From Microbacteriaceae bacterium PS02344 (GTDB lineage Bacteria > Actinomycetota > Actinomycetes > Actinomycetales > Microbacteriaceae): 64,000 nucleotides of DNA. Position 1 is the stretch's first letter. Every line of letters begins with the position of its first letter. The position numbers were made by a program, and so were the translations under genes. Shown here in pieces: positions 1 to 64,000 of this stretch. Under the pieces are notes generated by a model. That model was given only the letters and a program-made list of their open reading frames with translations, had not been told where the DNA came from and made no database searches. The DNA lies in assembly GCA_029959905.1 (NCBI GenBank), contig JASCNZ010000007.1:1-64000 (forward strand). Reading direction: 5' to 3'.

Positions 1-70
1 ACCCCCCGGGCCCCCCCCCCCCCCCCCCCCCCGGGCGCGGGGGGGGGCCCCGGCCCCCCCCCCCCCCCCC
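1..70. other. Low-complexity C/G homopolymer at contig edge
   Basis: Nearly pure runs of C and G, unlike any other part of the window. They stand where codons for the first third of the adjacent permease should be. Most likely a sequencing or assembly artefact at a contig end, not biological sequence. Nothing can be annotated in it. Confidence 0.8.
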
Positions 71-811
71 CACCTCGCCACCGCGGTGCCGGCGACGATC
101 GAGATCGCCATCGGCGCGATCATCCTCAGCCTCGTCGTCAGCACCGTGCTCGGCACGCTCGCCGCGTACCGCCGCGGCCTGGTCACCGACCAGGTCGTGC
201 GCGTCGTCACCCTCGTCGGTCTCAGCGTGCCGACGTTCTGGCTCGCGCTCGTGAGCTTCTACGTCTTCTTCCTCGAGCTGCGCATCGCCCCCGGGTCCGG
301 TCGCATCTCGCCGTCGATCACCCCGCCCCCGCGGGTGACCGGCCTCTACACGGTCGACTACCTGCTGAACGGCGACGGGGTCGGCTTCTTCGACGCGCTC
401 GCCCACCTCGCGTTGCCGGTGCTCGTGCTCTCGCTCGTCACGATCGGTCTGCTCACCCGCTTCATCCGCACCTCGGTGCTGGAGGTGCTCGGCAGCGACT
501 ACGTGCGAGCGGCCCGCGCCAAGGGGCTGCCCGCGATGACCGTCATCATCGGATACGTGCTGCGCGGGGCATCCCTCCCCATCCTCACCGTCGTGGGCGT
601 CGCGTTCGGATCGCTGTTGTCGGGCACCGTGCTCGTCGAGTCGGTCTTCGCCTGGCCGGGGCTCGGCACCTACGCCTACAACTCCGCCGCCAACCTCGAC
701 CTGCCCGGCATCATGGGCGTCGGCCTGGTGGTGGGCGTCATCTACCTGCTCATCAACTTCATCGTCGATCTCCTCTACGGCGTGCTCGACCCGAGAGTGA
801 GGATCGCATGA
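71..811 (+). CDS. Peptide ABC transporter permease, DppB/OppB type (5' partial)
   Basis: Inner-membrane subunit of a binding-protein-dependent di/oligopeptide importer. The readable part holds the usual hydrophobic segments and the cytoplasmic EAA loop (VRAARAKGLP... region, about residue 150 of the fragment) that docks onto the ATPase. Family members have about 310-330 residues; here only about 246 are readable. A GTG at 86 gives 241 aa but is not a credible start, because codons for a conserved LATAVPATIE-like stretch continue upstream to about 71 before meeting the homopolymer. Its stop overlaps the ATG of the next permease (ATGA). Substrate is not determinable; no binding-protein gene is visible and it probably lay upstream. 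Confidence 0.88.
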   Translation, partial: HLATAVPATIEIAIGAIILSLVVSTVLGTLAAYRRGLVTDQVVRVVTLVGLSVPTFWLALVSFYVFFLELRIAPGSGRISPSITPPPRVTGLYTVDYLLNGDGVGFFDALAHLALPVLVLSLVTIGLLTRFIRTSVLEVLGSDYVRAARAKGLPAMTVIIGYVLRGASLPILTVVGVAFGSLLSGTVLVESVFAWPGLGTYAYNSAANLDLPGIMGVGLVVGVIYLLINFIVDLLYGVLDPRVRIA

Positions 812-1716
812 GCCGCATCGACGCCGCATCCGGGCCCTGGCGCGTCCGGTTCCGCTGGCCGCGCGCCTGGCGCACGCCCCTCGGCATCATCGGCTCGGTG
901 ATCGCCCTCGCCTGGGTGATCGTCGCGTTCACCGCGCAGTGGTGGGTGCCGTACGGCCCCAACGCGCAGGTTTTCCCCCGTCTGCAGGAGCCCGGGGTCG
1001 ACACCCTGCTCGGCACCGACGGCAACGGCCGCGACATCTTCTCGCGCCTCATGACCGGCGCCACCGTGAGCCTGCCGCTCGCACTCATGCTCGTGATCGC
1101 CGCGATGATCATCGGCACGACGATCGGTGCGCTCGCCGGGTACTTCGGCGGCTGGGTCGACGAGACCCTCATGCGCATCACCGACCTGTTCATGGCGTTC
1201 CCCACCGTGATCCTCGCGATGGTCGTCGCCGCGTCGCTCGGTCCCTCGCTCTTCAACGCGGTGATCGCCGCGATCGTGGTGTCGTGGCCGCAGTACTCCC
1301 GCGTCACCCGCAGCATCGTGCTCGGCCTGCGTGGCCAGAACTACGTCATCGCCGGACGCCTGCTCGGGCACTCGCCACTGCGCACGCTGTTCGTCGACAT
1401 CCTCCCCAACATCGCCGGGCCGGTCATGGTGCTCGCCACCCTCGACATCGGTGCGGCCATCCTGCTGCTGTCGGGCCTGTCGTTCCTCGGTCTCGGCGCC
1501 CAGCCCCCGACGGCGGAGTGGGGTTCGATGATCTCGGCCGCGATGCAGAACTTCGACGCGTGGTGGCTTGGGGTCTTCCCCGGTCTCGCGATCCTCACGG
1601 TCGTGCTCGCCTTCAACTTCCTCGGCGACGCGATGCGCGACATCCTCGACCCGACGGCCGAGGTCGCGCACGAGAAGCAGGCCGAGAAGAAGGACTCCGC
1701 GGGGGTGACGGCATGA
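808..1716 (+). CDS. Peptide ABC transporter permease, DppC/OppC type
   Basis: Second membrane subunit, 302 aa, normal length. An N-terminal membrane segment (about residues 30-50) is followed by the family signature LGTDGNGRDIFSRL (about 70-83), then further membrane segments with the EAA loop near residue 180. The start ATG overlaps the stop of the preceding permease and the stop overlaps the start of the first ATPase, so the four genes are one translationally coupled operon. The charged C-terminal tail (EKQAEKKD) is unremarkable. Confidence 0.93.
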   Translation: MSRIDAASGPWRVRFRWPRAWRTPLGIIGSVIALAWVIVAFTAQWWVPYGPNAQVFPRLQEPGVDTLLGTDGNGRDIFSRLMTGATVSLPLALMLVIAAMIIGTTIGALAGYFGGWVDETLMRITDLFMAFPTVILAMVVAASLGPSLFNAVIAAIVVSWPQYSRVTRSIVLGLRGQNYVIAGRLLGHSPLRTLFVDILPNIAGPVMVLATLDIGAAILLLSGLSFLGLGAQPPTAEWGSMISAAMQNFDAWWLGVFPGLAILTVVLAFNFLGDAMRDILDPTAEVAHEKQAEKKDSAGVTA

Positions 1717-2501
1717 GTGCACTGAGCATCCGCGACCTGACGATCGACATCGGACGCCCGCTCGTGAAGGGCGTCTCGCTCGAACTCGAGGCGGGTCGCA
1801 TCCACGGCCTCGCCGGCGAATCGGGCTCGGGTAAGACCCTCACCTCGCTCGCCGTGCTCGGCCTGCTGCCGCGTCAGGCGAACGTCGGCGGGTCGATCCG
1901 GCTCGCGGGCGATGAGCTCGTGGGGCTCAAGCGCCGCCCCATGAACCGCGTGCGCGGCAAGCGGATCGCGATGGTGTTCCAGGACCCGTCGGCATCGCTG
2001 CACCCGCAGCTGCCGGTCGGTCGCCAGCTCACCGATCACATGCGCGTGCACCTGGGCCTTCGCGGTGCGGCCGCCCGCGACAGGGCCGTCGAGCTGCTGC
2101 AGACGGTGCAGGTGCCGAACCCGGCCGAAGCCCTGAGGCGGTACCCCCACCAGTTCTCGGGCGGACAGCGCCAGCGCATCGCGATCGCCTGTGCTCTCGC
2201 CTGCGACCCCGAGGTTCTGCTGGCCGACGAGCCGACGACCGCTCTCGACGTGACCGTGCAGGCCGGCATCCTCCGCCTGCTGCGCGACCTCGCCACCCAG
2301 CGTCAGCTCGCCGTGCTGCTCGTCACGCACGACCTCGGCGTCATGAGCGCGATCGCCGACGAGGTGGCCGTCATGAAGGACGGTCTGATCGTCGAGCACG
2401 CCGACCGCGAGACGCTGTTCCACGACCCGCAGCACGCCTACACGCGGATGCTGCTCGCCGCACTGCCCGGTTCCCGCATCGAGGAGGACGCCGATGAGTG
2501 A
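1713..2501 (+). CDS. Peptide ABC transporter ATP-binding protein, DppD/OppD type
   Basis: Cytoplasmic ATPase, 262 aa from the ATG at 1713, chosen because it overlaps the previous stop in the same way as the other operon junctions. Walker A is GESGSGKT (residues 35-42), the signature is FSGGQRQR, and Walker B is VLLADEPTTALD. The conserved His after LLVT completes the nucleotide site. It is short for DppD (about 320 aa): the usual C-terminal cysteine-rich region that binds a 4Fe-4S cluster in some homologues is absent, and the protein ends soon after LLAALPGS. It pairs with the next ATPase as a heterodimer. Confidence 0.92.
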   Translation: MSALSIRDLTIDIGRPLVKGVSLELEAGRIHGLAGESGSGKTLTSLAVLGLLPRQANVGGSIRLAGDELVGLKRRPMNRVRGKRIAMVFQDPSASLHPQLPVGRQLTDHMRVHLGLRGAAARDRAVELLQTVQVPNPAEALRRYPHQFSGGQRQRIAIACALACDPEVLLADEPTTALDVTVQAGILRLLRDLATQRQLAVLLVTHDLGVMSAIADEVAVMKDGLIVEHADRETLFHDPQHAYTRMLLAALPGSRIEEDADE

Positions 2502-3330
2502 GATCGTGCTCGATGCGACGGACGTCGTCGTGCGCTACCCGGGCCACCCTCCGGTGGTCGCCGTGAACGGCGTCTCGATGACCGTCGCGCCGGGGGAGAC
2601 CGTGGCGCTGGTCGGAGAGTCGGGCAGCGGGAAGTCCAGCTTCGCCCGTGCCGTCGTCGGGATCGAGAAGACCGCGGGCGGCTCGGTGCTGTTCGACGGC
2701 GCCCCGGTCGCCCCGCTCGGCATCCGCCGCCGCTCCGTGGCGATGACGGGGATCCAGATGGTGTTCCAGGACCCCTCCACCTCGCTCAACCCGCGTCGGC
2801 GGGTGGGTGACCAGATCTCCGACGGCATCGCCACCGCTCGTGCGCGCGATGCCGCCGGATCCACCGTCGACGAGTGGCTCGAGCGCGTCGGGCTGCCGAC
2901 GTCGGTCGCCTCGCGCTTCCCGCACCAGTTCTCCGGCGGGCAGAAGCAGCGCATCGCGATCGCCAGGGCGCTCGCCGCTCGGCCGTCGCTGCTCGTCGCC
3001 GACGAGCCCATCTCGGCGCTCGACGCCTCGACCCAGACGAGCGTCGCGGGCCTCATGCGCGACCTGGTGGCGGAGTCGGGCGCGGGGATGCTCTTCATCT
3101 CGCACGACCTCGCCGTGGTGCGCCGCATCGCGGACCGCACGTTCGTCATGTACTCGGGCCGCGTGCTCGAGTCGGGTCCGACCGCCGAGCTGTGGGCCGC
3201 GCCGCAGCATCCGTACACGCAGGCGCTGCTCGCCGCGATCCCCGAGCCCGACGGTGCCGGCCGCATCCCCGAGGCGCCGGGCACCGCCGACCGCGAGGTC
3301 TGGTCGGAGGCCCCGCCGGGCCTGCGCTGA
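2494..3330 (+). CDS. Peptide ABC transporter ATP-binding protein, DppF/OppF type
   Basis: Second ATPase, 278 aa. Walker A GESGSGKS (residues 41-48), signature FSGGQKQR, Walker B LLVADEPISALD, and the C-terminal PYTQALLAAIPEPD segment typical of the oligopeptide/nickel ATPases. It overlaps the previous gene by 8 nt. Transcription probably ends at the perfect hairpin 3385-3417 just downstream, which is shared with the convergent lipoprotein gene. Confidence 0.93.
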   Translation: MSEIVLDATDVVVRYPGHPPVVAVNGVSMTVAPGETVALVGESGSGKSSFARAVVGIEKTAGGSVLFDGAPVAPLGIRRRSVAMTGIQMVFQDPSTSLNPRRRVGDQISDGIATARARDAAGSTVDEWLERVGLPTSVASRFPHQFSGGQKQRIAIARALAARPSLLVADEPISALDASTQTSVAGLMRDLVAESGAGMLFISHDLAVVRRIADRTFVMYSGRVLESGPTAELWAAPQHPYTQALLAAIPEPDGAGRIPEAPGTADREVWSEAPPGLR

Positions 3331-3384
3331 GCGCGGCGGGGCGTGCGTCGGCCCGACGCGAAAACGCAGAGCCACGGATGCAGA

Positions 3385-3417
3385 AAGGCCCGGCATCCGT
3401 GGTGGATGCCGGGCCTT
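3385..3417. terminator. Bidirectional hairpin terminator
   Basis: Perfect 14-bp stem (AAGGCCCGGCATCC at 3385-3398 pairing with 3404-3417) and a 5-nt loop. It lies between the convergent stops of the peptide transporter and the lipoprotein gene. The stem contains the GGCATCC word that recurs across the window. Confidence 0.75.
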
Positions 3418-3443
3418 CGCTCACGCAGAGCGACCTGCGGTGA

Positions 3444-4160
3444 TCACATCGGGGCGACGATGTCCTGCGCCTTGTCCCAGTCGGTGATCTCGAGCGAGGA
3501 CTCGATGGGCTGACCCTGAACCTCGGTCTTCGTCATGGTGGCGAGGATGATGTAGTCCTCGGTGACCTCGAAGGTCGCGTCGACCGCGACGCCCTGCGTC
3601 TCGGTCGTGCCGCTGACGAGGTAGACCTTCTGGCCGAGGCGCTCGCTCGTGCCGGTGACGGTGAATTCACCGTTCAGGGCCGCGATGGCCTGAGCCGGGT
3701 CCATCGAGGTCGCGGTGGTCGCGCCCGCACTGAGGCCGGCGATGATCGGGTCGCTCGAGTTCGGGTCGGCGACCTGCCACTCGCTCGACGGGCTCTTGAC
3801 CCAGGCCTGGTCGCCGATGATGACCATCGAACCGATCGACGAGTCGACCGCGACGGCCTTCTCCGACGGGTTGTAGCGGGCGGTCGACTCCATGCCCATG
3901 GTGGTGGACGTGGCGGCGTAGCCGGCGGACTCGTCCATGCGCTCGGTCGAGCAGGTCGCCAGCGCCGAGATGTCGACGGTCGCGCCCTCTTCGAGCTTCG
4001 GGCAGTCCGACGACGGCGCCGTGGTCTCTTCGGCGGAGCTCGAGCTCGAGCTGCTGGGCTTGCTGTCCGACGGCTTGTCGGATGCACCGGTGCCCGAGCA
4101 TCCGGTGAGCAGGATCGCCGCCGCGATGACGACTCCGGCCTTCCATGTGTTGACGCGCAT
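3444..4160 (-). CDS. Secreted lipoprotein, LppX/LprG-like size and fold type
   Basis: 238 aa from the ATG at 4160, which follows a strong AAAGGGGGG ribosome site; an upstream in-frame ATG at 4214 lacks one. Residues 1-20 are a lipoprotein signal with lipobox LLTG-C (Cys21). A Ser/Lys-rich linker (about 22-45) follows, then a ~180-residue soluble domain rich in beta-strand-like Thr/Val segments (for example GDQAWVKSPSSEWQ). The length and layout resemble mycobacterial LppX/LprAFG lipoproteins, which carry lipids in a beta sheet; that resemblance is by inspection only. Standalone gene, convergent with the ABC operon. Confidence 0.7.
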   Translation of the reverse strand: MRVNTWKAGVVIAAAILLTGCSGTGASDKPSDSKPSSSSSSSAEETTAPSSDCPKLEEGATVDISALATCSTERMDESAGYAATSTTMGMESTARYNPSEKAVAVDSSIGSMVIIGDQAWVKSPSSEWQVADPNSSDPIIAGLSAGATTATSMDPAQAIAALNGEFTVTGTSERLGQKVYLVSGTTETQGVAVDATFEVTEDYIILATMTKTEVQGQPIESSLEITDWDKAQDIVAPM

Positions 4161-4263
4161 CGCGTCCCCCCTTTCACATCGGCCGATGGCTGTCATCGAC
4201 CACCGCACCAGCATGTCAAAGTACGGGCTCGGGCGCGTGGTGCGGACTCCGGGTTGCGTCCGC

Positions 4264-4337
4264 TAGACTGTGCAGGTTGTCTGCCCTCGGGCAGGCACGT
4301 GCTACACACCCTCCTGCTTCCGGGAAATCCTCGGAAG
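4264..4337 (+). promoter_or_regulatory. rpsF promoter -10 element and structured 5' leader
   Basis: A good -10 hexamer TAGACT (4264-4269) lies about 95 nt before the rpsF start. The leader then contains two hairpins: CTGCCC/GGGCAG near 4281-4294 and CTTCCG/CGGAAG at 4317-4322 and 4332-4337. rpsF operons of several bacteria carry an S6:S18-binding leader, so autoregulation is possible, but I cannot confirm the diagnostic bulge. Confidence 0.4.
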
Positions 4338-4364
4338 CCGTTCTAGTCCGAAGGAGGTGGGTAA

Positions 4365-4733
<369 letters not shown>

Positions 4734-4737
4734 GTCC

Positions 4738-5238
4738 ATGGCAGGCGAAACCGTCATCACCGTGGTGGGCAACCTCACGGCCGACCCCGAGCTGCGTTAC
4801 ACGCAGAACGGGCTGCCGGTGGCGAACTTCACCATCGCATCGACGCCTCGCAACTTCGACCGCGCCGCGAACGAGTGGAAGGACGGCGAAGCGCTGTTCC
4901 TCCGCGCGTCGGTGTGGCGGGAGTTCGCCGAGCACGTGGCGGGCTCGCTGACGAAGGGCATGCGCGTCATCGCGCAGGGCCGTCTGCGTCAGCGCTCCTA
5001 CCAGGACCGCGAGGGCAACCAGCGCACCGCGATCGAGCTGGAGGTCGACGAGATCGGCCCCTCGCTCCGGTACGCGACCGCGCAGGTCACCCGGGCGGCC
5101 TCGAACGGTGGCGGCGGACAGTCTCGCCCCGCCCAGCAGCAGCAGGTGTCGGAGGAGCCGTGGTCCACTCCCGGCTCGTCGACCAGCGCCGACGCCTGGA
5201 GCACTCCGGGCAGCTTCGGCGACGACACCCCGTTCTGA
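4738..5238 (+). CDS. ssb: Single-stranded DNA-binding protein
   Basis: 166 aa from the ATG 4 nt after the rpsF stop. The N-terminal OB fold (about residues 1-110) starts [21 protein letters not shown] flexible Gly/Gln/Ser-rich linker follows and ends in the acidic tip GDDTPF, close to the DDxPF tip that recruits replication and repair proteins. The long linker with two copies of WSTPGS is ordinary. Replication role; co-transcribed with ribosomal genes and next to dnaB. Confidence 0.97.
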
Positions 5239-5297
5239 TCAACACTTCTGGAGCCCGCCTTCAGCGGCGGGCATCCGCTCATCATTAAGGAAGAACC

Positions 5298-5552
5298 ATG
5301 GCTGGAAAGTCGAGCGGCGACCGCCGCAAGCCGCGGAAGGGTGGCAAGCCCACCGCTCCCGCGAAGTCCATCCGGGTGGGTGTCATCGACTACAAGGATG
5401 TCGCCACCCTTCGCAAGTTCGTTTCGGAGCGCGGCAAGATCCGTGCCCGTCGTATCACCGGTGTCTCGGTGCAGGAGCAGCGTCTGATCGCCACCGCGAT
5501 CAAGAACGCCCGTGAGATGGCGCTCCTGCCCTACGCTGGCGCCGGCCGGTAA
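5298..5552 (+). CDS. rpsR: 30S ribosomal protein S18
   Basis: 84 aa, normal length. Basic N-terminus ([15 protein letters not shown]), then the conserved core [25 protein letters not shown] and the C-terminal [11 protein letters not shown] motif. No CxxC zinc-ribbon cysteines are present, so this is a zinc-independent form. ATG behind AAGGAAG. Partner of S6. Confidence 0.97.
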
Positions 5553-5563
5553 GGGGTATCGAG

Positions 5564-6016
5564 ATGGCAAAGCTGATTCTCACGAACGAGGTCGCCGGGC
5601 TGGGTAGCGCCGGTGACGTGGTCGAGGTCAAGAACGGGTTCGCCCGTAACTACCTCATCCCCCAGGGCTTCGCTACGGCGTGGACCCGTGGTGGCGAAAA
5701 GCAGGTCGCGTCGATCCAGGCCGCACGCCAGGCGCGTGCGATCCACGACCGTGACGAGGCCGTCGCGCTGAAGGATGCCCTCGAGGGCACCAAGGTGCGT
5801 CTCGCCGTCAAGGCCGGCGCTGCCGGTCGTCTCTTCGGCTCGGTCAAGACCGAGCACGTCGCAGACGCCGTCGAGGCCGCCGGTCTCGGCAAGATCGACA
5901 AGCGCAAGGTGCACATCACCTCGCCGATCAAGGCCACCGGTGAGCACGAGGCCACGGTTCGTCTGCACGACGACGTGACCGCGGTCATCACCCTGCAGGT
6001 CGTCGCCGCCAAGTAA
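5564..6016 (+). CDS. rplI: 50S ribosomal protein L9
   Basis: 150 aa. N-terminal domain with the family signature [20 protein letters not shown] (about residues 12-31), a long central helix (about 40-75), and a C-terminal domain (about 80-150). Last gene of the cluster, directly followed by a textbook terminator at 6032. Confidence 0.98.
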
Positions 6017-6031
6017 GCAGCGACAACGCTT

Positions 6032-6067
6032 CGAACGCCCTCTGTCCTTCGGGACAGGGGGCGTTCG
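6032..6067 (+). terminator. Rho-independent-type terminator after rplI
   Basis: 16-bp stem (CGAACGCCCTCTGTCC at 6032-6047 pairing with 6052-6067, one G-T pair) closed by a TTCG tetraloop. It starts 15 nt after the rplI stop. No U-tract follows, as is usual in high-GC actinobacteria. Confidence 0.88.
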
Positions 6068-6107
6068 GCGTATCCGGAGGGTGTGCCGAGGTCGTGTGAC
6101 CGCCATC

Positions 6108-6176
6108 TGCACGGATTTCTCACAGGTGCACGGGGTTGCGGCCGAATCTTCCGTGCATCCGAGGAGGTCCCGTGCA
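6108..6176. repeat. 19-nt-pitch palindromic element, copy A (TGCACGG core)
   Basis: TGCACGG at 6108-6114 and 6127-6133 (start-to-start 19), then CCGTGCA at 6151-6157 and 6170-6176 (again 19). Spacers are 12, 17 and 12 nt, so the whole is a nested dyad 69 nt long. The 6068-6382 gap between convergent rplI and the chaplin-like gene holds this element, a hairpin at 6237, and no credible gene. The same core and the same spacing recur at 44041-44109. Confidence 0.75.
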
Positions 6177-6236
6177 ACTGGTTCGTGCTTCGGGGTGGGC
6201 GGATGCGCAGAACCCGCCCGGTGGCGGCGGGCGCGA

Positions 6237-6269
6237 CGGATGCCCCGTGCTGGGGACACGGGGCATCCG
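6237..6269. terminator. Hairpin, probable terminator of the chaplin-like gene
   Basis: Perfect 13-bp stem (CGGATGCCCCGTG at 6237-6249 with 6257-6269) and a 7-nt loop, 114 nt beyond the stop of the minus-strand surface protein gene. Again built around GGATGCC/GGCATCC. Confidence 0.55.
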
Positions 6270-6382
6270 CCTTCAGCGCTCGTCAGCTCGACGGGGAGCG
6301 GGGACTCCGCGCCGGGTAGGCGACGGCGCTCCGGTGATGCGATGCCTCCTCCCTCCAGGGCACCGCACCACCGGGGTGTGAG

Positions 6383-8275
6383 CTACGCCGTGCGACGACG
6401 CAGCAGGCCCAGACCCGTGAGAAGCAGCAGCGCCGCGACCAGGCCCAGGGCGATCGGCGAGCCGCCGCCGGTCATCGCCAGCGCCTCTCCGGCCTGAGCC
6501 GAACCCGCCTGTGCCGAGCCCGAGACGTTCGTCGTCACGGCCGCAGCCATGACGGCGCCGGAGCTCGAGCCGGTCGCAGGAGTGGTGCCGGGCGTCGTGC
6601 CGGGGTCGGTGCCGGGGTCGGTTCCGGGGTCCGTTCCCGGGTCGGTGCCGGGGTCGGTTCCCGGGTCGGTGCCGGGGTCGGTTCCGGTGGGGTCGGTCAC
6701 CGTGCTGTCGCCCGTGACCGAGATGGCGTTGCCGCCGATCGTGATCGGAAGGGTGATGGGCGTGGTGATCTGGGTGCCGCCGAGGGTGCTGTCGTCACCG
6801 GTGGTGGTGCTGCCGGTCCCGGTGCCGCCCGTGGCGGGGGTGCCGGTGGTGGTGCCGGTGGTCTCGCTGTCTCCGGTGAGGGAGATGGCGTTGCCGCCGA
6901 CGGTGACCGGGGCGGTGATGGGTGCGGTCACCTGGGTGCCGCCGAGGATGCCGTCGTCACCGGTGGTGGTGCTGCCGGTGCCGGTGCTGCCCGTGGCGGG
7001 GGTGCCGGTGGCGGAGCCGGTGGACTCGCTGTCTCCCAGCAGGGAGATGGCGTTGCCGCCGACGGTGACCGGGGCGGTGATGGGTGCGGTCACCTGGGTG
7101 CCGCCGAGGGTGCTGTCGTTACCGGTGGTGGTGCTGCCGGTGCCGCCGGTGCCGGTGCCGCCCGTGGCGGGGGTGCCGGTGGTCGTGCCGGTCGACTCGC
7201 TGTCTCCCAGCAGGGAGATGGCGTTGCCGCCGACGGTGACCGGGGCGGTGATGGGTGCGGTCACCTGGGTGCCGCCGAGGGTGCCGTCGTCACCTGTGGT
7301 GGTGCTGCCGGTGCCGCCGGTCCCGGTGCCGCCCGTGGCGGGCGTGCCGGTGGTGGTGCGGGTGGTCTCGCTGTCTCCGGTGAGGGAGATGGCGTTGCCG
7401 CCGACGGTGACCGGGGCGGTGATGGGTGCGGTCACCTGGGTGCCGCCGAGGATGCCGTCGTCACCGGTGGTGGTGCTGCCGGTGCCGCCGGTCCCGGTGC
7501 TGCCCGTGGCGGGGGTGCCGGTGGCGGAGCCGGTCGACTCGCTGTCTCCCAGCAGGGAGATGGCGTTGCCGCCGACGGTGACCGGAACCGCGATCGGCGC
7601 CACGACCTGCGTGCCGCCGGCGACGGAGTCGTCACCCGAGGTGGTCGGTGCAGAGGCATCCGTCGTGCCGGACGCAGACGCCGGTGCTGCGGCGCCCCCG
7701 GTCGACTCGGAGTCGCCCAGCAGCGAGATCGCGTTGCCGGTGACGGTGACCGGCACCTCGACATCGATCAGCGCCTGCGAACCCGACAGGAGTCCGTCGA
7801 CGCCGTTCGTCGTGACCGACGGAGCGGTCGCGGGTGCCGGCGCGGGAGCCGGTGCGGGCGCCGGGGCGCCCTGCTCGGCGTTCGAGTCGCCCAGCACGCT
7901 GATCGCGTTGCCGTCGACCGTGACGGGCACTGTCACCTCGACCACGGCCTGCGTGCCCGAGCCGACGCCCGAGTCTCCGCTGGTGGCCGGAGCCGGAGCC
8001 GGAGCCGGCGCGGGTGCCGGAGCAGGTGCGGGTGCCGGAGCCGGAGCCGGTGCCGGAGCGGGGGCCGCCGGAGCCTGCGCCGTCGAGTCGCCGATCAGCG
8101 AGATCGCGTTGTCGACGATCGTGACGGGCACCGAGACCGGTGCCTGAACCTGGCTGCCCGAGAGAAGACCGTCGTCTCCCGAGGTGTCTGCCGCGTTGGC
8201 GGCGGTGGCGCCGAGCAGGGTGACCCCGCCGGCGATGAGCGTGCCCCACAGGGCCCGCTTGAGGTAACTGCGCAT
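6383..8275 (-). CDS. Cell-wall-anchored protein with nine chaplin-like repeats
   Basis: 630 aa from the ATG at 8275 (ribosome site AAGGAGAG). Residues 1-28 are a signal peptide ending ATAANA. Nine repeats follow, each of type GLLSGSQVQAPVSVPV-x4-NAISLIGDS, close to the chaplin domain of Streptomyces (GVLSGN..Q.PV.VPVN..GN.) but without its cysteines. Linkers are Ala-Pro repeats early and Thr/Gly-rich later; a TDPG repeat (about residues 530-560) precedes the C-terminus. The anchor is LAMTG (about 599-603), then a membrane helix and RRRTA, which matches the LAxTG signal of class E sortases. Long chaplins are assembled this way with two domains; nine is exceptional. The downstream gene of a pair with another secreted protein. 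Function (amyloid-like or adhesive surface layer) is inferred. Confidence 0.8.
   Translation of the reverse strand: MRSYLKRALWGTLIAGGVTLLGATAANAADTSGDDGLLSGSQVQAPVSVPVTIVDNAISLIGDSTAQAPAAPAPAPAPAPAPAPAPAPAPAPAPAPATSGDSGVGSGTQAVVEVTVPVTVDGNAISVLGDSNAEQGAPAPAPAPAPAPATAPSVTTNGVDGLLSGSQALIDVEVPVTVTGNAISLLGDSESTGGAAAPASASGTTDASAPTTSGDDSVAGGTQVVAPIAVPVTVGGNAISLLGDSESTGSATGTPATGSTGTGGTGSTTTGDDGILGGTQVTAPITAPVTVGGNAISLTGDSETTRTTTGTPATGGTGTGGTGSTTTGDDGTLGGTQVTAPITAPVTVGGNAISLLGDSESTGTTTGTPATGGTGTGGTGSTTTGNDSTLGGTQVTAPITAPVTVGGNAISLLGDSESTGSATGTPATGSTGTGSTTTGDDGILGGTQVTAPITAPVTVGGNAISLTGDSETTGTTTGTPATGGTGTGSTTTGDDSTLGGTQITTPITLPITIGGNAISVTGDSTVTDPTGTDPGTDPGTDPGTDPGTDPGTDPGTDPGTTPGTTPATGSSSGAVMAAAVTTNVSGSAQAGSAQAGEALAMTGGGSPIALGLVAALLLLTGLGLLRRRTA
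6597..6692 (-). repeat. 12-bp tandem repeat encoding TDPG
   Basis: About eight 12-bp units (GGGTCGGTGCCG-like on the plus strand) encode the TDPG linker of the chaplin-like protein. Such slippage-prone repeats can change copy number. The neighbouring 6880-7600 stretch holds near-identical units of roughly 160-175 bp that encode repeats 4-8. Confidence 0.85.
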
Positions 8276-8382
8276 GATGAGTCTCTCCTTGACTGGACTG
8301 AACTGTCTGATGGGGTGCACGCGAGATCAGGTGCGCGCGCAGCACGTCATCTGCCGTTCGCGAGGAACGGCGCGACAGGACG

Positions 8383-9396
8383 TCAGTCAGGAGAGACGTC
8401 GGTGTCGGCGACCGTCGACGTCGGGAGGACGTCGTCGGATGCGCCGGAGAAGAGCTCCCAGGCACGGAGCTCGGGAAGGTCCACGCCGCTGAGGCGGGCG
8501 TGGGAGAGTGCGGATGCTCCGCCGGAGGTGGCGGAGGAAGACGGGATCGCGGGGGCGCCGAGGCCGGGAGCGGGGGCCCCGTCCGTGGTGCGCTCGATGG
8601 GCGCAGGGGTAGCCGGAGACACATGCGCCGCGATGGGCGCAGCGACCCCGACGAGCGCGGCGGTCGCCGACGCGGACCCGGAGGCAGATGCTGCCGCCGC
8701 ACGCTGCGGCGCCGTAGCGGCGAGCATCGCAGCTGCTTCGACCGCCGTGGTGTCGGAGATCGCGGGGGCCGGGGCGAGTCCGTCGAGGACCGGCGGAACC
8801 GTGGTGTCGACGACGCCTCCCACGACGGAGACGGCCTCGTCGACGATGTCGACAACCTGGTCGACGACCGGCGTCACGCCGAGATCCGCGAGCAGATCTC
8901 CGACGATGGGCAGTGCCGAGACGGCATCCCTCACGGGCTGGGTGATCTGCGCGACCGGCGCATTCGCGAGAAGGTCCGAGACCGGCTCGACGACGCCGGT
9001 GGCGACCTCGGTAACGGTCTCGACCACCGGGGCCGTGGTCGCACCCACGACAGGCACGGCGGCGACGGTGTCGGTCACGGTCTGCACGACCTCGGGCGCA
9101 GCCTGCTGCACCGGTGCCGCGACCTGCTGGACGACCGGCTGCACGACCTGCTGGGCCACGGGCTGCACGACCTGCTGAACGACGGGCGTGGCGACCGTGG
9201 TGACCGTCTGGCCGACCGTGTCGACCGTCTCGGACACGACCGAGGTCACACTGCCGAGAAGCGACGGGTCGCTTCCCTCGTCGGCGTGCGCATCGCCTCC
9301 GCCGACGACCGCGGTGAAGGCCGCCCACGCGAGCACGCCGAGACCACCCCAGAGGATCGCGGCTGGTGCGCCGCGACGGGTGGCCTGAGCGTTCAC
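8383..9396 (-). CDS. Secreted valine/alanine-rich protein of unknown function
   Basis: 337 aa from a GTG at 9396 preceded by GGAGGAA. The signal peptide (about 1-38) has a hydrophobic core WGGLGVLAWAAFTAVV and cleavage near AHA-DE. The mature protein is built from amphipathic segments with PVVQQVVQPV, VPVVGATTAPVV and LPIVGDLLADLGVTPVVD; the C-terminal third is Ala/Ser/Pro-rich. No cysteine, no anchor motif and no recognisable domain. It lies 107 nt upstream of the chaplin-like gene on the same strand, so the two may form one surface unit. I do not recognise the family. Confidence 0.65.
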   Translation of the reverse strand: MNAQATRRGAPAAILWGGLGVLAWAAFTAVVGGGDAHADEGSDPSLLGSVTSVVSETVDTVGQTVTTVATPVVQQVVQPVAQQVVQPVVQQVAAPVQQAAPEVVQTVTDTVAAVPVVGATTAPVVETVTEVATGVVEPVSDLLANAPVAQITQPVRDAVSALPIVGDLLADLGVTPVVDQVVDIVDEAVSVVGGVVDTTVPPVLDGLAPAPAISDTTAVEAAAMLAATAPQRAAAASASGSASATAALVGVAAPIAAHVSPATPAPIERTTDGAPAPGLGAPAIPSSSATSGGASALSHARLSGVDLPELRAWELFSGASDDVLPTSTVADTDVSPD

Positions 9397-9451
9397 GTCG
9401 ACTTCCTCCCCGAAGATCGATCGTTCGGACGCGCTCTGCGTCGTGGCGAAG

Positions 9452-9480
9452 ACGATACTCCCGGTATATCGCTCTGTCTA
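9452..9480 (-). promoter_or_regulatory. Promoter of the secreted-protein pair
   Basis: Read on the minus strand: -35 TAGACA (9480-9475), 17-nt spacer, -10 TATCGT (9457-9452), about 50 nt before the GTG at 9396. Near-consensus -35 and optimal spacing for a housekeeping sigma factor. Confidence 0.55.
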
Positions 9481-9607
9481 GACCTCTTCTGACGAAATCG
9501 AGGACGATTCCCGCATGTTTCCGCGGGTGGATCACCGTGACGCGCCCGGTGGAAATCCAGCTTGACTTTCCCCAAGTTCTACACATGTGAACAGCGTGTG
9601 ACGCAAC

Positions 9608-9626
9608 CTTCAACGCGCAGTTGAAG
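9608..9626. promoter_or_regulatory. 7-5-7 inverted repeat in the dnaB upstream gap
   Basis: CTTCAAC (9608-9614), 5-nt spacer, GTTGAAG (9620-9626): a perfect dyad in the 536-bp gap 9397-9932. It could be an operator; nothing identifies its protein. The rest of the gap holds the divergent promoter at 9452 and the DnaA boxes. Confidence 0.3.
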
Positions 9627-9633
9627 CACATTG

Positions 9634-9776
9634 CTGTCCACAGGGTGGGGAAAGGGGAAACCCCAGTTCAGATGGATTTAAAAAGTTCGGTGCTCCAGTA
9701 CTCCACCGGGTTATCCACACCCTTTCTGCACAGACACTCCAGACTTCTCCGCAAGCTCTCCACAGAGTTATCCACA
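9634..9776 (+). promoter_or_regulatory. DnaA-box cluster upstream of dnaB
   Basis: Two perfect DnaA boxes TTATCCACA (9711-9719 and 9768-9776), plus the near-match CTGTCCACA (9634-9642) and the weaker CTCTCCACA (9756-9764), all in the same orientation. The stretch includes a locally AT-rich patch around 9672-9690. No dnaA or dnaN is present, so this is more likely DnaA control of dnaB, or titration sites, than oriC. Confidence 0.6.
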
Positions 9777-9932
9777 GGCCATGTTGCAGGGGGATGGGCG
9801 CGCTCGTAGCGTGGTGCAGCGACCCGATGTCGGAAGCCTCTGCTGTGCTGTGCAGGTGGCCCTCGCGATCCCCCACTCCGTCTGACGGGCCGGGGAGCGC
9901 CACCGGGGGAACGTCGCATCGAAGGGAGCACT

Positions 9933-11312
9933 GTGTCGATCGCCGACATCTCAGAAGAGCGTCTGGGTGGATCCTCGTCTCGTGGACCCGAGCGCACCCC
10001 GCCGCACGACCTGCTCGCCGAGCAGAGCGCGTTGGGCGGCATGCTCCTCTCGAAGGATGCCGTCGCCGATGTGATCGAGACGCTCAAGGGCGCCGACTTC
10101 TACGTGCCCAAGCACGAGCTGATCTTCGAGGCGATCCTCTCGCTGTACTCCCACGGTGAGCCGACCGACGTGGTCGCCGTCACCGACGAGCTCATCAAGA
10201 CCGGCGAGCTCGGCCGCGCCGGCGGAGCCGACTACCTCCACACGCTGACCTCGATCGTTCCGACCGCGGCCAACGCGGGCTACTACGCGGGCATCGTGTC
10301 GGAGCGGGCGATCCTGCGTCGCCTCGTCGACGCGGGCACGCGCATCGTGCAGCTCGGCTACGCCGGCGAGGGCGACGCGACCGACATCGTGAACAACGCG
10401 CAGGCCGAGATCTACTCGGTCACCGGCACCGAGACCGCCGAGGACTACGTGCCGCTGACGACGGCCGTCGATGCGGCGATCGAGGAGATCGAGGCCGCGA
10501 ACGGCCGCGACGGCTCGATGACCGGCATCCCGACCGGTTTCCGCGAACTCGACGAGCTGACCAACGGCCTCCACGGTGGACAGATGATCGTCGTCGCCGC
10601 CCGACCCGCCATGGGTAAGTCGACGCTCGCGCTCGACTTCGCGCGCGCAGCATCCATCGGCCACGACTTCCCGTCGATCTTCTTCTCGCTCGAGATGGGC
10701 AAGAGCGAGATCGCGATGCGTCTGCTCAGCGCCGAGGGTGCGATCCCGCTGCAGAACATGCGCAAGGGAACGCTCGACCCGCGCGACTGGACGACCGTCG
10801 CCTCGACCCGCGGCCGCATCAACGACGCCCCGCTCTACATCGACGACAGCCCCAACATGACGCTCGTCGAGATCCGCGCGAAGTGCCGGCGACTCAAGCA
10901 GCGTGCGGGGCTGCGCATGGTCATCATCGACTACCTGCAGCTGATGACGTCGGGCAAGCGCGTCGAGTCGCGTCAGCAGGAGGTCTCGGAGTTCTCGCGA
11001 AGCCTCAAGCTCATCGCCAAGGAGCTGAACGTTCCGGTCATCGCGCTCTCGCAGCTGAACCGTGGCCCCGAGCAGCGGCAGGACAAGAAGCCCGCGATCA
11101 GCGACCTGCGTGAGTCTGGGTCGATCGAGCAGGATGCCGACATGGTGATCCTGCTGCACCGCGACTCGGTCTACGACAAGGACGTGCGCCCGGGCGAGGC
11201 CGACCTCATCGTCGCCAAGCACCGTAACGGCCCGACTGCCACGATCACCGTCGCGTTCCAGGGTCACTACTCGCGGTTCGCGGACATGGCGCCGGGTGGC
11301 GACTTCAACTGA
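9933..11312 (+). CDS. dnaB: Replicative DNA helicase DnaB
   Basis: 459 aa, normal length, no intein. Hexameric helicase that unwinds DNA ahead of the fork. The N-terminal domain (about 20-120, PPHDLLAEQSALGGML) binds primase. The RecA-like domain has Walker A ARPAMGKS (about 223-230), the IIDYLQLM Walker B region and the SDLRESGSIEQDADMV arginine-finger segment. GTG start at 9933 behind GAAGGGAG. DnaA boxes lie 160-300 nt upstream. Confidence 0.98.
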   Translation: MSIADISEERLGGSSSRGPERTPPHDLLAEQSALGGMLLSKDAVADVIETLKGADFYVPKHELIFEAILSLYSHGEPTDVVAVTDELIKTGELGRAGGADYLHTLTSIVPTAANAGYYAGIVSERAILRRLVDAGTRIVQLGYAGEGDATDIVNNAQAEIYSVTGTETAEDYVPLTTAVDAAIEEIEAANGRDGSMTGIPTGFRELDELTNGLHGGQMIVVAARPAMGKSTLALDFARAASIGHDFPSIFFSLEMGKSEIAMRLLSAEGAIPLQNMRKGTLDPRDWTTVASTRGRINDAPLYIDDSPNMTLVEIRAKCRRLKQRAGLRMVIIDYLQLMTSGKRVESRQQEVSEFSRSLKLIAKELNVPVIALSQLNRGPEQRQDKKPAISDLRESGSIEQDADMVILLHRDSVYDKDVRPGEADLIVAKHRNGPTATITVAFQGHYSRFADMAPGGDFN

Positions 11313-11421
11313 GCCCCGACCTCCAACCGACTTCGGTCGGAACTCACCCCCGGTTCACCCGTCGACCCGCATAACGGAGCTCGGGGAACCGGGTCTCTGA
11401 CAGTGGGCGTCGCCGAAGGGG

Positions 11422-11520
11422 CGGTGACGGCGACGCACGCTTGCGCAGCGTCACCGGTGCAGGGGACCACCGGTCGCGCGCGGGCACGCGGGGCGGATCG
11501 TATGGGGGCGGTCCGCCCCG
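11422..11520. other. Gene-free gap with two hairpins
   Basis: The gap 11313-11645 between convergent dnaB and the MFS gene has no credible gene. It contains a short CCGAC-TTCG-GTCGG hairpin at 11327-11340 close to the dnaB stop, an 8-bp stem at 11422-11429/11449-11456, and a 9-bp stem at 11489-11497/11512-11520. Any of these could terminate transcription. Confidence 0.45.
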
Positions 11521-11645
11521 TCCTCCCGCTTCCGAGCGCGGTCGTCATCTCGCGTCGCTCGTCGGCCGCGTGACTCGAAGGGGCGACGCCGCCACCCCGA
11601 TGATGCGACTGCATACCGACGCGGTCGCGGCGTGAGCGGTGCAGG

Positions 11646-12908
11646 TCAGCCGTCGCTCGCCACCGACGCGGTGTCGCGCAGCCGCAGCATCGCCGGCGTG
11701 AGCATCGGCACGATCGACAGCACGAGTCCGATCGCACCGATCGTCACCGCGGCGCGACTGCCGAGGCCCTGGGCGATGATGCCGGCGAGGGCGCTGCCGA
11801 TGGGGATCGACCCGTACATCACCTGCGTGTAGGCACCGGCCGAACGGGTCAGCTGGTCTTTCGCGATCACGCTCTGCCGCAGGGTGAGCGAGTAGACGTT
11901 GGCGTTGCCGAGGCCCACGCCCGAGACGAACATGATCGCGGCGATGACGATGGCGAGCGGCAGGCCTTCGAGCGGCCAGACCGCCGTGAGCAGCGGGGTG
12001 CCGCACGACAGCACGAGGGAGACGAGGAACGCGGGGCCGAGGCCGATGCGAGCCGAGAGCATCATCGACGTGACGGTGCCGACGAGGGCACCCAGGCCGA
12101 TGGCGCCGAGAGCGACGCCGTAGACCGCGGCGGGCACGTGCTGCTGCTGCACAGCCCAGAGCACGAGGTTGAGCAGGAAGATCTGCTCCGCGAGGTTGTA
12201 GATCGCGGCGTGCAGGGTCAGGGGCCGCAGGTGGCGATCGGTGAAGAGGATGCGCAGGCCGTCGGAGATCCGGCCCGCCCGACCGGGTCGCCCGGTGCGC
12301 GCAGGCGACGGATGCTCCGCCGCCGGCCGCGCGCGGAAGACCCCGAAGGCCGACACCAGGTGCCCGACGGCGGTGGCGACCATCGCGATCGGCGCGCCCA
12401 GCGCGCTCACCAGCACCCCGGCGCCCGCGGGTGCGACGACCTCGGTCACCGTGCGCGAACCCTGGAGCGCGCGATTCGCGGCCGCCAAGTCGTCGGCACC
12501 CACGAGGTCGGGCACGAACGAGAAGCCGACCACGCCGAAGCAGAGCGCCGCAGTGCCCGACAGGAAGGCGATCACCGCGACCAGAGGCACCGACAGCACT
12601 CCGCAGAGCCAGGCGACCGGGATGACCCCGATCAGCGCGGCCTGAGCGAGGTCGGCCGTGACCATCGTGGCTCGATGCGGTCGCCCTTCGAGCAGGTGGC
12701 CGGCCAGCATCGAGAAGAGGAGATAGGGGAGCGTGGCAGCCGCGGCGACGAGACCCACCTCGCCCGCCGACCCGCCGAGGGCCGCGGCGGTCACGAGCGG
12801 CAGGGCGAAGAGCGCCACCTGACTGCCTGCGCTGCTCACGGTCTGCCCGAGCCAGAACCACCCGAAGGCGGGGTTCGTCCGGATCACGTGCACGCTCGGA
12901 TCGGGCAT
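11646..12908 (-). CDS. MFS transporter (enterobactin/macrolide-exporter type)
   Basis: 420 aa from the ATG at 12908 (GAGAGGAG ribosome site). About 12 membrane segments; the first reads FGWFWLGQTVSSAGSQVALFALPLV, typical of the MFS_3/EntS and macrolide-efflux group. A basic motif GHLLEGRPHR lies in the first cytoplasmic loop. It is divergent from a CGNR-type regulator across a perfect operator-like inverted repeat, so it is probably a regulated exporter of a toxic compound. Substrate unknown. Confidence 0.85.
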   Translation of the reverse strand: MPDPSVHVIRTNPAFGWFWLGQTVSSAGSQVALFALPLVTAAALGGSAGEVGLVAAAATLPYLLFSMLAGHLLEGRPHRATMVTADLAQAALIGVIPVAWLCGVLSVPLVAVIAFLSGTAALCFGVVGFSFVPDLVGADDLAAANRALQGSRTVTEVVAPAGAGVLVSALGAPIAMVATAVGHLVSAFGVFRARPAAEHPSPARTGRPGRAGRISDGLRILFTDRHLRPLTLHAAIYNLAEQIFLLNLVLWAVQQQHVPAAVYGVALGAIGLGALVGTVTSMMLSARIGLGPAFLVSLVLSCGTPLLTAVWPLEGLPLAIVIAAIMFVSGVGLGNANVYSLTLRQSVIAKDQLTRSAGAYTQVMYGSIPIGSALAGIIAQGLGSRAAVTIGAIGLVLSIVPMLTPAMLRLRDTASVASDG

Positions 12909-12918
12909 TCCGCTCCTC

Positions 12919-12994
12919 TCATGGGTGATAGCGGCAACATGCGTGAAGTCTGCCAGCGCGAAGCTCTCATGCGCAATACTCGTATCACCCATGA
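12919..12994. promoter_or_regulatory. Perfect 12-bp inverted repeat in a divergent promoter region
   Basis: TCATGGGTGATA (12919-12930) and its exact reverse complement TATCACCCATGA (12983-12994), 52 nt apart. One arm sits just before the MFS start, the other just before the CGNR regulator start. The symmetric placement suggests paired operators through which the regulator controls both genes. Confidence 0.7.
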
Positions 12995-13011
12995 AACCGG
13001 GAGGAGGAGCG

Positions 13012-13605
13012 ATGCCCGCGTTCAGCCGCATCGCCGGAGACGCCGTGCTCGACCTCGTGAACACGGTGGAGTGGCGCCTCGACGACGAGACGCGCATCGA
13101 AGACCTCCGCACCTACGACGACGTGCTCGACTGGTGCCTTCAGGCGGGGTTCGTGACGGCATCCGAGAAAAAGGCGCTCTCCGTCGCGGCCGGCGACGAC
13201 GCCGCTGCGGCCGAGCGGCAACGCGCATCGGTGATCGCGCTGCGCGAAGCGCTGTACCGGGCTTTGTTCGACGACGACGCCGAGGCGGCTCGGCATCTGG
13301 CCGACGCGCATCGACGTTCTCTGCGCCATGCGTCGTTGGCCCCGGGCGACGGCGGCTGGGTGTGGCGCGACGCCGAGCTCACGGTGAGCACGCCGGTCGA
13401 CCGCATCGCCCGGGCGGTTCCCACCCTGCTCGCGCGCCCCGACCTCGACCGGCTGCACCAGTGCGAGGACGCCCGCTGCGGGTGGGTCTATCTCGACACC
13501 TCGCCGCGCCGCAACCGGCGCTGGTGCGTCGCGTCGGACTGCGGCGACCGCAATCGCGCCCGCGCGTACTACGCCCGCAAGACCGGCCGCGCCGACGCCG
13601 ACTGA
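13012..13605 (+). CDS. CGNR zinc-finger transcriptional regulator
   Basis: 197 aa from the ATG at 13012 behind GGGAGGAGGAG. The N-terminal ligand-type domain (about 1-130) starts LDLVNTVEWRL. The C-terminal CGNR zinc finger has Cys pairs CEDARC and CVASDC, followed by the variant GDRNRARAYYARK, with Asp in place of the first Asn. DNA binding is by the C-terminal finger. The gene is divergent from the MFS exporter. Confidence 0.85.
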   Translation: MPAFSRIAGDAVLDLVNTVEWRLDDETRIEDLRTYDDVLDWCLQAGFVTASEKKALSVAAGDDAAAAERQRASVIALREALYRALFDDDAEAARHLADAHRRSLRHASLAPGDGGWVWRDAELTVSTPVDRIARAVPTLLARPDLDRLHQCEDARCGWVYLDTSPRRNRRWCVASDCGDRNRARAYYARKTGRADAD

Positions 13606-13613
13606 CCGTCGCA

Positions 13614-14270
13614 CTAGCGAGCGCGCACGTAGCGGTGCTCGGGACGGCCGGTGGTGCCGTAGCGCAGGCGCACCTCGACCTGGCCGCGGGTGGCGAGCGC
13701 GGCGAGGTGGCGCTGCGCCGTGGCCCGCGAGATGCCGACCCGCTCGGCGATCTCCGACGCGGAGGCCTCCTCGACCTCTCCGAGTCCGTCGAGCAGCAGC
13801 TGCTCGGTCGCGGAGCGCGACACGCTCGCCGGTTCGGCGCCTCCGGCCAGGATCGACAGGGCCCGGTCGATCTGATCCTGGGCGAGCGGACGGTCGGCGC
13901 CGAGCACGTTGCGCATGCGGGCGTAGCGCTGCAGGCGGTCGATGAGCACCGCCGACTCGAACGGCTTCACGAGATAGGCGAGCGCACCGGAACGGATCGC
14001 GCGACGCACGGTGGGCGCATCCGTCGCGGCCGACAGCACGAAGGCATCGACCCCCGCATCGGCGACGAAACGGATGCCGTCGCCGTCGGGCAGGTAGGCG
14101 TCGGCGAGCAGCAGATCGGGCTGGTGCATGCGCACGGCCTGACGAGCGCCGTCGAGGGTGTGCACGGGGTCGAGGGCGCTGAAACCCGGCACCGTGGCGA
14201 CCGCGTCGCGGTGCAGTCCCGCGACGCGGAAGTCGTCGTCGATCACGAGCACGCGGATGTCGTCGGTCAT
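13614..14270 (-). CDS. Response regulator, CitB/DcuR family
   Basis: 218 aa from the ATG at 14270, which overlaps the stop of the kinase gene. Receiver domain (about 1-120) with DDDFR acidic pocket, phospho-acceptor Asp in LLLADAYLPDGDG (about 55) and LVKPF lysine (about 103). The C-terminal HTH is SASEIAERVGISRATAQRHL, as in DcuR/CitB regulators of C4-dicarboxylate and citrate uptake. The kinase and the citrate transporter next to it support citrate control. Confidence 0.93.
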   Translation of the reverse strand: MTDDIRVLVIDDDFRVAGLHRDAVATVPGFSALDPVHTLDGARQAVRMHQPDLLLADAYLPDGDGIRFVADAGVDAFVLSAATDAPTVRRAIRSGALAYLVKPFESAVLIDRLQRYARMRNVLGADRPLAQDQIDRALSILAGGAEPASVSRSATEQLLLDGLGEVEEASASEIAERVGISRATAQRHLAALATRGQVEVRLRYGTTGRPEHRYVRAR

Positions 14271-16063
14271 CGTTCCTCCGAGGGTTGGGCGGTGGGGGCG
14301 GATGCCGGAGCCGGCCCGGTCTCGGACAGGGTGGCGGATGCGCCGGTGCGGGCGGACCCGGTGGAGGCGGCGGGCAGAACGGCGGACGGGAGGCGGGCGC
14401 CGAACACCGCGCCCGTCACGGCATCCGACGAATCCCCGCCGCCGGGGGCGATCAGCCAGACGTCTCCGCCGCGACGACGGGCGATGTCGCGCGCGAGCGG
14501 GAGACCGAAGCCGTGCCCGTGCACGCGGTCGAGATCTGCGGCGGCATCTTCGTCGGGCTTTCGGGTTTCGGTGGCGAAGGGATCCCGCGCCCGCGGCTCG
14601 ACGCCGCGGCCCGAGTCGGCCACGGTCAGCACGAGCGCGTCGTCGTCGGTGAGCAGGGCGACCTCGACCCACCGCGGTGCGCCGCCCGCGACGGCAGCTC
14701 GCACCGCGTTGTCGACCAGGTTGCCGAGCACGGCGGCCACGTCTTCGGCAGCAGTCACCTCGCCGAGCACGAGGGTCTCGTCGGCGATGCGCACCTCGAC
14801 GCCCCGCTCGCGCGCCGCGACGGCGGTCGCCCCGAGGAACGACTGCAGGAACGGATCGGGAACGCGCTCGATCCCGTCCACGCCGACACCGACCGCGCCG
14901 CGCCCGGTGAGCTCGGCGAGGAAAGCCCGCGCCTCGGGCATCCGGTCGGCGTCGAGCAGCCCCGACACGGCGTGCAGCCGGTTCGCGAACTCGTGACGCT
15001 GCGCCCGCAGCGCCTCGGTCGTCGCGCGCACGGTCTCGAGCCGACCCGCCAGCGCTTCGATGTCGGTGCGGTCGCGCACGACGACGACGACCCCGAGCGA
15101 CCGACCGTCGCGCACGACCGGCCGGGCGTCGAGGTAGAGCACGCGATCGCCGACCACGGTCTCCACGCTCCTGGTGCCGCTGCCGCTGCCGCTGCCGGTG
15201 GCGGTCGCGCTCCGGCTCCCGATTCCGCCATCGGTCTCGACGAGCATCCGCACCGCGTCGCCGACGTCGAGCTCGTCGAGCCTCCGCCCCACGGGGTCGG
15301 TGAGCGCGAGCATCCGTTCGGCCGCGCTGTTGCACACCCGCACCACGCCGGCCTCATCGACCGCCAGCACCCCGTCGCCCACGCCGTCGAGCACGGCGGC
15401 CTGGTTCTGCACGAGCGCGACGAGCTCTTCGGGTTGCAGCCCCAGCGTCTGCCGCTCGAACCGGCGCGTCAGCATCAGTGTCGCCAATGCGGCGAGCAGC
15501 ACCGCGCCCACCGCGGCGATCGCGATCGTCGCGAGCAGGGCGGGCAGGTCGTCGAACACGCTGGCGCGCTCGAACCCGACGCTCACCTCGCCCACCGGCT
15601 CCCCACCCGATTCGGCGTAGATCGGCACCTTGGCCCGCGCCGACTCGCCGAGCGTGCCGACCTCCCAGTCGACGACCTCCGACCCGCGCAGCACCTCTTC
15701 GAACGGCGTCGACACGACCTGCCCGAGCAGGCTCTGATTCGGATGCGCGAGGCGGATGCCGTGGTCGTCGGTGATCACGACGAACAACGCGTCGGTGCGC
15801 TCGGCCACGTCGACAGCGATCCGCTGCAGCGTCCCGTCGATGAGGGCCGCGGCCTCGGGCGTGCCGGGGTCGGCGGAGTACTCCGCGACCAGCTGCTGCA
15901 CGTCGGGATCCTCGGCCATCGTGCGCGCGATGTTCAACGCGGTCGCCTCCGACTCGGCGCGCAGCTGCTGCACGCCGAGGAAGCCGAACACGAGCGTGCA
16001 CACCCCGACGACCGCGACGACGGTCGCGAGCTGCACGAGCAGCAGACGGGTGGCGAATCGCAT
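14267..16063 (-). CDS. Sensor histidine kinase, CitA/DcuS family
   Basis: 598 aa from the ATG at 16063 (GAGGAGGG). TM1 about residues 6-30, an extracytoplasmic PASp-type sensor (about 31-175), TM2 (about 178-205), cytoplasmic PAS (about 220-330), then the family H-box QRHEFANRLHAVSGLL and an HATPase domain with DNAVRAAV (N box) and the G-rich DSGRGVEP and HGFGLPLARD motifs. Probably senses citrate or a related tricarboxylate and phosphorylates the overlapping regulator. Divergent from CitMHS. A Gly/Ser/Thr-rich insert (GSRSATATGSGSGS) is odd but in frame. Confidence 0.93.
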   Translation of the reverse strand: MRFATRLLLVQLATVVAVVGVCTLVFGFLGVQQLRAESEATALNIARTMAEDPDVQQLVAEYSADPGTPEAAALIDGTLQRIAVDVAERTDALFVVITDDHGIRLAHPNQSLLGQVVSTPFEEVLRGSEVVDWEVGTLGESARAKVPIYAESGGEPVGEVSVGFERASVFDDLPALLATIAIAAVGAVLLAALATLMLTRRFERQTLGLQPEELVALVQNQAAVLDGVGDGVLAVDEAGVVRVCNSAAERMLALTDPVGRRLDELDVGDAVRMLVETDGGIGSRSATATGSGSGSGTRSVETVVGDRVLYLDARPVVRDGRSLGVVVVVRDRTDIEALAGRLETVRATTEALRAQRHEFANRLHAVSGLLDADRMPEARAFLAELTGRGAVGVGVDGIERVPDPFLQSFLGATAVAARERGVEVRIADETLVLGEVTAAEDVAAVLGNLVDNAVRAAVAGGAPRWVEVALLTDDDALVLTVADSGRGVEPRARDPFATETRKPDEDAAADLDRVHGHGFGLPLARDIARRRGGDVWLIAPGGGDSSDAVTGAVFGARLPSAVLPAASTGSARTGASATLSETGPAPASAPTAQPSEER

Positions 16064-16167
16064 CGTCCCTCCTCTCGGCCGCGATGACGAGCACAATGCG
16101 CAGAACACACGCTACGCGCACAACGTGCGGCAATGCGACATAGCGCGCGCCACCCCGACGGCCGACC

Positions 16168-16173
16168 TAGTCT
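16168..16173 (+). promoter_or_regulatory. -10 element for the citrate transporter
   Basis: TAGTCT fits the TAnnnT -10 pattern and would place a transcript start about 50 nt before the GTG at 16232. No clear -35 is visible, which fits activation by the CitB-type regulator. Confidence 0.35.
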
Positions 16174-16231
16174 CACGGGATGCGCCGCCCGCGGTGCCCC
16201 GGTCCGACCACGACACGACGAAGGAGTCGAT

Positions 16232-17758
16232 GTGAACGTGCTTGCTGCAGTCCCGCTCGCCGCGGAGGAGGGCTACGCCACGGCGTTCGTCCCGCCCGAG
16301 GGTGTGCTCGTGGCCCTCGGGTTCACGATGGTGCTCGTCTTCATGGCGCTCATCATGACCCGTCGCCTCACCCCGATGGTGGCGCTCATCCTCGTGCCGA
16401 CGGTCTTCGGTCTGTTCGCCGGTGCAGGCCTCGGCCTCGGCGACATGATCATCGACGCGATCTCCGACATGGCGCCCACCGCGGCGCTGCTGATGTTCGC
16501 GATCATGTACTTCGGCATCATGATCGACGTCGGCCTGTTCGACCCGCTCATCCGCATGATCACCCGCCTGCTCGGCGACGACCCCGCGAAGATCGTGCTC
16601 GGCACCGCCATCCTCGCCGGCGCCGTCTCGCTCGACGGAGACGGCTCGACGACCTTCATCATCACCACGTCGGCGATGCTCCCCATCTACCTGCGACTCG
16701 GCATGAACCCGGTCGTGCTCACCTGCGTCGCCGGACTCATGAACGGCACCATGAACATCGTGCCGTGGGGCGGACCGACCGTGCGCGCGGCGACGGCCCT
16801 CGGCCTGCAGCCCACCGACGTGTTCGTGCCGATGCTGCCGTCGCTCGCGGCGGGCCTCATCGTCGCGCTGCTGTTCGCATGGTTCCTCGGGCTCGGAGAG
16901 CGCAAGCGCATCGGCCAGATCGACCCCGAGCGCATCGGCGGCGGCAGCGGAACGAGTGCCGGGTCGCGCCTGTTCCGCGGCGGCGACGCCACCCCCGGTG
17001 CCCGCGCCACGCTGCGCACCGGCAACATCGTGACCCTCGCCGGCGGGCGCACGCGTCTTCCCGCCGCGACCGCCGTACTCGACCGCGACGACACCGCCAT
17101 GGCCGACACCATGCTCGACCCGAACCGCGCCACGCTGCGCCCGAAGCTCATCTGGGTGAACCTCGCCCTGACCGCCGCTGTCATGGTGCTGCTCGTGGCC
17201 GACATCTTCCCGCTCGCGTACGTCTTCATGGTCGGGGCGGCGGTCGCGCTGATCATCAACTTCCCGCGCCTGAAGAGCCAGGCCGACGAGATCGTCGCGC
17301 ACGCCCCCAGCATCGTCGGCGTGGTGTCGATGGTGCTCGCGGCGGGCGTGCTGGTCGGCGTGCTCAACGGCACGGGGATGGTCGACGCGATGGCCACCTG
17401 GATCACCACCGCCATCCCCGACGCGATGGGGCCGTTCCTCGCGGTGATCACCGGCGTGCTGTCGATCCCGCTGACGTTCTTCATGTCGAACGACGCGTTC
17501 TACTACGGCATCCTGCCCGTGCTCGCGCAGAGCGCCGAGCACTTCGGCATCGCGCCGGTCGAGATGGCGCGGGCATCGATCACCGGCCAGCCGGTGCACC
17601 TGCAGAGCCCGCTCGTGCCGGCGATCCTGCTGCTGGTGTCGCTCGCGAGCGTCAACCTCGGCGACCACCACAAGAAGGTGCTGTGGCGGGCCACGCTCGT
17701 ATCGCTGGTGATGCTCGCGGTCGGCGTGCTCGTCGGGGCGGTGCCACTGGCCGCCTGA
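16232..17758 (+). CDS. CitMHS family citrate:cation symporter
   Basis: 508 aa from a GTG at 16232 with AAGGAG 5 nt upstream. Membrane transporter for divalent-metal-citrate complexes with protons. About 12 membrane segments; conserved stretches ILAGAVSLDGDGSTTFIITT and LMNGTMNIVPWGGPTVRAATAL match the family. A hydrophilic central loop (about 230-300) separates two halves. The CitA/CitB-type pair divergent to it is the likely regulator. Confidence 0.93.
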   Translation: MNVLAAVPLAAEEGYATAFVPPEGVLVALGFTMVLVFMALIMTRRLTPMVALILVPTVFGLFAGAGLGLGDMIIDAISDMAPTAALLMFAIMYFGIMIDVGLFDPLIRMITRLLGDDPAKIVLGTAILAGAVSLDGDGSTTFIITTSAMLPIYLRLGMNPVVLTCVAGLMNGTMNIVPWGGPTVRAATALGLQPTDVFVPMLPSLAAGLIVALLFAWFLGLGERKRIGQIDPERIGGGSGTSAGSRLFRGGDATPGARATLRTGNIVTLAGGRTRLPAATAVLDRDDTAMADTMLDPNRATLRPKLIWVNLALTAAVMVLLVADIFPLAYVFMVGAAVALIINFPRLKSQADEIVAHAPSIVGVVSMVLAAGVLVGVLNGTGMVDAMATWITTAIPDAMGPFLAVITGVLSIPLTFFMSNDAFYYGILPVLAQSAEHFGIAPVEMARASITGQPVHLQSPLVPAILLLVSLASVNLGDHHKKVLWRATLVSLVMLAVGVLVGAVPLAA

Positions 17759-17787
17759 GTCGTCCGTGCGGCGGGGGTACGCGCCCC

Positions 17788-18300
17788 TCAGCCGCGATCG
17801 ACGGGGACCACGGTGACGTCCGTCACCCGGTCCCCGTCGATCGTCGCGGTCATGAGCGTGCACACCGGCTGCCGGCGGCGATCGGTGGGCGAGCCCGGAT
17901 TCAGCAGACGGATGCCCTGGGGCGTCGTCGAGTCCCACGGGATGTGGCTGTGGCCGAACACGAGCAGGTCGAGCACGCCGTCGGGGTAACGGGCATCCAT
18001 ACGGACTTCGCGACCGCGGGCCGCACCCGTCTCGTGCACGACGCCGAGGTTGACGCCCTCGATGCGCGCGACGGCGAATTCGGGCATCCGCTGCCGTAGC
18101 TCGTCGCCGTCGTTGTTGCCGCAGACGGCGATCAGTCGGCGCGACCGCTCCTCGAGAGCCTCGAACGTGGCCAGGTCGACCCAGTCCCCGGCATGCACGA
18201 CGACGTCGGCCTCGTCGACCGCCCGCCAGACATCATCGGGCAGCCGCCGGGCCCGCGCCGGCACATGGGTGTCGGCGAGCAGGAGCAGCCGGGTCGACAC
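17788..18300 (-). CDS. YfcE/MJ0936-type metallophosphoesterase
   Basis: 170 aa, GTG start at 18300. Two-metal phosphoesterase motifs in order: LADTHV (about 8-13), HAGDW (36-40), CGNNDG (59-64) and FGHSH (about 113-117). These small enzymes are broad phosphodiesterases; the natural substrate is unknown. The start is 3 nt after the stop of the upstream acidic-protein gene, so the two are probably coupled. Confidence 0.9.
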   Translation of the reverse strand: MSTRLLLLADTHVPARARRLPDDVWRAVDEADVVVHAGDWVDLATFEALEERSRRLIAVCGNNDGDELRQRMPEFAVARIEGVNLGVVHETGAARGREVRMDARYPDGVLDLLVFGHSHIPWDSTTPQGIRLLNPGSPTDRRRQPVCTLMTATIDGDRVTDVTVVPVDRG

Positions 18301-18303
18301 GGC

Positions 18304-18633
18304 TCAGATGTCGTTGGGCGAGAGGTCTCCCTCGCCGTCCTCGCCGATGTCGGCGATGATCGGGTCGCCCTCCTGCGTCTCGGGCTGCAGGCCGCTCGAC
18401 GGCAGGTCCTCGGCGGGGATCTCGTCGTCCTCCGAAGGGATCTCGTCGGGGTCGGCACCGGTCGCGGTCGCGTCGTCGATGTCGGCGCCCGCGTCGAGGG
18501 CCTCGGTGCGCTCCCACTCGGCCTGGGCCGGGTCGTCGGAGGGGTCGGCGTACGAGGTGGCCTCGCCGTCGCGCACGGGCTGGATCGCGTCGGGGGTGTC
18601 GACGATGTGGTTCTCGCGGTTGTCGGCGTCCAT
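18304..18633 (-). CDS. Small acidic protein of unknown function
   Basis: 109 aa from the ATG at 18633 with an ideal AGGAGG site. Very acidic (long Asp/Glu runs such as PSEDDEIPAEDLPSS), probably disordered, no membrane segment. Similar short acidic proteins are common and unassigned in actinobacteria. Operon with the phosphoesterase. Confidence 0.7.
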   Translation of the reverse strand: MDADNRENHIVDTPDAIQPVRDGEATSYADPSDDPAQAEWERTEALDAGADIDDATATGADPDEIPSEDDEIPAEDLPSSGLQPETQEGDPIIADIGEDGEGDLSPNDI

Positions 18634-18810
18634 GAGGGTCCTCCTGAGTCGGCGGGTGGTGAGGATTCCACTGTGCCCGGCGGGGCGGGCTGGTGCGACG
18701 GGGTTGACGGTGGGGATGCGCGCGGGTATCCGTACGTGTGCATCCACCCCCGGCATCCCGCGGCACCCCCCGGCATGCCCCGCTCCGCCGGGCCAACTGC
18801 AGGCAGAAAA

Positions 18811-18854
18811 CACGGATGCAGGGAGGGAACACGGTGTCCCTCCCTGCATCCGTG
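18811..18854. terminator. Long perfect hairpin terminator
   Basis: 18-bp perfect stem (CACGGATGCAGGGAGGGA at 18811-18828 with 18837-18854) and an 8-nt loop, 72 nt beyond the stop of the SDR gene. It ends the SDR transcript before the acidic-protein operon. The rest of the gap 18634-18925 holds no gene. Confidence 0.8.
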
Positions 18855-18925
18855 AGAAGTCCCTGCAGATCGCGGCGCGGAACGCGGCGAACCGCGCGGG
18901 GTCACCCGATCAGGGGCTCACCCGA

Positions 18926-19822
18926 TCACGGGGTCGGCATGCCGCCGTTCACGTTCAGCGTCTCGCCGGCGACGTAGCTCGACTCGGCCGAGGCGAGGAA
19001 CACGTAGGCGGGAGCGAGCTCGGCGGGCTGGCCCATGCGGCCCAGCGGGGTGTCCTTGCCGAACTCCTCGATCTTCTCCTGCGGCTGGCCGTCGCTCGGC
19101 TGCAGCGGGGTCCAGATCGGTCCCGGCGCGACGGCGTTCACCCGGATGCCCTTCGGAGCGAGCTGCTGCGCGAGGCCCTTCGTGAACGCGTTGATCGTCG
19201 ACTTGGTCGACGCGTAGTCGACCAGGATGTCGGACGGCGAGTACGCCTGGATCGACGTGGTGTTGATGATCGCCGAGCCCGCGGGCAGGTGCGGCAGCGC
19301 CGCCTTCGTGATCCAGAACATCGCGTAGACGTTGGTCTTGAAGGTGTCGTCGAACTGCTCGTCGGTGATGTCGGTCAGCGACTCCTGGAAGATCTGCTTG
19401 CCGCCGTTGTTGACGAGGATGTCGAGGCCGCCGAGCTCCTCGACCGCCTGCGCCACCAGGCTGCGGCAGTACTCGGGGTCGCGCAGGTCGCCGGGGATGG
19501 TCGCCACGGTGGCGCCCGCCTCGCGGAGGATGCCGGCGATGCGCTCGGCGTCCTTCTCCTCCTCGGGCAGGTACGACATCGCGACATGCGCGCCCTCGCG
19601 GGCGAAGGCGATCGCGGTCGCCGCGCCGATGCCGGAGTCGGCGCCGGTGATGAGCGCCTTGCGGCCCGTCAGGCGACCGGAGCCGCGGTAGCTCTCCTCG
19701 CCGAGGTCGGCCTTCGGCGTGAGGTCGGCGTCGAGACCGGGCTCGGGCATCTTCTGCTTCTGCGGCTCGATGTCGGCGTACAGCTCGGCGGGGTTGGTGA
19801 AGGTGTACTGGTCACGGGACAT
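18926..19822 (-). CDS. SDR oxidoreductase, general-stress (YghA/Gsp39) type
   Basis: 298 aa. A ~45-residue N-terminal extension (PKADLGEESYRGSGRL) precedes the Rossmann fold, typical of the YghA/general stress protein 39 group. Nucleotide-binding TGADSGIG (about 58-65), NNGG (about 138-141), catalytic Ser in TTSIQAYS and YASTK (Tyr-x3-Lys), and a C-terminal GETLNVNGGMPTP. NADP-dependent aldehyde/alcohol reductase, substrate unknown. It follows the GH15 gene by 47 nt. Confidence 0.92.
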   Translation of the reverse strand: MSRDQYTFTNPAELYADIEPQKQKMPEPGLDADLTPKADLGEESYRGSGRLTGRKALITGADSGIGAATAIAFAREGAHVAMSYLPEEEKDAERIAGILREAGATVATIPGDLRDPEYCRSLVAQAVEELGGLDILVNNGGKQIFQESLTDITDEQFDDTFKTNVYAMFWITKAALPHLPAGSAIINTTSIQAYSPSDILVDYASTKSTINAFTKGLAQQLAPKGIRVNAVAPGPIWTPLQPSDGQPQEKIEEFGKDTPLGRMGQPAELAPAYVFLASAESSYVAGETLNVNGGMPTP

Positions 19823-19868
19823 GGTGTCTCCCTTTCCTTTTCCTGTCGGTCTTCGGTCGGTCGGTCGG

Positions 19869-21677
19869 TCAGGTCTTCTCGCGCAGCTTCTCGGCGGGCA
19901 CGACGTCGCGGATGGTCATGGCCGCGCTGAGGAACGCGAGGTGGCTCAACGCCTGCGGCACATTGCCCCAGGCCGAGCCGTCGTCGGCGTCGATCATCTC
20001 GGCGTAGATGCCCACGTCGTTCCCGAGTGCGATGAGCTCTTCCATCAGGGCGATCGCCTCGTCGTGGCGTCCGACGCAGGCGAGCGCCTCGGCGTGCCAG
20101 AACGCGCACGCCACGAACGTCTTCTCCTCGGCATCCACGCCGCTGTAGCGGTACATCAGCGGACCGGCGCCCAGCTCGTCGGCCAGCGCATCGATCGTCG
20201 ACGACATGCGCTCGCCGCGGTCGAACCCCGACGGCGCATGCAGCAGCACCGACGCGTCGAGCTCGTCGCCGTCGGCGTAGAACAGGTACGCGCCTCGCTC
20301 TTCCGACCAGCCGTGCTCGTCGATCCACAGGCGGATGCGCTCGCGCTCGGCGCGCCACCGGTCGGCGCTGCCGGGAATGGCGCCGGCCTCGGCGAGCACG
20401 ACCGCGTCGTCGAGGGCCTTCCAGCAGCCCATCTTCGACGACACGTAGTGCCGCTCCTCGGGCAGCTCCCACATGCCGGAATCGGGATTGCGCCAGAGGT
20501 CGCAGGTGCGGTCGGCGACGCCCGCGAGCATGCGCGCCGTGCCGATGTCGAGCACGTTGCCCGCTTCGACGTACGTGCGGCAGATGGCCAGCAGGTCGCC
20601 GTAGACGCCGAGCTGCAGCTGGCCGCCCGCCGGGTTGCCCGTGACGACGGGTCCGATGCCGCCCCAGCCGGGCACGTGGTACTCGTGCGGCTGGGGCACC
20701 AGGTCGCCGCCGAGCGTGTACATCACGTGCACGTCGGGGCCGTGGTCGCGGATCGTTCCGAGCATCCACGAGAGCGCCGCCTGGGTCTCCTCCCGCAGGC
20801 CGAAGCGCACGAGTGCGTGCGTCGTGTACGCGAGGTCGCGCACCCACGCGTGCCGGTAGTCCCAGTTCTTGCCGCCGGCGGGGCTCTCGGGCAGCGAGGT
20901 GGTCGCCGCGGCCGCGATGGCGCCCGTCGGGCTGTGGATCAGCAGCTTGAGCGCGAGCGCATTGCGCTGCACGTGATCGCGCCACGGCCCGTCGTACGAG
21001 AACACCTGCGACCAGTGCCGCCAGTTCTCGATCGTGCGGTCGATGCCGTCGTCGACGTTGTGCGGGTCGGGGATGTGCAGCGGCTCGTCGTGCGTGGCCG
21101 CGATGGCGATGAGGTGCCGGGAACCGGGCGAGGTCGTGAACGAACCGTCGAGACGCGGACCCGCGATGCCGTCGGGGTCGGGCTGCGCCGGGCCGTGCTC
21201 GAACCCCACCACCACGAAGGCCGTGGCGCCGCTGCGCACGATGTCGCCGTGCTGCGTGTGCTCGATCCACGGCGACGCGGTGCGCAGCGAGGTGCCGGGC
21301 TGTACGCACCAGCGCATCGCGACGTCGCCGTCCAGTCCGTCGATGCGGCGGGCGAGCTCGGCCCACGGCAGGCGCCCGGCGACCCCCGAGACGAGCGCGT
21401 CGGTCACCCGGACGCTGCCCGCATCGGTGATGAACGTCGTCTCGAGCACGTTGGTGTCTGGCACGTAGCGGCGCTCGGTGCGGAAGTCGTCGACGGGGCG
21501 CAGCTCGAGGCATCCGCCGGTCTGCTCGTCGAGCACCCGGGCGAAGACGGGCAGGTCGGTGAGGTCGGGGAGGGGGAGCCAGTCGATGCATCCGTCCCGA
21601 GCGATCAGGGCGACGGTACGGCCGTCACCGATCGGTGCGTAGGCCGCGAGGGGGCGACCGGAAGGAGCGGAAGGCAT
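19869..21677 (-). CDS. Glycoside hydrolase family 15 protein (glucoamylase/trehalase-like)
   Basis: 602 aa from the ATG at 21677; an in-frame ATG at 21713 is less likely. An N-terminal beta-sandwich (about 1-240, starts PLAAYAPIGDGRTVALIARDG) is followed by an alpha/alpha six-barrel carrying KNWDYRHAWVRDLAY and the second acidic cluster around GYGDLLAICRTY and WELPEERHYVSSK. No signal peptide, so cytoplasmic; actinobacterial members of this type include trehalases. Upstream of the stress SDR, suggesting compatible-solute or storage-glucan turnover under stress. Confidence 0.9.
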   Translation of the reverse strand: MPSAPSGRPLAAYAPIGDGRTVALIARDGCIDWLPLPDLTDLPVFARVLDEQTGGCLELRPVDDFRTERRYVPDTNVLETTFITDAGSVRVTDALVSGVAGRLPWAELARRIDGLDGDVAMRWCVQPGTSLRTASPWIEHTQHGDIVRSGATAFVVVGFEHGPAQPDPDGIAGPRLDGSFTTSPGSRHLIAIAATHDEPLHIPDPHNVDDGIDRTIENWRHWSQVFSYDGPWRDHVQRNALALKLLIHSPTGAIAAAATTSLPESPAGGKNWDYRHAWVRDLAYTTHALVRFGLREETQAALSWMLGTIRDHGPDVHVMYTLGGDLVPQPHEYHVPGWGGIGPVVTGNPAGGQLQLGVYGDLLAICRTYVEAGNVLDIGTARMLAGVADRTCDLWRNPDSGMWELPEERHYVSSKMGCWKALDDAVVLAEAGAIPGSADRWRAERERIRLWIDEHGWSEERGAYLFYADGDELDASVLLHAPSGFDRGERMSSTIDALADELGAGPLMYRYSGVDAEEKTFVACAFWHAEALACVGRHDEAIALMEELIALGNDVGIYAEMIDADDGSAWGNVPQALSHLAFLSAAMTIRDVVPAEKLREKT

Positions 21678-21717
21678 GACGCCATGGTGCGCCGCGCAGG
21701 CGATCCGAACCAAAGCC

Positions 21718-21771
21718 TTGCGCGATCGGGAAACGCTCGCTATCGCGCGAGATGTCGTGGTTGTCGCGCGA
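21718..21771. promoter_or_regulatory. Repeated TCGCGCGA palindromes before the GH15 gene
   Basis: The self-complementary octamer TCGCGCGA occurs at 21743-21750 and 21764-21771, exactly 21 nt apart, with TTGCGCGA at 21718-21725. They lie 40-95 nt upstream of the GH15 start on the face where a repressor or activator would bind. Protein unknown. Confidence 0.4.
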
Positions 21772-21995
21772 CATCCGGAACCGGGCGCCGTGGCGGCGAT
21801 AGCAGTCCTCGCGCGGTCCCGTCAACGGCCGGATGCGGATGCGGGGAAAACCGTTTCCGACCGTAGGCTCGACTCACAACGAGTCGGCGAACGTCGACTC
21901 CGCGTCGGTCGAACCGGACGGCCCCCCTTGTTCTCTCTCGGTCGAGGGCGCCCGTCACGGGGGCGGAACGCTACGCGGACCTCTCGTCGACTTCG

Positions 21996-22028
21996 CCGGT
22001 CCTCCATCTTCGGGTGGTGGAGGACCGG
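21996..22028 (-). terminator. Hairpin terminator downstream of the 22076-22444 gene
   Basis: Perfect 11-bp stem (CCGGTCCTCCA at 21996-22006 with 22018-22028) and an 11-nt loop, 48 nt beyond the stop of the minus-strand hypothetical gene. The surrounding gap 21678-22075 contains the GH15 upstream region and no gene. Confidence 0.65.
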
Positions 22029-22075
22029 ACAGCTTCCCGCCGCAGCGGGCGCTGGCGGCCCCGGAGGGGAGGCCG

Positions 22076-22444
22076 TTAGCGTCCCTGTTCGGCGCGCGCG
22101 CTCGCGTCGAGGTCGACGTCGAGGTCCCACTCGCCGAACGGCTTCTCCTCGGCGACCACGGTGCCGTCCATGATGCGCTTCGGGTAGAACGGATGCGCGC
22201 GCAGCCGCGCGGCGTGGTCGGTGAAATCGGGGTCAGTGCCCGTCGAGGCGTGGGGGCCGACGAGCACGTCGTTACCCAGCCCCACGACGAGTTCGGCCAT
22301 GTCGGTCTGGCCGTCGACGACGATCGGGATCCGCACCGCCTGCGAACCGCCCTCGTTCGCGACCTCTGCGGCGAGGACGACCAGCGCCTCCGCGACGTCA
22401 TCGGTGGTGACCAACTGCTGACCGGCGTAGGAGACGAGTTTCAT
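22076..22444 (-). CDS. Conserved-looking hypothetical protein
   Basis: 122 aa, ATG at 22444. Starts MKLVSYAGQQLVTTDDVAEAL and contains the segment VVDGQTDMAELVVGLGNDVLVGP, then PFYPKRIMDGTVVAEEKPFGEWDLDVDLDAS. Soluble, mixed alpha/beta, no motif I recognise. Codon use is like its neighbours and the stop is followed by a hairpin, so it is likely a real gene. Confidence 0.65.
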   Translation of the reverse strand: MKLVSYAGQQLVTTDDVAEALVVLAAEVANEGGSQAVRIPIVVDGQTDMAELVVGLGNDVLVGPHASTGTDPDFTDHAARLRAHPFYPKRIMDGTVVAEEKPFGEWDLDVDLDASARAEQGR

Positions 22445-22535
22445 GGCGTCAGCATCCCATTCGCCGGCGATCCCGGGAACGGGCTTGTGCAGCGGTATGC
22501 CGATTGGCTAGCGGAGGAGGGCGTACGCAGCCGGG

Positions 22536-22757
22536 TCAGGGGCGCACGCGGACGGTGCGCCCCTCGAACGACACGAGGTCGCCGTCGCGCAGTTGGCGTC
22601 CGCGGCGGCGGTCGACCTCGTCGTTCACCGTCACGAACCCGTCGATGATCGCCTCTTTGGCGTCGCCGCCGGAGTCGATGAGGCCGGAGAACTTGAGGAA
22701 CTGGCCGAGACGGATCATGTCTCCACCGATGGAGACGTCGTCGATCGGAGAGCTCAT
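22536..22757 (-). CDS. S4-domain RNA-binding protein (YbcJ/YlmH-like)
   Basis: 73 aa. The whole protein is an S4 fold: IRLGQFLKFSGLIDSGGDAKEAI, then DGFVTVNDEVDRRRGRQLRDGDLV and FEGRTVRV. Such stand-alone S4 proteins bind structured RNA, often rRNA. ATG at 22757; only a weak ribosome site. Confidence 0.85.
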   Translation of the reverse strand: MSSPIDDVSIGGDMIRLGQFLKFSGLIDSGGDAKEAIIDGFVTVNDEVDRRRGRQLRDGDLVSFEGRTVRVRP

Positions 22758-22848
22758 CCCTGCATCGTATCCGTCCGAGCACGCGAACCGCCCACCCGTC
22801 GGCGCGGGCCGAGACGGGTGGGCGATCGGGGTGGGTGCCGGCGGATGC

Positions 22849-23739
22849 TCAGTCGTCGGTGTCGGTGGCGACCACCGCGAACGACGCGTCGAGGTCGATG
22901 TCGATCGACCGGCGGTCCTCCGTGACGACCGAGACGTCGTACGGGCGCGAGGCGTCGTCGTCGACATCGAGGTCGGTGATCATGCCCTCGGCCTCGTCGA
23001 GCGCCGCGGCGACCAGGGCGCGGATGGCCTCCTCGTCGAGCGTCGCGGTCGGGCCCGTGTCGCCATCGTCGGCGGTCTCGGTCGACACGACGGTCGTCGC
23101 GAGGTCGGCGTCGACCCGCACCTCGGACTCGTCGCCTGCGGCGGTCTCGAGCGTGACCTCCCACGATCCGTCGCGCTTCGCGTCGATCGAGGTGACGTCT
23201 CCGTCGGCAGCCCCGCGGGCGGCGTCGGCGATGTCGACGAGTTCGTCGGCCGAGTCGGTGCCGATCCCGGCCACCGGGCCGCCTCGCTGGGGTCCACCCT
23301 GCCCGGGGCCGCCCTGCTGCGGTCCGCCCTGCGGGGGCTGACCCTCGCCGCGGTCGTCGTGGTCGCCCTGCTCGTGTCGCGGGCCGTCGGCGGCGGAGGG
23401 GCGGTCATCGTGGTCATCGCCGAACTCGTCGGCCATCGCGGCGCCGACCGCGACGCCTCCTCCGGCGAGCAGCACGGCGGCCGCGATCCCACCGCCGATC
23501 AGCAGTGCGCGCTTGCGTCCGCGCTTCGGGGCCTCGCTCGACGCCGCCGGGTACGCCGCGGATGCCTCGGGCTGGGGTGCGGCGCCGGCGGGAGCGGTGC
23601 CGGCGGGAGCGGCGGGAGCCGGAGCATCCGTCGGCGTGAAGGGCACGGTCGGGGAGTCCGGCGTCGACTCCGGTGCGCGGTCGGCCGACGCGGGGTCGGT
23701 GTGCGGCGTGTTGTCGTTGTTCGGGGTCTTGTCGTCCAT
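22849..23739 (-). CDS. Membrane-anchored PepSY-like protein
   Basis: 296 aa. A disordered Pro/Ala/Thr-rich cytoplasmic N-terminus (1-70), basic stretch RGRKR, one membrane helix (about 76-98, ALLIGGGIAAAVLLAGGGVAVGA), a Gln/Gly/Pro-rich linker, then two PepSY-like beta-alpha units outside the membrane (ADGDVTSIDAKRDGSWEVTLE; AEGMITDLDVDDDASRPYDVSV). PepSY proteins near two-component systems often act in envelope signalling or protease inhibition. Third gene of the regulator-kinase locus but with its own copy of the operator (23763-23790). Start at 23739 is probably leaderless. Confidence 0.75.
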   Translation of the reverse strand: MDDKTPNNDNTPHTDPASADRAPESTPDSPTVPFTPTDAPAPAAPAGTAPAGAAPQPEASAAYPAASSEAPKRGRKRALLIGGGIAAAVLLAGGGVAVGAAMADEFGDDHDDRPSAADGPRHEQGDHDDRGEGQPPQGGPQQGGPGQGGPQRGGPVAGIGTDSADELVDIADAARGAADGDVTSIDAKRDGSWEVTLETAAGDESEVRVDADLATTVVSTETADDGDTGPTATLDEEAIRALVAAALDEAEGMITDLDVDDDASRPYDVSVVTEDRRSIDIDLDASFAVVATDTDD

Positions 23740-23745
23740 GGCCCC

Positions 23746-23790
23746 ATGGTGTCTCGTGACCGCTGAAGCCCCCCTGAAGCGTCCTGAAGC
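23746..23790 (-). promoter_or_regulatory. OmpR-type operator and leaderless -10 of the PepSY-like gene
   Basis: Three CTGAAGC direct repeats (plus-strand starts 23763, 23774, 23784) at 10-11 nt pitch, with an inverted CTTCAGG at 23794-23800. On the minus strand the last CTTCAG is followed by exactly 11 nt, then CACCAT (23751-23746), then 6 nt and the ATG. This repeats the layout before the response-regulator gene. Confidence 0.65.
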
Positions 23791-23815
23791 CGTCTTCAGG
23801 AAACGCCGGGCGGGG

Positions 23816-25159
23816 TCAATCGGCGAGCGGGAGCGTCACGATGAAGCGCGCGCCGCCCCAGCGCGAGGCATCCACCGCCACCGTGCCGCCCATAGCCGTC
23901 GCGATGCCGCGCACGATCGCGAGGCCCAGGCCGCTGCCGCCGGCATCCCGGCTGCGCGCCTCGTCGAGACGCACGAACCGCTCGAACACGCGCTCCCGAT
24001 CGGTGATCGGCACGCCCGCGCCGTCGTCTTCGACGGTCAGCAGCACGACGCCCTCGCCCGGGGTCACGCCGATCGCGACGCGCCCCGCGCTATGCCGGGC
24101 GGCGTTGTCGGCGAGGTTGCGCAGCAGCTGCCCGGTCAACCGCGGATCGCCCGCGACGCGGGCGGCGTGGATGCCGGAGCCGTCGACCTCGATTCCCGCC
24201 GCCCGCAGTCGACGTACCTCGGCGAGCGCCTGGTCGTCGAGGTCGATCGGCTCGTCGCGGGTGGCGACGCCCTCGTCGAGACGGGCGAGCAGCAGCAGCG
24301 ACTCGACGATGCCCTGCAGTCGCAGACCCTCATCCGAGACGACCTCGGCCAGCTCGCCGATGCTCGTCGTCGACGGGTGCGCCTGGGCGAGCTCGGCGTG
24401 CTGCCGGATGACGGCGAGGGGCGAGCGCAGTTCGTGCGAGGCATCCGACACGAATCGGCGCTGGGCGGTCGCCGCAGCGTCGAGACGATCGAGCATGCCG
24501 TTCATCGTCGTCGCGAGCGCGGCGATCTCGTCGCCCGACGGCGGCACCGGCACCCGGTGGTGCAGCCGCTCGGCCGTGATGCCGTCGACCTCCTCGCGGA
24601 TGCGCGTCACCGGACGAAGCGCGCGCCCCGTGACCAGCCACGTCGTGATCGCGACGAGCAGCAGCAGCAGGGGCACCGCGACGGTCAGCAGCACGGCCAC
24701 CGTCGACAGCGTCTCGATGTCGTTCTCGACCGACACGGCGATGACCAGCGTGTGATCGCCCTCGAGGTCGCTCGACACGATCAGCATCGGCTCCCCGTCG
24801 ACGCGACGGGTGACAGGGTCGTCGTCGATCGGCAGCGCGGCCGAGCCCAGGGCATCGCGGGCATCGTCGCTCGCCGCCCGGACCGTGCCGTCGGGGCCGA
24901 TCACCTGCACGATCTCGTCTTCGATGTCGCCGATATCGCGCCCCGCGGGTCCGGGGCCGCCGCGCTGCTCGAAGCGCTCCGACAGTTCGTCGAGGCGCTG
25001 CTCGGCCGCGCGCTCGGTGCCCGCATGGATGCTGGCGCGCAGGATGCCGTAGAACGACACTGCCCCGACGAGCAACGCGATGGCCACGACCAGCGTCGCG
25101 CCGAGGGTCGTGCGACCCCGCACCGAACGCCAGGCGCGGCGGGGCTGATGCTCAGCCAC
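23816..25159 (-). CDS. Sensor histidine kinase (EnvZ/MprB-type)
   Basis: 447 aa, GTG at 25159 overlapping the regulator stop by 8 nt. TM1 about 18-40, extracytoplasmic sensor (about 41-155), TM2 about 157-180, HAMP (RALRPVTRIREEVDGI), H-box SDASHELRSPLAVIRQHAEL, N-box LRNLADNAARHS, and G boxes DDGAGVP and GGSGLGLAIVRGI. Partner of the overlapping OmpR-family regulator. The signal is not deducible; the PepSY-like neighbour points to envelope stress. Confidence 0.93.
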   Translation of the reverse strand: MAEHQPRRAWRSVRGRTTLGATLVVAIALLVGAVSFYGILRASIHAGTERAAEQRLDELSERFEQRGGPGPAGRDIGDIEDEIVQVIGPDGTVRAASDDARDALGSAALPIDDDPVTRRVDGEPMLIVSSDLEGDHTLVIAVSVENDIETLSTVAVLLTVAVPLLLLLVAITTWLVTGRALRPVTRIREEVDGITAERLHHRVPVPPSGDEIAALATTMNGMLDRLDAAATAQRRFVSDASHELRSPLAVIRQHAELAQAHPSTTSIGELAEVVSDEGLRLQGIVESLLLLARLDEGVATRDEPIDLDDQALAEVRRLRAAGIEVDGSGIHAARVAGDPRLTGQLLRNLADNAARHSAGRVAIGVTPGEGVVLLTVEDDGAGVPITDRERVFERFVRLDEARSRDAGGSGLGLAIVRGIATAMGGTVAVDASRWGGARFIVTLPLAD

Positions 25160-25829
25160 CGTCGGCCGCCAATCGGTAGCCCGCGCCGCGGATCGTCTCG
25201 ATCGCCTCGCGGTCGAACGGCTTGTCGACCTTGCGGCGCAGGTGCCCCACGTACACCTCGACGATGTTGGGGTCGCCGTCGAAGTCGTCGTCCCACACGC
25301 CCTCGATGAGAGCGCGCTTCGACACGACCTGGCCGCGGTGGCGCATCAAGTGCTCGAGCACGGCGAACTCGCGGGCCGTGAGGGTGATCGGCGCGTCTCC
25401 GCGCCACACGCGATGCGCCGCGGGGTCGAGACGCAGGTCGCCGGCCTCGAGCACGGTCGGGCGCGCCACGGCGCCGCGCCGCACGAGGGCGCGCAGTCGT
25501 GCCACGAGGATCGCGAACGAGAAGGGCTTCGTGACGTAGTCGTCGGCGCCGCTCTCGAGTGCCTCGACCTGATCCCACTCGCCGTCCTTCGCGGTGAGCA
25601 TGAGCACCGGCGTCCAGTTCTCCTCGGCGCGCAGGGCCTCGCACACCTTCCACCCGCTCATGCCCGGCATCATCAGGTCGAGCACGATCGCGTCGTACCG
25701 GGTCTCGCGGGCGCGCCACAGTCCGTCGACGCCGTTGTGCGCCACGTCGACCGCGAAGCCCTCGGCCTCGAGCCCGCGGCGTACGGCGTCGGCGAGCCGC
25801 ACCTCGTCGTCGACCACCAGGATGCGCAT
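25152..25829 (-). CDS. OmpR/PhoB-family response regulator
   Basis: 225 aa from the ATG at 25829. Receiver: acidic DDE (about 8-10), phospho-acceptor Asp in IVLDLMMPGMSG (about 51), LTAKDG Thr, and YVTKPF Lys. The winged-helix effector domain ends IETIRGAGYRLA. The promoter region carries five phased CTGAAGCGCGG repeats, so it probably regulates itself. Operon with the kinase; the same repeat precedes the PepSY-like gene. Confidence 0.94.
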   Translation of the reverse strand: MRILVVDDEVRLADAVRRGLEAEGFAVDVAHNGVDGLWRARETRYDAIVLDLMMPGMSGWKVCEALRAEENWTPVLMLTAKDGEWDQVEALESGADDYVTKPFSFAILVARLRALVRRGAVARPTVLEAGDLRLDPAAHRVWRGDAPITLTAREFAVLEHLMRHRGQVVSKRALIEGVWDDDFDGDPNIVEVYVGHLRRKVDKPFDREAIETIRGAGYRLAADGG

Positions 25830-25835
25830 GCTCCC

Positions 25836-25907
25836 AGTGTGGCGCGTCAGGCCTGAAGCGCGGCTGAAGCGCGGCTGAAGCGCGGCTGAAGCGCGGCTGA
25901 GGCGCGG
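25836..25907 (-). promoter_or_regulatory. Five 11-bp operator repeats and leaderless -10 of the response regulator
   Basis: CTGAAGCGCGG repeated at 25853, 25864, 25875 and 25886, with a fifth copy (one mismatch) at 25897: exact 11-bp pitch, about one helical turn, as bound by OmpR-family dimers. On the minus strand the last CTTCAG is followed by 11 nt, CACACT (25841-25836), 6 nt and the ATG at 25829. Confidence 0.7.
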
Positions 25908-25960
25908 CGGAGGCGGCGGGTGCGGCGGGTGGTGCGGCGGACCCCGGCGCGACATCCCGC

Positions 25961-26096
25961 GAGACACCATCTCCGTCGTGAGACGTCGCGTCACGCGTGG
26001 TGTCTCACGCTCGTTCTGGTGTCTCGCCGTTCCGCGTGCGGCCGAGGCGGGGTCCCGGCTACGCGCTCGACGAGACACGACAGGAGATGGTGTCTC
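25961..26096. repeat. 19-nt-pitch palindromic element (GAGACAC core) with a second hairpin
   Basis: GAGACAC at 25961 and the variant GAGACGT at 25980 (pitch 19), then GTGTCTC at 26000 and 26019 (pitch 19). A further GAGACAC (26072-26078) pairs with GTGTCTC (26090-26096). GAGACACCATCTCC (25961-25974) also has an exact inverted copy at 26083-26096. It occupies the gap between the stop of the serine hydrolase gene and the regulator promoter; no gene there. Confidence 0.65.
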
Positions 26097-26105
26097 GGAG
26101 GCGGG

Positions 26106-27155
26106 TCAGGGCAGGGCGGCGAAGAAGGCGCGGCGCACGGCGGCGACGTCGGTGCCCTCGCGGGTCGGATGCACGCGGTTGAGCAGCAGCACGCCCACGG
26201 AACCCGCGCGGGAGACCGCGAACGCGGTGCCGGTGAAGCCGGTGTGGCCCACGGCATCCGCCCCGCCCATCCACGACCGGTCGCGCACCCGCAGGCCGAC
26301 CGCCTGCGCGTAGCCGTCGGCCGGTGCGGCGGGAGTGGTCATCAGACGGGTGCTCTCGCTCGACAGCACCCGCCCGTCCGCCCCGAGCCCGCCGTCGCGC
26401 ACCATGCGCGCGAGCGCCGCCACGTCGTGCACCGAACCGAACAGCCCGGCGTGCCCGGCGGGGCGGCCGAGGGCGTGGGCGAGCTCGTCATGCACCTCGC
26501 CGCGCACGAGACCGCGGTGCGGCTGCACCTCGGTCGCCGCCGTGCGGTCGACTTCGGGCGTCCAGGTGAGCGAGGTCGCGCCGAGCAGCGCGGCGACCTC
26601 GTCGACGAGTTCCGTCAGCGACCGGCCCGACACCCGTTCGAGCAGCTCGCCCGCCGCGATGAATCCGACGTCGGAGTATCGGTGCGCCGCACCGGGCTCG
26701 GCCAGCAGCGCGCTGCGCAGCACGACGGCCCGCAACTCCTCACCGCGCAAGCCCGTGCGCCAGGCACCGCCCTCGGCGGGAAGCCCCGACGTGTGGGTCA
26801 GCAGCTGGCGCAGCGTGATCGCCCCGGCGCGATCGCCGATCCCCACCGCGAGGGCGTCGGCGACGGGTGCGTCGAGGTCGACCGCGCCCGCGTCGACCAG
26901 GCGCAGAGCCGCGACGGTGGTGAAGATCTTCGTGAGCGATGCGAGGTCGAACAGGTGGTCGTCCGCGAGCGGCGTCGGGTCGTCGTCGGCCGGCGTACCG
27001 AAGACCTGCAGGTCTGCGGCATCCGCCCCGCCGTCCGCGCGAGCACCCGCCGGAGCATCCGCCCCGCCGTCCGCGCGAGCACCCGCCGGAGCAGCCGCCC
27101 CGCCCGCGCGCTCGACGAGCGATGCCCACGCCGACCCCGGCGCCCCGTTCACCAT
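26106..27155 (-). CDS. Beta-lactamase-family serine hydrolase, AmiE (YbbE)-like
   Basis: 349 aa. Catalytic SxxK is SLTK (Ser73, Lys76), followed by the YSD motif in AHRYSDVG (about 165) and an HTGF near the C-terminus in place of KTG. No signal peptide, so cytoplasmic. The N-terminus carries a 12-residue duplication (PAGARADGGADA twice). It is the last gene of a sugar ABC operon divergent from an RpiR regulator and NamZ. In Bacillus subtilis the related YbbE/AmiE removes stem peptides from MurNAc beside namZ, murR and a transporter; the same role is inferred here. Confidence 0.75.
   Translation of the reverse strand: MVNGAPGSAWASLVERAGGAAAPAGARADGGADAPAGARADGGADAADLQVFGTPADDDPTPLADDHLFDLASLTKIFTTVAALRLVDAGAVDLDAPVADALAVGIGDRAGAITLRQLLTHTSGLPAEGGAWRTGLRGEELRAVVLRSALLAEPGAAHRYSDVGFIAAGELLERVSGRSLTELVDEVAALLGATSLTWTPEVDRTAATEVQPHRGLVRGEVHDELAHALGRPAGHAGLFGSVHDVAALARMVRDGGLGADGRVLSSESTRLMTTPAAPADGYAQAVGLRVRDRSWMGGADAVGHTGFTGTAFAVSRAGSVGVLLLNRVHPTREGTDVAAVRRAFFAALP
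27019..27090 (-). repeat. 36-bp in-frame tandem duplication
   Basis: Two identical 36-bp units (27019-27054 and 27055-27090) inside the serine hydrolase gene encode the doubled PAGARADGGADA. A partial third copy follows. Copy number may vary between strains. Confidence 0.85.
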
Positions 27156-27162
27156 GCGCGGC

Positions 27163-28080
27163 TCACTTGCTCATGCCGGAGGTGAGTCCGTTGATGATCT
27201 GCTTCGTCGCGAGCAGGAACAGCACCACCAGCGGGATCGTCGCGATCGTCAGACCGGCGAACAACTGCGGCCAGTCGGTCGAGTACTCGCCGAAGAAGCG
27301 GGTCAGACCCACGGGCAGCGTGTACGAGTCGCGGTCGCGCAACAGGATCAGCGGGTAGAAGAAGTCGTTCCACACCGGCACGAACCGGAACACGATGACC
27401 GTGGCGAGGGCCGGCCGCACGAGCGGCAGGAGGATCTGCACGAAGGTGCGGAAGGGGCCGGCGCCGTCGATGCGGGCCGCCTCTTCGAGCTCGATCGGCA
27501 GCGCGCGGAAGAACACCGTGAGCACGAACGTCGTGAACGGGATGCCGAGGGCGCCGTACACGAGGATCAGGCTGAACACGTTGCTGGTCATGCGCAGCGA
27601 GTCGAGCAGGTAGAACAGCGGCAGGATCGCCAGGTGCACCGGCAGCATCAGCCCCGACAGGAACACCGCTTCGACACCGCGGAAGAACTTCGCCCGCGCC
27701 CGGGCGAACGCGTAGGCGGCGAGCACCGACACCACGGTCGTCACGATGACCGACCCGACGGTGACGGTGATCGAGTTGATGAAGTAGGTGTCGAAGGATG
27801 CCGTGATCCACGCGTTCTGGAAGCTGGTGAACGTGGGCTGCAGGGGCAGGCCGAGGGGTTCGGTCGCGATCTGCTGCTGGGTGCGCAGCGAGTTGTTGAC
27901 CATGAGCAGCAGCGGGCCGATCGCGATGATCGCGTAGCCCCAGAGGAACACGTTGGCGAGCAGGCGCCCGATGAACGGGGTGTCGTTCGTGCGGCTGGTG
28001 CGGCGGCGCGGGGCGGACGACCGGCCCGAGACGATGGCCTCGGTGGTCGGCTCCGGGCGGGCTTCGGTGGCGGTGCTCAT
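27163..28080 (-). CDS. Carbohydrate ABC transporter permease, MalG type
   Basis: 305 aa from the ATG at 28080. Six membrane segments after a ~45-residue polar N-terminus; EAA loop LPIELEEAARIDGAGPFRTF (about 205-224). Starts one base inside the stop of the first permease. With the neighbouring permease and lipoprotein it forms a sugar importer without its own ATPase; these use a shared MsiK-like ATPase encoded elsewhere. Context suggests MurNAc or muropeptide import. Confidence 0.93.
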   Translation of the reverse strand: MSTATEARPEPTTEAIVSGRSSAPRRRTSRTNDTPFIGRLLANVFLWGYAIIAIGPLLLMVNNSLRTQQQIATEPLGLPLQPTFTSFQNAWITASFDTYFINSITVTVGSVIVTTVVSVLAAYAFARARAKFFRGVEAVFLSGLMLPVHLAILPLFYLLDSLRMTSNVFSLILVYGALGIPFTTFVLTVFFRALPIELEEAARIDGAGPFRTFVQILLPLVRPALATVIVFRFVPVWNDFFYPLILLRDRDSYTLPVGLTRFFGEYSTDWPQLFAGLTIATIPLVVLFLLATKQIINGLTSGMSK

Positions 28081-29039
28081 CAGAACAGCTTCCGTTCGGC
28101 TCGGCGCATGGTCGACGTGATGACGACCGAGATCACCATGATGAAGATGAACAGCACGGTCGCGAGCGCCGAGGAGACGCCGATGGAGTTCGGGTTCCCC
28201 GACTCGAAGGCCGTGCGATAGAAGAGGAGCATCATCACGTCGGTCGATCCGGCGGGGGCTCCGTTCGATCCGGCGAGGGCGAACGGGATCGCCATCGCCT
28301 CCATGCTGCCGATGAAGGTGAGCACAGTGATGATGCCGATCGTCGGGGTGAGCATCGGCAGCGTGATGTAGCGGAAGCGCTTGCCGGCGGTGGCGCCGTC
28401 GAGGGCCGCCGCCTCTTCGATCTCCTCGGGGATGCCGCCGAGGGCCGCCCCGTAGAGCAGGATCGGGAAGCCGATCCACTGCCATGCGCTGACGAGCACG
28501 ATCACCCAGATCGCGAGCTTCGGGTCGCCGAGCCACGGGAGGGCGAGACCTTCGAGACCCGCGCCGCGCAGGATCGCGTTGACGGGTCCGAACAGCGGCG
28601 ACAACATGAGCGACCACAGGTAGCCGATCACCATCGGGCTGACCAGGTACGGCAGGGCGAAGATCGTCTGGAAGAAGCGCTTGGTGCGCTTGCGGCGGTG
28701 CAGCAGGGTCGCGATGCCGAGCCCGAGCGAGTTCTGGAAGACGACGGCGCCGGCGAAGAGCAGCAGGTTGTGGCCGAACGCGTTCCACAGCTCCGAGGCG
28801 TACGGCTCGGTGGTGAGCAGGGTGATGTAGTTGCCGATGCCGGCGAACCCGCCCTGCTTCGTGCCCTGCCAGTCGAACAGCGAGTAGCTGAGCGCGGCGA
28901 GCATGGGGTAGAGGATCAGCACTGCGAAGAGCACGGCGGCGGGCAGCACGAAGAGCATCGCGGTGGGGGTGGTGAGGGCGATGCCGGTGCGGGTGCGCCG
29001 ATTCGGCGTCGTGCGCCGCAGGGGGAGGGTCAGGGCCAT
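28080..29039 (-). CDS. Carbohydrate ABC transporter permease, MalF type
   Basis: 319 aa. Six membrane segments, the first about residues 27-50; EAA loop IPEEIEEAAALDGATAGKRF (about 215-234). Between the binding-protein gene and the MalG-type permease in one operon. Confidence 0.93.
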   Translation of the reverse strand: MALTLPLRRTTPNRRTRTGIALTTPTAMLFVLPAAVLFAVLILYPMLAALSYSLFDWQGTKQGGFAGIGNYITLLTTEPYASELWNAFGHNLLLFAGAVVFQNSLGLGIATLLHRRKRTKRFFQTIFALPYLVSPMVIGYLWSLMLSPLFGPVNAILRGAGLEGLALPWLGDPKLAIWVIVLVSAWQWIGFPILLYGAALGGIPEEIEEAAALDGATAGKRFRYITLPMLTPTIGIITVLTFIGSMEAMAIPFALAGSNGAPAGSTDVMMLLFYRTAFESGNPNSIGVSSALATVLFIFIMVISVVITSTMRRAERKLF

Positions 29040-29094
29040 GATGAGTCTTTCGCTCCGCGAGGGGGCGCCGCGGACGGCGCCCCCTCGGTTCGGA

Positions 29095-30381
29095 TCAGGA
29101 TCCCGGGGTGAACCAGGTGGAGACGCCGGACTGCAGGTCGGCGCCCAGCTGCTCGGCCGTCTTGCTTCCGAGGAACATCGCCTGGATGTCCGGGCCGAGC
29201 ACGGCGGTGCCGGTCGGGTCGCCGTAGCGGAAGTCGACGAGCAGCAGGTACGGCGCGGGGTTCTCGGTGTACGCCTCGTTCATCTCCTGCATGAGCGGGT
29301 CGGAGTACTCGACGCCGGGGAGGGCCGAGAACTGGTCGACCTCGTCGGCGACGAGCTGACCGAACTCCTTCGTGGTCATCCAGTTCAGCAGCTCGGTCGC
29401 GGCCTCCTGCTGGTCGCTGGCGGCGTTGATGCCGAAGCTGCCGTCGGCGTAGCCCGGGGTCACGGCGTGGTCGAGCGCGCTGCCCGGTGCCGGCGGCACC
29501 TCGTAGACGCCCCACTCGGTGTCGGGCGCCGAGCTCTGGAACGTGGGCAGGTCGAACGAGCCGCCGGGCCACTGCGCGGCCTGACCCGACGTGAACTGCA
29601 GCACGGCATCCGCGACCGCGATGGCGCTGACGTCCTTGTCGAGGTACTTCTGCATGTCCTTGACGGTCTGCAGCGAGGCGACGTAGGCGGGGTCGGTGAA
29701 GTCGACGTCGCCGGCGAGCACCTTCTCCTCGAACTCCGAGCCGCCGTACTGGGCCGAGCCGACGATGTCGTGGAACATCGGCAGCACCCAGTCCTCGCGG
29801 GCGCCGAGGGCCATCGGCGTGACGCCCTCGTCGAGCAGGGTCTCCTGCAGATCGATGAACTCGTCCCAGTCGGTGGGCTCTTCGAGGCCCATCTCGTCGA
29901 ACATCGTCTTGTTGTAGAACATCTGCATCGTCTGGTACGCGAAGGGTACGCCGTAGGTCTTGCCGTCGTCCTTGCCCTGCGCGGCGCGCAGTACCGTGGG
30001 GTCGTACTGGTCGAGCCCGTCGACGATGTCGTCGATCGGCACGAGCTGCTCCGACTGGATGGCGGGCTGGATGCCGCCGTAGGCGCGCAGCATGGCGATG
30101 TCGGGTCCGTCGCTGCCTTCGAGTCCGGTGGCGAGGATCTGGTTGTACTCGGTGGGCTGGTAGCCCTCGAACTCGACCGTCACACCGGGGTGCGACTCCT
30201 CGTACTTGTCGAACACGGCCTCCCACTTGGGAGACGAGGATGCCTGCCACGACCAGACCTTGAGGGTGACGTTCTCGGCGTCGCCCTCCCCGCTGGAAGC
30301 GGAGGGCGCACAGCCGGCGACGGCGAGCCCCGTGACGAGCAGACCCGCGGTGAAGACGAGTCGGGTGGTGCGGTGTCGCAT
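29095..30381 (-). CDS. Sugar-binding lipoprotein of ABC importer
   Basis: 428 aa. Lipoprotein signal with lipobox AVAG-C (Cys24). Family 1 solute-binding fold: VTLKVWSWQASSSPKWEAVF at the start of the mature part, YGVPFAYQTMQMFYNKTMFD in the hinge region, and the usual C-terminal helices. It captures the sugar for the two permeases. First gene of the minus-strand operon, divergent from the RpiR regulator. Confidence 0.92.
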   Translation of the reverse strand: MRHRTTRLVFTAGLLVTGLAVAGCAPSASSGEGDAENVTLKVWSWQASSSPKWEAVFDKYEESHPGVTVEFEGYQPTEYNQILATGLEGSDGPDIAMLRAYGGIQPAIQSEQLVPIDDIVDGLDQYDPTVLRAAQGKDDGKTYGVPFAYQTMQMFYNKTMFDEMGLEEPTDWDEFIDLQETLLDEGVTPMALGAREDWVLPMFHDIVGSAQYGGSEFEEKVLAGDVDFTDPAYVASLQTVKDMQKYLDKDVSAIAVADAVLQFTSGQAAQWPGGSFDLPTFQSSAPDTEWGVYEVPPAPGSALDHAVTPGYADGSFGINAASDQQEAATELLNWMTTKEFGQLVADEVDQFSALPGVEYSDPLMQEMNEAYTENPAPYLLLVDFRYGDPTGTAVLGPDIQAMFLGSKTAEQLGADLQSGVSTWFTPGS

Positions 30382-30479
30382 GAGAATTCCTCTCGGACGT
30401 CGGTGTCGGGATAGGCGTGGCAGTCGGATGCCGGGGCCTTCATGCCACTTTGGGCAAAGAGTTACAGAAACTCAAGAGC

Positions 30480-30497
30480 TTTTCGAAAATTCCTTTC
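30480..30497. promoter_or_regulatory. Probable RpiR/MurR operator
   Basis: Overlapping dyads TTTTCGAAAA (30480-30489) and GAAA-N5-TTTC (30485-30497) in the unusually AT-rich divergent gap 30382-30529 between the sugar importer and the RpiR gene. RpiR regulators bind such GAAA/TTTC dyads. Placement would allow control of both transcripts. Confidence 0.5.
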
Positions 30498-30529
30498 ACT
30501 AATTGATTCGATTCTGCAATCCTGTTCGC

Positions 30530-31396
30530 GTGACCCTCAGTGCGATGACCGCCATCCACCAGCGCCTGTCGGCGCTCACCCCCACCGAGCGCCGCATCGC
30601 CACCCATGTGCTCGACGATCCGCAGAGCGCGGTCGACAACTCCATCACCCAGCTCGCCGCCGCCTGCGGCACCTCGGTCGCCAGCATCGCCCGCTTCACG
30701 CAGAGCCTGGGGTTCCAGGGGTACCCCGAGATGCGGCTCGCCCTCGCCACCGAACTCGACCGCCGGGCATCCGATCGGGAACGGTTCCAGGTCTCCGAGA
30801 CCGACGTCAGCCGCCACGACGACGCACTCACCACCGTGCGCAAGATCGCTTTCGCCGAAGCATCCGCCATCGAACGCACCGCGCAGCAGATCGACATCGA
30901 CGTGCTCGAACGCTGCGTCGCCGCCGTGCGCGGCGCTCGCCGCATCGACATCTACGGCACCGCGTCGAGCGGGCTCGCCGCCCACGACCTCGAACAGAAG
31001 CTGCACCGCGCCGGACTCGTCGCCCAGGCCCGCACCGACCTGCACCTCGCGCTCACCGGGGCCGCGCTGCTCGACGTGCGCGACGTCGCGATCGCCATCT
31101 CGCATTCCGGTCGCACGCTCGAGATCGTGCAGTCCGCGCAGGTCGCCGCGCGCGCCGGCGCCACGACCATCGCGATCACCAACAATCCCCGCTCACCGCT
31201 CGCGCGGGTGTGCGAGCTCGTGCTGGTGACCGCCGTGTCGGAGTCGACCTTCCGCTCGGGGGCCATGGCCAGCCGCATCGCGCAGCTCGCGGTGCTCGAC
31301 TTCGTGTTCACACGCATCGCGCAAGCCGACTACGACACCATCTCCGACAACCTCCAGCGCACCTTCAACGCCGTCACCGACCACAGAATCGACTGA
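30530..31396 (+). CDS. RpiR-family (MurR-like) transcriptional regulator
   Basis: 288 aa from the GTG at 30530; ATG at 30545 or 30503 are alternatives and none has a clear ribosome site. N-terminal HTH_6 (LTPTERRIATHVLDDP ... SVASIARFTQSLGFQGYPEMR), C-terminal SIS sugar-phosphate domain with DIYGTASSG and ISHSGRTLEIV. MurR of this family senses MurNAc 6-phosphate. It is divergent from the ABC importer and followed 4 nt later by namZ. Confidence 0.9.
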   Translation: MTLSAMTAIHQRLSALTPTERRIATHVLDDPQSAVDNSITQLAAACGTSVASIARFTQSLGFQGYPEMRLALATELDRRASDRERFQVSETDVSRHDDALTTVRKIAFAEASAIERTAQQIDIDVLERCVAAVRGARRIDIYGTASSGLAAHDLEQKLHRAGLVAQARTDLHLALTGAALLDVRDVAIAISHSGRTLEIVQSAQVAARAGATTIAITNNPRSPLARVCELVLVTAVSESTFRSGAMASRIAQLAVLDFVFTRIAQADYDTISDNLQRTFNAVTDHRID

Positions 31397-31400
31397 TCCC

Positions 31401-32582
31401 ATGGCCCCGCTGCACCTCGGCATCGACCGTCTCATCGACCGCGACATCCGCCCCGATCTGCTCTCCCGACTCACATCGGGGAGGATCGGGATGCTCACGA
31501 ACGACCTGGCCCTGACCTCCGATCTCGTGCGGGGTCGGCAGACGCTCGCCGCGTCGGGATGGGAGTTCGCCCTGCTGTTCGGCCCCGAGCACGGCCTGAG
31601 CGGGCGGGCGCGCGAGGGCGAGCACGTCGGCGATCTCACCGATCCCGTGACGGGAGTCGCGGTGCGCAGCCTCTACGGCGACGCCGTGCGCCCCGCGGCC
31701 GCCGACCTCGACGGACTCGACGCCGTGCTCGTCGACCTGCCCGACGTGGGCGCGCGTTTCTACACCTACATCTGGACCATGAGTCATCTGCTCGAGGCCT
31801 GCGCCGACGCGGGCGTCGCGGTGGTGGTGCTCGACCGCCCCAACCCGCTCGGCGGGCGGCTCGACAGGGCCGAGGGGCCGATGCTCGACGAGGGGGGTCA
31901 GTCGCTCGTCGGCCGGTGGACCATGCCCATCCGCCACGGCCTGACCATCGGCGAACTCGCCCGCCACTGGGTGCGCACGCGACGGATCGACGTCGAGCTG
32001 GAGGTCGTCGAGGTCGCCGGGCTCACCCGCGACCGGGCGATCGGCGGGGGAGAGGGCACGTGGATGCCGCCCTCCCCGAACCTCCCCAGCCCCACGACCA
32101 CCCTGCTCTATCCGGGCACGTGCCTCGCCGAGGGCGTGAACGTCTCGGAGGGCCGCAGCACCGCCGTGCCCTTCCGCGTGGTCGCTGCCCCCTTCATCGA
32201 CGGGGAGCGCTACGCCGCGGCCGTCAATGCCGCCGGGCTGCCGGGCCTCGCGGCGGTGCCCTACGGTTTCACGCCGCTGGTGCGCGACCACGCGGGCGAG
32301 GCGTGCGAGGGCGTCATCCTGCACGTGACGGATGCCGAGGCGCTGCGCCCCGTACACGCCGGAGTGCGTCTGCTCTCGCTTGTCGAAGAGCTGCATCCGG
32401 GTGCCCTCGTCGAGCGCTCCCTCGTGCCGATGCCGGGCGAGTCGGACTGGAGCCCGCTCGAGAAGCTGTTCGGCGTGCGCGGGGCGTTCGCGCAGATCAC
32501 GGGTGGCGAGTGGGACGACCCGGCGCGCCTGGCCGTGCCCGACTGGCCCGCCGCGGTCGCCCCCGACCTGCTCTACGCCTGA
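31401..32582 (+). CDS. namZ: Exo-beta-N-acetylmuramidase NamZ (DUF1343)
   Basis: 393 aa, normal length. Family landmarks: GRIGMLTND, LFGPEHGLSG, LVDLPDVGARFYTYIWTM, VLDRPNPLGG, IRHGLTIGELA, YPGTCLAEGVNVSEGRSTAVPF. NamZ of Bacillus subtilis (YbbC) removes terminal MurNAc from peptidoglycan fragments. No signal peptide here, so it may act on imported disaccharides in the cytoplasm. Directly downstream of the RpiR regulator. Confidence 0.88.
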   Translation: MAPLHLGIDRLIDRDIRPDLLSRLTSGRIGMLTNDLALTSDLVRGRQTLAASGWEFALLFGPEHGLSGRAREGEHVGDLTDPVTGVAVRSLYGDAVRPAAADLDGLDAVLVDLPDVGARFYTYIWTMSHLLEACADAGVAVVVLDRPNPLGGRLDRAEGPMLDEGGQSLVGRWTMPIRHGLTIGELARHWVRTRRIDVELEVVEVAGLTRDRAIGGGEGTWMPPSPNLPSPTTTLLYPGTCLAEGVNVSEGRSTAVPFRVVAAPFIDGERYAAAVNAAGLPGLAAVPYGFTPLVRDHAGEACEGVILHVTDAEALRPVHAGVRLLSLVEELHPGALVERSLVPMPGESDWSPLEKLFGVRGAFAQITGGEWDDPARLAVPDWPAAVAPDLLYA

Positions 32583-33340
32583 GGAGCCTGAGGTGCCTGA
32601 GGTGCCTGAGGTGCTTGAGGTGCCTGAGGAGCCTGCGGCACCTGCGGTGCTTCGTAAGCGCGCGAGAGTTCGCGCACCAGACGCACGGCGAGCTGTGCCG
32701 CCCCCAGAGTGAAGAGCGAGCTGACGATCCCCAGGTAGGTGGCGGTGCGGAGACCCTCGAGGGTGGCGGCGTTGTTCGTCATCTGGTTCGCGATCGCGCC
32801 CAATACAGCGGCGAGAATCCAGCACATCCACCACTGAACCTGCCAACGCGGGCGTTCGCGACCCGCCGCCCGCCACAGGTCGGAGATGTCCTGGTACGGG
32901 AACCAGAAGGAGATCACCGGGATGATCCACCCCCACACGTGCCATCCGGGGCCGCGTCGCGTGCGGCCGAGAGCCAGGGTCGCGAGGCGGTGCTGCCAGA
33001 TCAGCCAGAACACCGCCGTGGTGAGGCCGCAGAGGGCCAGGAGGATGGTCACCGCCAAGACCGCGGCGTCGTACAGGGAGGATGACGCGATGGCCCCGCT
33101 GTCGCCGTCCATCACGGCCGAGATGACCGAGAGGCCGTACATGTCGACGGCGATGCTCGCGATCGTGAAGCCGACGGTCGTGTAGAGCAGCGCCCGCACG
33201 ATCAGCGGCAGGCGGCCGACCGGCTTGCCCTTCGCTGCCTCGACCGTGGGCTGCACCCACTGCGTTCCGTCCCACCACCACGACGCGGCGGAGCCGTCGG
33301 GCGCGGGGTACCAGCCCGGCTGCTGCACGGGTGAAGTCAT
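32573..33340 (-). CDS. DUF2510/DUF4328 membrane protein
   Basis: 255 aa from the ATG at 33340. N-terminal DUF2510 module ([20 protein letters not shown], residues 8-27), then four to five membrane segments of DUF4328 type ([41 protein letters not shown]). The C-terminus is a PQA repeat. Stop overlaps the convergent namZ stop by 10 nt. Function unknown. Confidence 0.85.
32581..32652 (-). repeat. 9-bp tandem repeat encoding PQA tail
   Basis: Eight 9-bp units (GAGGTGCCT and variants) encode the APQ/PQA tail of the DUF4328 protein. It lies at the very junction with the convergent namZ gene. Confidence 0.85.
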
Positions 33341-33486
33341 CGTTCGTCTCCGATCGTCGAAGGCTCGCTCGTCGAACCCACCGGAGAGCAAGACGGGGAA
33401 GCGCCCGGAATCGGTCGTGCGTGGCGTCGGTGGCCCGCCGCGTCAAGCCCCTGCGGGTGCGGCATCCGCTCGGCCAGGGTGACCGC

Positions 33487-34767
33487 ATGAGTCTCGATTC
33501 CCCCGACGACGCGGGTCCGGGCGGCGCCGTCGGCCGCTACCTCCACGACCACCTCACCGAGATGCTCGACCGGCTCTCGGCCTGGGTCGCCATCCCGTCG
33601 GTGTCGGCGGATGTGCGCCACGCCAAGCCCGACGAGTGGAGTGTCACCGCTCCGTTCACCCCGGTCGAGCGCGGCGGTCGCCTCTACGGGCGCGGTGCAT
33701 CGGATGCCAAGGGGCAGGCGCTCGCGCACATCTAGGGTCTCCGCGCCCACCGCGAGGTGTTCGCCGGTTCCGGCGCCCTCAACGTGAAGATGATCATCGA
33801 CGGCGAGGAGGAGATCGGGTCGCCGAACCTGCGAGAGCTGCTGCGCCGGCGACGCGACCTTCTCGCGTGCGATTGGATCGTGTTCTCCGACACGCTCCAG
33901 TGGAGGGTGGACGCCCCGGCCCCGGTCACCTCCATGCGCGGCACGGTCACGGCGACCCTCACCATCCGGGGACCAGAGCGCGACGTGCACAGTGGTGCCG
34001 CCTCCGGCGTGACGCCGAATCCGTCGCTCGCGCTCGCCGAGGTGCTCGCGGGTCTGCACGCCGACGACGGCAGCATCGCGATCGAGGGCTTCGACGACGA
34101 CGTGCCGCCGCTCAGCGCACAGCGCCGCCGCGAGCTCGCCGCACTGCCCTTCGACGTCGACGACTGGCTCGCCCGCAGCGAGACCCGCAGCGTCATCGGC
34201 GAAGAGGGCTACACACCGCTCGAACGGCTGTGGGCGCGGCCCGCGATCGAGGTCATCTCGCTGCTCGCGGGTGATCCGGAAGGGTTCGAGCGGTCGGTGA
34301 TCCCGCGCGAAGCGACGGCGTCGCTCAGCATCCGGACCGCACCGGGTCAGCGCATCGCCGAGACCGCCGACCGGCTGCGGGCGCACATCGCGCGGGCGGT
34401 GCCGCCCGAGGTCGAGTACGAGTTGACCGTCGACCAGGCCATCGCGCAGGAGCCGTACGTCACTCCCGACGGCCCCGTGACCGTAGCACTCGAACGCGCG
34501 CTCACCCTCGGCTACGGCATCCCGGTGCAGGGGCGCATGGGCAATGCCCGGGGTGGCCCGGCCGACCTGCTCGCGACCGAACTCGGAGTGACCGTGCACT
34601 TCCTCGGCACGGGCCTGCCCGAGGATCACTGGCATTCGAGCGACGAGAGCATCGACATCCGCATGCTGCTGCGCGGCGCGGCGACGATCGCCCACCTCTG
34701 GCGCGAGCTCGCCGCCCTCCCGCCCCGCCGACCGGAGGTCAGGAGAGAAGGGGGAGATCGGGGATGA
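33487..34767 (+). pseudogene. M20 family dipeptidase, decayed (internal deletion plus nonsense codon)
   Basis: Reads as an M20 metallopeptidase in one frame from ATG 33487 to the TGA at 34765, interrupted by TAG at 33733-33735 where homologues have Trp (LAHI-W-GLRAH). The part before the stop jumps from [14 protein letters not shown] straight to [13 protein letters not shown]; the ~55 residues that normally lie between, including the YGHHDVQP metal ligands, are missing. Downstream landmarks remain: IDGEEEIGSPNL, DVHSGAASG, ARGGPADLL, WHSSDESI. Both lesions would inactivate the enzyme. A sequencing error could explain the stop but not the deletion. Confidence 0.8.
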
Positions 34768-35476
34768 GGGGATTGCCGTCGAGGGGGTCGGTGATCACCG
34801 CGGTCACCGCCGACAGGTCGAGCACGGGATAGCGCGACACGGCGCCGATCTTCTCTTCGCTCGCCAGCACCAGCACCTCGGCGCAGCGCTCGGCGAGAGC
34901 GCGCTTGGTGACCGCGTCGTCGATCTCGCCCGTCGTGAGGCCGTGCAGAGGGTGCACGCCGGTGACGCCGAGATAGAAGGCGTCGGCGGCGAGGTGGCGG
35001 ATCGCCTCCATCGCCAGCGACCCGCTCGCGACGAGCGAGTGCCGCGAGAGCTCGCCGCCGATCATCACGACCCTCGCATCGGAGTGCTGGGCGACGGCGA
35101 GGGCCACCGCCGGGCTCGGGGTGAGCACGGTGAGTCCGGCAGCGGGCGGCAGGTGGCGGGCGAGGGCGAGGGTGGTGGTGCCGGCGTCGAGCACGATGGT
35201 CGACCCGCGGCGGATGCCCTCGGCGGCCCGTCGCGCGACCCGCTCCTTGCTCGCCGTCGCGAGGTCGGCCCGCGCATCGACGGGGCGGTCGGCGGCGGGT
35301 ACCGGGAGGGCGCCGCCGTAGACGCGGATGACCCGCCCCTCGTCTGCGAGTTCACGCAGATCCCGTCGGATGGAGTCCTCGGAGAGGCCGAGGTCCGCGG
35401 CGACGCTCTTGGCGACGACGCGTCCGTCGCGGGCCAGGATGTCGAGCAGGTGGGCCTTGCGCTGGGCACCGAGCAT
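34739..35476 (-). CDS. DeoR/GlpR-family transcriptional regulator
   Basis: 245 aa. N-terminal DeoR HTH (AQRKAHLLDILARDGRVVAKSVAADLGLSEDSIRRDLRELADEG) and C-terminal sugar-phosphate-sensing DeoRC domain with IVLDAGTTTLALARHL, VVMIGGELSRHS and DAFYLGVTGVHPLHGLT. The 3' end overlaps the M20 pseudogene. It is divergent from the DUF4406 gene and shares its promoter region with repeated TTGCACG boxes. Confidence 0.93.
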   Translation of the reverse strand: MLGAQRKAHLLDILARDGRVVAKSVAADLGLSEDSIRRDLRELADEGRVIRVYGGALPVPAADRPVDARADLATASKERVARRAAEGIRRGSTIVLDAGTTTLALARHLPPAAGLTVLTPSPAVALAVAQHSDARVVMIGGELSRHSLVASGSLAMEAIRHLAADAFYLGVTGVHPLHGLTTGEIDDAVTKRALAERCAEVLVLASEEKIGAVSRYPVLDLSAVTAVITDPLDGNPLIPDLPLLS

Positions 35477-35483
35477 GATGTTC

Positions 35484-35524
35484 CTTCACGAAGTTGCACG
35501 TTCTTGCACGGTTAACGTTACAGT
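35484..35524. promoter_or_regulatory. DeoR operator repeats and leaderless promoter of the DUF4406 gene
   Basis: TTCACG (35485-35490), TTGCACG (35494-35500) and TTGCACG (35504-35510) at 10-nt pitch in the 55-nt divergent gap. TACAGT (35519-35524) is a good -10, 7 nt before the ATG at 35532, so the mRNA is probably leaderless. Confidence 0.55.
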
Positions 35525-35531
35525 GTCCGGC

Positions 35532-35885
35532 ATGAACACTCCACTCCTCATCCTCATCGCCGGCCCCTACCGCTCGGGCACCGACGGCGACCCTGCGCGC
35601 ATCGCCGCCAACCTCGAGCGGCTCGAACAGGCATCCGCCCCGATCTTCCGTCTCGGCCACGTGCCCATGATCGGCGAGTGGGTCGCGCTGCCGGTGCTGC
35701 GCACGCTCGAGGCGGACGTCGTCGACGGCGACGTGATGTACGACACCGCGCATCGCCTGCTGCAGCACTGCGACGCCGTGCTGCGCCTGCCGGGGGCCTC
35801 CGCCGGCGCCGACAAGGACGTCGAGATCGCGCGGGAGCGCGGCCTGCCCGTGTACTTCTCCATCGACGAGATCCCCGCGGCCTGA
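35532..35885 (+). CDS. DUF4406 / nucleoside 2-deoxyribosyltransferase-like protein
   Basis: 117 aa. Starts LLILIAGPYRSGTDGDPARIAAN; the GPYRSG loop and the later DAVLRLPGASAGADKDVEIAR segment match the NDT-like DUF4406 family, whose members cleave or transfer nucleobases. Divergent from a DeoR-type regulator, a pairing that fits control by a sugar phosphate or nucleoside. No ribosome site, consistent with a leaderless mRNA. Confidence 0.8.
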   Translation: MNTPLLILIAGPYRSGTDGDPARIAANLERLEQASAPIFRLGHVPMIGEWVALPVLRTLEADVVDGDVMYDTAHRLLQHCDAVLRLPGASAGADKDVEIARERGLPVYFSIDEIPAA

Positions 35886-35928
35886 CCCCCTCCCGCGGAA
35901 ATGGTCGAGAACACCCCGGCCCCGATCG

Positions 35929-36897
35929 TCAGCCCGCGGTAGACCGACCGACCGACGAGTCGGGGAACACGACGCCCGTCCGCTCCTCCGACAGGCGCCA
36001 CATCCGGGCGGCATCCGTCTCGCTGCGCAGCCGCGTGTAGACCGGCTGCTCCGCCGGCGCGCCCCCGAGATGTCCCATCCCCTTCGGTCCGTACAGGCGG
36101 CGGGGGCGGGCGTCCGAGGATGTTGCGGCGTACAGCGCCGGCAGCGCGGCCGTCTCGGGCGTGCCGAGCAGGATGCCGCGGGCGGCCGCCCAGCGGATCA
36201 CCCTTACGCCCACGGTGTCCGCGGTCCGTCCCAGCTCGGGACGGGCCGCGAGCAGGCTCGTCGGTGCGACGCCCGGGTGCGCGAGGTTGCTGGTGATGCC
36301 CCAGCCGTGGCGCTCGCTGCGGCGGTCGAGCTCGAGGCCGAACATCCCGAACGCGATCTTCGACTGGCTGTAGGCGCGGGCGCCGCTGTATGAGCGCTCC
36401 CAGGCGAGGTCGTCCCAGTTGATGGACCCCTGGTTCGCGGCGACGCTGACCTGCGAGGTGATGCGCGCCCGCCCGGCGCGCAGCAGGGGGAGCAGATGGC
36501 CGACGAGGGCGAAATGGCCGAGATGGTTGGTGCCGAACTGCAGTTCGAAGCCATCGGCGGTGGTCTGACGCTCGGGCGGGGTCATGACCCCGGCGTTGTT
36601 GATCAACAGGTGGATCGGATGCCCGTCGGCGCGCATACTCGCGCCGAACGCGGCCACCGAGTCGAGCGAGGAGAGGTCGAGCGCGGCGATCCGCACGCGG
36701 GTGCCGGGTGCGGCATCACGGATGATGGATGCCGCGGCCTCCCCCTTCCCCGGGTTGCGCACGGGGAGCACGACCTCGGCGCCGGCGGCCGCGAGACGTG
36801 CGGCGATGCGCAGGCCGATGCCGTCGCTGCCGCCCGTGACGACGGCGCGGCGGCCGCGGAGGTCGGGGATGTCGAAATCGATGCTCGCTCGGGTCAT
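35929..36897 (-). CDS. SDR-family oxidoreductase (retinol-dehydrogenase-like)
   Basis: 322 aa from the ATG at 36897 (GAAGGAG). TGGSDGIG nucleotide loop (about 21-28), NNAG (about 98-101), catalytic region with YSQSK (Tyr-x3-Lys) after the [12 protein letters not shown] strand, and PTSLLA. The layout matches the long-chain SDRs annotated as retinol or protochlorophyllide reductase-like; the substrate is unknown. Divergent from an XRE regulator, its likely repressor. Confidence 0.9.
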
Positions 36898-37023
36898 GGG
36901 TGTGCTCCTTCGTGATCTGGCTCCAGGGTGCGCTGGTCGAGCGGATGCATCCAGGACATGCCATGCAGTGGATACGCCTCGGTTGCGGGTGCGAGGATCG
37001 GTGCGGCGGAAGGACGGTGCGCA

Positions 37024-37866
37024 ATGGCGATCGACAGAGGGGCGCTGGCCGGTTTCCTGCGGCTGCGGCGCCACAGCCTGCAGCCCGAGGATGTCGGTTT
37101 GCACCGGGGTCAGCGTCGGCGCACCGAGGGGTTGCGGCGGGAGGAAGTCGCGGCCCTCAGCCACATGTCGACCGACTACTACGCGCGTCTCGAACGGGGT
37201 GACGGCCCCCTGCCGTCCGAGCAGATGCTCGCGTCGATCGCGCAGGGATTGCACCTGACGATCGACGAGCGCGACCACCTGTTCCGCCTGGCTGGCCACC
37301 ACCCGCCGCCGCGCGGAGAGGCGAGCGACCACGTCGGTCCTGGATTGCTGCGCATCCTGGATCGGCTGGGGGACACCCCGGCCGAGATCGTCACCGAGCT
37401 CGGCGAGACGCTGCGGCAGACGCCGCTCGGGATCGCGCTGACCGGGGACACGGCGTCGTTGCGTGGTCCCGAGCGCAGCCTCGGCTATCGCTGGTTCAGC
37501 GCTCCACGCACCCGCGGGCTCTACGCCGAGGAGGAGCACGCCTTCCTGTCGCGGTTATGGGTGTCGGGTCTGCGCGAGGTCATCGCGCGGCGCGGGCCGG
37601 AATCGCGGGCGGCAGCTCTCGCCGACTCCCTGCTCGCGCAGAGCGCGGAATTCCGAGCGATCTGGGAGAGGCACGAGGTCGGCGTGCGTCCGCGCGAGAC
37701 GAAGCACTTCGTGCACCCGGATCTCGGGGCGCTCGAGCTCACCTGTCAGACACTGTTCGATGCGGAGCAGTCGCAGGCGCTGCTCGTCTATACGGCGATC
37801 CCCGGCACCGAGAGCCACGAGAAGCTCCAGATGTTGTCGACTCTGGCTCCCCGCGTCGCGCGCTGA
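37024..37866 (+). CDS. XRE/MmyB-family transcriptional regulator
   Basis: 280 aa from the ATG at 37024. HTH_31-type DNA-binding domain ([16 protein letters not shown] ... [27 protein letters not shown]), then the MmyB-type PAS-like ligand domain (about 105-275) ending [17 protein letters not shown]. This family commonly sits divergent to a short-chain dehydrogenase, as here, and represses it. Confidence 0.92.
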
Positions 37867-37892
37867 CCGCTCCCGGCCGCCCGACCCCCTTC

Positions 37893-37898
37893 TAGGCT
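37893..37898 (+). promoter_or_regulatory. -10 element abutting the small membrane protein start
   Basis: TAGGCT, then GGAGGC and the ATG at 37905. The 6-nt distance from the hexamer to the start codon implies a transcript starting at or next to the ATG. Confidence 0.4.
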
Positions 37899-37904
37899 GG
37901 AGGC

Positions 37905-38087
37905 ATGAACAAGAACACCCTCTGGACCGTCCTCGGCGTGGTCGTGGCGATCGTCATCGCCTGGTGGATCGTGAGCGCGCTGTTCTCGATCCTGTGGTTC
38001 ATCGCGAAGGCGGCGATCGTGGTGGTGGTGGCGGTCGTGGTGTTCTTCGCCCTGCGCAGCCTCTTCTCGTCGCGCGCCCGCGACTGA
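37905..38087 (+). CDS. Small two-helix membrane protein
   Basis: 60 aa. Two closely spaced hydrophobic helices (about 8-25 and 29-50) with a basic C-terminal tail (FSSRARD). No domain recognised. The position between a regulator and a flavoprotein and the GGAGG before its ATG support a real gene. Confidence 0.7.
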   Translation: MNKNTLWTVLGVVVAIVIAWWIVSALFSILWFIAKAAIVVVVAVVVFFALRSLFSSRARD

Positions 38088-38101
38088 CGCGGCGACCCAC
38101 C

Positions 38102-38689
38102 GTGGCCGTCCTCATCGTCACCGCGCACCCGCAGTCCGACTCGCTCACGGCGTCGATCGTCGATCGGCTGCGCGACGCCCTCCCGGCCGATGCCGTGCGC
38201 ATCGCCGACCTGCACGCCGAGGGGTTCGATCCCCGCTTCACCGAGGCCGACCGCATCACCTATGCATCGGGCGCGGATTTCCCGACCGACGTGGCGGCCG
38301 AGCAGGCCCGGATCGACGAGGCCACCGACGTGGTGCTCGTCTTCCCGGTGTACTGGTGGAGCTTTCCTGCCCTGCTCAAGGGGTGGATCGACCGCGTGTT
38401 CGTCAACGGGTGGGCATTCGACGTCGACGCCGAGGCGGGCATCCGCCGGAACCTCGGGCGGCTCACCCTGCACATGATCCCCGTCGCGGGCGACACCGAG
38501 GACGTCTACGAGCGGCACGGCTACCGCGCCTCGTTCGAGACGCAGATCGCGCACGGCATCCTCGACTTCTGCGGGATGCAGCGCGGCGAGACCGCGTTCG
38601 TCTTCGACTCGGAGGGCGATGCAGGGCTTCGTGATCGCAGCGTCACCGCGGCGATCGAGGCCGTGGCCAGGGCGATCTCCGCCGACTGA
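38102..38689 (+). CDS. NAD(P)H:quinone oxidoreductase-like flavoprotein
   Basis: 195 aa from a GTG at 38102 (weak ribosome site). Flavodoxin-like fold of the MdaB/NQO1 group: VTAHPQSDSLTASIVDRL phosphate loop, LVFPVYWWSFPALLKGWIDRVF (the hallmark WW segment), and GILDFCGM near the end. Likely two-electron reduction of quinones with bound FMN/FAD. Followed by a strong terminator. Confidence 0.9.
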   Translation: MAVLIVTAHPQSDSLTASIVDRLRDALPADAVRIADLHAEGFDPRFTEADRITYASGADFPTDVAAEQARIDEATDVVLVFPVYWWSFPALLKGWIDRVFVNGWAFDVDAEAGIRRNLGRLTLHMIPVAGDTEDVYERHGYRASFETQIAHGILDFCGMQRGETAFVFDSEGDAGLRDRSVTAAIEAVARAISAD

Positions 38690-38718
38690 CCCAGCACGGC
38701 CCGTCGCGCCGCCGCAAG

Positions 38719-38762
38719 ACACGAAGAAGGGCCCCGCCATCACGACGGGGCCCTTTTCGTGT
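38719..38762. terminator. Strong bidirectional terminator
   Basis: A stem of about 17 bp with one bulge: ACACGAAGAAGGGCCCCG (38719-38736) against 38746-38762, with TTTT inside the 3' arm. It lies between the convergent flavoprotein gene and the large surface protein gene (stop at 38773). Confidence 0.85.
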
Positions 38763-38772
38763 GACGGCGGAC

Positions 38773-41283
38773 TCAGCTCTCCTGCATCGCCCGACGTCGC
38801 GCCCGCACGATGAACGGCGCGGCACCGGCGAGCAGGAGCAGCAGCCCGGCCGCCGAGAGGGCCGCGATCAGCGAGCCGTCGGCACCGGTCGCGGCAAGCC
38901 CGTCGCGGTCGGCCGCGCTGCCCGCAGCAGGATCGGCCGGGTCGCCGGCGGCACCGCCCGCGGGCGGCGTCGAACCACCGGGCGTCGAGCCGCCGGGGGC
39001 AGCCGGCGCGGCGATCGCGAACTCGACCGCGAGCGGGGCGGAGCTGCGCGTGCCGAGCGCCTGCGCGACGTTCAGGCGGTTCGCACCGACCGTCAGGCCG
39101 CTCACCTCGAGCGTCCATTCGCCGTTCTCTGCGACGACGGCCGAAGCCGGAGCGGCGGCCACCGCGACCGCCGCGGGAGTCGTCACGGCCGCGTCGGCGA
39201 CGTTCACCTGCGCGCCGGGCAGTCCCGTGCCGCGCAGGGTGACCGACGTGGTCGATGCCGGCAGCTCGCCCTGCGGCGCGCTCGTCACCGCGAAGGTGCT
39301 GAGGTCGGCGCGCTGCGTCAGCCACTCGTCCGGCGTGGTCGGCCGGTCGATGATGCGCGTCTCGCCGATGCATCCGTTCCATCCGTTGCGGGCGGCGTCG
39401 TCGACCCAGTCCGCGCCGAGGATCCACGAGTGGCCCTCGTGCCAGGCCATGCCCCCGACATCGGTCGCGTTGCGCAGCACCGGCGCGCCGTCGACGTACA
39501 TCGTGGTCGTCCGCTTCGCGGGGTCGTTCACGAGGGCGACGTGCACCCAGGTGTCGACCATGATCTCGCCCGACCAGTTGACGCGGTCGCCGAGAGCGGC
39601 GTTCGCGTCGAGGCTCGTCCACTGGAACTCGCGCAGGCTCGAGATGCCGAGGGCGCTCGGCGAGGCCGTCCAGTCCCACCGCGTCTCGGGCACGCCGATC
39701 TGCGAGCGGTTGCCGGTGCGGGTGAGGAACTTCGACCACGAGTTCGCGGCGACGCTCCACTCCGGGTCCATCTTCACGAACGTCTCGATCGTGTAGCCGT
39801 CGCGCAGGTCGACGTCGTTGATCGGCGCGTCGGCGGCCGTGGTCAGGTAGCTGAAGCGCGACCCGGTCGAGTCGGCGAAGCACATCGAGGCGCCGTCCGA
39901 CGAGAAGCCGTGGGCGTCGTCTTCGATCGTGACGTCGTCCCACGTGGCGCCCACCGCGTTGGTGGCGGCCGGGTCGACACGGGTGAGGTCGTTGTCGCCC
40001 GCGACGTCTTCGATCACGGTGTCGGCGCCGACGACGCCCGACTCCCCGTTGAAGCGCCAGTGGGCGAGCGTGCCCTCGGCCTCGACGAAGTCGAGCTCGT
40101 TGCCCGGCAGCTCGGTCGAGATCGGGTCGGGGCCCTCGAAGCCATCGAGCAGCAGCGTGCGCGCTGCGGTCGAGAGGGAGCCCTCGTCGGGGGTGCCGGC
40201 CGTGAAGCCGGGGGCGAATCCGGCGAAGCGCTCGGCGAAGTCGATGTCGAGCGAGTACCGCTGGTGCATGCCGTCGAGCAGCGGCTGGTCGTAGCTGGTC
40301 AGCGACTCCTGCGGCTTCGCGACGACCCACGGCGACCCGGTCTCGAGCGAGAGGGTGCCGTTGGTGAGGTCGAACTCGAACAGGCCGAGGTAGCCGTTCC
40401 CGCCCTCGTAGGCCATCTGGTAGTCCATCAGCACCTGGTGCACGTCATGACCGAAGTCGTTCTGCTTCACCTGGCGCGTCGCCCCGTGGAAGTGCCCGTT
40501 CAGGGTGAGGAAGATCTGATCGTTGCTGCGGATCAGCCGATCCCACATGCGCTGGCTGTCGGCGGTCTCGACCGGTGACATCTGGTCGGCGGCGACGTTG
40601 ATCAGCGCATGGGAGCTGAGGATGACCGGCACGGTGGGGTGGGCGTCGAGCACGCTCTGCGCCCAGGCGAGCGTGGCGTCGGACGAGTTCCAGCTGATGG
40701 CCAGCGACATGAACTGCTGCCCCTCGGCCTCGAAGATGTGGAACTGGCTGAGGCCCGTCGGGTCGGACCCGCCGTAGGTGGACTGCTCGGCGGCGCGCGG
40801 CGCGCCGAACCACCGGTTGAACGGCTCGTTGGCGAGGTCGAGCTCGGTGTCGCGCTTGCCGCTGTCGAGCACGTCGTGGTTGCCCGGGAGGATCGAGTAG
40901 GGCAGGTCGGCGTCGTCGAGCGTCTGCATCGCGCGGTCGGCCGCCTGCCACTCGTTCTGCACGTTGGCGCGATCGACGACGTCGCCGAGGTGGGCGACGA
41001 ACGGGATGTTCAACTCGTCGGCGTGGTCGGCGAGCCACGCCGTCTGGGTGGCGAACGGGTCGGTGCCGTACCGCGGGGTGAACTGGTCGATCGAGTACCG
41101 CGAGTAGAACTGGGTGTCGGGGAGCACGGCGAACGTGAACCGGGAGGCGAGGGGTTCGGAGGGCGCGGGGTCGGCGGCCGCGGTGGCGGGAGCGATGCCG
41201 GCGGTGAGTCCGGCGACGATGGTGGTCGCGATCACGGCGGCGCCGGTACAGCGCTGCAGTGTGCGGAAACGGCGGGGGGACAC
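38773..41283 (-). CDS. LAxTG-anchored metallophosphoesterase with LamG domain
   Basis: 836 aa from a GTG at 41283 behind AAAGGAG. Signal peptide 1-36. The calcineurin-like phosphoesterase domain (about 45-330) has metal motifs DTQFYS, HLGDVVD, PGNHD, SSHALIN and NGHFHG. A LamG/concanavalin-like domain (about 430-650) follows, with TIETFVKMDPEWS, HVALVNDPAKRTTTMYVDG and CIGETRIIDRP. Then an Ig-like segment (about 665-760), a Gly/Pro/Ser linker and the anchor LAATG (about 796-800), a hydrophobic helix and RARRR. Wall-linked phosphohydrolase, possibly nucleotidase or phosphodiesterase, substrate unknown. Second class-E sortase substrate in the window. Confidence 0.9.
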   Translation of the reverse strand: MSPRRFRTLQRCTGAAVIATTIVAGLTAGIAPATAAADPAPSEPLASRFTFAVLPDTQFYSRYSIDQFTPRYGTDPFATQTAWLADHADELNIPFVAHLGDVVDRANVQNEWQAADRAMQTLDDADLPYSILPGNHDVLDSGKRDTELDLANEPFNRWFGAPRAAEQSTYGGSDPTGLSQFHIFEAEGQQFMSLAISWNSSDATLAWAQSVLDAHPTVPVILSSHALINVAADQMSPVETADSQRMWDRLIRSNDQIFLTLNGHFHGATRQVKQNDFGHDVHQVLMDYQMAYEGGNGYLGLFEFDLTNGTLSLETGSPWVVAKPQESLTSYDQPLLDGMHQRYSLDIDFAERFAGFAPGFTAGTPDEGSLSTAARTLLLDGFEGPDPISTELPGNELDFVEAEGTLAHWRFNGESGVVGADTVIEDVAGDNDLTRVDPAATNAVGATWDDVTIEDDAHGFSSDGASMCFADSTGSRFSYLTTAADAPINDVDLRDGYTIETFVKMDPEWSVAANSWSKFLTRTGNRSQIGVPETRWDWTASPSALGISSLREFQWTSLDANAALGDRVNWSGEIMVDTWVHVALVNDPAKRTTTMYVDGAPVLRNATDVGGMAWHEGHSWILGADWVDDAARNGWNGCIGETRIIDRPTTPDEWLTQRADLSTFAVTSAPQGELPASTTSVTLRGTGLPGAQVNVADAAVTTPAAVAVAAAPASAVVAENGEWTLEVSGLTVGANRLNVAQALGTRSSAPLAVEFAIAAPAAPGGSTPGGSTPPAGGAAGDPADPAAGSAADRDGLAATGADGSLIAALSAAGLLLLLAGAAPFIVRARRRAMQES

Positions 41284-41426
41284 GTTTCTCCTTTAGGGGA
41301 TCGGGCGCGCGACCCGGGTGGTCGCGCAGCCTCCCGAACCCTCGCGGGGCGGGGCGACGTTCGGGTGACCTCCGGTGCACGAGGAGGTGTCCGGGAGGTG
41401 GCGGATGGGAGAGCAGACCCTAGTGT

Positions 41427-41460
41427 GTACGACCGTACGCATAAAGTGGTACGATCGTAC
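41427..41460 (+). promoter_or_regulatory. Tandem TetR operators over a leaderless promoter
   Basis: GTACGATCGTAC (41449-41460), a perfect palindrome, and GTACGACCGTAC (41427-41438), one mismatch from it; starts 22 nt apart. The -10 TACGAT (41450-41455) lies inside the second operator and is 7 nt from the ATG at 41463. Binding would block both -35 and -10. Confidence 0.75.
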
Positions 41461-41462
41461 GC

Positions 41463-42059
41463 ATGACGGATCACTTCGCAGACGACCCGCGCACGCACCG
41501 GGAGCGGATGCTCGCCGGCGACCTCTACATCGGCGACGACCCCGAACTCGTCGCCCGGACGGCGCGCGCCGCACGCCTCGCCGACCTCTATCATCGGCAG
41601 ACGATCTCGGGCGACCCTGCCGCCCGCGGATGGCTGCAGGACCTGCTGGGCGAGCTCGGAGAGGGCGTCATCGTCCGGCCGCCGTTGCACGTCGACTACG
41701 GCGAGCACATCCGCATCGGCGCCCGCACCTTCGTCAACTTCGGTCTCACCGCGCTCGACACCGCCGCGATCACGATCGGCGAGGACTGCCAGATCGGTCC
41801 GAACGTGCAGCTGCTCACTCCCACGCATCCCATCGATCCGACGCTGCGCCGCGACAAGCTCGAAGCCGCCCTGCCCATCGCCATCGGCGACAACGTGTGG
41901 CTGGGCGGAGGAGTGATCGTGTGCCCCGGCGTCACCATCGGCGACAACACGGTCATCGGTGCCGGCGCCGTGGTCACCCGCGACATCCCCGCGAACGTCG
42001 TCGCGGTCGGCAACCCGGCGCGCGTGATCCGCGAGATCGGCGACGAGCATGACGCCTGA
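41463..42059 (+). CDS. Maltose/galactoside O-acetyltransferase family protein
   Basis: 198 aa. The N-terminal maltose-acetyltransferase segment (ERMLAGDLYIGDDPELVART) precedes a left-handed beta helix of hexapeptide repeats (IGARTFVNFGLTALD; IGDNVWLGGGVIVCPGVTIG). Catalytic His is in LTPTHPID. Transfers acetyl from acetyl-CoA to sugars. Overlaps the TetR gene by 11 nt; both are behind twin TetR operators, so expression is self-limiting. Confidence 0.93.
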   Translation: MTDHFADDPRTHRERMLAGDLYIGDDPELVARTARAARLADLYHRQTISGDPAARGWLQDLLGELGEGVIVRPPLHVDYGEHIRIGARTFVNFGLTALDTAAITIGEDCQIGPNVQLLTPTHPIDPTLRRDKLEAALPIAIGDNVWLGGGVIVCPGVTIGDNTVIGAGAVVTRDIPANVVAVGNPARVIREIGDEHDA

Positions 42060-42609
42060 GCCGGGCAGCCGGCGCGGACGCCGGAACGACCCCGACCGCC
42101 GCGACCGCATCATCGACGCCTGCCTCGACGTGATCGCCGAGTCGGGGGTCGCCGGCGCCTCGCACCGGCGAATCGCCGAAGCCGCCGGTGTACCGCTCGG
42201 CTCGATGACCTACCACTTCGCGGGCATCGACGAGGTGCTGCGCGAGGCGTTCACCCGGTTCGGCACCGAGATCAGCGAACGGTTCGAGACGCGGATGGCG
42301 GCGGCATCCGACCTCGAATCGGCCAGGGAGGCGGTCGTCGCCATCATCCTCAGCGACGTCTACGGCGACCCGCGCGAGCTGGTGCTCTCGCACGAGCTGT
42401 ACACGCTCGCCGCCCGCGACCCCGCGTACCGCGAGCTCACCAGCGCGTGGATGCGGCGCAGCCGCGACGCCCTCGAGAAGTGGTTCGATCCCGAGACCGC
42501 GCACATGGTCGACGCCATCATCACCGGCGTCTCCATCCACCGCGCCCTCGACGTCACCGACCGCGACCCGGCCGAGGTCGCGCTCGCCGTGGCGCGCATC
42601 ACCGCCTGA
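42049..42609 (+). CDS. TetR-family transcriptional regulator
   Basis: 186 aa. HTH at residues about 17-62 (DRRDRIIDACLDVIAESGVAGASHRRIAEAAGVPLGSMTYHFAGIDEVL). The C-terminal ligand domain is of the TetR_C type with LVLSHELYTLAARDPAYREL. Second gene of the acetyltransferase operon and probable binder of the GTACGATCGTAC palindromes. The downstream MFS gene may be part of the same response. Confidence 0.92.
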   Translation: MTPEPGSRRGRRNDPDRRDRIIDACLDVIAESGVAGASHRRIAEAAGVPLGSMTYHFAGIDEVLREAFTRFGTEISERFETRMAAASDLESAREAVVAIILSDVYGDPRELVLSHELYTLAARDPAYRELTSAWMRRSRDALEKWFDPETAHMVDAIITGVSIHRALDVTDRDPAEVALAVARITA

Positions 42610-42665
42610 CGGCGTATCCCCGCCTGTAGGCGCATTCCCGCCTGAGGGCGCATTCCCGCCCGACG
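42594..42665 (+). repeat. 18-bp tandem repeat grown from the tetR 3' end
   Basis: GCGCATCACCGCCTGACG (42594-42611, the last codons and stop of tetR) is followed by three degenerate 18-bp copies at 42612, 42630 and 42648. The copies lie outside the gene. Origin by slippage or as an intergenic repeat. Confidence 0.75.
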
Positions 42666-42763
42666 GCTCCACGCCTGACCTGCACGCCCCCGCGGCCGCC
42701 CACGTAGCGCGGCTCTTCCATCGACCGGCGCGACCGCATCCGCGCACGACCATCGGGACTCCC

Positions 42764-43969
42764 ATGACCACCACCACCACCGCCCCCACGCGCGCCGACC
42801 GCCGCGCACGCCTGGCCGTCGCCGCGCTGTTCCTCACGAACGGCGCCCTGTTCGCGAACATCCTGCCGCGCTACCCCGAGATCAAGGAGCACCTCGGCCT
42901 CGACAACACCGTCTACGGGCTCGCCGTGGCCGCGTTCCCGGTCGGCGCCATCGTCGCGGGACTCGCGGCGGCCGCGCTCATCCGCCGGTTCGGGTCGGCG
43001 AAGGTCGCGGTGTTCGGCACGATCCTCACGGGTGTCGGTGTTCTCGCCGCCGGTCTCGCACCCAGCGTGTGGCTGTTCGCGCTCGGCCTGTTCCTCGGCG
43101 GCGCGATGGATGCCATCACCGACGTCGGACAGAACGCCCACGCCCTGCGCGTGCAGCGCGGCTACGGACGGTCGATCCTCAACTCCTTCCACGCCGTGTG
43201 GTCGATCGGCGCGGTGCTCGGCGGCACGATGGCGGCCGGCGCGATCGCCCTGCGCCTGCCGCTGGGCTGGCACCTCGCGATCTCGGGGGTGCTGTTCTCG
43301 GTGCTGTCGCTCGTCGCGCTGCGGTTCTGCCTGCCGGGGCGTGACGAGGCCGCCGATGAGGACGCCGTGGCCGACGCAGAAGAGGTGTCGACGGCGGTGC
43401 GCCGGGGCATCCGTCCCGCTGTGGTGTGGTCGCTGATCGGTCTCGTGGTGATCGCCGTGGTGGGCACGGTCGTCGAAGACGCCGGCAACACCTGGGCGAC
43501 GCTCTACCTGTCGTCGCTCGGAGCGCCGGCAGCGCTCGCCGCCTCGGGTTTCATCGCGCTCGTCGGCGCGCAGTTCATCGGGCGGCTGCTCAGCGATCGC
43601 CTCGTCGACCGCTTCGGCCAGCGCGCCGTCGCGCGGGTCGGCGGCCTCATCGTGGTGCTCGGCATGGGGCTCGCGCTGGCGTTCCCGTCGGTGCCCGGCA
43701 CGATCCTCGGCTTCGCCGCCGCCGGTTTCGGCGTCGCCCCGCTCGTCGCGGGTGCGATGGCCGGGGCCGACCGCCTGCCGGGTCTGCGCCACGGCACCGG
43801 GCTGACCCTCGTCTCGTGGCTGATGCGACTGGGGTTCCTGCTGTCGCCTCCCGTGGTCGGCGTTCTCGCCGATGCCACGAGCCTGCGCGTCGGACTTCTC
43901 GTCATCCCCGTCGTCGGGGTCGTGGTGATCCTCGTCGCCGGGGTGCTGCGGGGTCGCGAGCGGGTCTGA
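42764..43969 (+). CDS. MFS transporter
   Basis: 401 aa, about 12 membrane segments. Starts LAVAALFLTNGALFANILPRYPEIKEHLGL, typical of the YbjJ/inner-membrane MFS group. A hydrophilic central loop (RDEAADEDAVADAEEVSTA, about 195-220) separates the halves; the start of the second half has VVEDAGNTWATLYL. Substrate unknown. 154 nt after the TetR gene on the same strand. Confidence 0.88.
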   Translation: MTTTTTAPTRADRRARLAVAALFLTNGALFANILPRYPEIKEHLGLDNTVYGLAVAAFPVGAIVAGLAAAALIRRFGSAKVAVFGTILTGVGVLAAGLAPSVWLFALGLFLGGAMDAITDVGQNAHALRVQRGYGRSILNSFHAVWSIGAVLGGTMAAGAIALRLPLGWHLAISGVLFSVLSLVALRFCLPGRDEAADEDAVADAEEVSTAVRRGIRPAVVWSLIGLVVIAVVGTVVEDAGNTWATLYLSSLGAPAALAASGFIALVGAQFIGRLLSDRLVDRFGQRAVARVGGLIVVLGMGLALAFPSVPGTILGFAAAGFGVAPLVAGAMAGADRLPGLRHGTGLTLVSWLMRLGFLLSPPVVGVLADATSLRVGLLVIPVVGVVVILVAGVLRGRERV

Positions 43970-44040
43970 CGCCGGATTCTCCGGTCATCCCGGTCGCGCG
44001 CACCGGTCGTCGGCCCCATTTCGCGCGTACCCGCGCCGGC

Positions 44041-44109
44041 TGCACGGAGATTGCACGTCTGCACGGAGCATCCGTCGATTTCTCCGTGCAGGTGTGAAAA
44101 TGTCGTGCA
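44041..44109. repeat. 19-nt-pitch palindromic element, copy B (TGCACGG core)
   Basis: TGCACGG at 44041 and 44060, CCGTGCA at 44084, and the variant TCGTGCA at 44103. Pitch 19 on each arm and spacers of 12, 17 and 12 nt, identical to copy A at 6108-6176, while the spacer sequences differ. It lies in the gap 43970-44160 between the convergent MFS and pnuC genes. Confidence 0.75.
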
Positions 44110-44160
44110 GGTGGGGGTGGATGCAGGGGGGATGCACGGCCGGGGCCGGATCCGGCGCGG

Positions 44161-44871
44161 TCAGTCCCGCCGCCGGTCGCGCTGCACCGGGATGAGGCCG
44201 GTCTGCGCGGTCGGGATCGGATCGACCGGGCGGCGTTGCGTGCGCATCCACACCACGAAGCCGATCGCCGTGAAGGCGCCGTAGAACACGTACATCAGCC
44301 CCGTGGCGTAGTACCCCGAGCCGAACAGCAGCGGCACCCCCACCACGTCGACGGCGATCCAGATGAGCCAGAACTCCGTCCAGCCCTTCGCCATGCCGTA
44401 GGTCGCGAGGAGCGACCCGACGAACGTCCAGGCGTCGGCCCACACCGGCTCCCACGACCCGAGCGCGCGGAAGAGGGGCGTGAGCGCGATCGTGCCGATC
44501 ACCATGCCGAGCACGAGGCCGACGCGCGCCCCGGTGGGCGCCCAGCGCGGCTGCACCCGTCCGCCCTCGGCACGGCGCCAGCGCACCCAGCCGTAGATCG
44601 CGACCGCGATGAACATGATCTGCCGGCCGGCCTGACCGAGCAGGTGCGGCAGCGAGTGATCGGGGCTGAGCACCGAGCCGAGGAAGACGGTCAGCAACAG
44701 CACGTTGCCGACGATGCCGACCGGCCACGCCCAGATGCGCCGCCGCATACCGCCGATCGCGCTCGCGAGGCCGAAGGCGTTGCCCACCACCTCGCGCACG
44801 AGGAGCGTCTGTCCACCGGGCAGGGTCCAGGTCGACGAGAAGGCGTCGACGAGCCAGGTCAGCGGATCCAT
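44161..44871 (-). CDS. pnuC: Nicotinamide riboside transporter PnuC
   Basis: 236 aa from the ATG at 44871, overlapping the GNAT stop. About seven membrane helices; family features AFGLASAIGGMRRRIWAWPVGIVGN, the W-rich YGWVRWRR and GWTEFWLIWIAVDVVGVPL. Imports nicotinamide riboside by facilitated diffusion for NAD synthesis. No NAD-type riboswitch is visible. Confidence 0.92.
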   Translation of the reverse strand: MDPLTWLVDAFSSTWTLPGGQTLLVREVVGNAFGLASAIGGMRRRIWAWPVGIVGNVLLLTVFLGSVLSPDHSLPHLLGQAGRQIMFIAVAIYGWVRWRRAEGGRVQPRWAPTGARVGLVLGMVIGTIALTPLFRALGSWEPVWADAWTFVGSLLATYGMAKGWTEFWLIWIAVDVVGVPLLFGSGYYATGLMYVFYGAFTAIGFVVWMRTQRRPVDPIPTAQTGLIPVQRDRRRD

Positions 44872-45386
44872 CAGGATGCCGTCGGCGTCGGGCGGTCGTC
44901 GAGGGTGAGCTGCAGAAAGCTGAGGTCGAGCCAGCGCCCGAACTTCGCGCCGACCTGCGGCAGGCGGCCGACCTCCACGAATCCGAGGCGCCGGTGCAGG
45001 GCGACCGACGCCGCGTTGCCGCTCTCGACCGCGGCGACCATCACGTGCACGCCGTGTTCGCGAGCCCGCCCGATGAGCGCCGTCATGAGCTCGCGGCCGA
45101 CGCCGCGCCCCTGGGCGCCCTCGCGCACGTAGACCGAGTGCTCGACGGTGTGCCGGAAGCCGCTGTGGGGACGCCACCGCCCGAACGTCGCGTATCCGAG
45201 CACACCGGTCTCATCGGATGCCACGATCACCGGGAAACCGTCGCACGACCGCTCGCCCAGCCAGGCCGCGCGGTCGTCGACATCGACCGGGTCTTCGTTC
45301 CAGATCGCCGTGGTGTGCACGACGGCGTGGTTGTGGATCGTGGTGATCGCCTCGAGGTCGGCGATTCCGGCATCCCTGATCTGCAT
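44871..45386 (-). CDS. GNAT N-acetyltransferase (phosphinothricin acetyltransferase-like)
   Basis: 171 aa. RDAGIADLEAITTIHNHAV at the start, EHSVYVREGAQGRGVGRELM acetyl-CoA loop (about 83-102), and VESGNAASVALHRRLGFVEVG, typical of the PAT/Bar/YncA group that acetylates amino-acid-like herbicides or methionine sulfoximine. ATG at 45386. Coupled to pnuC by an ATGA overlap. Confidence 0.9.
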   Translation of the reverse strand: MQIRDAGIADLEAITTIHNHAVVHTTAIWNEDPVDVDDRAAWLGERSCDGFPVIVASDETGVLGYATFGRWRPHSGFRHTVEHSVYVREGAQGRGVGRELMTALIGRAREHGVHVMVAAVESGNAASVALHRRLGFVEVGRLPQVGAKFGRWLDLSFLQLTLDDRPTPTAS

Positions 45387-45462
45387 CGGGTTCTCCTGCG
45401 TCTGCGCTCGGGCAAGCGCATCGCCGACGGTACCAGTCCGCCCGACGGTCGAGGCGCGCCGG

Positions 45463-46365
45463 TCACCGCCAGGTCGTCAGCTTCCCGGGGTTGAGCACGA
45501 TCCACAGGCGCGCCACCGCGCCCGCGACCACCCCGAGGTTCACCACCGCGACGATCCCGCCGTGCTCGCGGAACAGGAACGCCAGGCCGTCGCCCGTCTC
45601 GACGATCTCGACCTGCATCGCGGGGCGCTTCGCCGCGATGCCGAACAAGAAGCGCGCCACGTTGTCGGCACCGGTCACGACGTTTCGTGCCGCGTTCACG
45701 ACCCCGCCACCGTCGCTGTGCAGCTCGACGTCGGGGGCGAGCACCCGCAGCAGGTCGTGGATGCTCCCCCTGCCGCTCGCCTCGTGGAACGCCCGCACCA
45801 CCCGGTCGTGCTCGCCGCGGGACACGTCGACCGCGCGGTCCTGCTGCACGTGCCGCCGCGCCGAGGCCGCGAGCTGGCGCGCGGCGGCAGGAGAGCGCCC
45901 GAGCACCTCGGCGATGTCGGCGAACGGCACGTCGAAGACATCGTGCAGCACGAACGCCACCCGCTCGGCGGGCGTCATCGCCTCCATCACCACGAGCAGC
46001 GCCGTGGCGACCGCATCGGCACGAGCGACCCGGTCGAGGGGGTCGTCGAGATCGGATGCCGGGGCCACGCGCGATCCGGCGACGAAGAGTTCGAGCGGCA
46101 CCGGCTCGGGCAGCCACTGGCCCACGTACTGCTCCCGCCGGCGGCGCGCCGAGGTGAGCAGGTCGAGGGCGACGCGGCTCGCCACCGTGGTCAGCCACGC
46201 GGCCGGGTTCCGGATGCCCGAGCGCTCGGCATCCGTCAGGCGATACCACCGCGTGAAGGCGTCGTGCACGACGTCTTCCGCGTCGGCGACCGTGCCGGTC
46301 ATCCGGTAGGCCATCGAGAGCAGGCGGCGCCGCTCGTCGTGCACGTCATGCTGCGCGTCGTCCAC
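45463..46365 (-). CDS. ECF41-type RNA polymerase sigma factor
   Basis: 300 aa. Sigma-70 region 2 (RRRLLSMAYRMTGTVADAEDVVHDAFTRW), region 4 (MTPAERVAFVLHDVFDVPFADIAEVLGRSPAAARQL) and a C-terminal SnoaL-like domain (about 190-300). The two ECF41 hallmarks are present: DGGG (in HSDGGGVV) and NPxKL (NPGKLTTW). The fused domain replaces an anti-sigma factor. Divergent from an NmrA-like oxidoreductase, its probable target. Confidence 0.93.
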   Translation of the reverse strand: MDDAQHDVHDERRRLLSMAYRMTGTVADAEDVVHDAFTRWYRLTDAERSGIRNPAAWLTTVASRVALDLLTSARRRREQYVGQWLPEPVPLELFVAGSRVAPASDLDDPLDRVARADAVATALLVVMEAMTPAERVAFVLHDVFDVPFADIAEVLGRSPAAARQLAASARRHVQQDRAVDVSRGEHDRVVRAFHEASGRGSIHDLLRVLAPDVELHSDGGGVVNAARNVVTGADNVARFLFGIAAKRPAMQVEIVETGDGLAFLFREHGGIVAVVNLGVVAGAVARLWIVLNPGKLTTWR

Positions 46366-46402
46366 CGGTCTCCTCGTCTCGCGCCTCCCCGCAGACTACC
46401 GA

Positions 46403-46429
46403 CCTCACACATCGACGGGCTGCGTCGTC
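46403..46429 (+). promoter_or_regulatory. Candidate ECF41 promoter
   Basis: CCTCACA (46403-46409), 16-nt spacer, CGTC (46426-46429), 48 nt before the NmrA-like gene. It resembles the reported ECF41 pattern TGTCACA/CGTC with two mismatches in the -35 box. Confidence 0.4.
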
Positions 46430-46476
46430 GACCAGGGGAGAGGATGCAGAGAGCATCCCGCATCGAGAGGACCGCC

Positions 46477-47229
46477 ATGAGGATCGCCGTCGCCGGAGGA
46501 ACCGGAACCGTCGGACACCACGTCACCCGCACCGCCCGGGAGGCCGGGCACGAGGTCGTCGTGCTGTCTCGCAGACACGGCGTCGACGTGGGAACGGGGG
46601 TGGGTGTCGCTGCCGCGCTCGCCGGGGCGGATGCCGTCGTCGACGTGACCAGCACCATGACGCTGTCGCGGAAGAAGGCGACCGCGTTCTTCGAGACCGG
46701 AACGCGAACCCTGCTCGACGAGGAGGCGCGGGCGGGCGTGGGGCACCACGTGGTGCTGTCGATCGTCGGGATCGACGGCATCGATGCGGGCTACTACGGC
46801 GCCAAGCTCGCCCAGGAGCGCGCGGTCGCCGAGGGCCGTATGCCGCACTCGATCGTGCGCGCGGCGCAGTTCCACGAGTTCGCCGGGCAGGTGATGTCGC
46901 TCGTGAGCGGGCCGTTCGCGGTCGCCCCTCGCACGCTTATGCGCCCGGTCGCGGCGCGCGAGGTCGCCGCGCATCTGCTGCGGGTGGTCGAGGGCGGGCC
47001 GGTCGGCCGTGCGCAGGACATCGTCGGGCCACGCGACGAGACGCTCGCCGACGTGATGCGACGGCAGCTGGCGGCCGACGGCATCCGCCGCCGCGTGCTC
47101 GACGTGCGCCTACCCGGCGCCTACGGCCGGGGACTGGCCTCGGGTGCGCTGCGCGGCGGCCCCGATGCACTGCAGGGCGGGATCACCTTCGACGACTGGC
47201 TCCTCAGCCCCGACCACCCCCGCCCCTGA
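46477..47229 (+). CDS. NAD(P)-binding NmrA/SDR-a-like protein
   Basis: 250 aa from the ATG at 46477. Rossmann loop GGTGTVGHHV (about 7-16), VVLSRRHGVDV, then HHVVLSIVGIDGIDAGYYGAKLAQE and FHEFAGQVM, typical of atypical SDRs of the NmrA/YwnB type. Likely NADPH-dependent reductase or redox sensor. ECF41 sigma factors usually neighbour and drive such an oxidoreductase. Confidence 0.85.
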   Translation: MRIAVAGGTGTVGHHVTRTAREAGHEVVVLSRRHGVDVGTGVGVAAALAGADAVVDVTSTMTLSRKKATAFFETGTRTLLDEEARAGVGHHVVLSIVGIDGIDAGYYGAKLAQERAVAEGRMPHSIVRAAQFHEFAGQVMSLVSGPFAVAPRTLMRPVAAREVAAHLLRVVEGGPVGRAQDIVGPRDETLADVMRRQLAADGIRRRVLDVRLPGAYGRGLASGALRGGPDALQGGITFDDWLLSPDHPRP

Positions 47230-47264
47230 TCCGGCAGGCGACCGCCGCCACGACACCACCCGTT

Positions 47265-47319
47265 CCCGTTGCAGAATCTGTCGTTCCGTCGCCCCGCCAG
47301 CGACAGATTTCGCGACGGG
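47265..47319. terminator. Composite inverted repeat between convergent genes
   Basis: Outer arms CCCGT/ACGGG (47265-47269, 47315-47319) and inner arms AATCTGTCG/CGACAGATT (47275-47283, 47301-47309), separated by matching 5-nt partially paired stretches. It lies between the convergent NmrA-like gene and DUF808 gene and is suitable as a bidirectional terminator. Confidence 0.6.
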
Positions 47320-47335
47320 AGTAGAGGGAGGAACG

Positions 47336-48253
47336 TCAGGCGTGGACGTCGGCGGGCGACTCCTCGCCCTCGTGGAAGCTGGGCTTGCGGCCGAAGAGCT
47401 TCGCGATGCCGAGCACGATGCCGACGATGACGAGACCCGCGACGAGGCCCGCGACGGCGGAGAAGAGGGTGTCGCCGATCCAGACGACGACGGCGCCCGC
47501 CGGCTCGAGCGCGTGCTCGATCGCGTGCAGGATGTCGGCGCCGACGTGCAGGCCGACCTCGCCGAGATTGACGAGCAGCAGGTGCCCGCCGACCCACAGC
47601 ATCGCCACCGTGCCGAGGATGCTGATGAAACGGAAGACCGCGGGCATCGACCGCACGATGCGCATGCCGGTGTGGCGCACGCGGGCCTCGCGGTTCTTCG
47701 CCATCTTCAGGCCGATGTCGTCGATCTTCACCAGCAGCGCGACCGCTCCGTAGACGACGCCGGTCATGATGACGGCGATGACCGCGAGGATGGCGAGGGT
47801 CGTCCAGATGTCGAGCCCCGCCTCGAGGTTCGACAGCGAGATGAGCATGATCTCGGTCGAGAGGATGAGGTCGGTGCGCACCGCACCCCACACGAGCTTG
47901 TTCTCGTTGCGGGCGCCCTCGTCGGCGTGGCCGTGCTGCACCCCGAACCACTCGAGCACCTTCTCGGCGCCCTCGAAGCACAGGTACGCGCCACCGAGGA
48001 TGAGCAGGTACGGCAGCACGAACGGCGCGAAGGCGGTCAGCACCAGCGCCACGGGGATGATGATGAGGAACTTGTTGGCGAGCGACCCCACGGCGATCTT
48101 CGCCACGACGGGCAGCTCGCGCGCCGGTGTGATGCCCTGCACGTACTGCGGGGTGACGGCGGCGTCGTCGATCACGACGCCCGCGGCCTTGGCCGATGCC
48201 TTCATCGCCGCGCTCAGAATGTCGTCGACGACGGCGAGCAGTCCAACCGACAT
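47336..48253 (-). CDS. DUF808 (YedI-like) inner membrane protein
   Basis: 305 aa from the ATG at 48253. Family start [38 protein letters not shown], then about seven membrane helices with [12 protein letters not shown] and [17 protein letters not shown]. The function of the family is unknown. Monocistronic. Confidence 0.92.
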
Positions 48254-48407
48254 ATGCGTCCCCCCGGGTGTGAAGTGCAGACGAGCCACTCTACCGAGTC
48301 GCCGCAAACTCACAGCGCGCTCCCAGCCCCACGGGACCAAAACAGGGCGGTCGGCGGTTGTGACTGATGACGCCGCAGCCAGCGGCGCCGAACAGAGGAG
48401 ACAGACC

Positions 48408-48896
48408 ATGTCGAACGACTTCCGCAAGACGCCCGAGGCCGTCAGCGACCTCACTCACCTCCAGTACGAGGTCACTCAGGAGGACGCCACCGAGCCGCCC
48501 TTCCGCAACGCCTACTGGAACAACCACGACGCCGGCATCTACGTCGACGTCGTGTCGGGACAGCCCCTGTTCAGCTCGCTCGACAAGTACGACAGCGGCA
48601 CGGGCTGGCCGAGCTTCACGAAGCCGATCGAGGCGGATGCCGTCACCACCCGCACCGACCGCACCCTGTTCATGACGCGCACCGAGGCGCGCTCGTCGGG
48701 CGCCGACAGCCACCTCGGCCACGTCTTCGACGACGGCCCACGAGACGCGGGCGGCCTGCGGTACTGCATGAACTCCGCGGCGCTGCGCTTCATCCCCGCC
48801 GATCGGCTCGACGAAGAGGGGTACGGTCGCTACAGCGGCCTCTTCGACGGCACCGGCACCGCTGACACCACCCACGACACCGAGGAGAAGTCATGA
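48408..48896 (+). CDS. msrB: Peptide-methionine (R)-S-oxide reductase
   Basis: 162 aa from the ATG at 48408 (GAGGAG). Reduces R-methionine sulfoxide in proteins. Landmarks: [36 protein letters not shown] and the catalytic Cys in [11 protein letters not shown]. No zinc CxxC pairs, so a zinc-free form. Overlaps msrA (ATGA), giving a unit that repairs both stereoisomers. Confidence 0.96.
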
Positions 48897-49438
48897 CCGA
48901 CGACACCGGAACCATCACCCGCACCCCCGGCACCGAGACGGCCGTGCTCGCCGGCGGATGCTTCTGGGGCATGGAAGACCTCATCCGCCGCCAGCCCGGC
49001 GTGCTCGACACCCGGGTCGGCTACACCGGCGGTCAGAACGATCACGCCACGTACCGCAATCACCCGGGTCACGCCGAGGCGGTCGAGATCGTGTTCGACC
49101 CCGCGAAGACGACGTACCGCGACATCCTCGCGTTCTTCTTCCAGATCCACGACCCGTCGACGTTGAACCGTCAGGGCAACGACATCGGGTCGAGCTACCG
49201 TTCGGCGATCTTCCCGCTCAGCCCCGAGCAGGAGCAGGTCGCTCGCGACACCATCGCCGACGTCGACGCCTCCGGCCTGTGGCCGGCGAAGGCCGTGACC
49301 ACGATCGAGCCCGCGGGCCCGTTCTGGGAGGCCGAGCCCGAGCACCAGGACTACCTGGTGAAGTACCCCAACGGGTACACGTGCCACTTCCCGCGCGCCG
49401 GCTGGGTGCTGCCGAAGCGCGCCGAGACCTCGGTCTGA
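48893..49438 (+). CDS. msrA: Peptide-methionine (S)-S-oxide reductase
   Basis: 181 aa. Catalytic [12 protein letters not shown] (Cys about 20), [46 protein letters not shown], and C-terminal [21 protein letters not shown] with a likely resolving Cys. Coupled to msrB. Confidence 0.97.
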
Positions 49439-49466
49439 CCCGCGCCGCGGATCCGGCATCCGCAGA

Positions 49467-49499
49467 GGGCCCCGACGTCGTCATGACGGCGGGGCCTTT
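49467..49499 (+). terminator. Terminator after msrBA
   Basis: GGCCCCG (49468-49474) pairs with CGGGGCC (49490-49496) with extra pairing inside the loop (GTC/GAC), followed by TTT. It begins 29 nt after the msrA stop. Confidence 0.75.
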
Positions 49500-49554
49500 C
49501 GCGTGCCTGCCCGGCGTGCGAGGCTGGAGGCCGCCCGCGCTTCCGAGGAGTCCC

Positions 49555-49800
49555 ATGGTCGTCAATCCGCTCATCCCGAGCATCTACGACGTCGTGTTCG
49601 GATGCATCTGGGTCGCCGTCGTGGCGTTGACCGTGGTGGCGTTCGTCTCCGCCCTGCGCGAGCGCCGTGTCACCGGCATCCACTTCGTCCTGTGGGCTCT
49701 GCTGATCTGGTTCGTGCCCGTCCTCGGTCCCATCGCCTGGTTCCTGCGCCGCCCCCGCGGTGCCGACGTGCCTGCTGCGTCGCGCGCGGCATCCGACTGA
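49555..49800 (+). CDS. PLDc_N-type small membrane protein
   Basis: 81 aa from the ATG at 49555 (GAGGAG). Two membrane helices (about 11-32 and 43-62) with the LIWFVPVLGPIAWFLRRPR motif that is typical of the phospholipase D N-terminal-like (PLDNc) family. No catalytic domain; function unknown. Followed by a large repeat array. Confidence 0.82.
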   Translation: MVVNPLIPSIYDVVFGCIWVAVVALTVVAFVSALRERRVTGIHFVLWALLIWFVPVLGPIAWFLRRPRGADVPAASRAASD

Positions 49801-49849
49801 GCACCCGCCGCGCCCTCTTCGCCCGCCGCCCCTTCGTCGCGCGAACCCA

Positions 49850-50126
49850 GGAGATCTCGCGAAACGAAGGAGTGGATGCCCGAGTCACTCCTTCGCAGCG
49901 AAAGATCTCCTTCGCAGCGAAAGATCTCCTTCGCAGCGAAAGATCTCCTTCGCAGTGCGGGCAGCCGGCGAAGCGCCCTCCGCAACGGAGGAGATCTCGC
50001 GAAACGAAGGAGTGGATGCCCGAATCACTCCTTCGCAGCAGGAGATCTCCTTCGCAACGGAGGATCTCCTTCGCAGCGGTAGATCTCCTGCGCAGCGGGA
50101 GATCTCCTTCGCAACGGGACATCTCC
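49850..50126. repeat. Two-block array of 19-nt-pitch heptamers (GGAGATC/GATCTCC)
   Basis: Block 1: GGAGATC 49850, GGAGTGG 49869; then TCACTCC 49885, GATCTCC 49904, 49923, 49942. Block 2: GGAGATC 49990, GGAGTGG 50009; then TCACTCC 50025, GATCTCC 50044, 50063, 50082, 50101, and CATCTCC 50120. Every step within an arm is exactly 19 nt; spacers are variants of TTCGCAGCGAAA. A 48-nt head is duplicated between blocks with a 140-nt offset. It fills the gap 49801-50155 between convergent genes; no gene there. Confidence 0.85.
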
Positions 50127-50155
50127 TTCAGAGCGCGACAGTCAAGGAGCCGAGC

Positions 50156-50965
50156 TCAGCCCTCGGCGAGGAACGCCACCGCCGCGTCCTTGAAGGCGCG
50201 CGAGCCGGGCGCGTTGAAGTGATTGCGATCGGGGATCTCGAAGAACCGCCCGTCGGGGGCGGCGGATGCCAGGGCGCGCGAGCCCTCGATGATGGCGTCT
50301 TTCGACCCGGTCGCGAAGAGGATGGGGCGCGCCGGTGCATCCGCCGGATCGGGGTCGATCGCGCCGGACGACCGCATGCCCTCGGCCAGCGCGACGAGTG
50401 CGCTGAGATCGTTGCCCGGTACGCGCTCGACGAGCGAGATGTAGTTCTGCGTCGTGGCATCGGCCACCGGGGTGCCGTCGGCGATGTACGCCCGCACCTG
50501 GTCGAGGTCGAGGCGGGCGAGGGGGATGCCGTCCGGCACACCGCCGAGCACGGCGCGGCCGATGCGGTGCGGCAGCTCCTTCACCACCTCCCAGCCGACC
50601 CGGGCGCCGAGCGAGTAACCGACGTACACGGCATCGTCGACGAGGTGGGCGTCGAGCACCGCCTCGACATCGGTGACCAGCGTGCGGATGCTGTAGTCCT
50701 CGGGCAGGTGCGGCTTCTCGCTGTGCCCGTGCCCGCGCTGGTCGAGGGCGAGCACGCGGTATCCGGCCCTCGTCAGCTCGCGCACCCACCCCGTGAGCAC
50801 CCAGTTGTCGCGGGCGCTGGAGGCGAAGCCGTGCACGGCCACGACGACCGGAGCATCCGGTTCGCCCCACGTGTAGGTCGCCAGGCGCGTGCCGTCTGCG
50901 GCGTGCACGTGCTGCGGTTCGGGCATACGGGTGATGTCGGAGAGGGGGACGGCCACGGCATCCAT
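50156..50965 (-). CDS. Alpha/beta hydrolase
   Basis: 269 aa from the ATG at 50965 (GGGAGG). Oxyanion HGFASSARDNW, nucleophile elbow VGYSLGAR (Ser about 121), acid near LFATGSKDAIIEG, and catalytic His in PDRNHFNAPGSRAF. A small soluble esterase/lipase-like enzyme, substrate unknown. Just upstream (on its strand) is katA, but in a separate transcript. Confidence 0.9.
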   Translation of the reverse strand: MDAVAVPLSDITRMPEPQHVHAADGTRLATYTWGEPDAPVVVAVHGFASSARDNWVLTGWVRELTRAGYRVLALDQRGHGHSEKPHLPEDYSIRTLVTDVEAVLDAHLVDDAVYVGYSLGARVGWEVVKELPHRIGRAVLGGVPDGIPLARLDLDQVRAYIADGTPVADATTQNYISLVERVPGNDLSALVALAEGMRSSGAIDPDPADAPARPILFATGSKDAIIEGSRALASAAPDGRFFEIPDRNHFNAPGSRAFKDAAVAFLAEG

Positions 50966-51049
50966 TGTCCTCCCTGTAGGAGCGTCGGAATGCGACGAGG
51001 CCCACCGCCCCGGCATGCGGGACGATGGGCCTCGAAAGGTCGCCGTGAC

Positions 51050-52504
51050 TCAGAAGCGGGCGCGCAGCGCCTCTCCGAGCGACGCGTCGACGTTCGTCCA
51101 GTACTGGAAGAAGCGCTCGCGGATCGCGTCGATCGTGATGCCCTGACCCTGGCCGGTCAGCGTGTCGAGGAAGCGCGCGCGCTGCTCGTCGTCGAAGACC
51201 GTGCGGTACAGCGTGCCGGCCTGACCGAAGTCGTCGTCGTCGAGGTGCAGGGTCGCGGCGGCGCGCATGAGCTCGCCGTCGGTCTCCCAGCTGGCCTCGA
51301 CGCCCGCCTGCGGGTCGGCCTCGGGGCCGCCCGCCGGGCCGAACGAGTTCGGGGTGTAGACGCGGTGCTCGGCCGGGTTGAACCGGTACTGCATCTGGCC
51401 CTCGTGCATGTAGTTGCGGGTCTCGGCGGCGTGCGCCTGGTTGACCGGCAGCTGGTTGTAGTTGGCGCCGATGCGGTAGCGCTGCGCGTCGGAGTACGCG
51501 AACACGCGGGCCATGAGCATCTTGTCGGGCGAGATGCCGGTGCCGGGAACCTGGTTGCCGGGCGAGAAGGCGGCCTGCTCGATCTCGGCGAAGAAGTTCT
51601 GCGGGTTGCGGTTCAGCGTGAACGTGCCGACCTTGATGCGCGGGTAGTCCTTCTTCGACCACGTCTTGGTGAGGTCGAACGGGTTGAAGCGGTACTCCTT
51701 CGCCTCGTCGTACGGCATGACCTGCACGTAGACGTCCCACGAGGGGTGCTCGCCGCGGGTGATCGCGTCGAACAGGTCGCGGCGGTAGTAGTCGGCGTCG
51801 GAGCCGGCGAGCTTCTCGGCCTCTTCGGCGCTCATCGCCTCGACACCCTGGTTCGAGAGGAAGTGGTACTGCACCCAGAAGCGCTCGCCCGCGGCGTTGA
51901 CCCACTGGTAGGTGTGCGAGCCGTAGCCGTTCATGTGGCGCCAGCTGCGCGGCAGGCCGCGGTCGCCCATGAGGTAGGTGACCTGGTGGGCGCTCTCGGG
52001 CGACAGCGTCCAGAAGTCCCACTGCATGTCGGCATCGCGCAGACCCGAGTCGCCGAGGCGCTTCTGCGAGTGGATGAAGTCGGGGAACTTCATCGCGTCG
52101 CGGAGGAAGAAGGTGGGGGTGTTGTTGCCGACGATGTCGAGGTTGCCCTCGCTCGTGTAGAAGCGCAGCGCGAAGCCGCGCACGTCGCGCCAGGTGTCGG
52201 GGGAGCCCTGCTCGCCGGCGACCGAGGAGAAGCGCAGCAGCGTCTCGCTCACGGCGCCCGGCTGGAACGCAGCGGCGCGGGTGTAGGCCGAGACGTCTTC
52301 GGTGACGACGAACTCGCCGAACGCGCCGCCGCCCTTGGCGTGCGGGTTGCGCTCCGGCACACGCTCGCGGTTGAAGGAGGCGAGCTTCTCGACCAGGTAG
52401 CGGTCGTGCAGGACGGTGGGGCCGTCGGGGCCGACGGTGAGCGAGTGCGCGTCGCTCGCGACCGGCGTTCCGGTCTGGGTCGTGGTGGCGGGTTTCTGCG
52501 TCAT
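51050..52504 (-). CDS. katA: Heme catalase (clade 3-like, small subunit)
   Basis: 484 aa. Decomposes hydrogen peroxide. Active-site His is in [13 protein letters not shown] (about 58), Asn in [21 protein letters not shown] (about 131), and the proximal heme Tyr in [14 protein letters not shown] (about 340). NADPH-binding-type small-subunit architecture without a C-terminal flavodoxin domain. It is 75 nt downstream of the Fur-type gene on the same strand, so repressed with it until peroxide appears. Confidence 0.96.
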
Positions 52505-52579
52505 GGTGTTCTCCTTCGGCGCGCGGGCGCGACGGATCGTGCTCTTCCGCGGGTGCGGGAGAGGGGCGGATGCCTCGGC

Positions 52580-52999
52580 CTACGCGGCTTTCTGGCAGCT
52601 GGGGCAGAGGCCCCAGAAGGTCACTTCGGCGGTCTGGACGGTGAATCCTCCGGCGGAGGACGGGGTGAGGCACGGCGCCTCGCCGACGACGCAGTCCACA
52701 TCGGCCACGGCACCGCAGGCGGTGCAGACGATGTGGTGGTGGTTGTCGCCGATGCGCCGTTCGTAGAGCGCTGCGGAGCCTGCCGGTTCGATCCGGCGGA
52801 CGAGGCCCGCCGCCGTCAGGTCCGCGAGGATGTTGTGCACCGACTGGATCGACGTGGTCGGCAGCACGGCGGAGACGGTGCGGTACACGCGCTCCGCGTC
52901 GGTGTGGGCCATGGAGTCCAGCGCCCCGAGAACGGCGACGCGGCCCGCGGTCGCCTTCAGTCCGGCGCCGCGGAGCGCCGAGTCGAGGGTGGTTTCCAT
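52580..52999 (-). CDS. Fur-family repressor (peroxide-responsive type)
   Basis: 139 aa from the ATG at 52999. Winged helix (about 1-80) with AGLKATAGRVAVLGALDSMAHTDAERVYRTV. Dimer and metal region with NHHHIVCTACGAVADVDC and a C-terminal CPSC, which completes the structural zinc site with the first CxxC. The catalase neighbour and an own operator at 53019-53037 fit a CatR/FurA/PerR-type peroxide sensor. Confidence 0.93.
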   Translation of the reverse strand: METTLDSALRGAGLKATAGRVAVLGALDSMAHTDAERVYRTVSAVLPTTSIQSVHNILADLTAAGLVRRIEPAGSAALYERRIGDNHHHIVCTACGAVADVDCVVGEAPCLTPSSAGGFTVQTAEVTFWGLCPSCQKAA

Positions 53000-53018
53000 G
53001 TCTCCGACACTACCTGTT

Positions 53019-53037
53019 GTTTTGAATGACTCAAAAC
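53019..53037. promoter_or_regulatory. Fur-family operator
   Basis: GTTTTGA-N5-TCAAAAC (53019-53025 and 53031-53037), a perfect 7-5-7 dyad, 20 nt upstream of the Fur-type start codon. It would give autorepression and control of katA by read-through. Confidence 0.7.
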
Positions 53038-53075
53038 ACGGCATGTCGTGGCGTGTCGCTCTCGCCGGGCCCGGG

Positions 53076-54014
53076 TCAGGAGAGGCGGATGCTCTGCCGC
53101 AGCCGCGTGCGGATGTCGAACAGCTCGGTCCCGCCGATCACGCGCGTCCCCGGCACGCCGGACCGCAGCAGCCCGGGCAGGACGCTGCGCCGCACGACGA
53201 ACACCGGCAAGCCGCGGATCGTGCCGAGCGGCGTGAGGGGCAGCGCGAGGTCGTCGTCGGGGAGTACGACGATCGCGCCGCTGAACCGCACCCGTGCCCC
53301 GCGGGCGACGCCGCGGATCTGGGCGAGCAGCTCGGTCACGGGCGCGCGGTGCCCGAGGCTCGGTCCGGTGATCTCCCCGCGGCGGAACCCCACGACCCCG
53401 CCGATGTCGGTCGACATCACCCCGTACAGGCCCGAGGGTCCGAGCACGATGTGGTCGAGCCGGTCGGAGGCATCCGTCGCTGCACGCTCGCCCGCGCGCG
53501 GGGCCGCGATGTCGACCGCGATGCCATGCCACAGGGTGAAGCCCATGCCGAGGCCCGCGACCGCCCCGGCCGTGGCCTCCTCGGCCAGCGCGTCGGCGAG
53601 CAGGCGACGCAGCGAGCGGGGTGCCGACCGCACGAGCGCGGGCGCATACGGGTCGTCGACCTCGCCGCCGCCGGTCCACTCGCGCAGCAGGGCGGTGTAC
53701 CGGGCGCGACGCCACGCCCCTGGTTCGCCGTAGGTCTGGGAGCGCGGGCGGGTGTCGCGCGGACGGTCCGGCTGACGCCACTCGTCGCCCGCGGCATCCG
53801 CACCGCGCGAACGGTCGTAGGCCGCGCGGCCCTCCGGTGTGCCGACGAGTTCCCATGCCCGCTGCACGTGGATGAACACCGCCGCATCGCCGCCCGTGTC
53901 GGGGTGCGTCTCGCGCAGCCGCAGCCGGTAGGCGCGGCGCAGGTCCTCGTCGCCGGTGTCCGGCGTCACCCCGAGGACCTCGTACGCCGAGGCCGAGAGG
54001 GGGCTGTCGAACAT
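53076..54014 (-). CDS. J-domain protein with a C-terminal nuclease-related (NERD-like) region
   Basis: 312 aa. N-terminal J domain (about 8-68: YEVLGVTPDTGDEDLRRAYRLRLRETHPDTGGD) with intact HPD, so it can stimulate Hsp70. The C-terminal half (about 150-312) contains DHIVLGPSGLYGVMSTDIGG and the later strand VRFSGAIVVLPDDDLALP, which by eye resembles NERD domains. Function unknown; an unusual domain pair. Confidence 0.75.
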   Translation of the reverse strand: MFDSPLSASAYEVLGVTPDTGDEDLRRAYRLRLRETHPDTGGDAAVFIHVQRAWELVGTPEGRAAYDRSRGADAAGDEWRQPDRPRDTRPRSQTYGEPGAWRRARYTALLREWTGGGEVDDPYAPALVRSAPRSLRRLLADALAEEATAGAVAGLGMGFTLWHGIAVDIAAPRAGERAATDASDRLDHIVLGPSGLYGVMSTDIGGVVGFRRGEITGPSLGHRAPVTELLAQIRGVARGARVRFSGAIVVLPDDDLALPLTPLGTIRGLPVFVVRRSVLPGLLRSGVPGTRVIGGTELFDIRTRLRQSIRLS

Positions 54015-54183
54015 CCCCTCAGCCTACGGCCGCCCCCGACCTGCCCCGCCCTGCCCCGCCCCGCCCCTGCTCGTCCCGCCCATCTCCGCTCCCATCGCAT
54101 TCTCTGTCGCTCGCAGCGGCCGCAGGCGACACAAGTGCGACCGGAGCTGTCGGGAAGGGGTGGAGAAGGAGAGAGGCCGGGGG

Positions 54184-54828
54184 TCAGGAGGGGGCGTCGA
54201 CGATGCGAGTGGCGCCGGTCGTGGGGGAGACGCGGCCGGCGGATGCGGCGGCGAGGGCATCCGCCAACGATCCGATCGACGGGGCCGGGGCCCAGAGCTC
54301 CAGGATCGCTCTCGCCCCGTAGGTCGGAGTGCCGAGGGTCGCGCCGTGATGCTCGGCCCAGTCGCGCAGGAGGTTGTCGACGCGCCCGGCATCGGCGTGG
54401 TCGACCTCGACGCTCACCTGTGTCAGCGACTCGCGCCGCACGATGCGGGCGAGGTCGAGCGCCTCGGAGGTCGCCGAGGAGTACGCCCGCACGAGCCCGC
54501 CCGCCCCGAGCTTCACCCCGCCGAAGTAGCGGGTCACCACGGCGACGACGTCGGTGAGTTCGCGGCGGCGCAGCACCTCGAGCATCGGGATCCCGGCAGT
54601 ACCGGAGGGCTCGCCGTCGTCCGACGAACGCGCCTGATCGCCCCACACGCCCGTGACCATCGCGGTGCAGTTGTGCGCGGCATCCCACGACTTCTTGCGG
54701 ATGCGCGCGATCACCGCCTCCGCCTCGTCGACCGAGCCGACCGGGGCGACGTGCGTGAGGAACCGCGACTTCTTGATGACGAGTTCGTGGTCGACGGCAT
54801 CCGCGATCGTCGCCGGATACGTCGTCAT
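54184..54828 (-). CDS. YigZ/IMPACT family protein
   Basis: 214 aa. The N-terminal UPF0029 domain has KKSRFLTHVAPVGSVDEAEAVI, AAHNCTAMV, SSDDGEPSGTAGIPML and TRYFGGVKLGAGGLVRAYS; a C-terminal ferredoxin-like DUF1949 domain follows. Family members affect translation or peptide turnover; the reaction is not established. The gap 54015-54183 is C-rich and gene-free. Confidence 0.94.
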   Translation of the reverse strand: MTTYPATIADAVDHELVIKKSRFLTHVAPVGSVDEAEAVIARIRKKSWDAAHNCTAMVTGVWGDQARSSDDGEPSGTAGIPMLEVLRRRELTDVVAVVTRYFGGVKLGAGGLVRAYSSATSEALDLARIVRRESLTQVSVEVDHADAGRVDNLLRDWAEHHGATLGTPTYGARAILELWAPAPSIGSLADALAAASAGRVSPTTGATRIVDAPS

Positions 54829-54981
54829 CCGCCCACCCTACCCAGCCCGAAAAACCGCTCCCGTCGGGAGCGTCTGAGGTCACGCCCAGCCGACACTCCG
54901 AATCGATTCGATAGACTAGTGCCCGCGGCACGGAGCGGTGCCGTCCCCGCATCCGCCCCCGACCTTCCCGCGAGCTCCTCC

Positions 54982-56487
54982 ATGCCCACCTCCCTGACGA
55001 CCGGCCGCCCCTGGCGTGTCATCCTCTCGTTCGCCATCCCGCTGCTGCTCGGCAACGTCGTGCAGCAGATGTACCAGTTCGCCGACGCGATCGTCGTCGG
55101 ACGCCACCTCGGCGTCACCTCGCTCGCCGCCGTCGGCGCCACCGGCCCCCTGCTGTTCCTGCTGCTCGGCTTCGCCTGGGGACTCACGAGCGGTTTCGCC
55201 ATCCCCCTCGCCCAGGCCTTCGGCGCCCGTGACGACGCGGGCGTGCGGCGTTCCGTCGCCACGGGAGTGCTGCTCAGCGCCACCACGAGCATCCTGCTCA
55301 CCGCGGGTGCCCCGCTCATCGCCGGTCCGCTGCTCGTGGCCCTGCAGACGCCGCCCGAGCTGCTGCCCGAGGCGACCGCGTTCACGCAGATCAGCTTCCT
55401 CGGGGCGAGCGCCACGATGTTCTTCAACTACCTGTCGGCGATCATCCGCGCCATCGGCGACTCCCGCACCCCGCTCGTGTTCCTCACGATCTCGTGCGCG
55501 CTGAACGTCGGCCTCGTCATCCTGCTCGTCGGACCCCTCGACGGGGGCGTCGGCGGTGCCGCCCTCGCCACGGTCGTCGCCCAGGGCGTCTCCGTCGTGC
55601 TGTGCCTCGAGTTCGTGCGCCGTCGTCTGCCGATGCTGCACCTGCGGCGCGGTGACTGGCGCGTCACCCGCGCCGACATCGCCGACCACCTGCGGCTGGG
55701 CCTGCCGATGGGATTCCAGGCGTCGATCATCGCGATCGGCACCCTGACGGTGCAGGTCGCCCTCAACACCCTCGGCGCGGATGCCGTCGCCGCCTACACG
55801 ACCGCGTCGCGCGTCGACAGTCTCGCCGTGGCGCTGCTGGCCTCGCTCGGACTCGCCGTGTCGATGTACACGGCGCAGAACCACGGCGGTCGTCGGCCCG
55901 ACCGCATCCGTCGCGGCGTGAAAGAGGCGACGGTGATGGCGATCGGCGCCGGCGTGGTGCTCGGCGGGTTGATGATCGCCTTCGGCGTGCCGATGGTGCG
56001 TCTGTTCGTGGGCGAGGGGTCGGACGACGTCGTCGAGCTGGCGCACCTCATGCTCATCCTCAACGGGTGCGGGTACTGGGCGCTCGGCATGCTCTTCGTG
56101 CTGCGCGGTGCGCTGCAGGGCCTCGGCCGCACGCTCGTGCCGACCGTCACCGGAGTCATCGAGCTGGTCGCGCGCGTCGTCGCGGCGATCGCGCTCGGGG
56201 CGCTCATCGGGTTCGCGGGCGTCGCCCTCAGCAACCCGCTCGCCTGGGTCGGGGCCATCCTGCTGCTCGTGCCCGCGTACCTCCGGGCGCACCGGTCGCT
56301 CGCGGCCATGCCCGTCGACCCCGCCGAGGCGACCGAGACCTCGGCGATCGCCATCGTCGGCCCGACCGACGGATCGATGGTCGTCGACGCCGTGTTCACC
56401 CAGCCGGTCACGGTCGTGCGGCGCAAGGGTCTGCGCCGCCTCGCCGCTCGTCGTCCGCGATCGTCCTCCCGCGCCGGTCGCCGCTGA
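54982..56487 (+). CDS. MATE-family efflux transporter
   Basis: 501 aa from the ATG at 54982. Twelve membrane helices in two MATE halves: WRVILSFAIPLLLGNVVQQMYQFADAIVVG (helix 1) and LRLGLPMGFQASIIAIGTLTVQVALNTLG (helix 7). Exports drugs or cationic metabolites with Na+ or H+. A ~55-residue C-terminal tail ends very basic (RRLAARRPRSSSRAGRR). A TAGACT -10 lies at 54912-54917. Confidence 0.93.
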   Translation: MPTSLTTGRPWRVILSFAIPLLLGNVVQQMYQFADAIVVGRHLGVTSLAAVGATGPLLFLLLGFAWGLTSGFAIPLAQAFGARDDAGVRRSVATGVLLSATTSILLTAGAPLIAGPLLVALQTPPELLPEATAFTQISFLGASATMFFNYLSAIIRAIGDSRTPLVFLTISCALNVGLVILLVGPLDGGVGGAALATVVAQGVSVVLCLEFVRRRLPMLHLRRGDWRVTRADIADHLRLGLPMGFQASIIAIGTLTVQVALNTLGADAVAAYTTASRVDSLAVALLASLGLAVSMYTAQNHGGRRPDRIRRGVKEATVMAIGAGVVLGGLMIAFGVPMVRLFVGEGSDDVVELAHLMLILNGCGYWALGMLFVLRGALQGLGRTLVPTVTGVIELVARVVAAIALGALIGFAGVALSNPLAWVGAILLLVPAYLRAHRSLAAMPVDPAEATETSAIAIVGPTDGSMVVDAVFTQPVTVVRRKGLRRLAARRPRSSSRAGRR

Positions 56488-56667
56488 TCCGGCGGAGAAT
56501 GTGACCGGACTCGCGTAAGGAATCGCGCCTGCGAACGTCTCTTCCGAGGAGGGTTCCGCGGGATGTCCTCCGAAAGGATGACAGAGATCATGCGTGAGAC
56601 GGATGGGCATCCGCGTACGCTTTTCTACTGTCGAGAGTGCGGAGATTCCGCAGACCGGGGGGTCATC

Positions 56668-57084
56668 ATGACGACAGCAGCAGTGGCGCGGGATCTTGCG
56701 GGATTCCTGGTTCCGATCGGGGTGGCGGGAGCGGCGATCGCCGTGATCTGCGCGGTGATCGCGGGGGTCGCGATCATGCGCGGCGCAGGGGGCTTGAGCG
56801 GGGGAGCCGTGGGGGTGTGGATTCCGGCGGCGCTGCTCAGCTCGACTCCGGCGTTCACGAATCAGTGGATGCCGCTGACGATCGCCGGCGCGGCGCTCGG
56901 CGCGGCGCTCGTGATCGGTGGCGTCGTGCGGGCGATCGTCGCGGTGGCCGCGGGTCCGCGTGCCACAGCGCGGAAGGCCGCGCGGGCGACCGAGGCCGTC
57001 GGGGCCGCCCCCGCGACGACCACCGTCGTGGTGCCGGTGCGGCCGGGGCGCGCAGTCACCGGCACCATCGCCGTCGTCCGCTGA
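56668..57084 (+). CDS. Membrane protein of unknown function
   Basis: 138 aa from the ATG at 56668 behind GGGGGG. Three hydrophobic segments (about 10-37, 45-60, 70-95), then a basic Ala-rich tail (ATARKAARATEAVGAAPATT). No domain recognised. Gene-like codon use; an in-frame start at 56563 would add a Cys-containing segment (FYCRECGDSAD) without a ribosome site. Confidence 0.6.
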   Translation: MTTAAVARDLAGFLVPIGVAGAAIAVICAVIAGVAIMRGAGGLSGGAVGVWIPAALLSSTPAFTNQWMPLTIAGAALGAALVIGGVVRAIVAVAAGPRATARKAARATEAVGAAPATTTVVVPVRPGRAVTGTIAVVR

Positions 57085-57111
57085 CGCGCGCCGCGACCGG
57101 GCCGCCCGCGG

Positions 57112-58821
57112 TCAGCGGTGGTCGCGCTCCCAGTGCTGCCCGGCCCGGTCGCCCGCCTCGACCCGCGCCGCCTCGCGCGCCCGCAGCTCGACGCGGCGGA
57201 TCTTGCCCGAGATCGTCTTCGGCAGCTCCGGAACGAACTCGATCACCCGCACCCACAGGTGCGACGACAGCCGCTCGTTCGCGTGGGCGAAGATCGACCG
57301 CGCGGTGTCGGCATCGCCGGCGCCGGCATCGGCCCGCAGGCACACGTACGCCTTGGGCACCGCGAGTCGCGTGGGGTCGGGACTCGGCACGACGGCGGCC
57401 TCGACGACGAGATCGTGCTCGAGCAGCACCGACTCGAGCTCGAACGGCGAGATCTTGTAGTCGGATGCCTTGAACACGTCGTCGGCCCGCCCGATGTACG
57501 TGAGGTACCCCTCGTCGTCGCGCGTGGCGATGTCGCCGGTGTGGTGGTAGCCGCCGGCGCGGGACTCCGCCGTCTTCTCGGGGTCGTCGTAGTACCCGGC
57601 CATGAGGCCGAGCGGCGGCGTCGAGAGATCGAGCGCGATCTCGCCCTCGTTCTCGGTCACCTCGCCGGTCGCCGGGTCGAGCAGCACGACGGGGTAGCCC
57701 GGCAGGGCGCGCCCCATCGAGCCGACCTTGACCGGCTGACCGGGGGAGTTGCCCACGCAGCACGTCATCTCGGTCTGGCCGAACCCGTCGCGGATCGTGC
57801 CGCCCCAGGCGTCGCGCACGCGGTCGATGACCTCCGGGTTCAACGGCTCACCCGCCCCCACGAGTTCGCGCGGCGGGTGGTCGAGGCGACCGAGGTCGGC
57901 CTGGATGAGCATCCGCCACACCGTCGGCGGCGCGCAGAACGTGCTCACGTGGTGCGTCTCCATGACGTCCATCAGCGTGTTCGCGTCGAAGCGGTCGTAC
58001 GTGTAGACGAACACGGTCGCCTCGGCGAGGAACGGCGCGTAGAAGCTCGACCACGCGTGCTTCGCCCACCCCGGCGACGAGATGTTGAGGTGCACGTCGT
58101 CGGGCTGCACGCCCAGCCACCACATGGTCGAGAGGTGCCCGATGGGATACGACACGTGCGTGTGCTGCACGAGCTTCGGCCGATTCGTGGTGCCCGAGGT
58201 GAAGTAGAGCAGGGCGGTGTCGGTCGCCGGGGTCGGGGCATCCGGCTCGAAGGCGGTGGGCGCACCGGTGGCGTCGTCGAAGCGCACCCAGTCGGCGGGA
58301 ACCCCATCGCCCACCCCGATGCGCAGGATGCCCGCGTCGATGCCCGCGAGGCGATCGGCGAGGGCGCCGACGGTGACCACGGCCCTCGCGCGACCGTGGG
58401 CGATGCGGTACTCGAGATCGGATGCCGAGAGCAGGGTCGAGGTCGGGATGGAGACCGCGCCGATCTTGGTGATCGCGAGCATCGTCTCCCACAGCTCGAT
58501 GGTGTTGCCGAGCATGACGATGACGTGGTCGCCGCGACGGATGCCGAGGCCGGTGAGCCAGGAGGCGACCTGGTCGGAGCGCCGCGACAGCTCGCCGTAG
58601 GTCCATGACCGCATCGACAGGTCGGCGTCGACGATCTGCACCGCCGGCCGGTCGGGGTTCTCTCCGGCGACGACGTCGAACCACTCGAGGGCGAAGTTGA
58701 ACTCATCGACCTCGGGCCAGACGAATCCGGCGCGCGCGGCGTCGTAGTCGGTGGCGTGCGCGAACAGGAAGTCGCGCATCTCGCGGATGGCGTGCGTGGC
58801 GGCGGTGGCACTGCGGGTCAT
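57112..58821 (-). CDS. AMP-binding acyl-CoA synthetase (acetyl/medium-chain type)
   Basis: 569 aa from the ATG at 58821, chosen for GGAGGG just upstream. Adenylation motifs: LLYFTSGTTNRPKLV (P-loop, about 210), HLNISSPGWAKHAW, RDGFGQTEMTCCVGN (A5), YHHTGDIATRDDEGYLTYIGRADDVFK (A7-A8) and catalytic Lys in PKTISGKIRR (A10). Activates a carboxylic acid to acyl-AMP, then acyl-CoA; this group prefers medium-chain or aromatic acids. Single gene. Confidence 0.93.
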   Translation of the reverse strand: MTRSATAATHAIREMRDFLFAHATDYDAARAGFVWPEVDEFNFALEWFDVVAGENPDRPAVQIVDADLSMRSWTYGELSRRSDQVASWLTGLGIRRGDHVIVMLGNTIELWETMLAITKIGAVSIPTSTLLSASDLEYRIAHGRARAVVTVGALADRLAGIDAGILRIGVGDGVPADWVRFDDATGAPTAFEPDAPTPATDTALLYFTSGTTNRPKLVQHTHVSYPIGHLSTMWWLGVQPDDVHLNISSPGWAKHAWSSFYAPFLAEATVFVYTYDRFDANTLMDVMETHHVSTFCAPPTVWRMLIQADLGRLDHPPRELVGAGEPLNPEVIDRVRDAWGGTIRDGFGQTEMTCCVGNSPGQPVKVGSMGRALPGYPVVLLDPATGEVTENEGEIALDLSTPPLGLMAGYYDDPEKTAESRAGGYHHTGDIATRDDEGYLTYIGRADDVFKASDYKISPFELESVLLEHDLVVEAAVVPSPDPTRLAVPKAYVCLRADAGAGDADTARSIFAHANERLSSHLWVRVIEFVPELPKTISGKIRRVELRAREAARVEAGDRAGQHWERDHR

Positions 58822-58860
58822 GCCCTCCATCTTCGCGCAGCCCTCGCCCGCCGGCACCTT

Positions 58861-58969
58861 GTTCCCGTCGCCCGGCATCCGTTCCCGTCGCGCATACGGT
58901 TCTTCTCGGGCGTCATAGCGACCGTTCGTGCCACCGGAACGAACTCGACGACCGTTCGTGCGACGGGAA
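58861..58969. repeat. Intergenic repeat with TTCCCGTCG direct and inverted copies
   Basis: GTTCCCGTCG at 58861 and 58881 (20 nt apart), with the inverted CGACGGGAA at 58961-58969. ACCGTTCGTG occurs at 58921 and 58951 (30 nt apart). It occupies the gap 58822-58979 between the ligase start and the stop of the Lrp gene. Related in style, but not in exact pitch, to the 19-nt elements. Confidence 0.5.
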
Positions 58970-58979
58970 AAGGGGAGCG

Positions 58980-59456
58980 TCAGCGCGCGAGCAGGCCGGC
59001 GCCGTCGCGCAGCTCGAAGACGAGCTGCGTCTCGGTGCCGCGCACGATCGGATGCGTGGTGATGTGCTCGAGAACGATGTCGCGCAGGGCCGTCGCGTCC
59101 TGCACGGCCACGTGCACGAGGAAGTCGTCGACCCCGGCCACGTGGAACACCTGCAGCACGCGCGGCAGTGCCGCCAGCGCGTCGAACAGGGTCGTGACCT
59201 TCGGGCCGGTGTGGTTCGCGAGACGCACTTTGATGATCGCCTGCAGCGGGAAGCCCACGGCGGCCTCGTCGAGACGGATGCGTGTATCGCGGATGACGCC
59301 GCGCTCCCGCAGTGCGCGTACGCGATGCGCGCAGGTCGATTCGGCGAGATCGAGCCGGTGCGCGAGGGCCTTGTTCGTGATGTCGGCCTCGCGGGTCAGC
59401 ACGGCGAGGATGCCGAGGTCGACCTCGTCGAGCGGCGACGGTTGTGCTTTGGGCAA
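58980..59456 (-). CDS. Lrp/AsnC-family transcriptional regulator
   Basis: 158 aa from a TTG at 59456, chosen because GAGGAGG lies 7 nt upstream; the in-frame ATG at 59483 has no ribosome site. HTH (LDEVDLGILAVLTREADITNKALAHRLDLAESTCAHRVRAL) and the RAM ligand domain (VGFPLQAIIKVRL; VLQVFHVAGVDDFLVHVAV). Divergent from a trans-sulfuration enzyme, so probably responds to methionine, cysteine or a related amino acid. Confidence 0.92.
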   Translation of the reverse strand: MPKAQPSPLDEVDLGILAVLTREADITNKALAHRLDLAESTCAHRVRALRERGVIRDTRIRLDEAAVGFPLQAIIKVRLANHTGPKVTTLFDALAALPRVLQVFHVAGVDDFLVHVAVQDATALRDIVLEHITTHPIVRGTETQLVFELRDGAGLLAR

Positions 59457-59568
59457 GTCGGGTCCTCCTCGGCATCGATTCATTGCTGAGAATAGCGTCG
59501 CGGCGCGAGTGGATGACGGATGCTGTCGATCAGCTGCCCCCATGCCGCGTTCTCGGCAACATGGAGGG

Positions 59569-60798
59569 ATGTCTGCAGCGCTGCATCCCGATACCGTCGC
59601 CGTGCACAGCGGCCGCTCCGACCTCGGCGAGCTGGGCGTGCACGCCCTGCCGATCGACCTGTCGACGACGAACCCGCTGCCCGACGTCGAGCGCGGCGGC
59701 GACTCGTACGAGGCGATGGCCACGGGCGGACGCCCGCCGGCCGACGGCAGCCTCGTCTACGCGCGGTTGTGGAACCCGACGGTCGCCCGCTTCGAAGAGG
59801 CGCTCGCCGAGCTCGAGCACGCCGAGGCATCGGTCGCCTTCGGCTCGGGCATGGCGGCGATGACCGCGGTGATCCTCGCCCACACGAACGCGGTCGGCAA
59901 GCGCCACGTGGTCGCGGTCCGTCCGCTCTACGGCGGCACCGATCACCTGCTCGGCTCGGGTCTGCTGGGGGCCGAGGTCACGTACTGCGGTCCGCGCGAG
60001 GTGGGCGCGAGCATCCGCACCGACACGGGACTCGTGGTGCTCGAGACCCCGGCGAACCCCACGCTCGAGCTCACCGACATCGCCGACGTGGTCGCACAGG
60101 CGGGCGCGGTGCCGGTCGTCGTCGACAACACCTTCGCCACCCCGCTGCTGCAGAACCCGATCGACCTCGGTGCCGCGCTGTCGCTGCACAGCGCCACGAA
60201 GTACCTCGGCGGGCACGGCGACGTGATCGCAGGGGTCGTGGCGTGCAGCGAGCAGACCGCCGAGGCGCTGCGCCGCGTGCGGGCCGTGACCGGCGGACTG
60301 CTGCATCCGCTCGGTGCCTACCTGCTGCACCGCGGTCTCGCGACGCTGCCCGTGCGACTGCAGCGACAGCAGGAGAGCGCCCGCCGCATCGTCTCGTGGC
60401 TGCTCGACCGGCCCGAGGTCGCCGAGGTGTTCTACCCCGGGCTCGACGGCGATCCGCAGGGGCTGCTCGATCGGCAGATGCGCGGCACCGGAGCGATGGT
60501 CGCCATGCGCATGCGCGGCGGGTACGCGGCGGCATCCGCCGTCGCCTCGGCCACCCGCCTGTTCACCCACGCGGTCTCACTCGGCGGGGTCGACTCCCTC
60601 ATCCAGCATCCGGCCGCGCTGACGCACCGCCCGGTGCCGGCCGAGTCGCGCCCGGCCGCCGACATCCTGCGCCTGTCGATCGGTCTGGAGGCGGCGGACG
60701 ACCTCATCGCCGACCTCGCGGCGACCTTCGCCGGCGCATCGACCTCCGACCGGGTCGCCCCGCTCCACGACGCCCGCACGGGGGCCGGCCGATCGTGA
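59569..60798 (+). CDS. PLP-dependent trans-sulfuration enzyme (cystathionine gamma-synthase/lyase family)
   Basis: 409 aa from the ATG at 59569 (GGAGGG). Landmarks: YARLWNPTVARFEEALAELE, SGMAAMTAV, LYGGTDHLL, ETPANPTLELTD, VVVDNTFATPLLQNP and the PLP Lys in LHSATKYLGGHGDVIAGVV. The family covers cystathionine synthase, lyase and methionine gamma-lyase; sequence alone does not decide. The divergent Lrp regulator favours an amino-acid-degrading role. Confidence 0.9.
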   Translation: MSAALHPDTVAVHSGRSDLGELGVHALPIDLSTTNPLPDVERGGDSYEAMATGGRPPADGSLVYARLWNPTVARFEEALAELEHAEASVAFGSGMAAMTAVILAHTNAVGKRHVVAVRPLYGGTDHLLGSGLLGAEVTYCGPREVGASIRTDTGLVVLETPANPTLELTDIADVVAQAGAVPVVVDNTFATPLLQNPIDLGAALSLHSATKYLGGHGDVIAGVVACSEQTAEALRRVRAVTGGLLHPLGAYLLHRGLATLPVRLQRQQESARRIVSWLLDRPEVAEVFYPGLDGDPQGLLDRQMRGTGAMVAMRMRGGYAAASAVASATRLFTHAVSLGGVDSLIQHPAALTHRPVPAESRPAADILRLSIGLEAADDLIADLAATFAGASTSDRVAPLHDARTGAGRS

Positions 60799-60822
60799 GA
60801 GGGGTCGGTCGGAGCCGACGGT

Positions 60823-61290
60823 TCAGATCTTCGGCAGGGTGACCGTTCCGGTCGCGATGCTCTGCGTGGGCATGCGGTCGCGGTTGTAGGTGATGTCGGT
60901 GTAGCCGTGCGGCGTCGGGTTGCCATCCTCGTCGAGGCTCACGAACACGATCTTCTCGATCGTGAGGATGCGCTTGCGGGTGATCATGTTGCGCGCGATC
61001 GCCCGCATCGTGAGCGAGGTGCGCCCGAAGTGCGTCGCGGTGAGGCCGATCTCGATCAGGTCGCCCTGCACGGCCGATGCCTCGAAGTTGATCTCGGAGA
61101 TGAGTTTCGTCACGGCCCGGTAGTTGCCGAGCTGCACGATCGCGTAGATCGCGGCCTCCTCGTCGATCCACTTGAGCAGGCTGCCCCCGAACAGCGAGCC
61201 GTTCGCGTTGAGGTCTTCGGGCCGCACCCACTTGCGCGTGCGGAAGGTGATGCCGTCTTCAGACCAGAGGTTCTCTTCGTGCTTCGCCAT
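60823..61290 (-). CDS. Acyl-CoA thioesterase (YciA-type hotdog)
   Basis: 155 aa. Single hotdog domain with LNANGSLFGGSLLKWIDEEAAIYAI (the N/G-rich helix start with catalytic Asp/Glu region) and MRAIARNMITRKRILTIEKIVFVSLDEDG. Hydrolyses acyl-CoA. Lone minus-strand gene before the MarR/ribA group. Confidence 0.88.
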   Translation of the reverse strand: MAKHEENLWSEDGITFRTRKWVRPEDLNANGSLFGGSLLKWIDEEAAIYAIVQLGNYRAVTKLISEINFEASAVQGDLIEIGLTATHFGRTSLTMRAIARNMITRKRILTIEKIVFVSLDEDGNPTPHGYTDITYNRDRMPTQSIATGTVTLPKI

Positions 61291-61363
61291 GCCACCAGCC
61301 TAGGAACCCCGTGAGTCGCGGAGGTTACGCGGGTGCCGATTCGCCCGCAGTCACGGGCTGCCG

Positions 61364-61852
61364 TCAGAGGGCGGCCGTCACCCCGGGGAGGAGCTTGGAG
61401 AGGATGCCGGAGAGCTGTACGCGTTCCTCCGCGGTGAGCGGATCGAGCACCAGCTCGCGGATCTGCTCGACGTGCACGGGCGCAGCCGACCGCAGCACCT
61501 CGCGACCGGCGGGCGTGAGCGTCGCCGAGAGGGTGCGCTTGTCGCGGTGGCACGAGGTGCGCTCCACCCAGCCGCGTTCCTCGAGCGAGTCGAGCGCGTG
61601 GCTGAGGCGGGAGCGGCTGAGCCCCGCGATGCGCGCGAGCTCGGTCATCGTCGTCGCCCCGCCGTCGATCTGTCCCGCGAGCATGATGAGGATGGCGTAG
61701 CGGGCGTGGTTGAGGCCGACCTCGTCCTTCAGGGCTCGGTCGAGCACCTGCGGCAGCAGCTGTACGAAGCGGATGACCGGCAGCCACGCCTGCATCTCGT
61801 CATCGTCGAGGCGTCGGGGATGCCTGTCGGTCGCGTCGTCGCCCGAGGCCAT
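61364..61852 (-). CDS. MarR-family transcriptional regulator
   Basis: 162 aa from the ATG at 61852; a GTG two codons earlier (61858) overlaps the ribA stop and is also possible. Winged helix: VGLNHARYAILIMLAGQ, TMTELARIAGLSRSRLSHALDSLEERGWVERTSCHRDKRTLSATLTPAGREVL. Follows ribA directly, so co-transcribed. Ligand unknown. Confidence 0.92.
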   Translation of the reverse strand: MASGDDATDRHPRRLDDDEMQAWLPVIRFVQLLPQVLDRALKDEVGLNHARYAILIMLAGQIDGGATTMTELARIAGLSRSRLSHALDSLEERGWVERTSCHRDKRTLSATLTPAGREVLRSAAPVHVEQIRELVLDPLTAEERVQLSGILSKLLPGVTAAL

Positions 61853-61854
61853 GC

Positions 61855-62514
61855 TCACGCCGCCGTGAGATCGATGGTGTGCGCGGTGTGATCGCGCTTC
61901 GCCTCGAGGTACCGGGCGTTGGCCGGCGAGAGGTGCACGCCGGTCGGCACGTGCTCGGTCACGCGGATGCCGAGCCGACCGAGCTGGCTCGCCTTGTCGG
62001 GATTGTTGCTGAGCAGGCGGATGCTGTCGGCGCCGACCGCCGCGAGCATCTGCGCCGCGACCGTGTAGTCGCGTTCGTCCTCGCCGCGGCCGAGGGCGAC
62101 GTTCGCCTCGTACGTGTCGAGTCCCGCGTCCTGCAGGGCGTAGGCGTCGAGCTTGGCGTAGAGGCCGATGCCGCGGCCTTCCTGGCGCAGATACAGCAGG
62201 AAGCCGCCCGCGTCGGCGATGCGCTCGACGGCCTCGCGCAGCTGGGGGCCGCAGTCGCAGCGCTGCGACCCGAAGACGTCGCCGGTCAGGCATTCACTGT
62301 GCGGGCGCACGAGCGGCGCCACGCCCCCTTGTGCGGCGCGCTCCAGGGCGCCGCGCCAGTCGCCCAGGCCGAGCAGCAGGTGCTCGCGACCGTCGACGAG
62401 ACCGTCGAAGGTGATCACGTCGGCGGTGGTGGCGTAGCCGTCGGCGAACTCCATCGGCACGCGCACCCGGGTGCGCTCGCTGGCGACGGGGGCGGCCGTT
62501 GAACTTTCAATCAT
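61855..62514 (-). CDS. ribA: GTP cyclohydrolase II, monofunctional
   Basis: 219 aa from the ATG at 62514; a GTG at 62535 is an alternative. Converts GTP to the first riboflavin intermediate. Zinc ligands in SECLTGDVFGSQRCDCGPQL (three Cys), GTP loop YLRQEGRGIGLYAKLDAYALQD, and C-terminal LLSNNPDKASQLGRLGIRV. There is no DHBP-synthase domain and no other rib gene nearby, and it is paired with a MarR regulator, so it may serve a separate flavin or deazaflavin branch. Confidence 0.93.
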   Translation of the reverse strand: MIESSTAAPVASERTRVRVPMEFADGYATTADVITFDGLVDGREHLLLGLGDWRGALERAAQGGVAPLVRPHSECLTGDVFGSQRCDCGPQLREAVERIADAGGFLLYLRQEGRGIGLYAKLDAYALQDAGLDTYEANVALGRGEDERDYTVAAQMLAAVGADSIRLLSNNPDKASQLGRLGIRVTEHVPTGVHLSPANARYLEAKRDHTAHTIDLTAA

Positions 62515-62571
62515 GTCCGGTGCAACGCCGTCCACGCGGATCTATTCCCGTGAATCGGACGCGCGGCCGCG

Positions 62572-63024
62572 TCAGCCGACCGGACGGAGCATCGGGACGT
62601 GCGGGATCCCGTCTTCCGCGAACCGCGGGCCGCTGACGACGAACCCGAACTGGCCGTACCACTCGGCGAGGTGCTCCTGGGCGTCGAGCGCGATCGCCGC
62701 CCCCGGCCACCGTGACCCGATCCGTTCCACCGCGGCGCGCATCAGCTCGGCGCCGAACCCGCGCCCGCGCGCCGTCGACGCCGTCGCGACCCGGCCGATG
62801 CGGGCCAGGTCGGTGCCCTCGTCGCGCAGCACGCGCGCCGTCGCGAGCACGTCGCCGTCTTCCTCCACCCACAGCAGCTCGGCCTCGGGTTCGAGGTCGC
62901 GACCGTCGAGCTCGGGGTAGGCCGCCCGCTGCTCGACGACGAACACGGTGACCCGCAGCCACAGCAGCCGGTAGAGCGTCTCGGCGGGGATGTCGCGCAG
63001 GGGCGCGACCTGAAGGGAGTGCAT
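62572..63024 (-). CDS. ElaA-like GNAT acetyltransferase
   Basis: 150 aa from the ATG at 63024 (AAGGGAG). The start LYRLLWLRVTVFVVEQRAAYPELDGRDLEPEAELLW is the ElaA signature; acetyl-CoA loop RIGRVATASTARGRGFGAELM; C-terminal FVVSGPRFAEDGIPHVPM. Acetylates an unknown small amine or peptide. Confidence 0.92.
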   Translation of the reverse strand: MHSLQVAPLRDIPAETLYRLLWLRVTVFVVEQRAAYPELDGRDLEPEAELLWVEEDGDVLATARVLRDEGTDLARIGRVATASTARGRGFGAELMRAAVERIGSRWPGAAIALDAQEHLAEWYGQFGFVVSGPRFAEDGIPHVPMLRPVG

Positions 63025-63184
63025 GGTGCGTGGAACTGCTTTCGGTCGAGGGGTGCGCTCCTCCGTCCGTGGAGGGGTCGACTCATTCTCGCGCGTGGAC
63101 GGCGGAGGCAGCGCCGCGGCCGGTCCGGCCCCTCGCCGCCCCCGCGTAGACTGGGACCACAACCCCGGAGGACCCACGATCGTC

Positions 63185-63811
63185 ATGTCTGCCCCAGCCC
63201 GCACCTTCAGCGTGCGCCACGTGCAGCTGCTGCGCGCCCTCTTCGCGGCGACCGCGGCGCTGATGATCACCTTCTCCGCCGACCACTCGGCGGCCGTGGG
63301 GCTGTCGGTGTTCAGCGGTTTCGCGCTCGTCAGCGGGTTCGTGCTGCTGCTCTCGGTCTGGCTCGTGTTCCCCGCGGGCTCGCGCTGGCCCGCGGTCGTG
63401 CTCGGCATCCTCGGCGTCGCCGCCGGCATGGCGAGCGGCATCCCGGCGTGGCGCACCGAGGACTTCTTCTTCGTGCTCGTCTCGGCCTGGGCGCTGATCA
63501 CCGGCGTGGTCGAGCTGCTCGCCGGGCTCCGCGCCCGCCGCGCCGGCGATGCCGCCGCGCGCGATGCGATCACGGTCGGCGCCTTCGGCATCCTCCTCGC
63601 GGTCCTGCTGCTCCTGATCCCCGCCGGGTTCGCGCACGAGTACACGATCACCGATGCGGGCACCTACGAACTCACCGGCATCATCCTCGGTGTGGGCATG
63701 TTCGGCGGCTATGCGGCGCTCGTCGCCGTGTTCCTCGGCATCGCCGGGCTCACGCCCCGCAAGACGGATGCGGGGGCCCCCGCGGCGGCCGAGACGGAGG
63801 AGGCGCGATGA
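63185..63811 (+). CDS. HdeD/DUF308-like membrane protein
   Basis: 208 aa from the ATG at 63185. Six hydrophobic segments; GLSVFSGFALVSGFVLLLSVWLVF and SAWALITGVVELLAGLRAR resemble the GxxxLxxG paired helices of HdeD/DUF308 proteins. A GGAGG sits 15 nt upstream and a TAGACT -10 at 63147-63152. Overlaps the next gene (ATGA). Function unknown. Confidence 0.75.
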   Translation: MSAPARTFSVRHVQLLRALFAATAALMITFSADHSAAVGLSVFSGFALVSGFVLLLSVWLVFPAGSRWPAVVLGILGVAAGMASGIPAWRTEDFFFVLVSAWALITGVVELLAGLRARRAGDAAARDAITVGAFGILLAVLLLLIPAGFAHEYTITDAGTYELTGIILGVGMFGGYAALVAVFLGIAGLTPRKTDAGAPAAAETEEAR

Positions 63812-64000
63812 CCGACGAGAAGCCGAGCCGGCGCGACATCCTGCGACCGCTGCACCTGCTGGGGATCGCCCTCGCCTGCGGCGTGTTCGCGATGATCGTG
63901 ACCCTGGTGACCACCGGGGCGTTCACTCTGCGGGTCAACACCGCGATCGCGAACGGCTCGTACGAGGGACTGACGCCCTTCGCACTCGGCCTCGTCGTCG
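63808..64000 (+). CDS. Membrane protein, 3' partial at window edge
   Basis: ATG at 63808 overlaps the previous stop, so one operon. The first 64 residues read MTDEKPSRRDILRPLHLLG and one membrane helix (about 16-40), then LRVNTAIANGSYEGLTPFAL leading to a second hydrophobic stretch. Too short to assign. Confidence 0.6.
   Translation, partial: MTDEKPSRRDILRPLHLLGIALACGVFAMIVTLVTTGAFTLRVNTAIANGSYEGLTPFALGLVV

Follow-up and report, generated by a model that had tools for sequence, protein, structure and literature searches.

What is a locus that sets fourteen short words of GGAG type, in two orientations, at strict 19-nt steps in the gap between two convergent genes? The array lies at 49850-50126 of the window, by which we mean the whole 64,000-nt stretch of DNA analyzed, and sits internally in a 96-kb contig of a 3.19-Mb genome (G000; below, genomes, contigs and loci carry the labels G, C and L). 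A sequence-only reading had described it as a two-block array that can expand, that may be hypervariable and that shares its build with TGCACGG dyads of the same window.

The array and its sister elements

Read directly from the sequence, all fourteen words stand at exact 19-nt steps within each of two blocks (2+4 and 2+6), as that reading had claimed. The GGAG words of block 1 start at 49850 and 49869 and are followed by CTCC words at 49888 and 49907; in block 2 the corresponding starts are 49990 and 50009, then 50028 and 50047. The remaining CTCC starts are given in Table 1, and the step over each block's center, from GGAG start to CTCC start, is likewise 19 nt. The two blocks form a direct repeat. 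Calling the unit almost invariant was apt for block 1, in which the three complete right-arm units are identical (CTCCTTCGCAGCGAAAGAT), but not for block 2, in which the five complete units differ; TRF gives tandem-unit matches of 100% and 85%. At pitch 19 the window yields 17 layout matches, while none of 20 Markov controls yields more than one, and GATCTCC-N12-GATCTCC occurs eight times genome-wide, five of them in the array.

Our own simple gene finder places the array between convergent genes at 49555-49800 (plus strand) and 50156-50965 (minus strand), which bears out the earlier description of the gap. From their translations, the neighboring ORFs are read as a putative methionine sulfoxide reductase, a small membrane protein and an alpha/beta hydrolase. 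No T run flanks blocks 1 and 2 on either side, and Rfam models give no match to the window at gathering scores. Because comparable arrays occur at other sites of the same genome (C128, C139 and C79), this one is neither peculiar to one spot nor an isolated assembly oddity; its exact unit number can be checked only with reads.

Table 1. Positions of the array's parts and of elements with the same layout (window coordinates)
Feature	Position	Strand	Detail
Block 1 core dyad (2+2 words plus outer flanks of the outer units)	49837..49923	.	61-bp frame 49850-49910; outer-flank consensus
Block 1 right-arm expansion	49911..49955	.	Extra CTCC at 49926, 49945; 19-bp units identical
Block 2 core dyad	49977..50063	.	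61-bp frame 49990-50050; 89% identity with block 1 over 112 bp, distance 140
Block 2 right-arm expansion	50051..50129	.	Extra CTCC words at 50066, 50085, 50104, 50123; units diverged
Same layout, word TGCACGG	6108..6176	.	2+2, pitch 19, gap 17
Same layout, word CTGCACG	44040..44110	.	Layout scan
Same layout, word (C/A)TGCAGG	18797..18868	.	Layout scan
Same layout, word G(C/T)GAGAC	25959..26027	.	Layout scan

The array indeed shares the architecture of the TGCACGG dyads, with the same 61-bp frame and the same pitch, and its right arm is amplified. The view of one locus plus a sister element proved too narrow; the array belongs instead to a class of elements dispersed across the genus. The exact frame GGAG-N15-GGAG-N15-CTCC-N15-CTCC (61 bp) has seven sites in this genome and is present in 48 of the 149 genus genomes, whereas the reversed control pattern gives none here and one genome in 149. 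The word TGCAGG uses the same layout in 9 of the 149 (control, 0). With a narrower pattern, the 58 stretches recovered from named genomes comprise 52 titled Microbacterium and six whose titles say only that they are Actinomycetota MAGs, all of one SZAS series. Across the family, the GGAG frame occurs in 9 of 199 genomes and in 6 of 85 genera, own genus included. A scan of other genera (366,864 bases drawn from 20 genomes, with two short stretches among them) gives ten matches at pitch 19, in three loci, against 0-4 at other pitches. Searches for phage or plasmid copies of the element gave no match. Among the titles listed, and with subscription papers outside the scope, we found no paper describing such repeats in Microbacterium; PMC3733652 mentions neither Microbacterium nor Actinobacteria, and PMC12306157 does not mention Microbacterium.

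A fixed pitch and a four-word element

The layout can be sought without reference to any word, as 7-mers in the order w, w, rc(w), rc(w) with at least 19 of 21 positions matching. In 394,712 bases of this genome, chosen for contigs with a GGAG-type match and counted with overlapping matches, several per element, this word-free scan gives 66 matches at pitch 19, whereas the remaining pitches between 12 and 30 give 0-15 each (15 at pitch 18, 9 at 12, 8 at 24 and at most 5 elsewhere). GGAG types, TGCAGG, TGCACGG and GAGACAC all use the pitch-19 layout. A CTCGCAG family that uses pitch 18 accounts for three of the six pitch-18 rows, and the pitch-24 matches are tandem-repeat sequence. Among relatives, 461,549 bases selected for holding a GGAG element give 238 matches at pitch 19 and 0-13 at each other pitch between 14 and 26; G126 and G135, scanned over 600 kb each, give 39 and 36, with at most 10 at any other pitch between 15 and 23. 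Not every element keeps to pitch 19: the GGAG-like elements of L207 and L209, at the second orthologous gap described below, fit pitch 18 best.

The pitch-18 CTCGCAG sister family was located at L058:19800, L059:9621 and L059:17190, and by eye also in the gaps L052:14859 and L058:15771. It sits in convergent gaps wherever both neighbors are called.

In its ground state the element has two words on each side. For five words we collected exact inner inverted 6-mer pairs blind to the outer words, and obtained 34 from 395 kb of this genome plus 600 kb from each of G126 and G135. Both outer words, with at most two mismatches, lie at exactly 19 in 28 of the 34: 13 of 14 here (four being tandem copies at one locus) and 10 of 12 and 5 of 8 in the others. 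Outer words at pitches 16, 17 and 18 number 2, 0 and 0, and at 20, 21 and 22 they number 0, 0 and 2; these four off-pitch cases stem from one low-complexity GGAGGAG element each in G126 and G135, counted at both 16 and 22. Judged by sequence, the six exceptions look like chance matches. A looser count in this genome finds 25 inner pairs, of which 20 have at least two words per side and five are 1+1 pairs that look like chance. Arms of 2+2 make up 13 of the 20 (the 20 include two TGCAGG-type copies, and nine come from loci fetched for holding a doublet); 2+3 and 2+4 occur twice each, and 2+6, 3+2 and 12+2 once each. A word-like match in the third position has a chance probability of 0.10. At other loci, many of them fetched by a four-word pattern and two being the window locus again, the looser count gives at least 2+2 in 90 of 112. 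Most of the other 22 look like chance, and L197 is a real element whose outer words are off pitch or degenerate.

Half elements standing alone were not found among those inspected. A whole-genome search for the GGAG-word half gives 46 matches, against 13 for the control, and by eye an inverted partner is present in each of the 11 loci fetched, a weak one in L231; the follow-up was confined to matches other than five one-mismatch ones without the family core (one each on C11, C102 and C125, two on C62). Over about 856 kb, 25 of 143 doublets have no strict partner, and by eye these are array extensions or have a degenerate partner.

The unit itself is bipartite. Derived from 77 GGAG-frame elements, 70 exact and seven with one mismatch, the consensus shows C at -13 (0.82), C at -11 (0.77), CG at -9/-8 (0.58 each) and GRAGGAG at -3 to +3, followed by AW. 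The unit of the GGAG family thus holds the stretches CNCNCG and GRAGGAG about one helical turn apart, and as the first of these recurs outside the outer words, both stretches are present in each of the four units. CTC at +6 to +8 is also conserved but is part of the search pattern for most rows, so it is not independent. Words vary between families and between the elements of one family, yet they repeat four times within an element: at three variable word positions, agreement is 0.76-0.82 within an element and 0.61-0.63 between elements of the same genome (85 elements after removal of near-identical same-genome copies, from genomes with at least two elements). The agreement holds for all six word pairs alike, direct and inverted. 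Base pairing alone would favor the inverted pairs.

Dispersal and turnover between convergent genes

The elements concentrate between convergent genes. Counting gaps of at least 60 bp and pitch-19 scores of at least 18 in the sampled part of this genome, elements occupy 12 of 40 convergent gaps, 2 of 59 divergent gaps and 5 of 96 tandem gaps, or 7 of 155 non-convergent ones (p = 2e-5). The 26 individual spots, several of which share a gap, divide into 17 convergent, 6 tandem, 2 divergent and 1 at a stretch end.

Orthologous gaps differ in what they hold. We compared 30 loci for the gap of the window array, using a scan score of at least 17. Dyads were found by scan in L124 (the locus itself), L125, L128, L137, L144, L146, L147 and L151, and by eye in L127 and L141, with words that range from GAAGGAG variants to unrelated ones. 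In other species the gap holds a single element, different words or none. Scan matches in L129 and L140 were taken for plain palindromes, and the remaining loci have plain hairpins, other repeats or almost nothing; in L152 and L153 the following gene does not converge on the gap. A second orthologous gap, also compared over 30 loci, holds a dyad in 13 by scan and in four by eye (L197, L210, L219 and L222), with one partial dyad (L200); of the rest, four hold another palindrome, seven nothing visible, and one is incomplete in sequence (L208). In 28 of the 30 loci (all except L217 and L208, judged partly by eye), the left gene is followed first by an ordinary hairpin with TTT behind it and then by the place of the element; in L212 and L219 the scan also scored this terminator. 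The separate terminator persists while elements appear, disappear and give way to others, so it is not the elements that end transcription at this gap.

Palindromic intergenic repeats without 19-pitch words occupy similar gaps, for example GGTCGCAGTTTCTGCCGTC, ACGCCAGATGTCGGAC, TTCGACAAGCTCAGGG and GATCAAAATCGCAC. Such palindromes were seen at L196, L202, L204 and L218, at L125, L126, L127, L136, L129 and L140, and at L054:14523 and L062:2897.

That the array can expand, as the sequence-only reading proposed, agrees with a comparison of loci, in which expansions of one arm recur at other loci and in other species. Larger rearrangements were also observed. On C128 (L050:17342-18383), two near-identical dyads, the first with a 12-unit left arm (by scan) and the second with a 4-unit right arm, enclose about 620 bp, read as a small lipoprotein-like gene. 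Whole elements stand in tandem at L058:1726-2233 on C84 (four copies, each about 145 bp, with the word TGCAGG) and at L095:250-960 (three of about 310 bp, word of GAGACAC type).

The words change more slowly than the sequence between them. Between two genomes of different species, which are 94.3% identical across 161 kb within their first 200 kb, a comparison of 600 kb from each finds changes at 16 of 409 word positions and at 50 of 610 spacer and loop positions (p = 0.006, the test having used 410). The 15 elements in this comparison were hand-merged from 35 rows after removal of seven pitch-18 rows, one simple repeat, three unaligned rows and nine second views of the same element. A simulation of detection bias gives an expected 0.067-0.074 for unconstrained words against the observed 0.039. 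With both views pooled, the differences are 32/745 in words, 49/638 in spacers, 33/447 in loops and 192/1516 in 30-bp flanks. In this small sample, the counts support moderate constraint on the words.

One lineage seems to have dispersed. Of 15 near-identical pairs checked for common flanks, seven share flanks or belong to one locus (one via the array itself) and eight do not. Seven of those eight belong to or resemble a lineage with the loop CGGATGCSGCATCCG, which occupies non-orthologous places in this genome and in other species; the eighth is L077/L110, with a similarity of 0.67. GGATGC/GCATCC is over-represented in 395 kb of this genome (1107 occurrences against 758 expected) and recurs in element loops, so CGGATGCSGCATCCG-type loops may also have arisen by convergence. 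No clean single-element empty site, with or without a target-site duplication, as evidence of movement was found at the four elements examined in G126 and G135, and the second-gap loci are too diverged for one to be seen.

A candidate four-site platform

Beside the observed layout, pitch, distribution, two-plus-two ground state, expansions and turnover at orthologous gaps, we set an explanation that we hold with modest confidence: the locus would be an amplified member of a class of REP-like short interspersed palindromic repeats, each a four-site platform for a bipartite DNA-binding protein. The repeats are probably binding sites for such a protein. Four features, namely a constant pitch, a unit of two parts, a requirement for four words and moderate constraint, together point to an oligomeric protein that binds double-stranded DNA. 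The working unit may be a tetrad in which two tandem 19-bp units and their inverted copies flank a center of about 15-22 bp. Each unit would be occupied by one protomer of a sequence-specific protein that contacts DNA through two of its parts, and a complex would require four or more protomers, arranged as two facing two. Elements of the class lie at the 3' ends of genes, mostly convergent ones, and are not the terminators there. At the window locus, a duplication of the whole element (140-bp period) may have come first; 19-bp units would then have been added to both right arms, most simply via slippage or unequal exchange between tandem units. Candidate roles of the protein are spreading the element or organizing DNA at convergent gene ends. 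Because the words differ between families in one genome, no single protein of fixed specificity can serve them all, and paralogs or loose recognition must be assumed. A speculative extension, to which we give rather little weight, takes the geometry (19 bp, two facing two) as fixed and the word as free, to be read by fast-diverging paralogous binders or a nucleic-acid guide at convergent gene ends.

The position between convergent genes also suits bidirectional transcription terminators or 3'-UTR hairpins, in which the RNA arms would pair and end or protect both convergent transcripts. Intrinsic bidirectional terminators share the inverted repeat between convergent genes, some of our elements are near-perfect palindromes, and the two core dyads of the array have predicted folding energies of -45 and -51 kcal/mol. 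Positions 15, 24 and 26 pair between the arms above the expectation from elements of the same genome (0.64, 0.54 and 0.49 against 0.42, 0.41 and 0.39), and one inner word pair carries a compensatory change (A 334786 / B 312912); these hint that pairing matters or that templates were switched. The spacers are, however, largely unpaired: positions 9, 12 and 14 pair at 0.35-0.45 against 0.31-0.38 expected, and in the element at 6108 only 3 of 12 spacer positions do. Pairing demands neither direct repeats of the word within each arm nor a fixed 19, and at the second gap the separate hairpin with TTT is kept whether the element behind it is present, absent or of another word family. We regard this reading as unlikely. 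Neutral by-products of replication slippage and template switching, with no binding partner, would fit the recurrent one-arm expansions and whole-element tandem copies, but mutation alone leaves unexplained the 19 that is fixed across words, the two-plus-two ground state and the slower change of the words, and we think it quite improbable.

Mobile repeats offer the closest comparisons. Like the REP, BIME and REPIN sequences of Enterobacteria and Pseudomonas, as characterized in PMC3116915, the elements are short, dispersed, palindromic, extragenic and repeated in the genome, lie near gene 3' ends, take a paired form as their unit, and form clusters with tandem amplification. Mobilization by a RAYT (Y1 HUH) transposase would agree with these properties and with the GGAG-like tetranucleotides. 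The tetranucleotide is, however, present here as four words at pitch 19, other families in the genome lack GGAG, and the spacing is constant while the words vary, unlike the tetranucleotide plus hairpin of a REP. RAYT (PF01797) was sought and is absent from this genome, with 5 of 14 control genomes positive, and it occurs in 1 of 149 genus genomes, whereas the exact frame occurs in 48. We therefore do not file the elements under REP, and mobilization by RAYT is very improbable in this genome, unless a HUH enzyme from outside PF01797 is at work.

For Tn402/Tn5090 the repeat figure is 19 bp, and the ends of IS21 are comparable. According to PMC8649781, the ends of Tn7, Tn5090, Tn5053 and Tn552 carry arrays of inverted repeats of about 20 bp with transposase sites, in tandem and inverted between the two sides, as in our elements. 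MITE-like remnants of such a transposon (Tn7/Tn5053/IS21-like) would also fit the apparent dispersal of the CGGATGCSGCATCCG lineage. Against this, no transposon body was found, and no half element parted from its partner by a body was seen in the 856 kb or, for the GGAG word, among the loci fetched from the genome-wide search. This genome also gives no match to the rve transposase core (PF00665), for which 6 of 14 control genomes are positive. Remnants of this kind are an improbable source. Pneumococcal BOX and RUP and enterobacterial ERIC are, like our elements, small interspersed intergenic repeats, of about 100 bp; we know of no sequence or 19-bp tetrad layout that they have in common with them. 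Integron attC sites were set aside, as their box spacing and consensus presumably differ from those of the elements. Intrastrand triplex repeats (described in PMC4666352) were dropped because the words are not homopurine. GGA sites of CsrA type were considered as a further candidate.

Operators of the flanking genes are also unlikely: nine of ten neighbors of non-convergent gaps match unrelated ordinary Pfam families (adenylosuccinate synthetase, EamA, M20 peptidase, short-chain dehydrogenase, a beta-lactamase fold, CHAT and three regulators, of LuxR/GerE, OmpR-type response regulator and PadR families), and one has no match.

Elements of this class take up a sizable share of convergent gaps in the sampled part of this genome, neither a mobilizer nor a binding protein was found for them, and the GGAG frame alone is present in about a third of the sampled genus. 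The constant pitch and variable words give a clean handle on a candidate DNA-binding system.

Two other repeats in the window are recorded here. Five tandem 11-bp repeats (CTGAAGCGCGG) lie at 25853-25908, directly upstream of the gene for an OmpR/PhoB-type response regulator (25152-25829, minus strand; Pfam). An 11-bp pitch fits regulators of this type, and the repeats are possibly a self-regulated operator array. At 6720-7585, a 171-bp tandem repeat in five copies lies within a predicted gene (6383-8275, minus strand).
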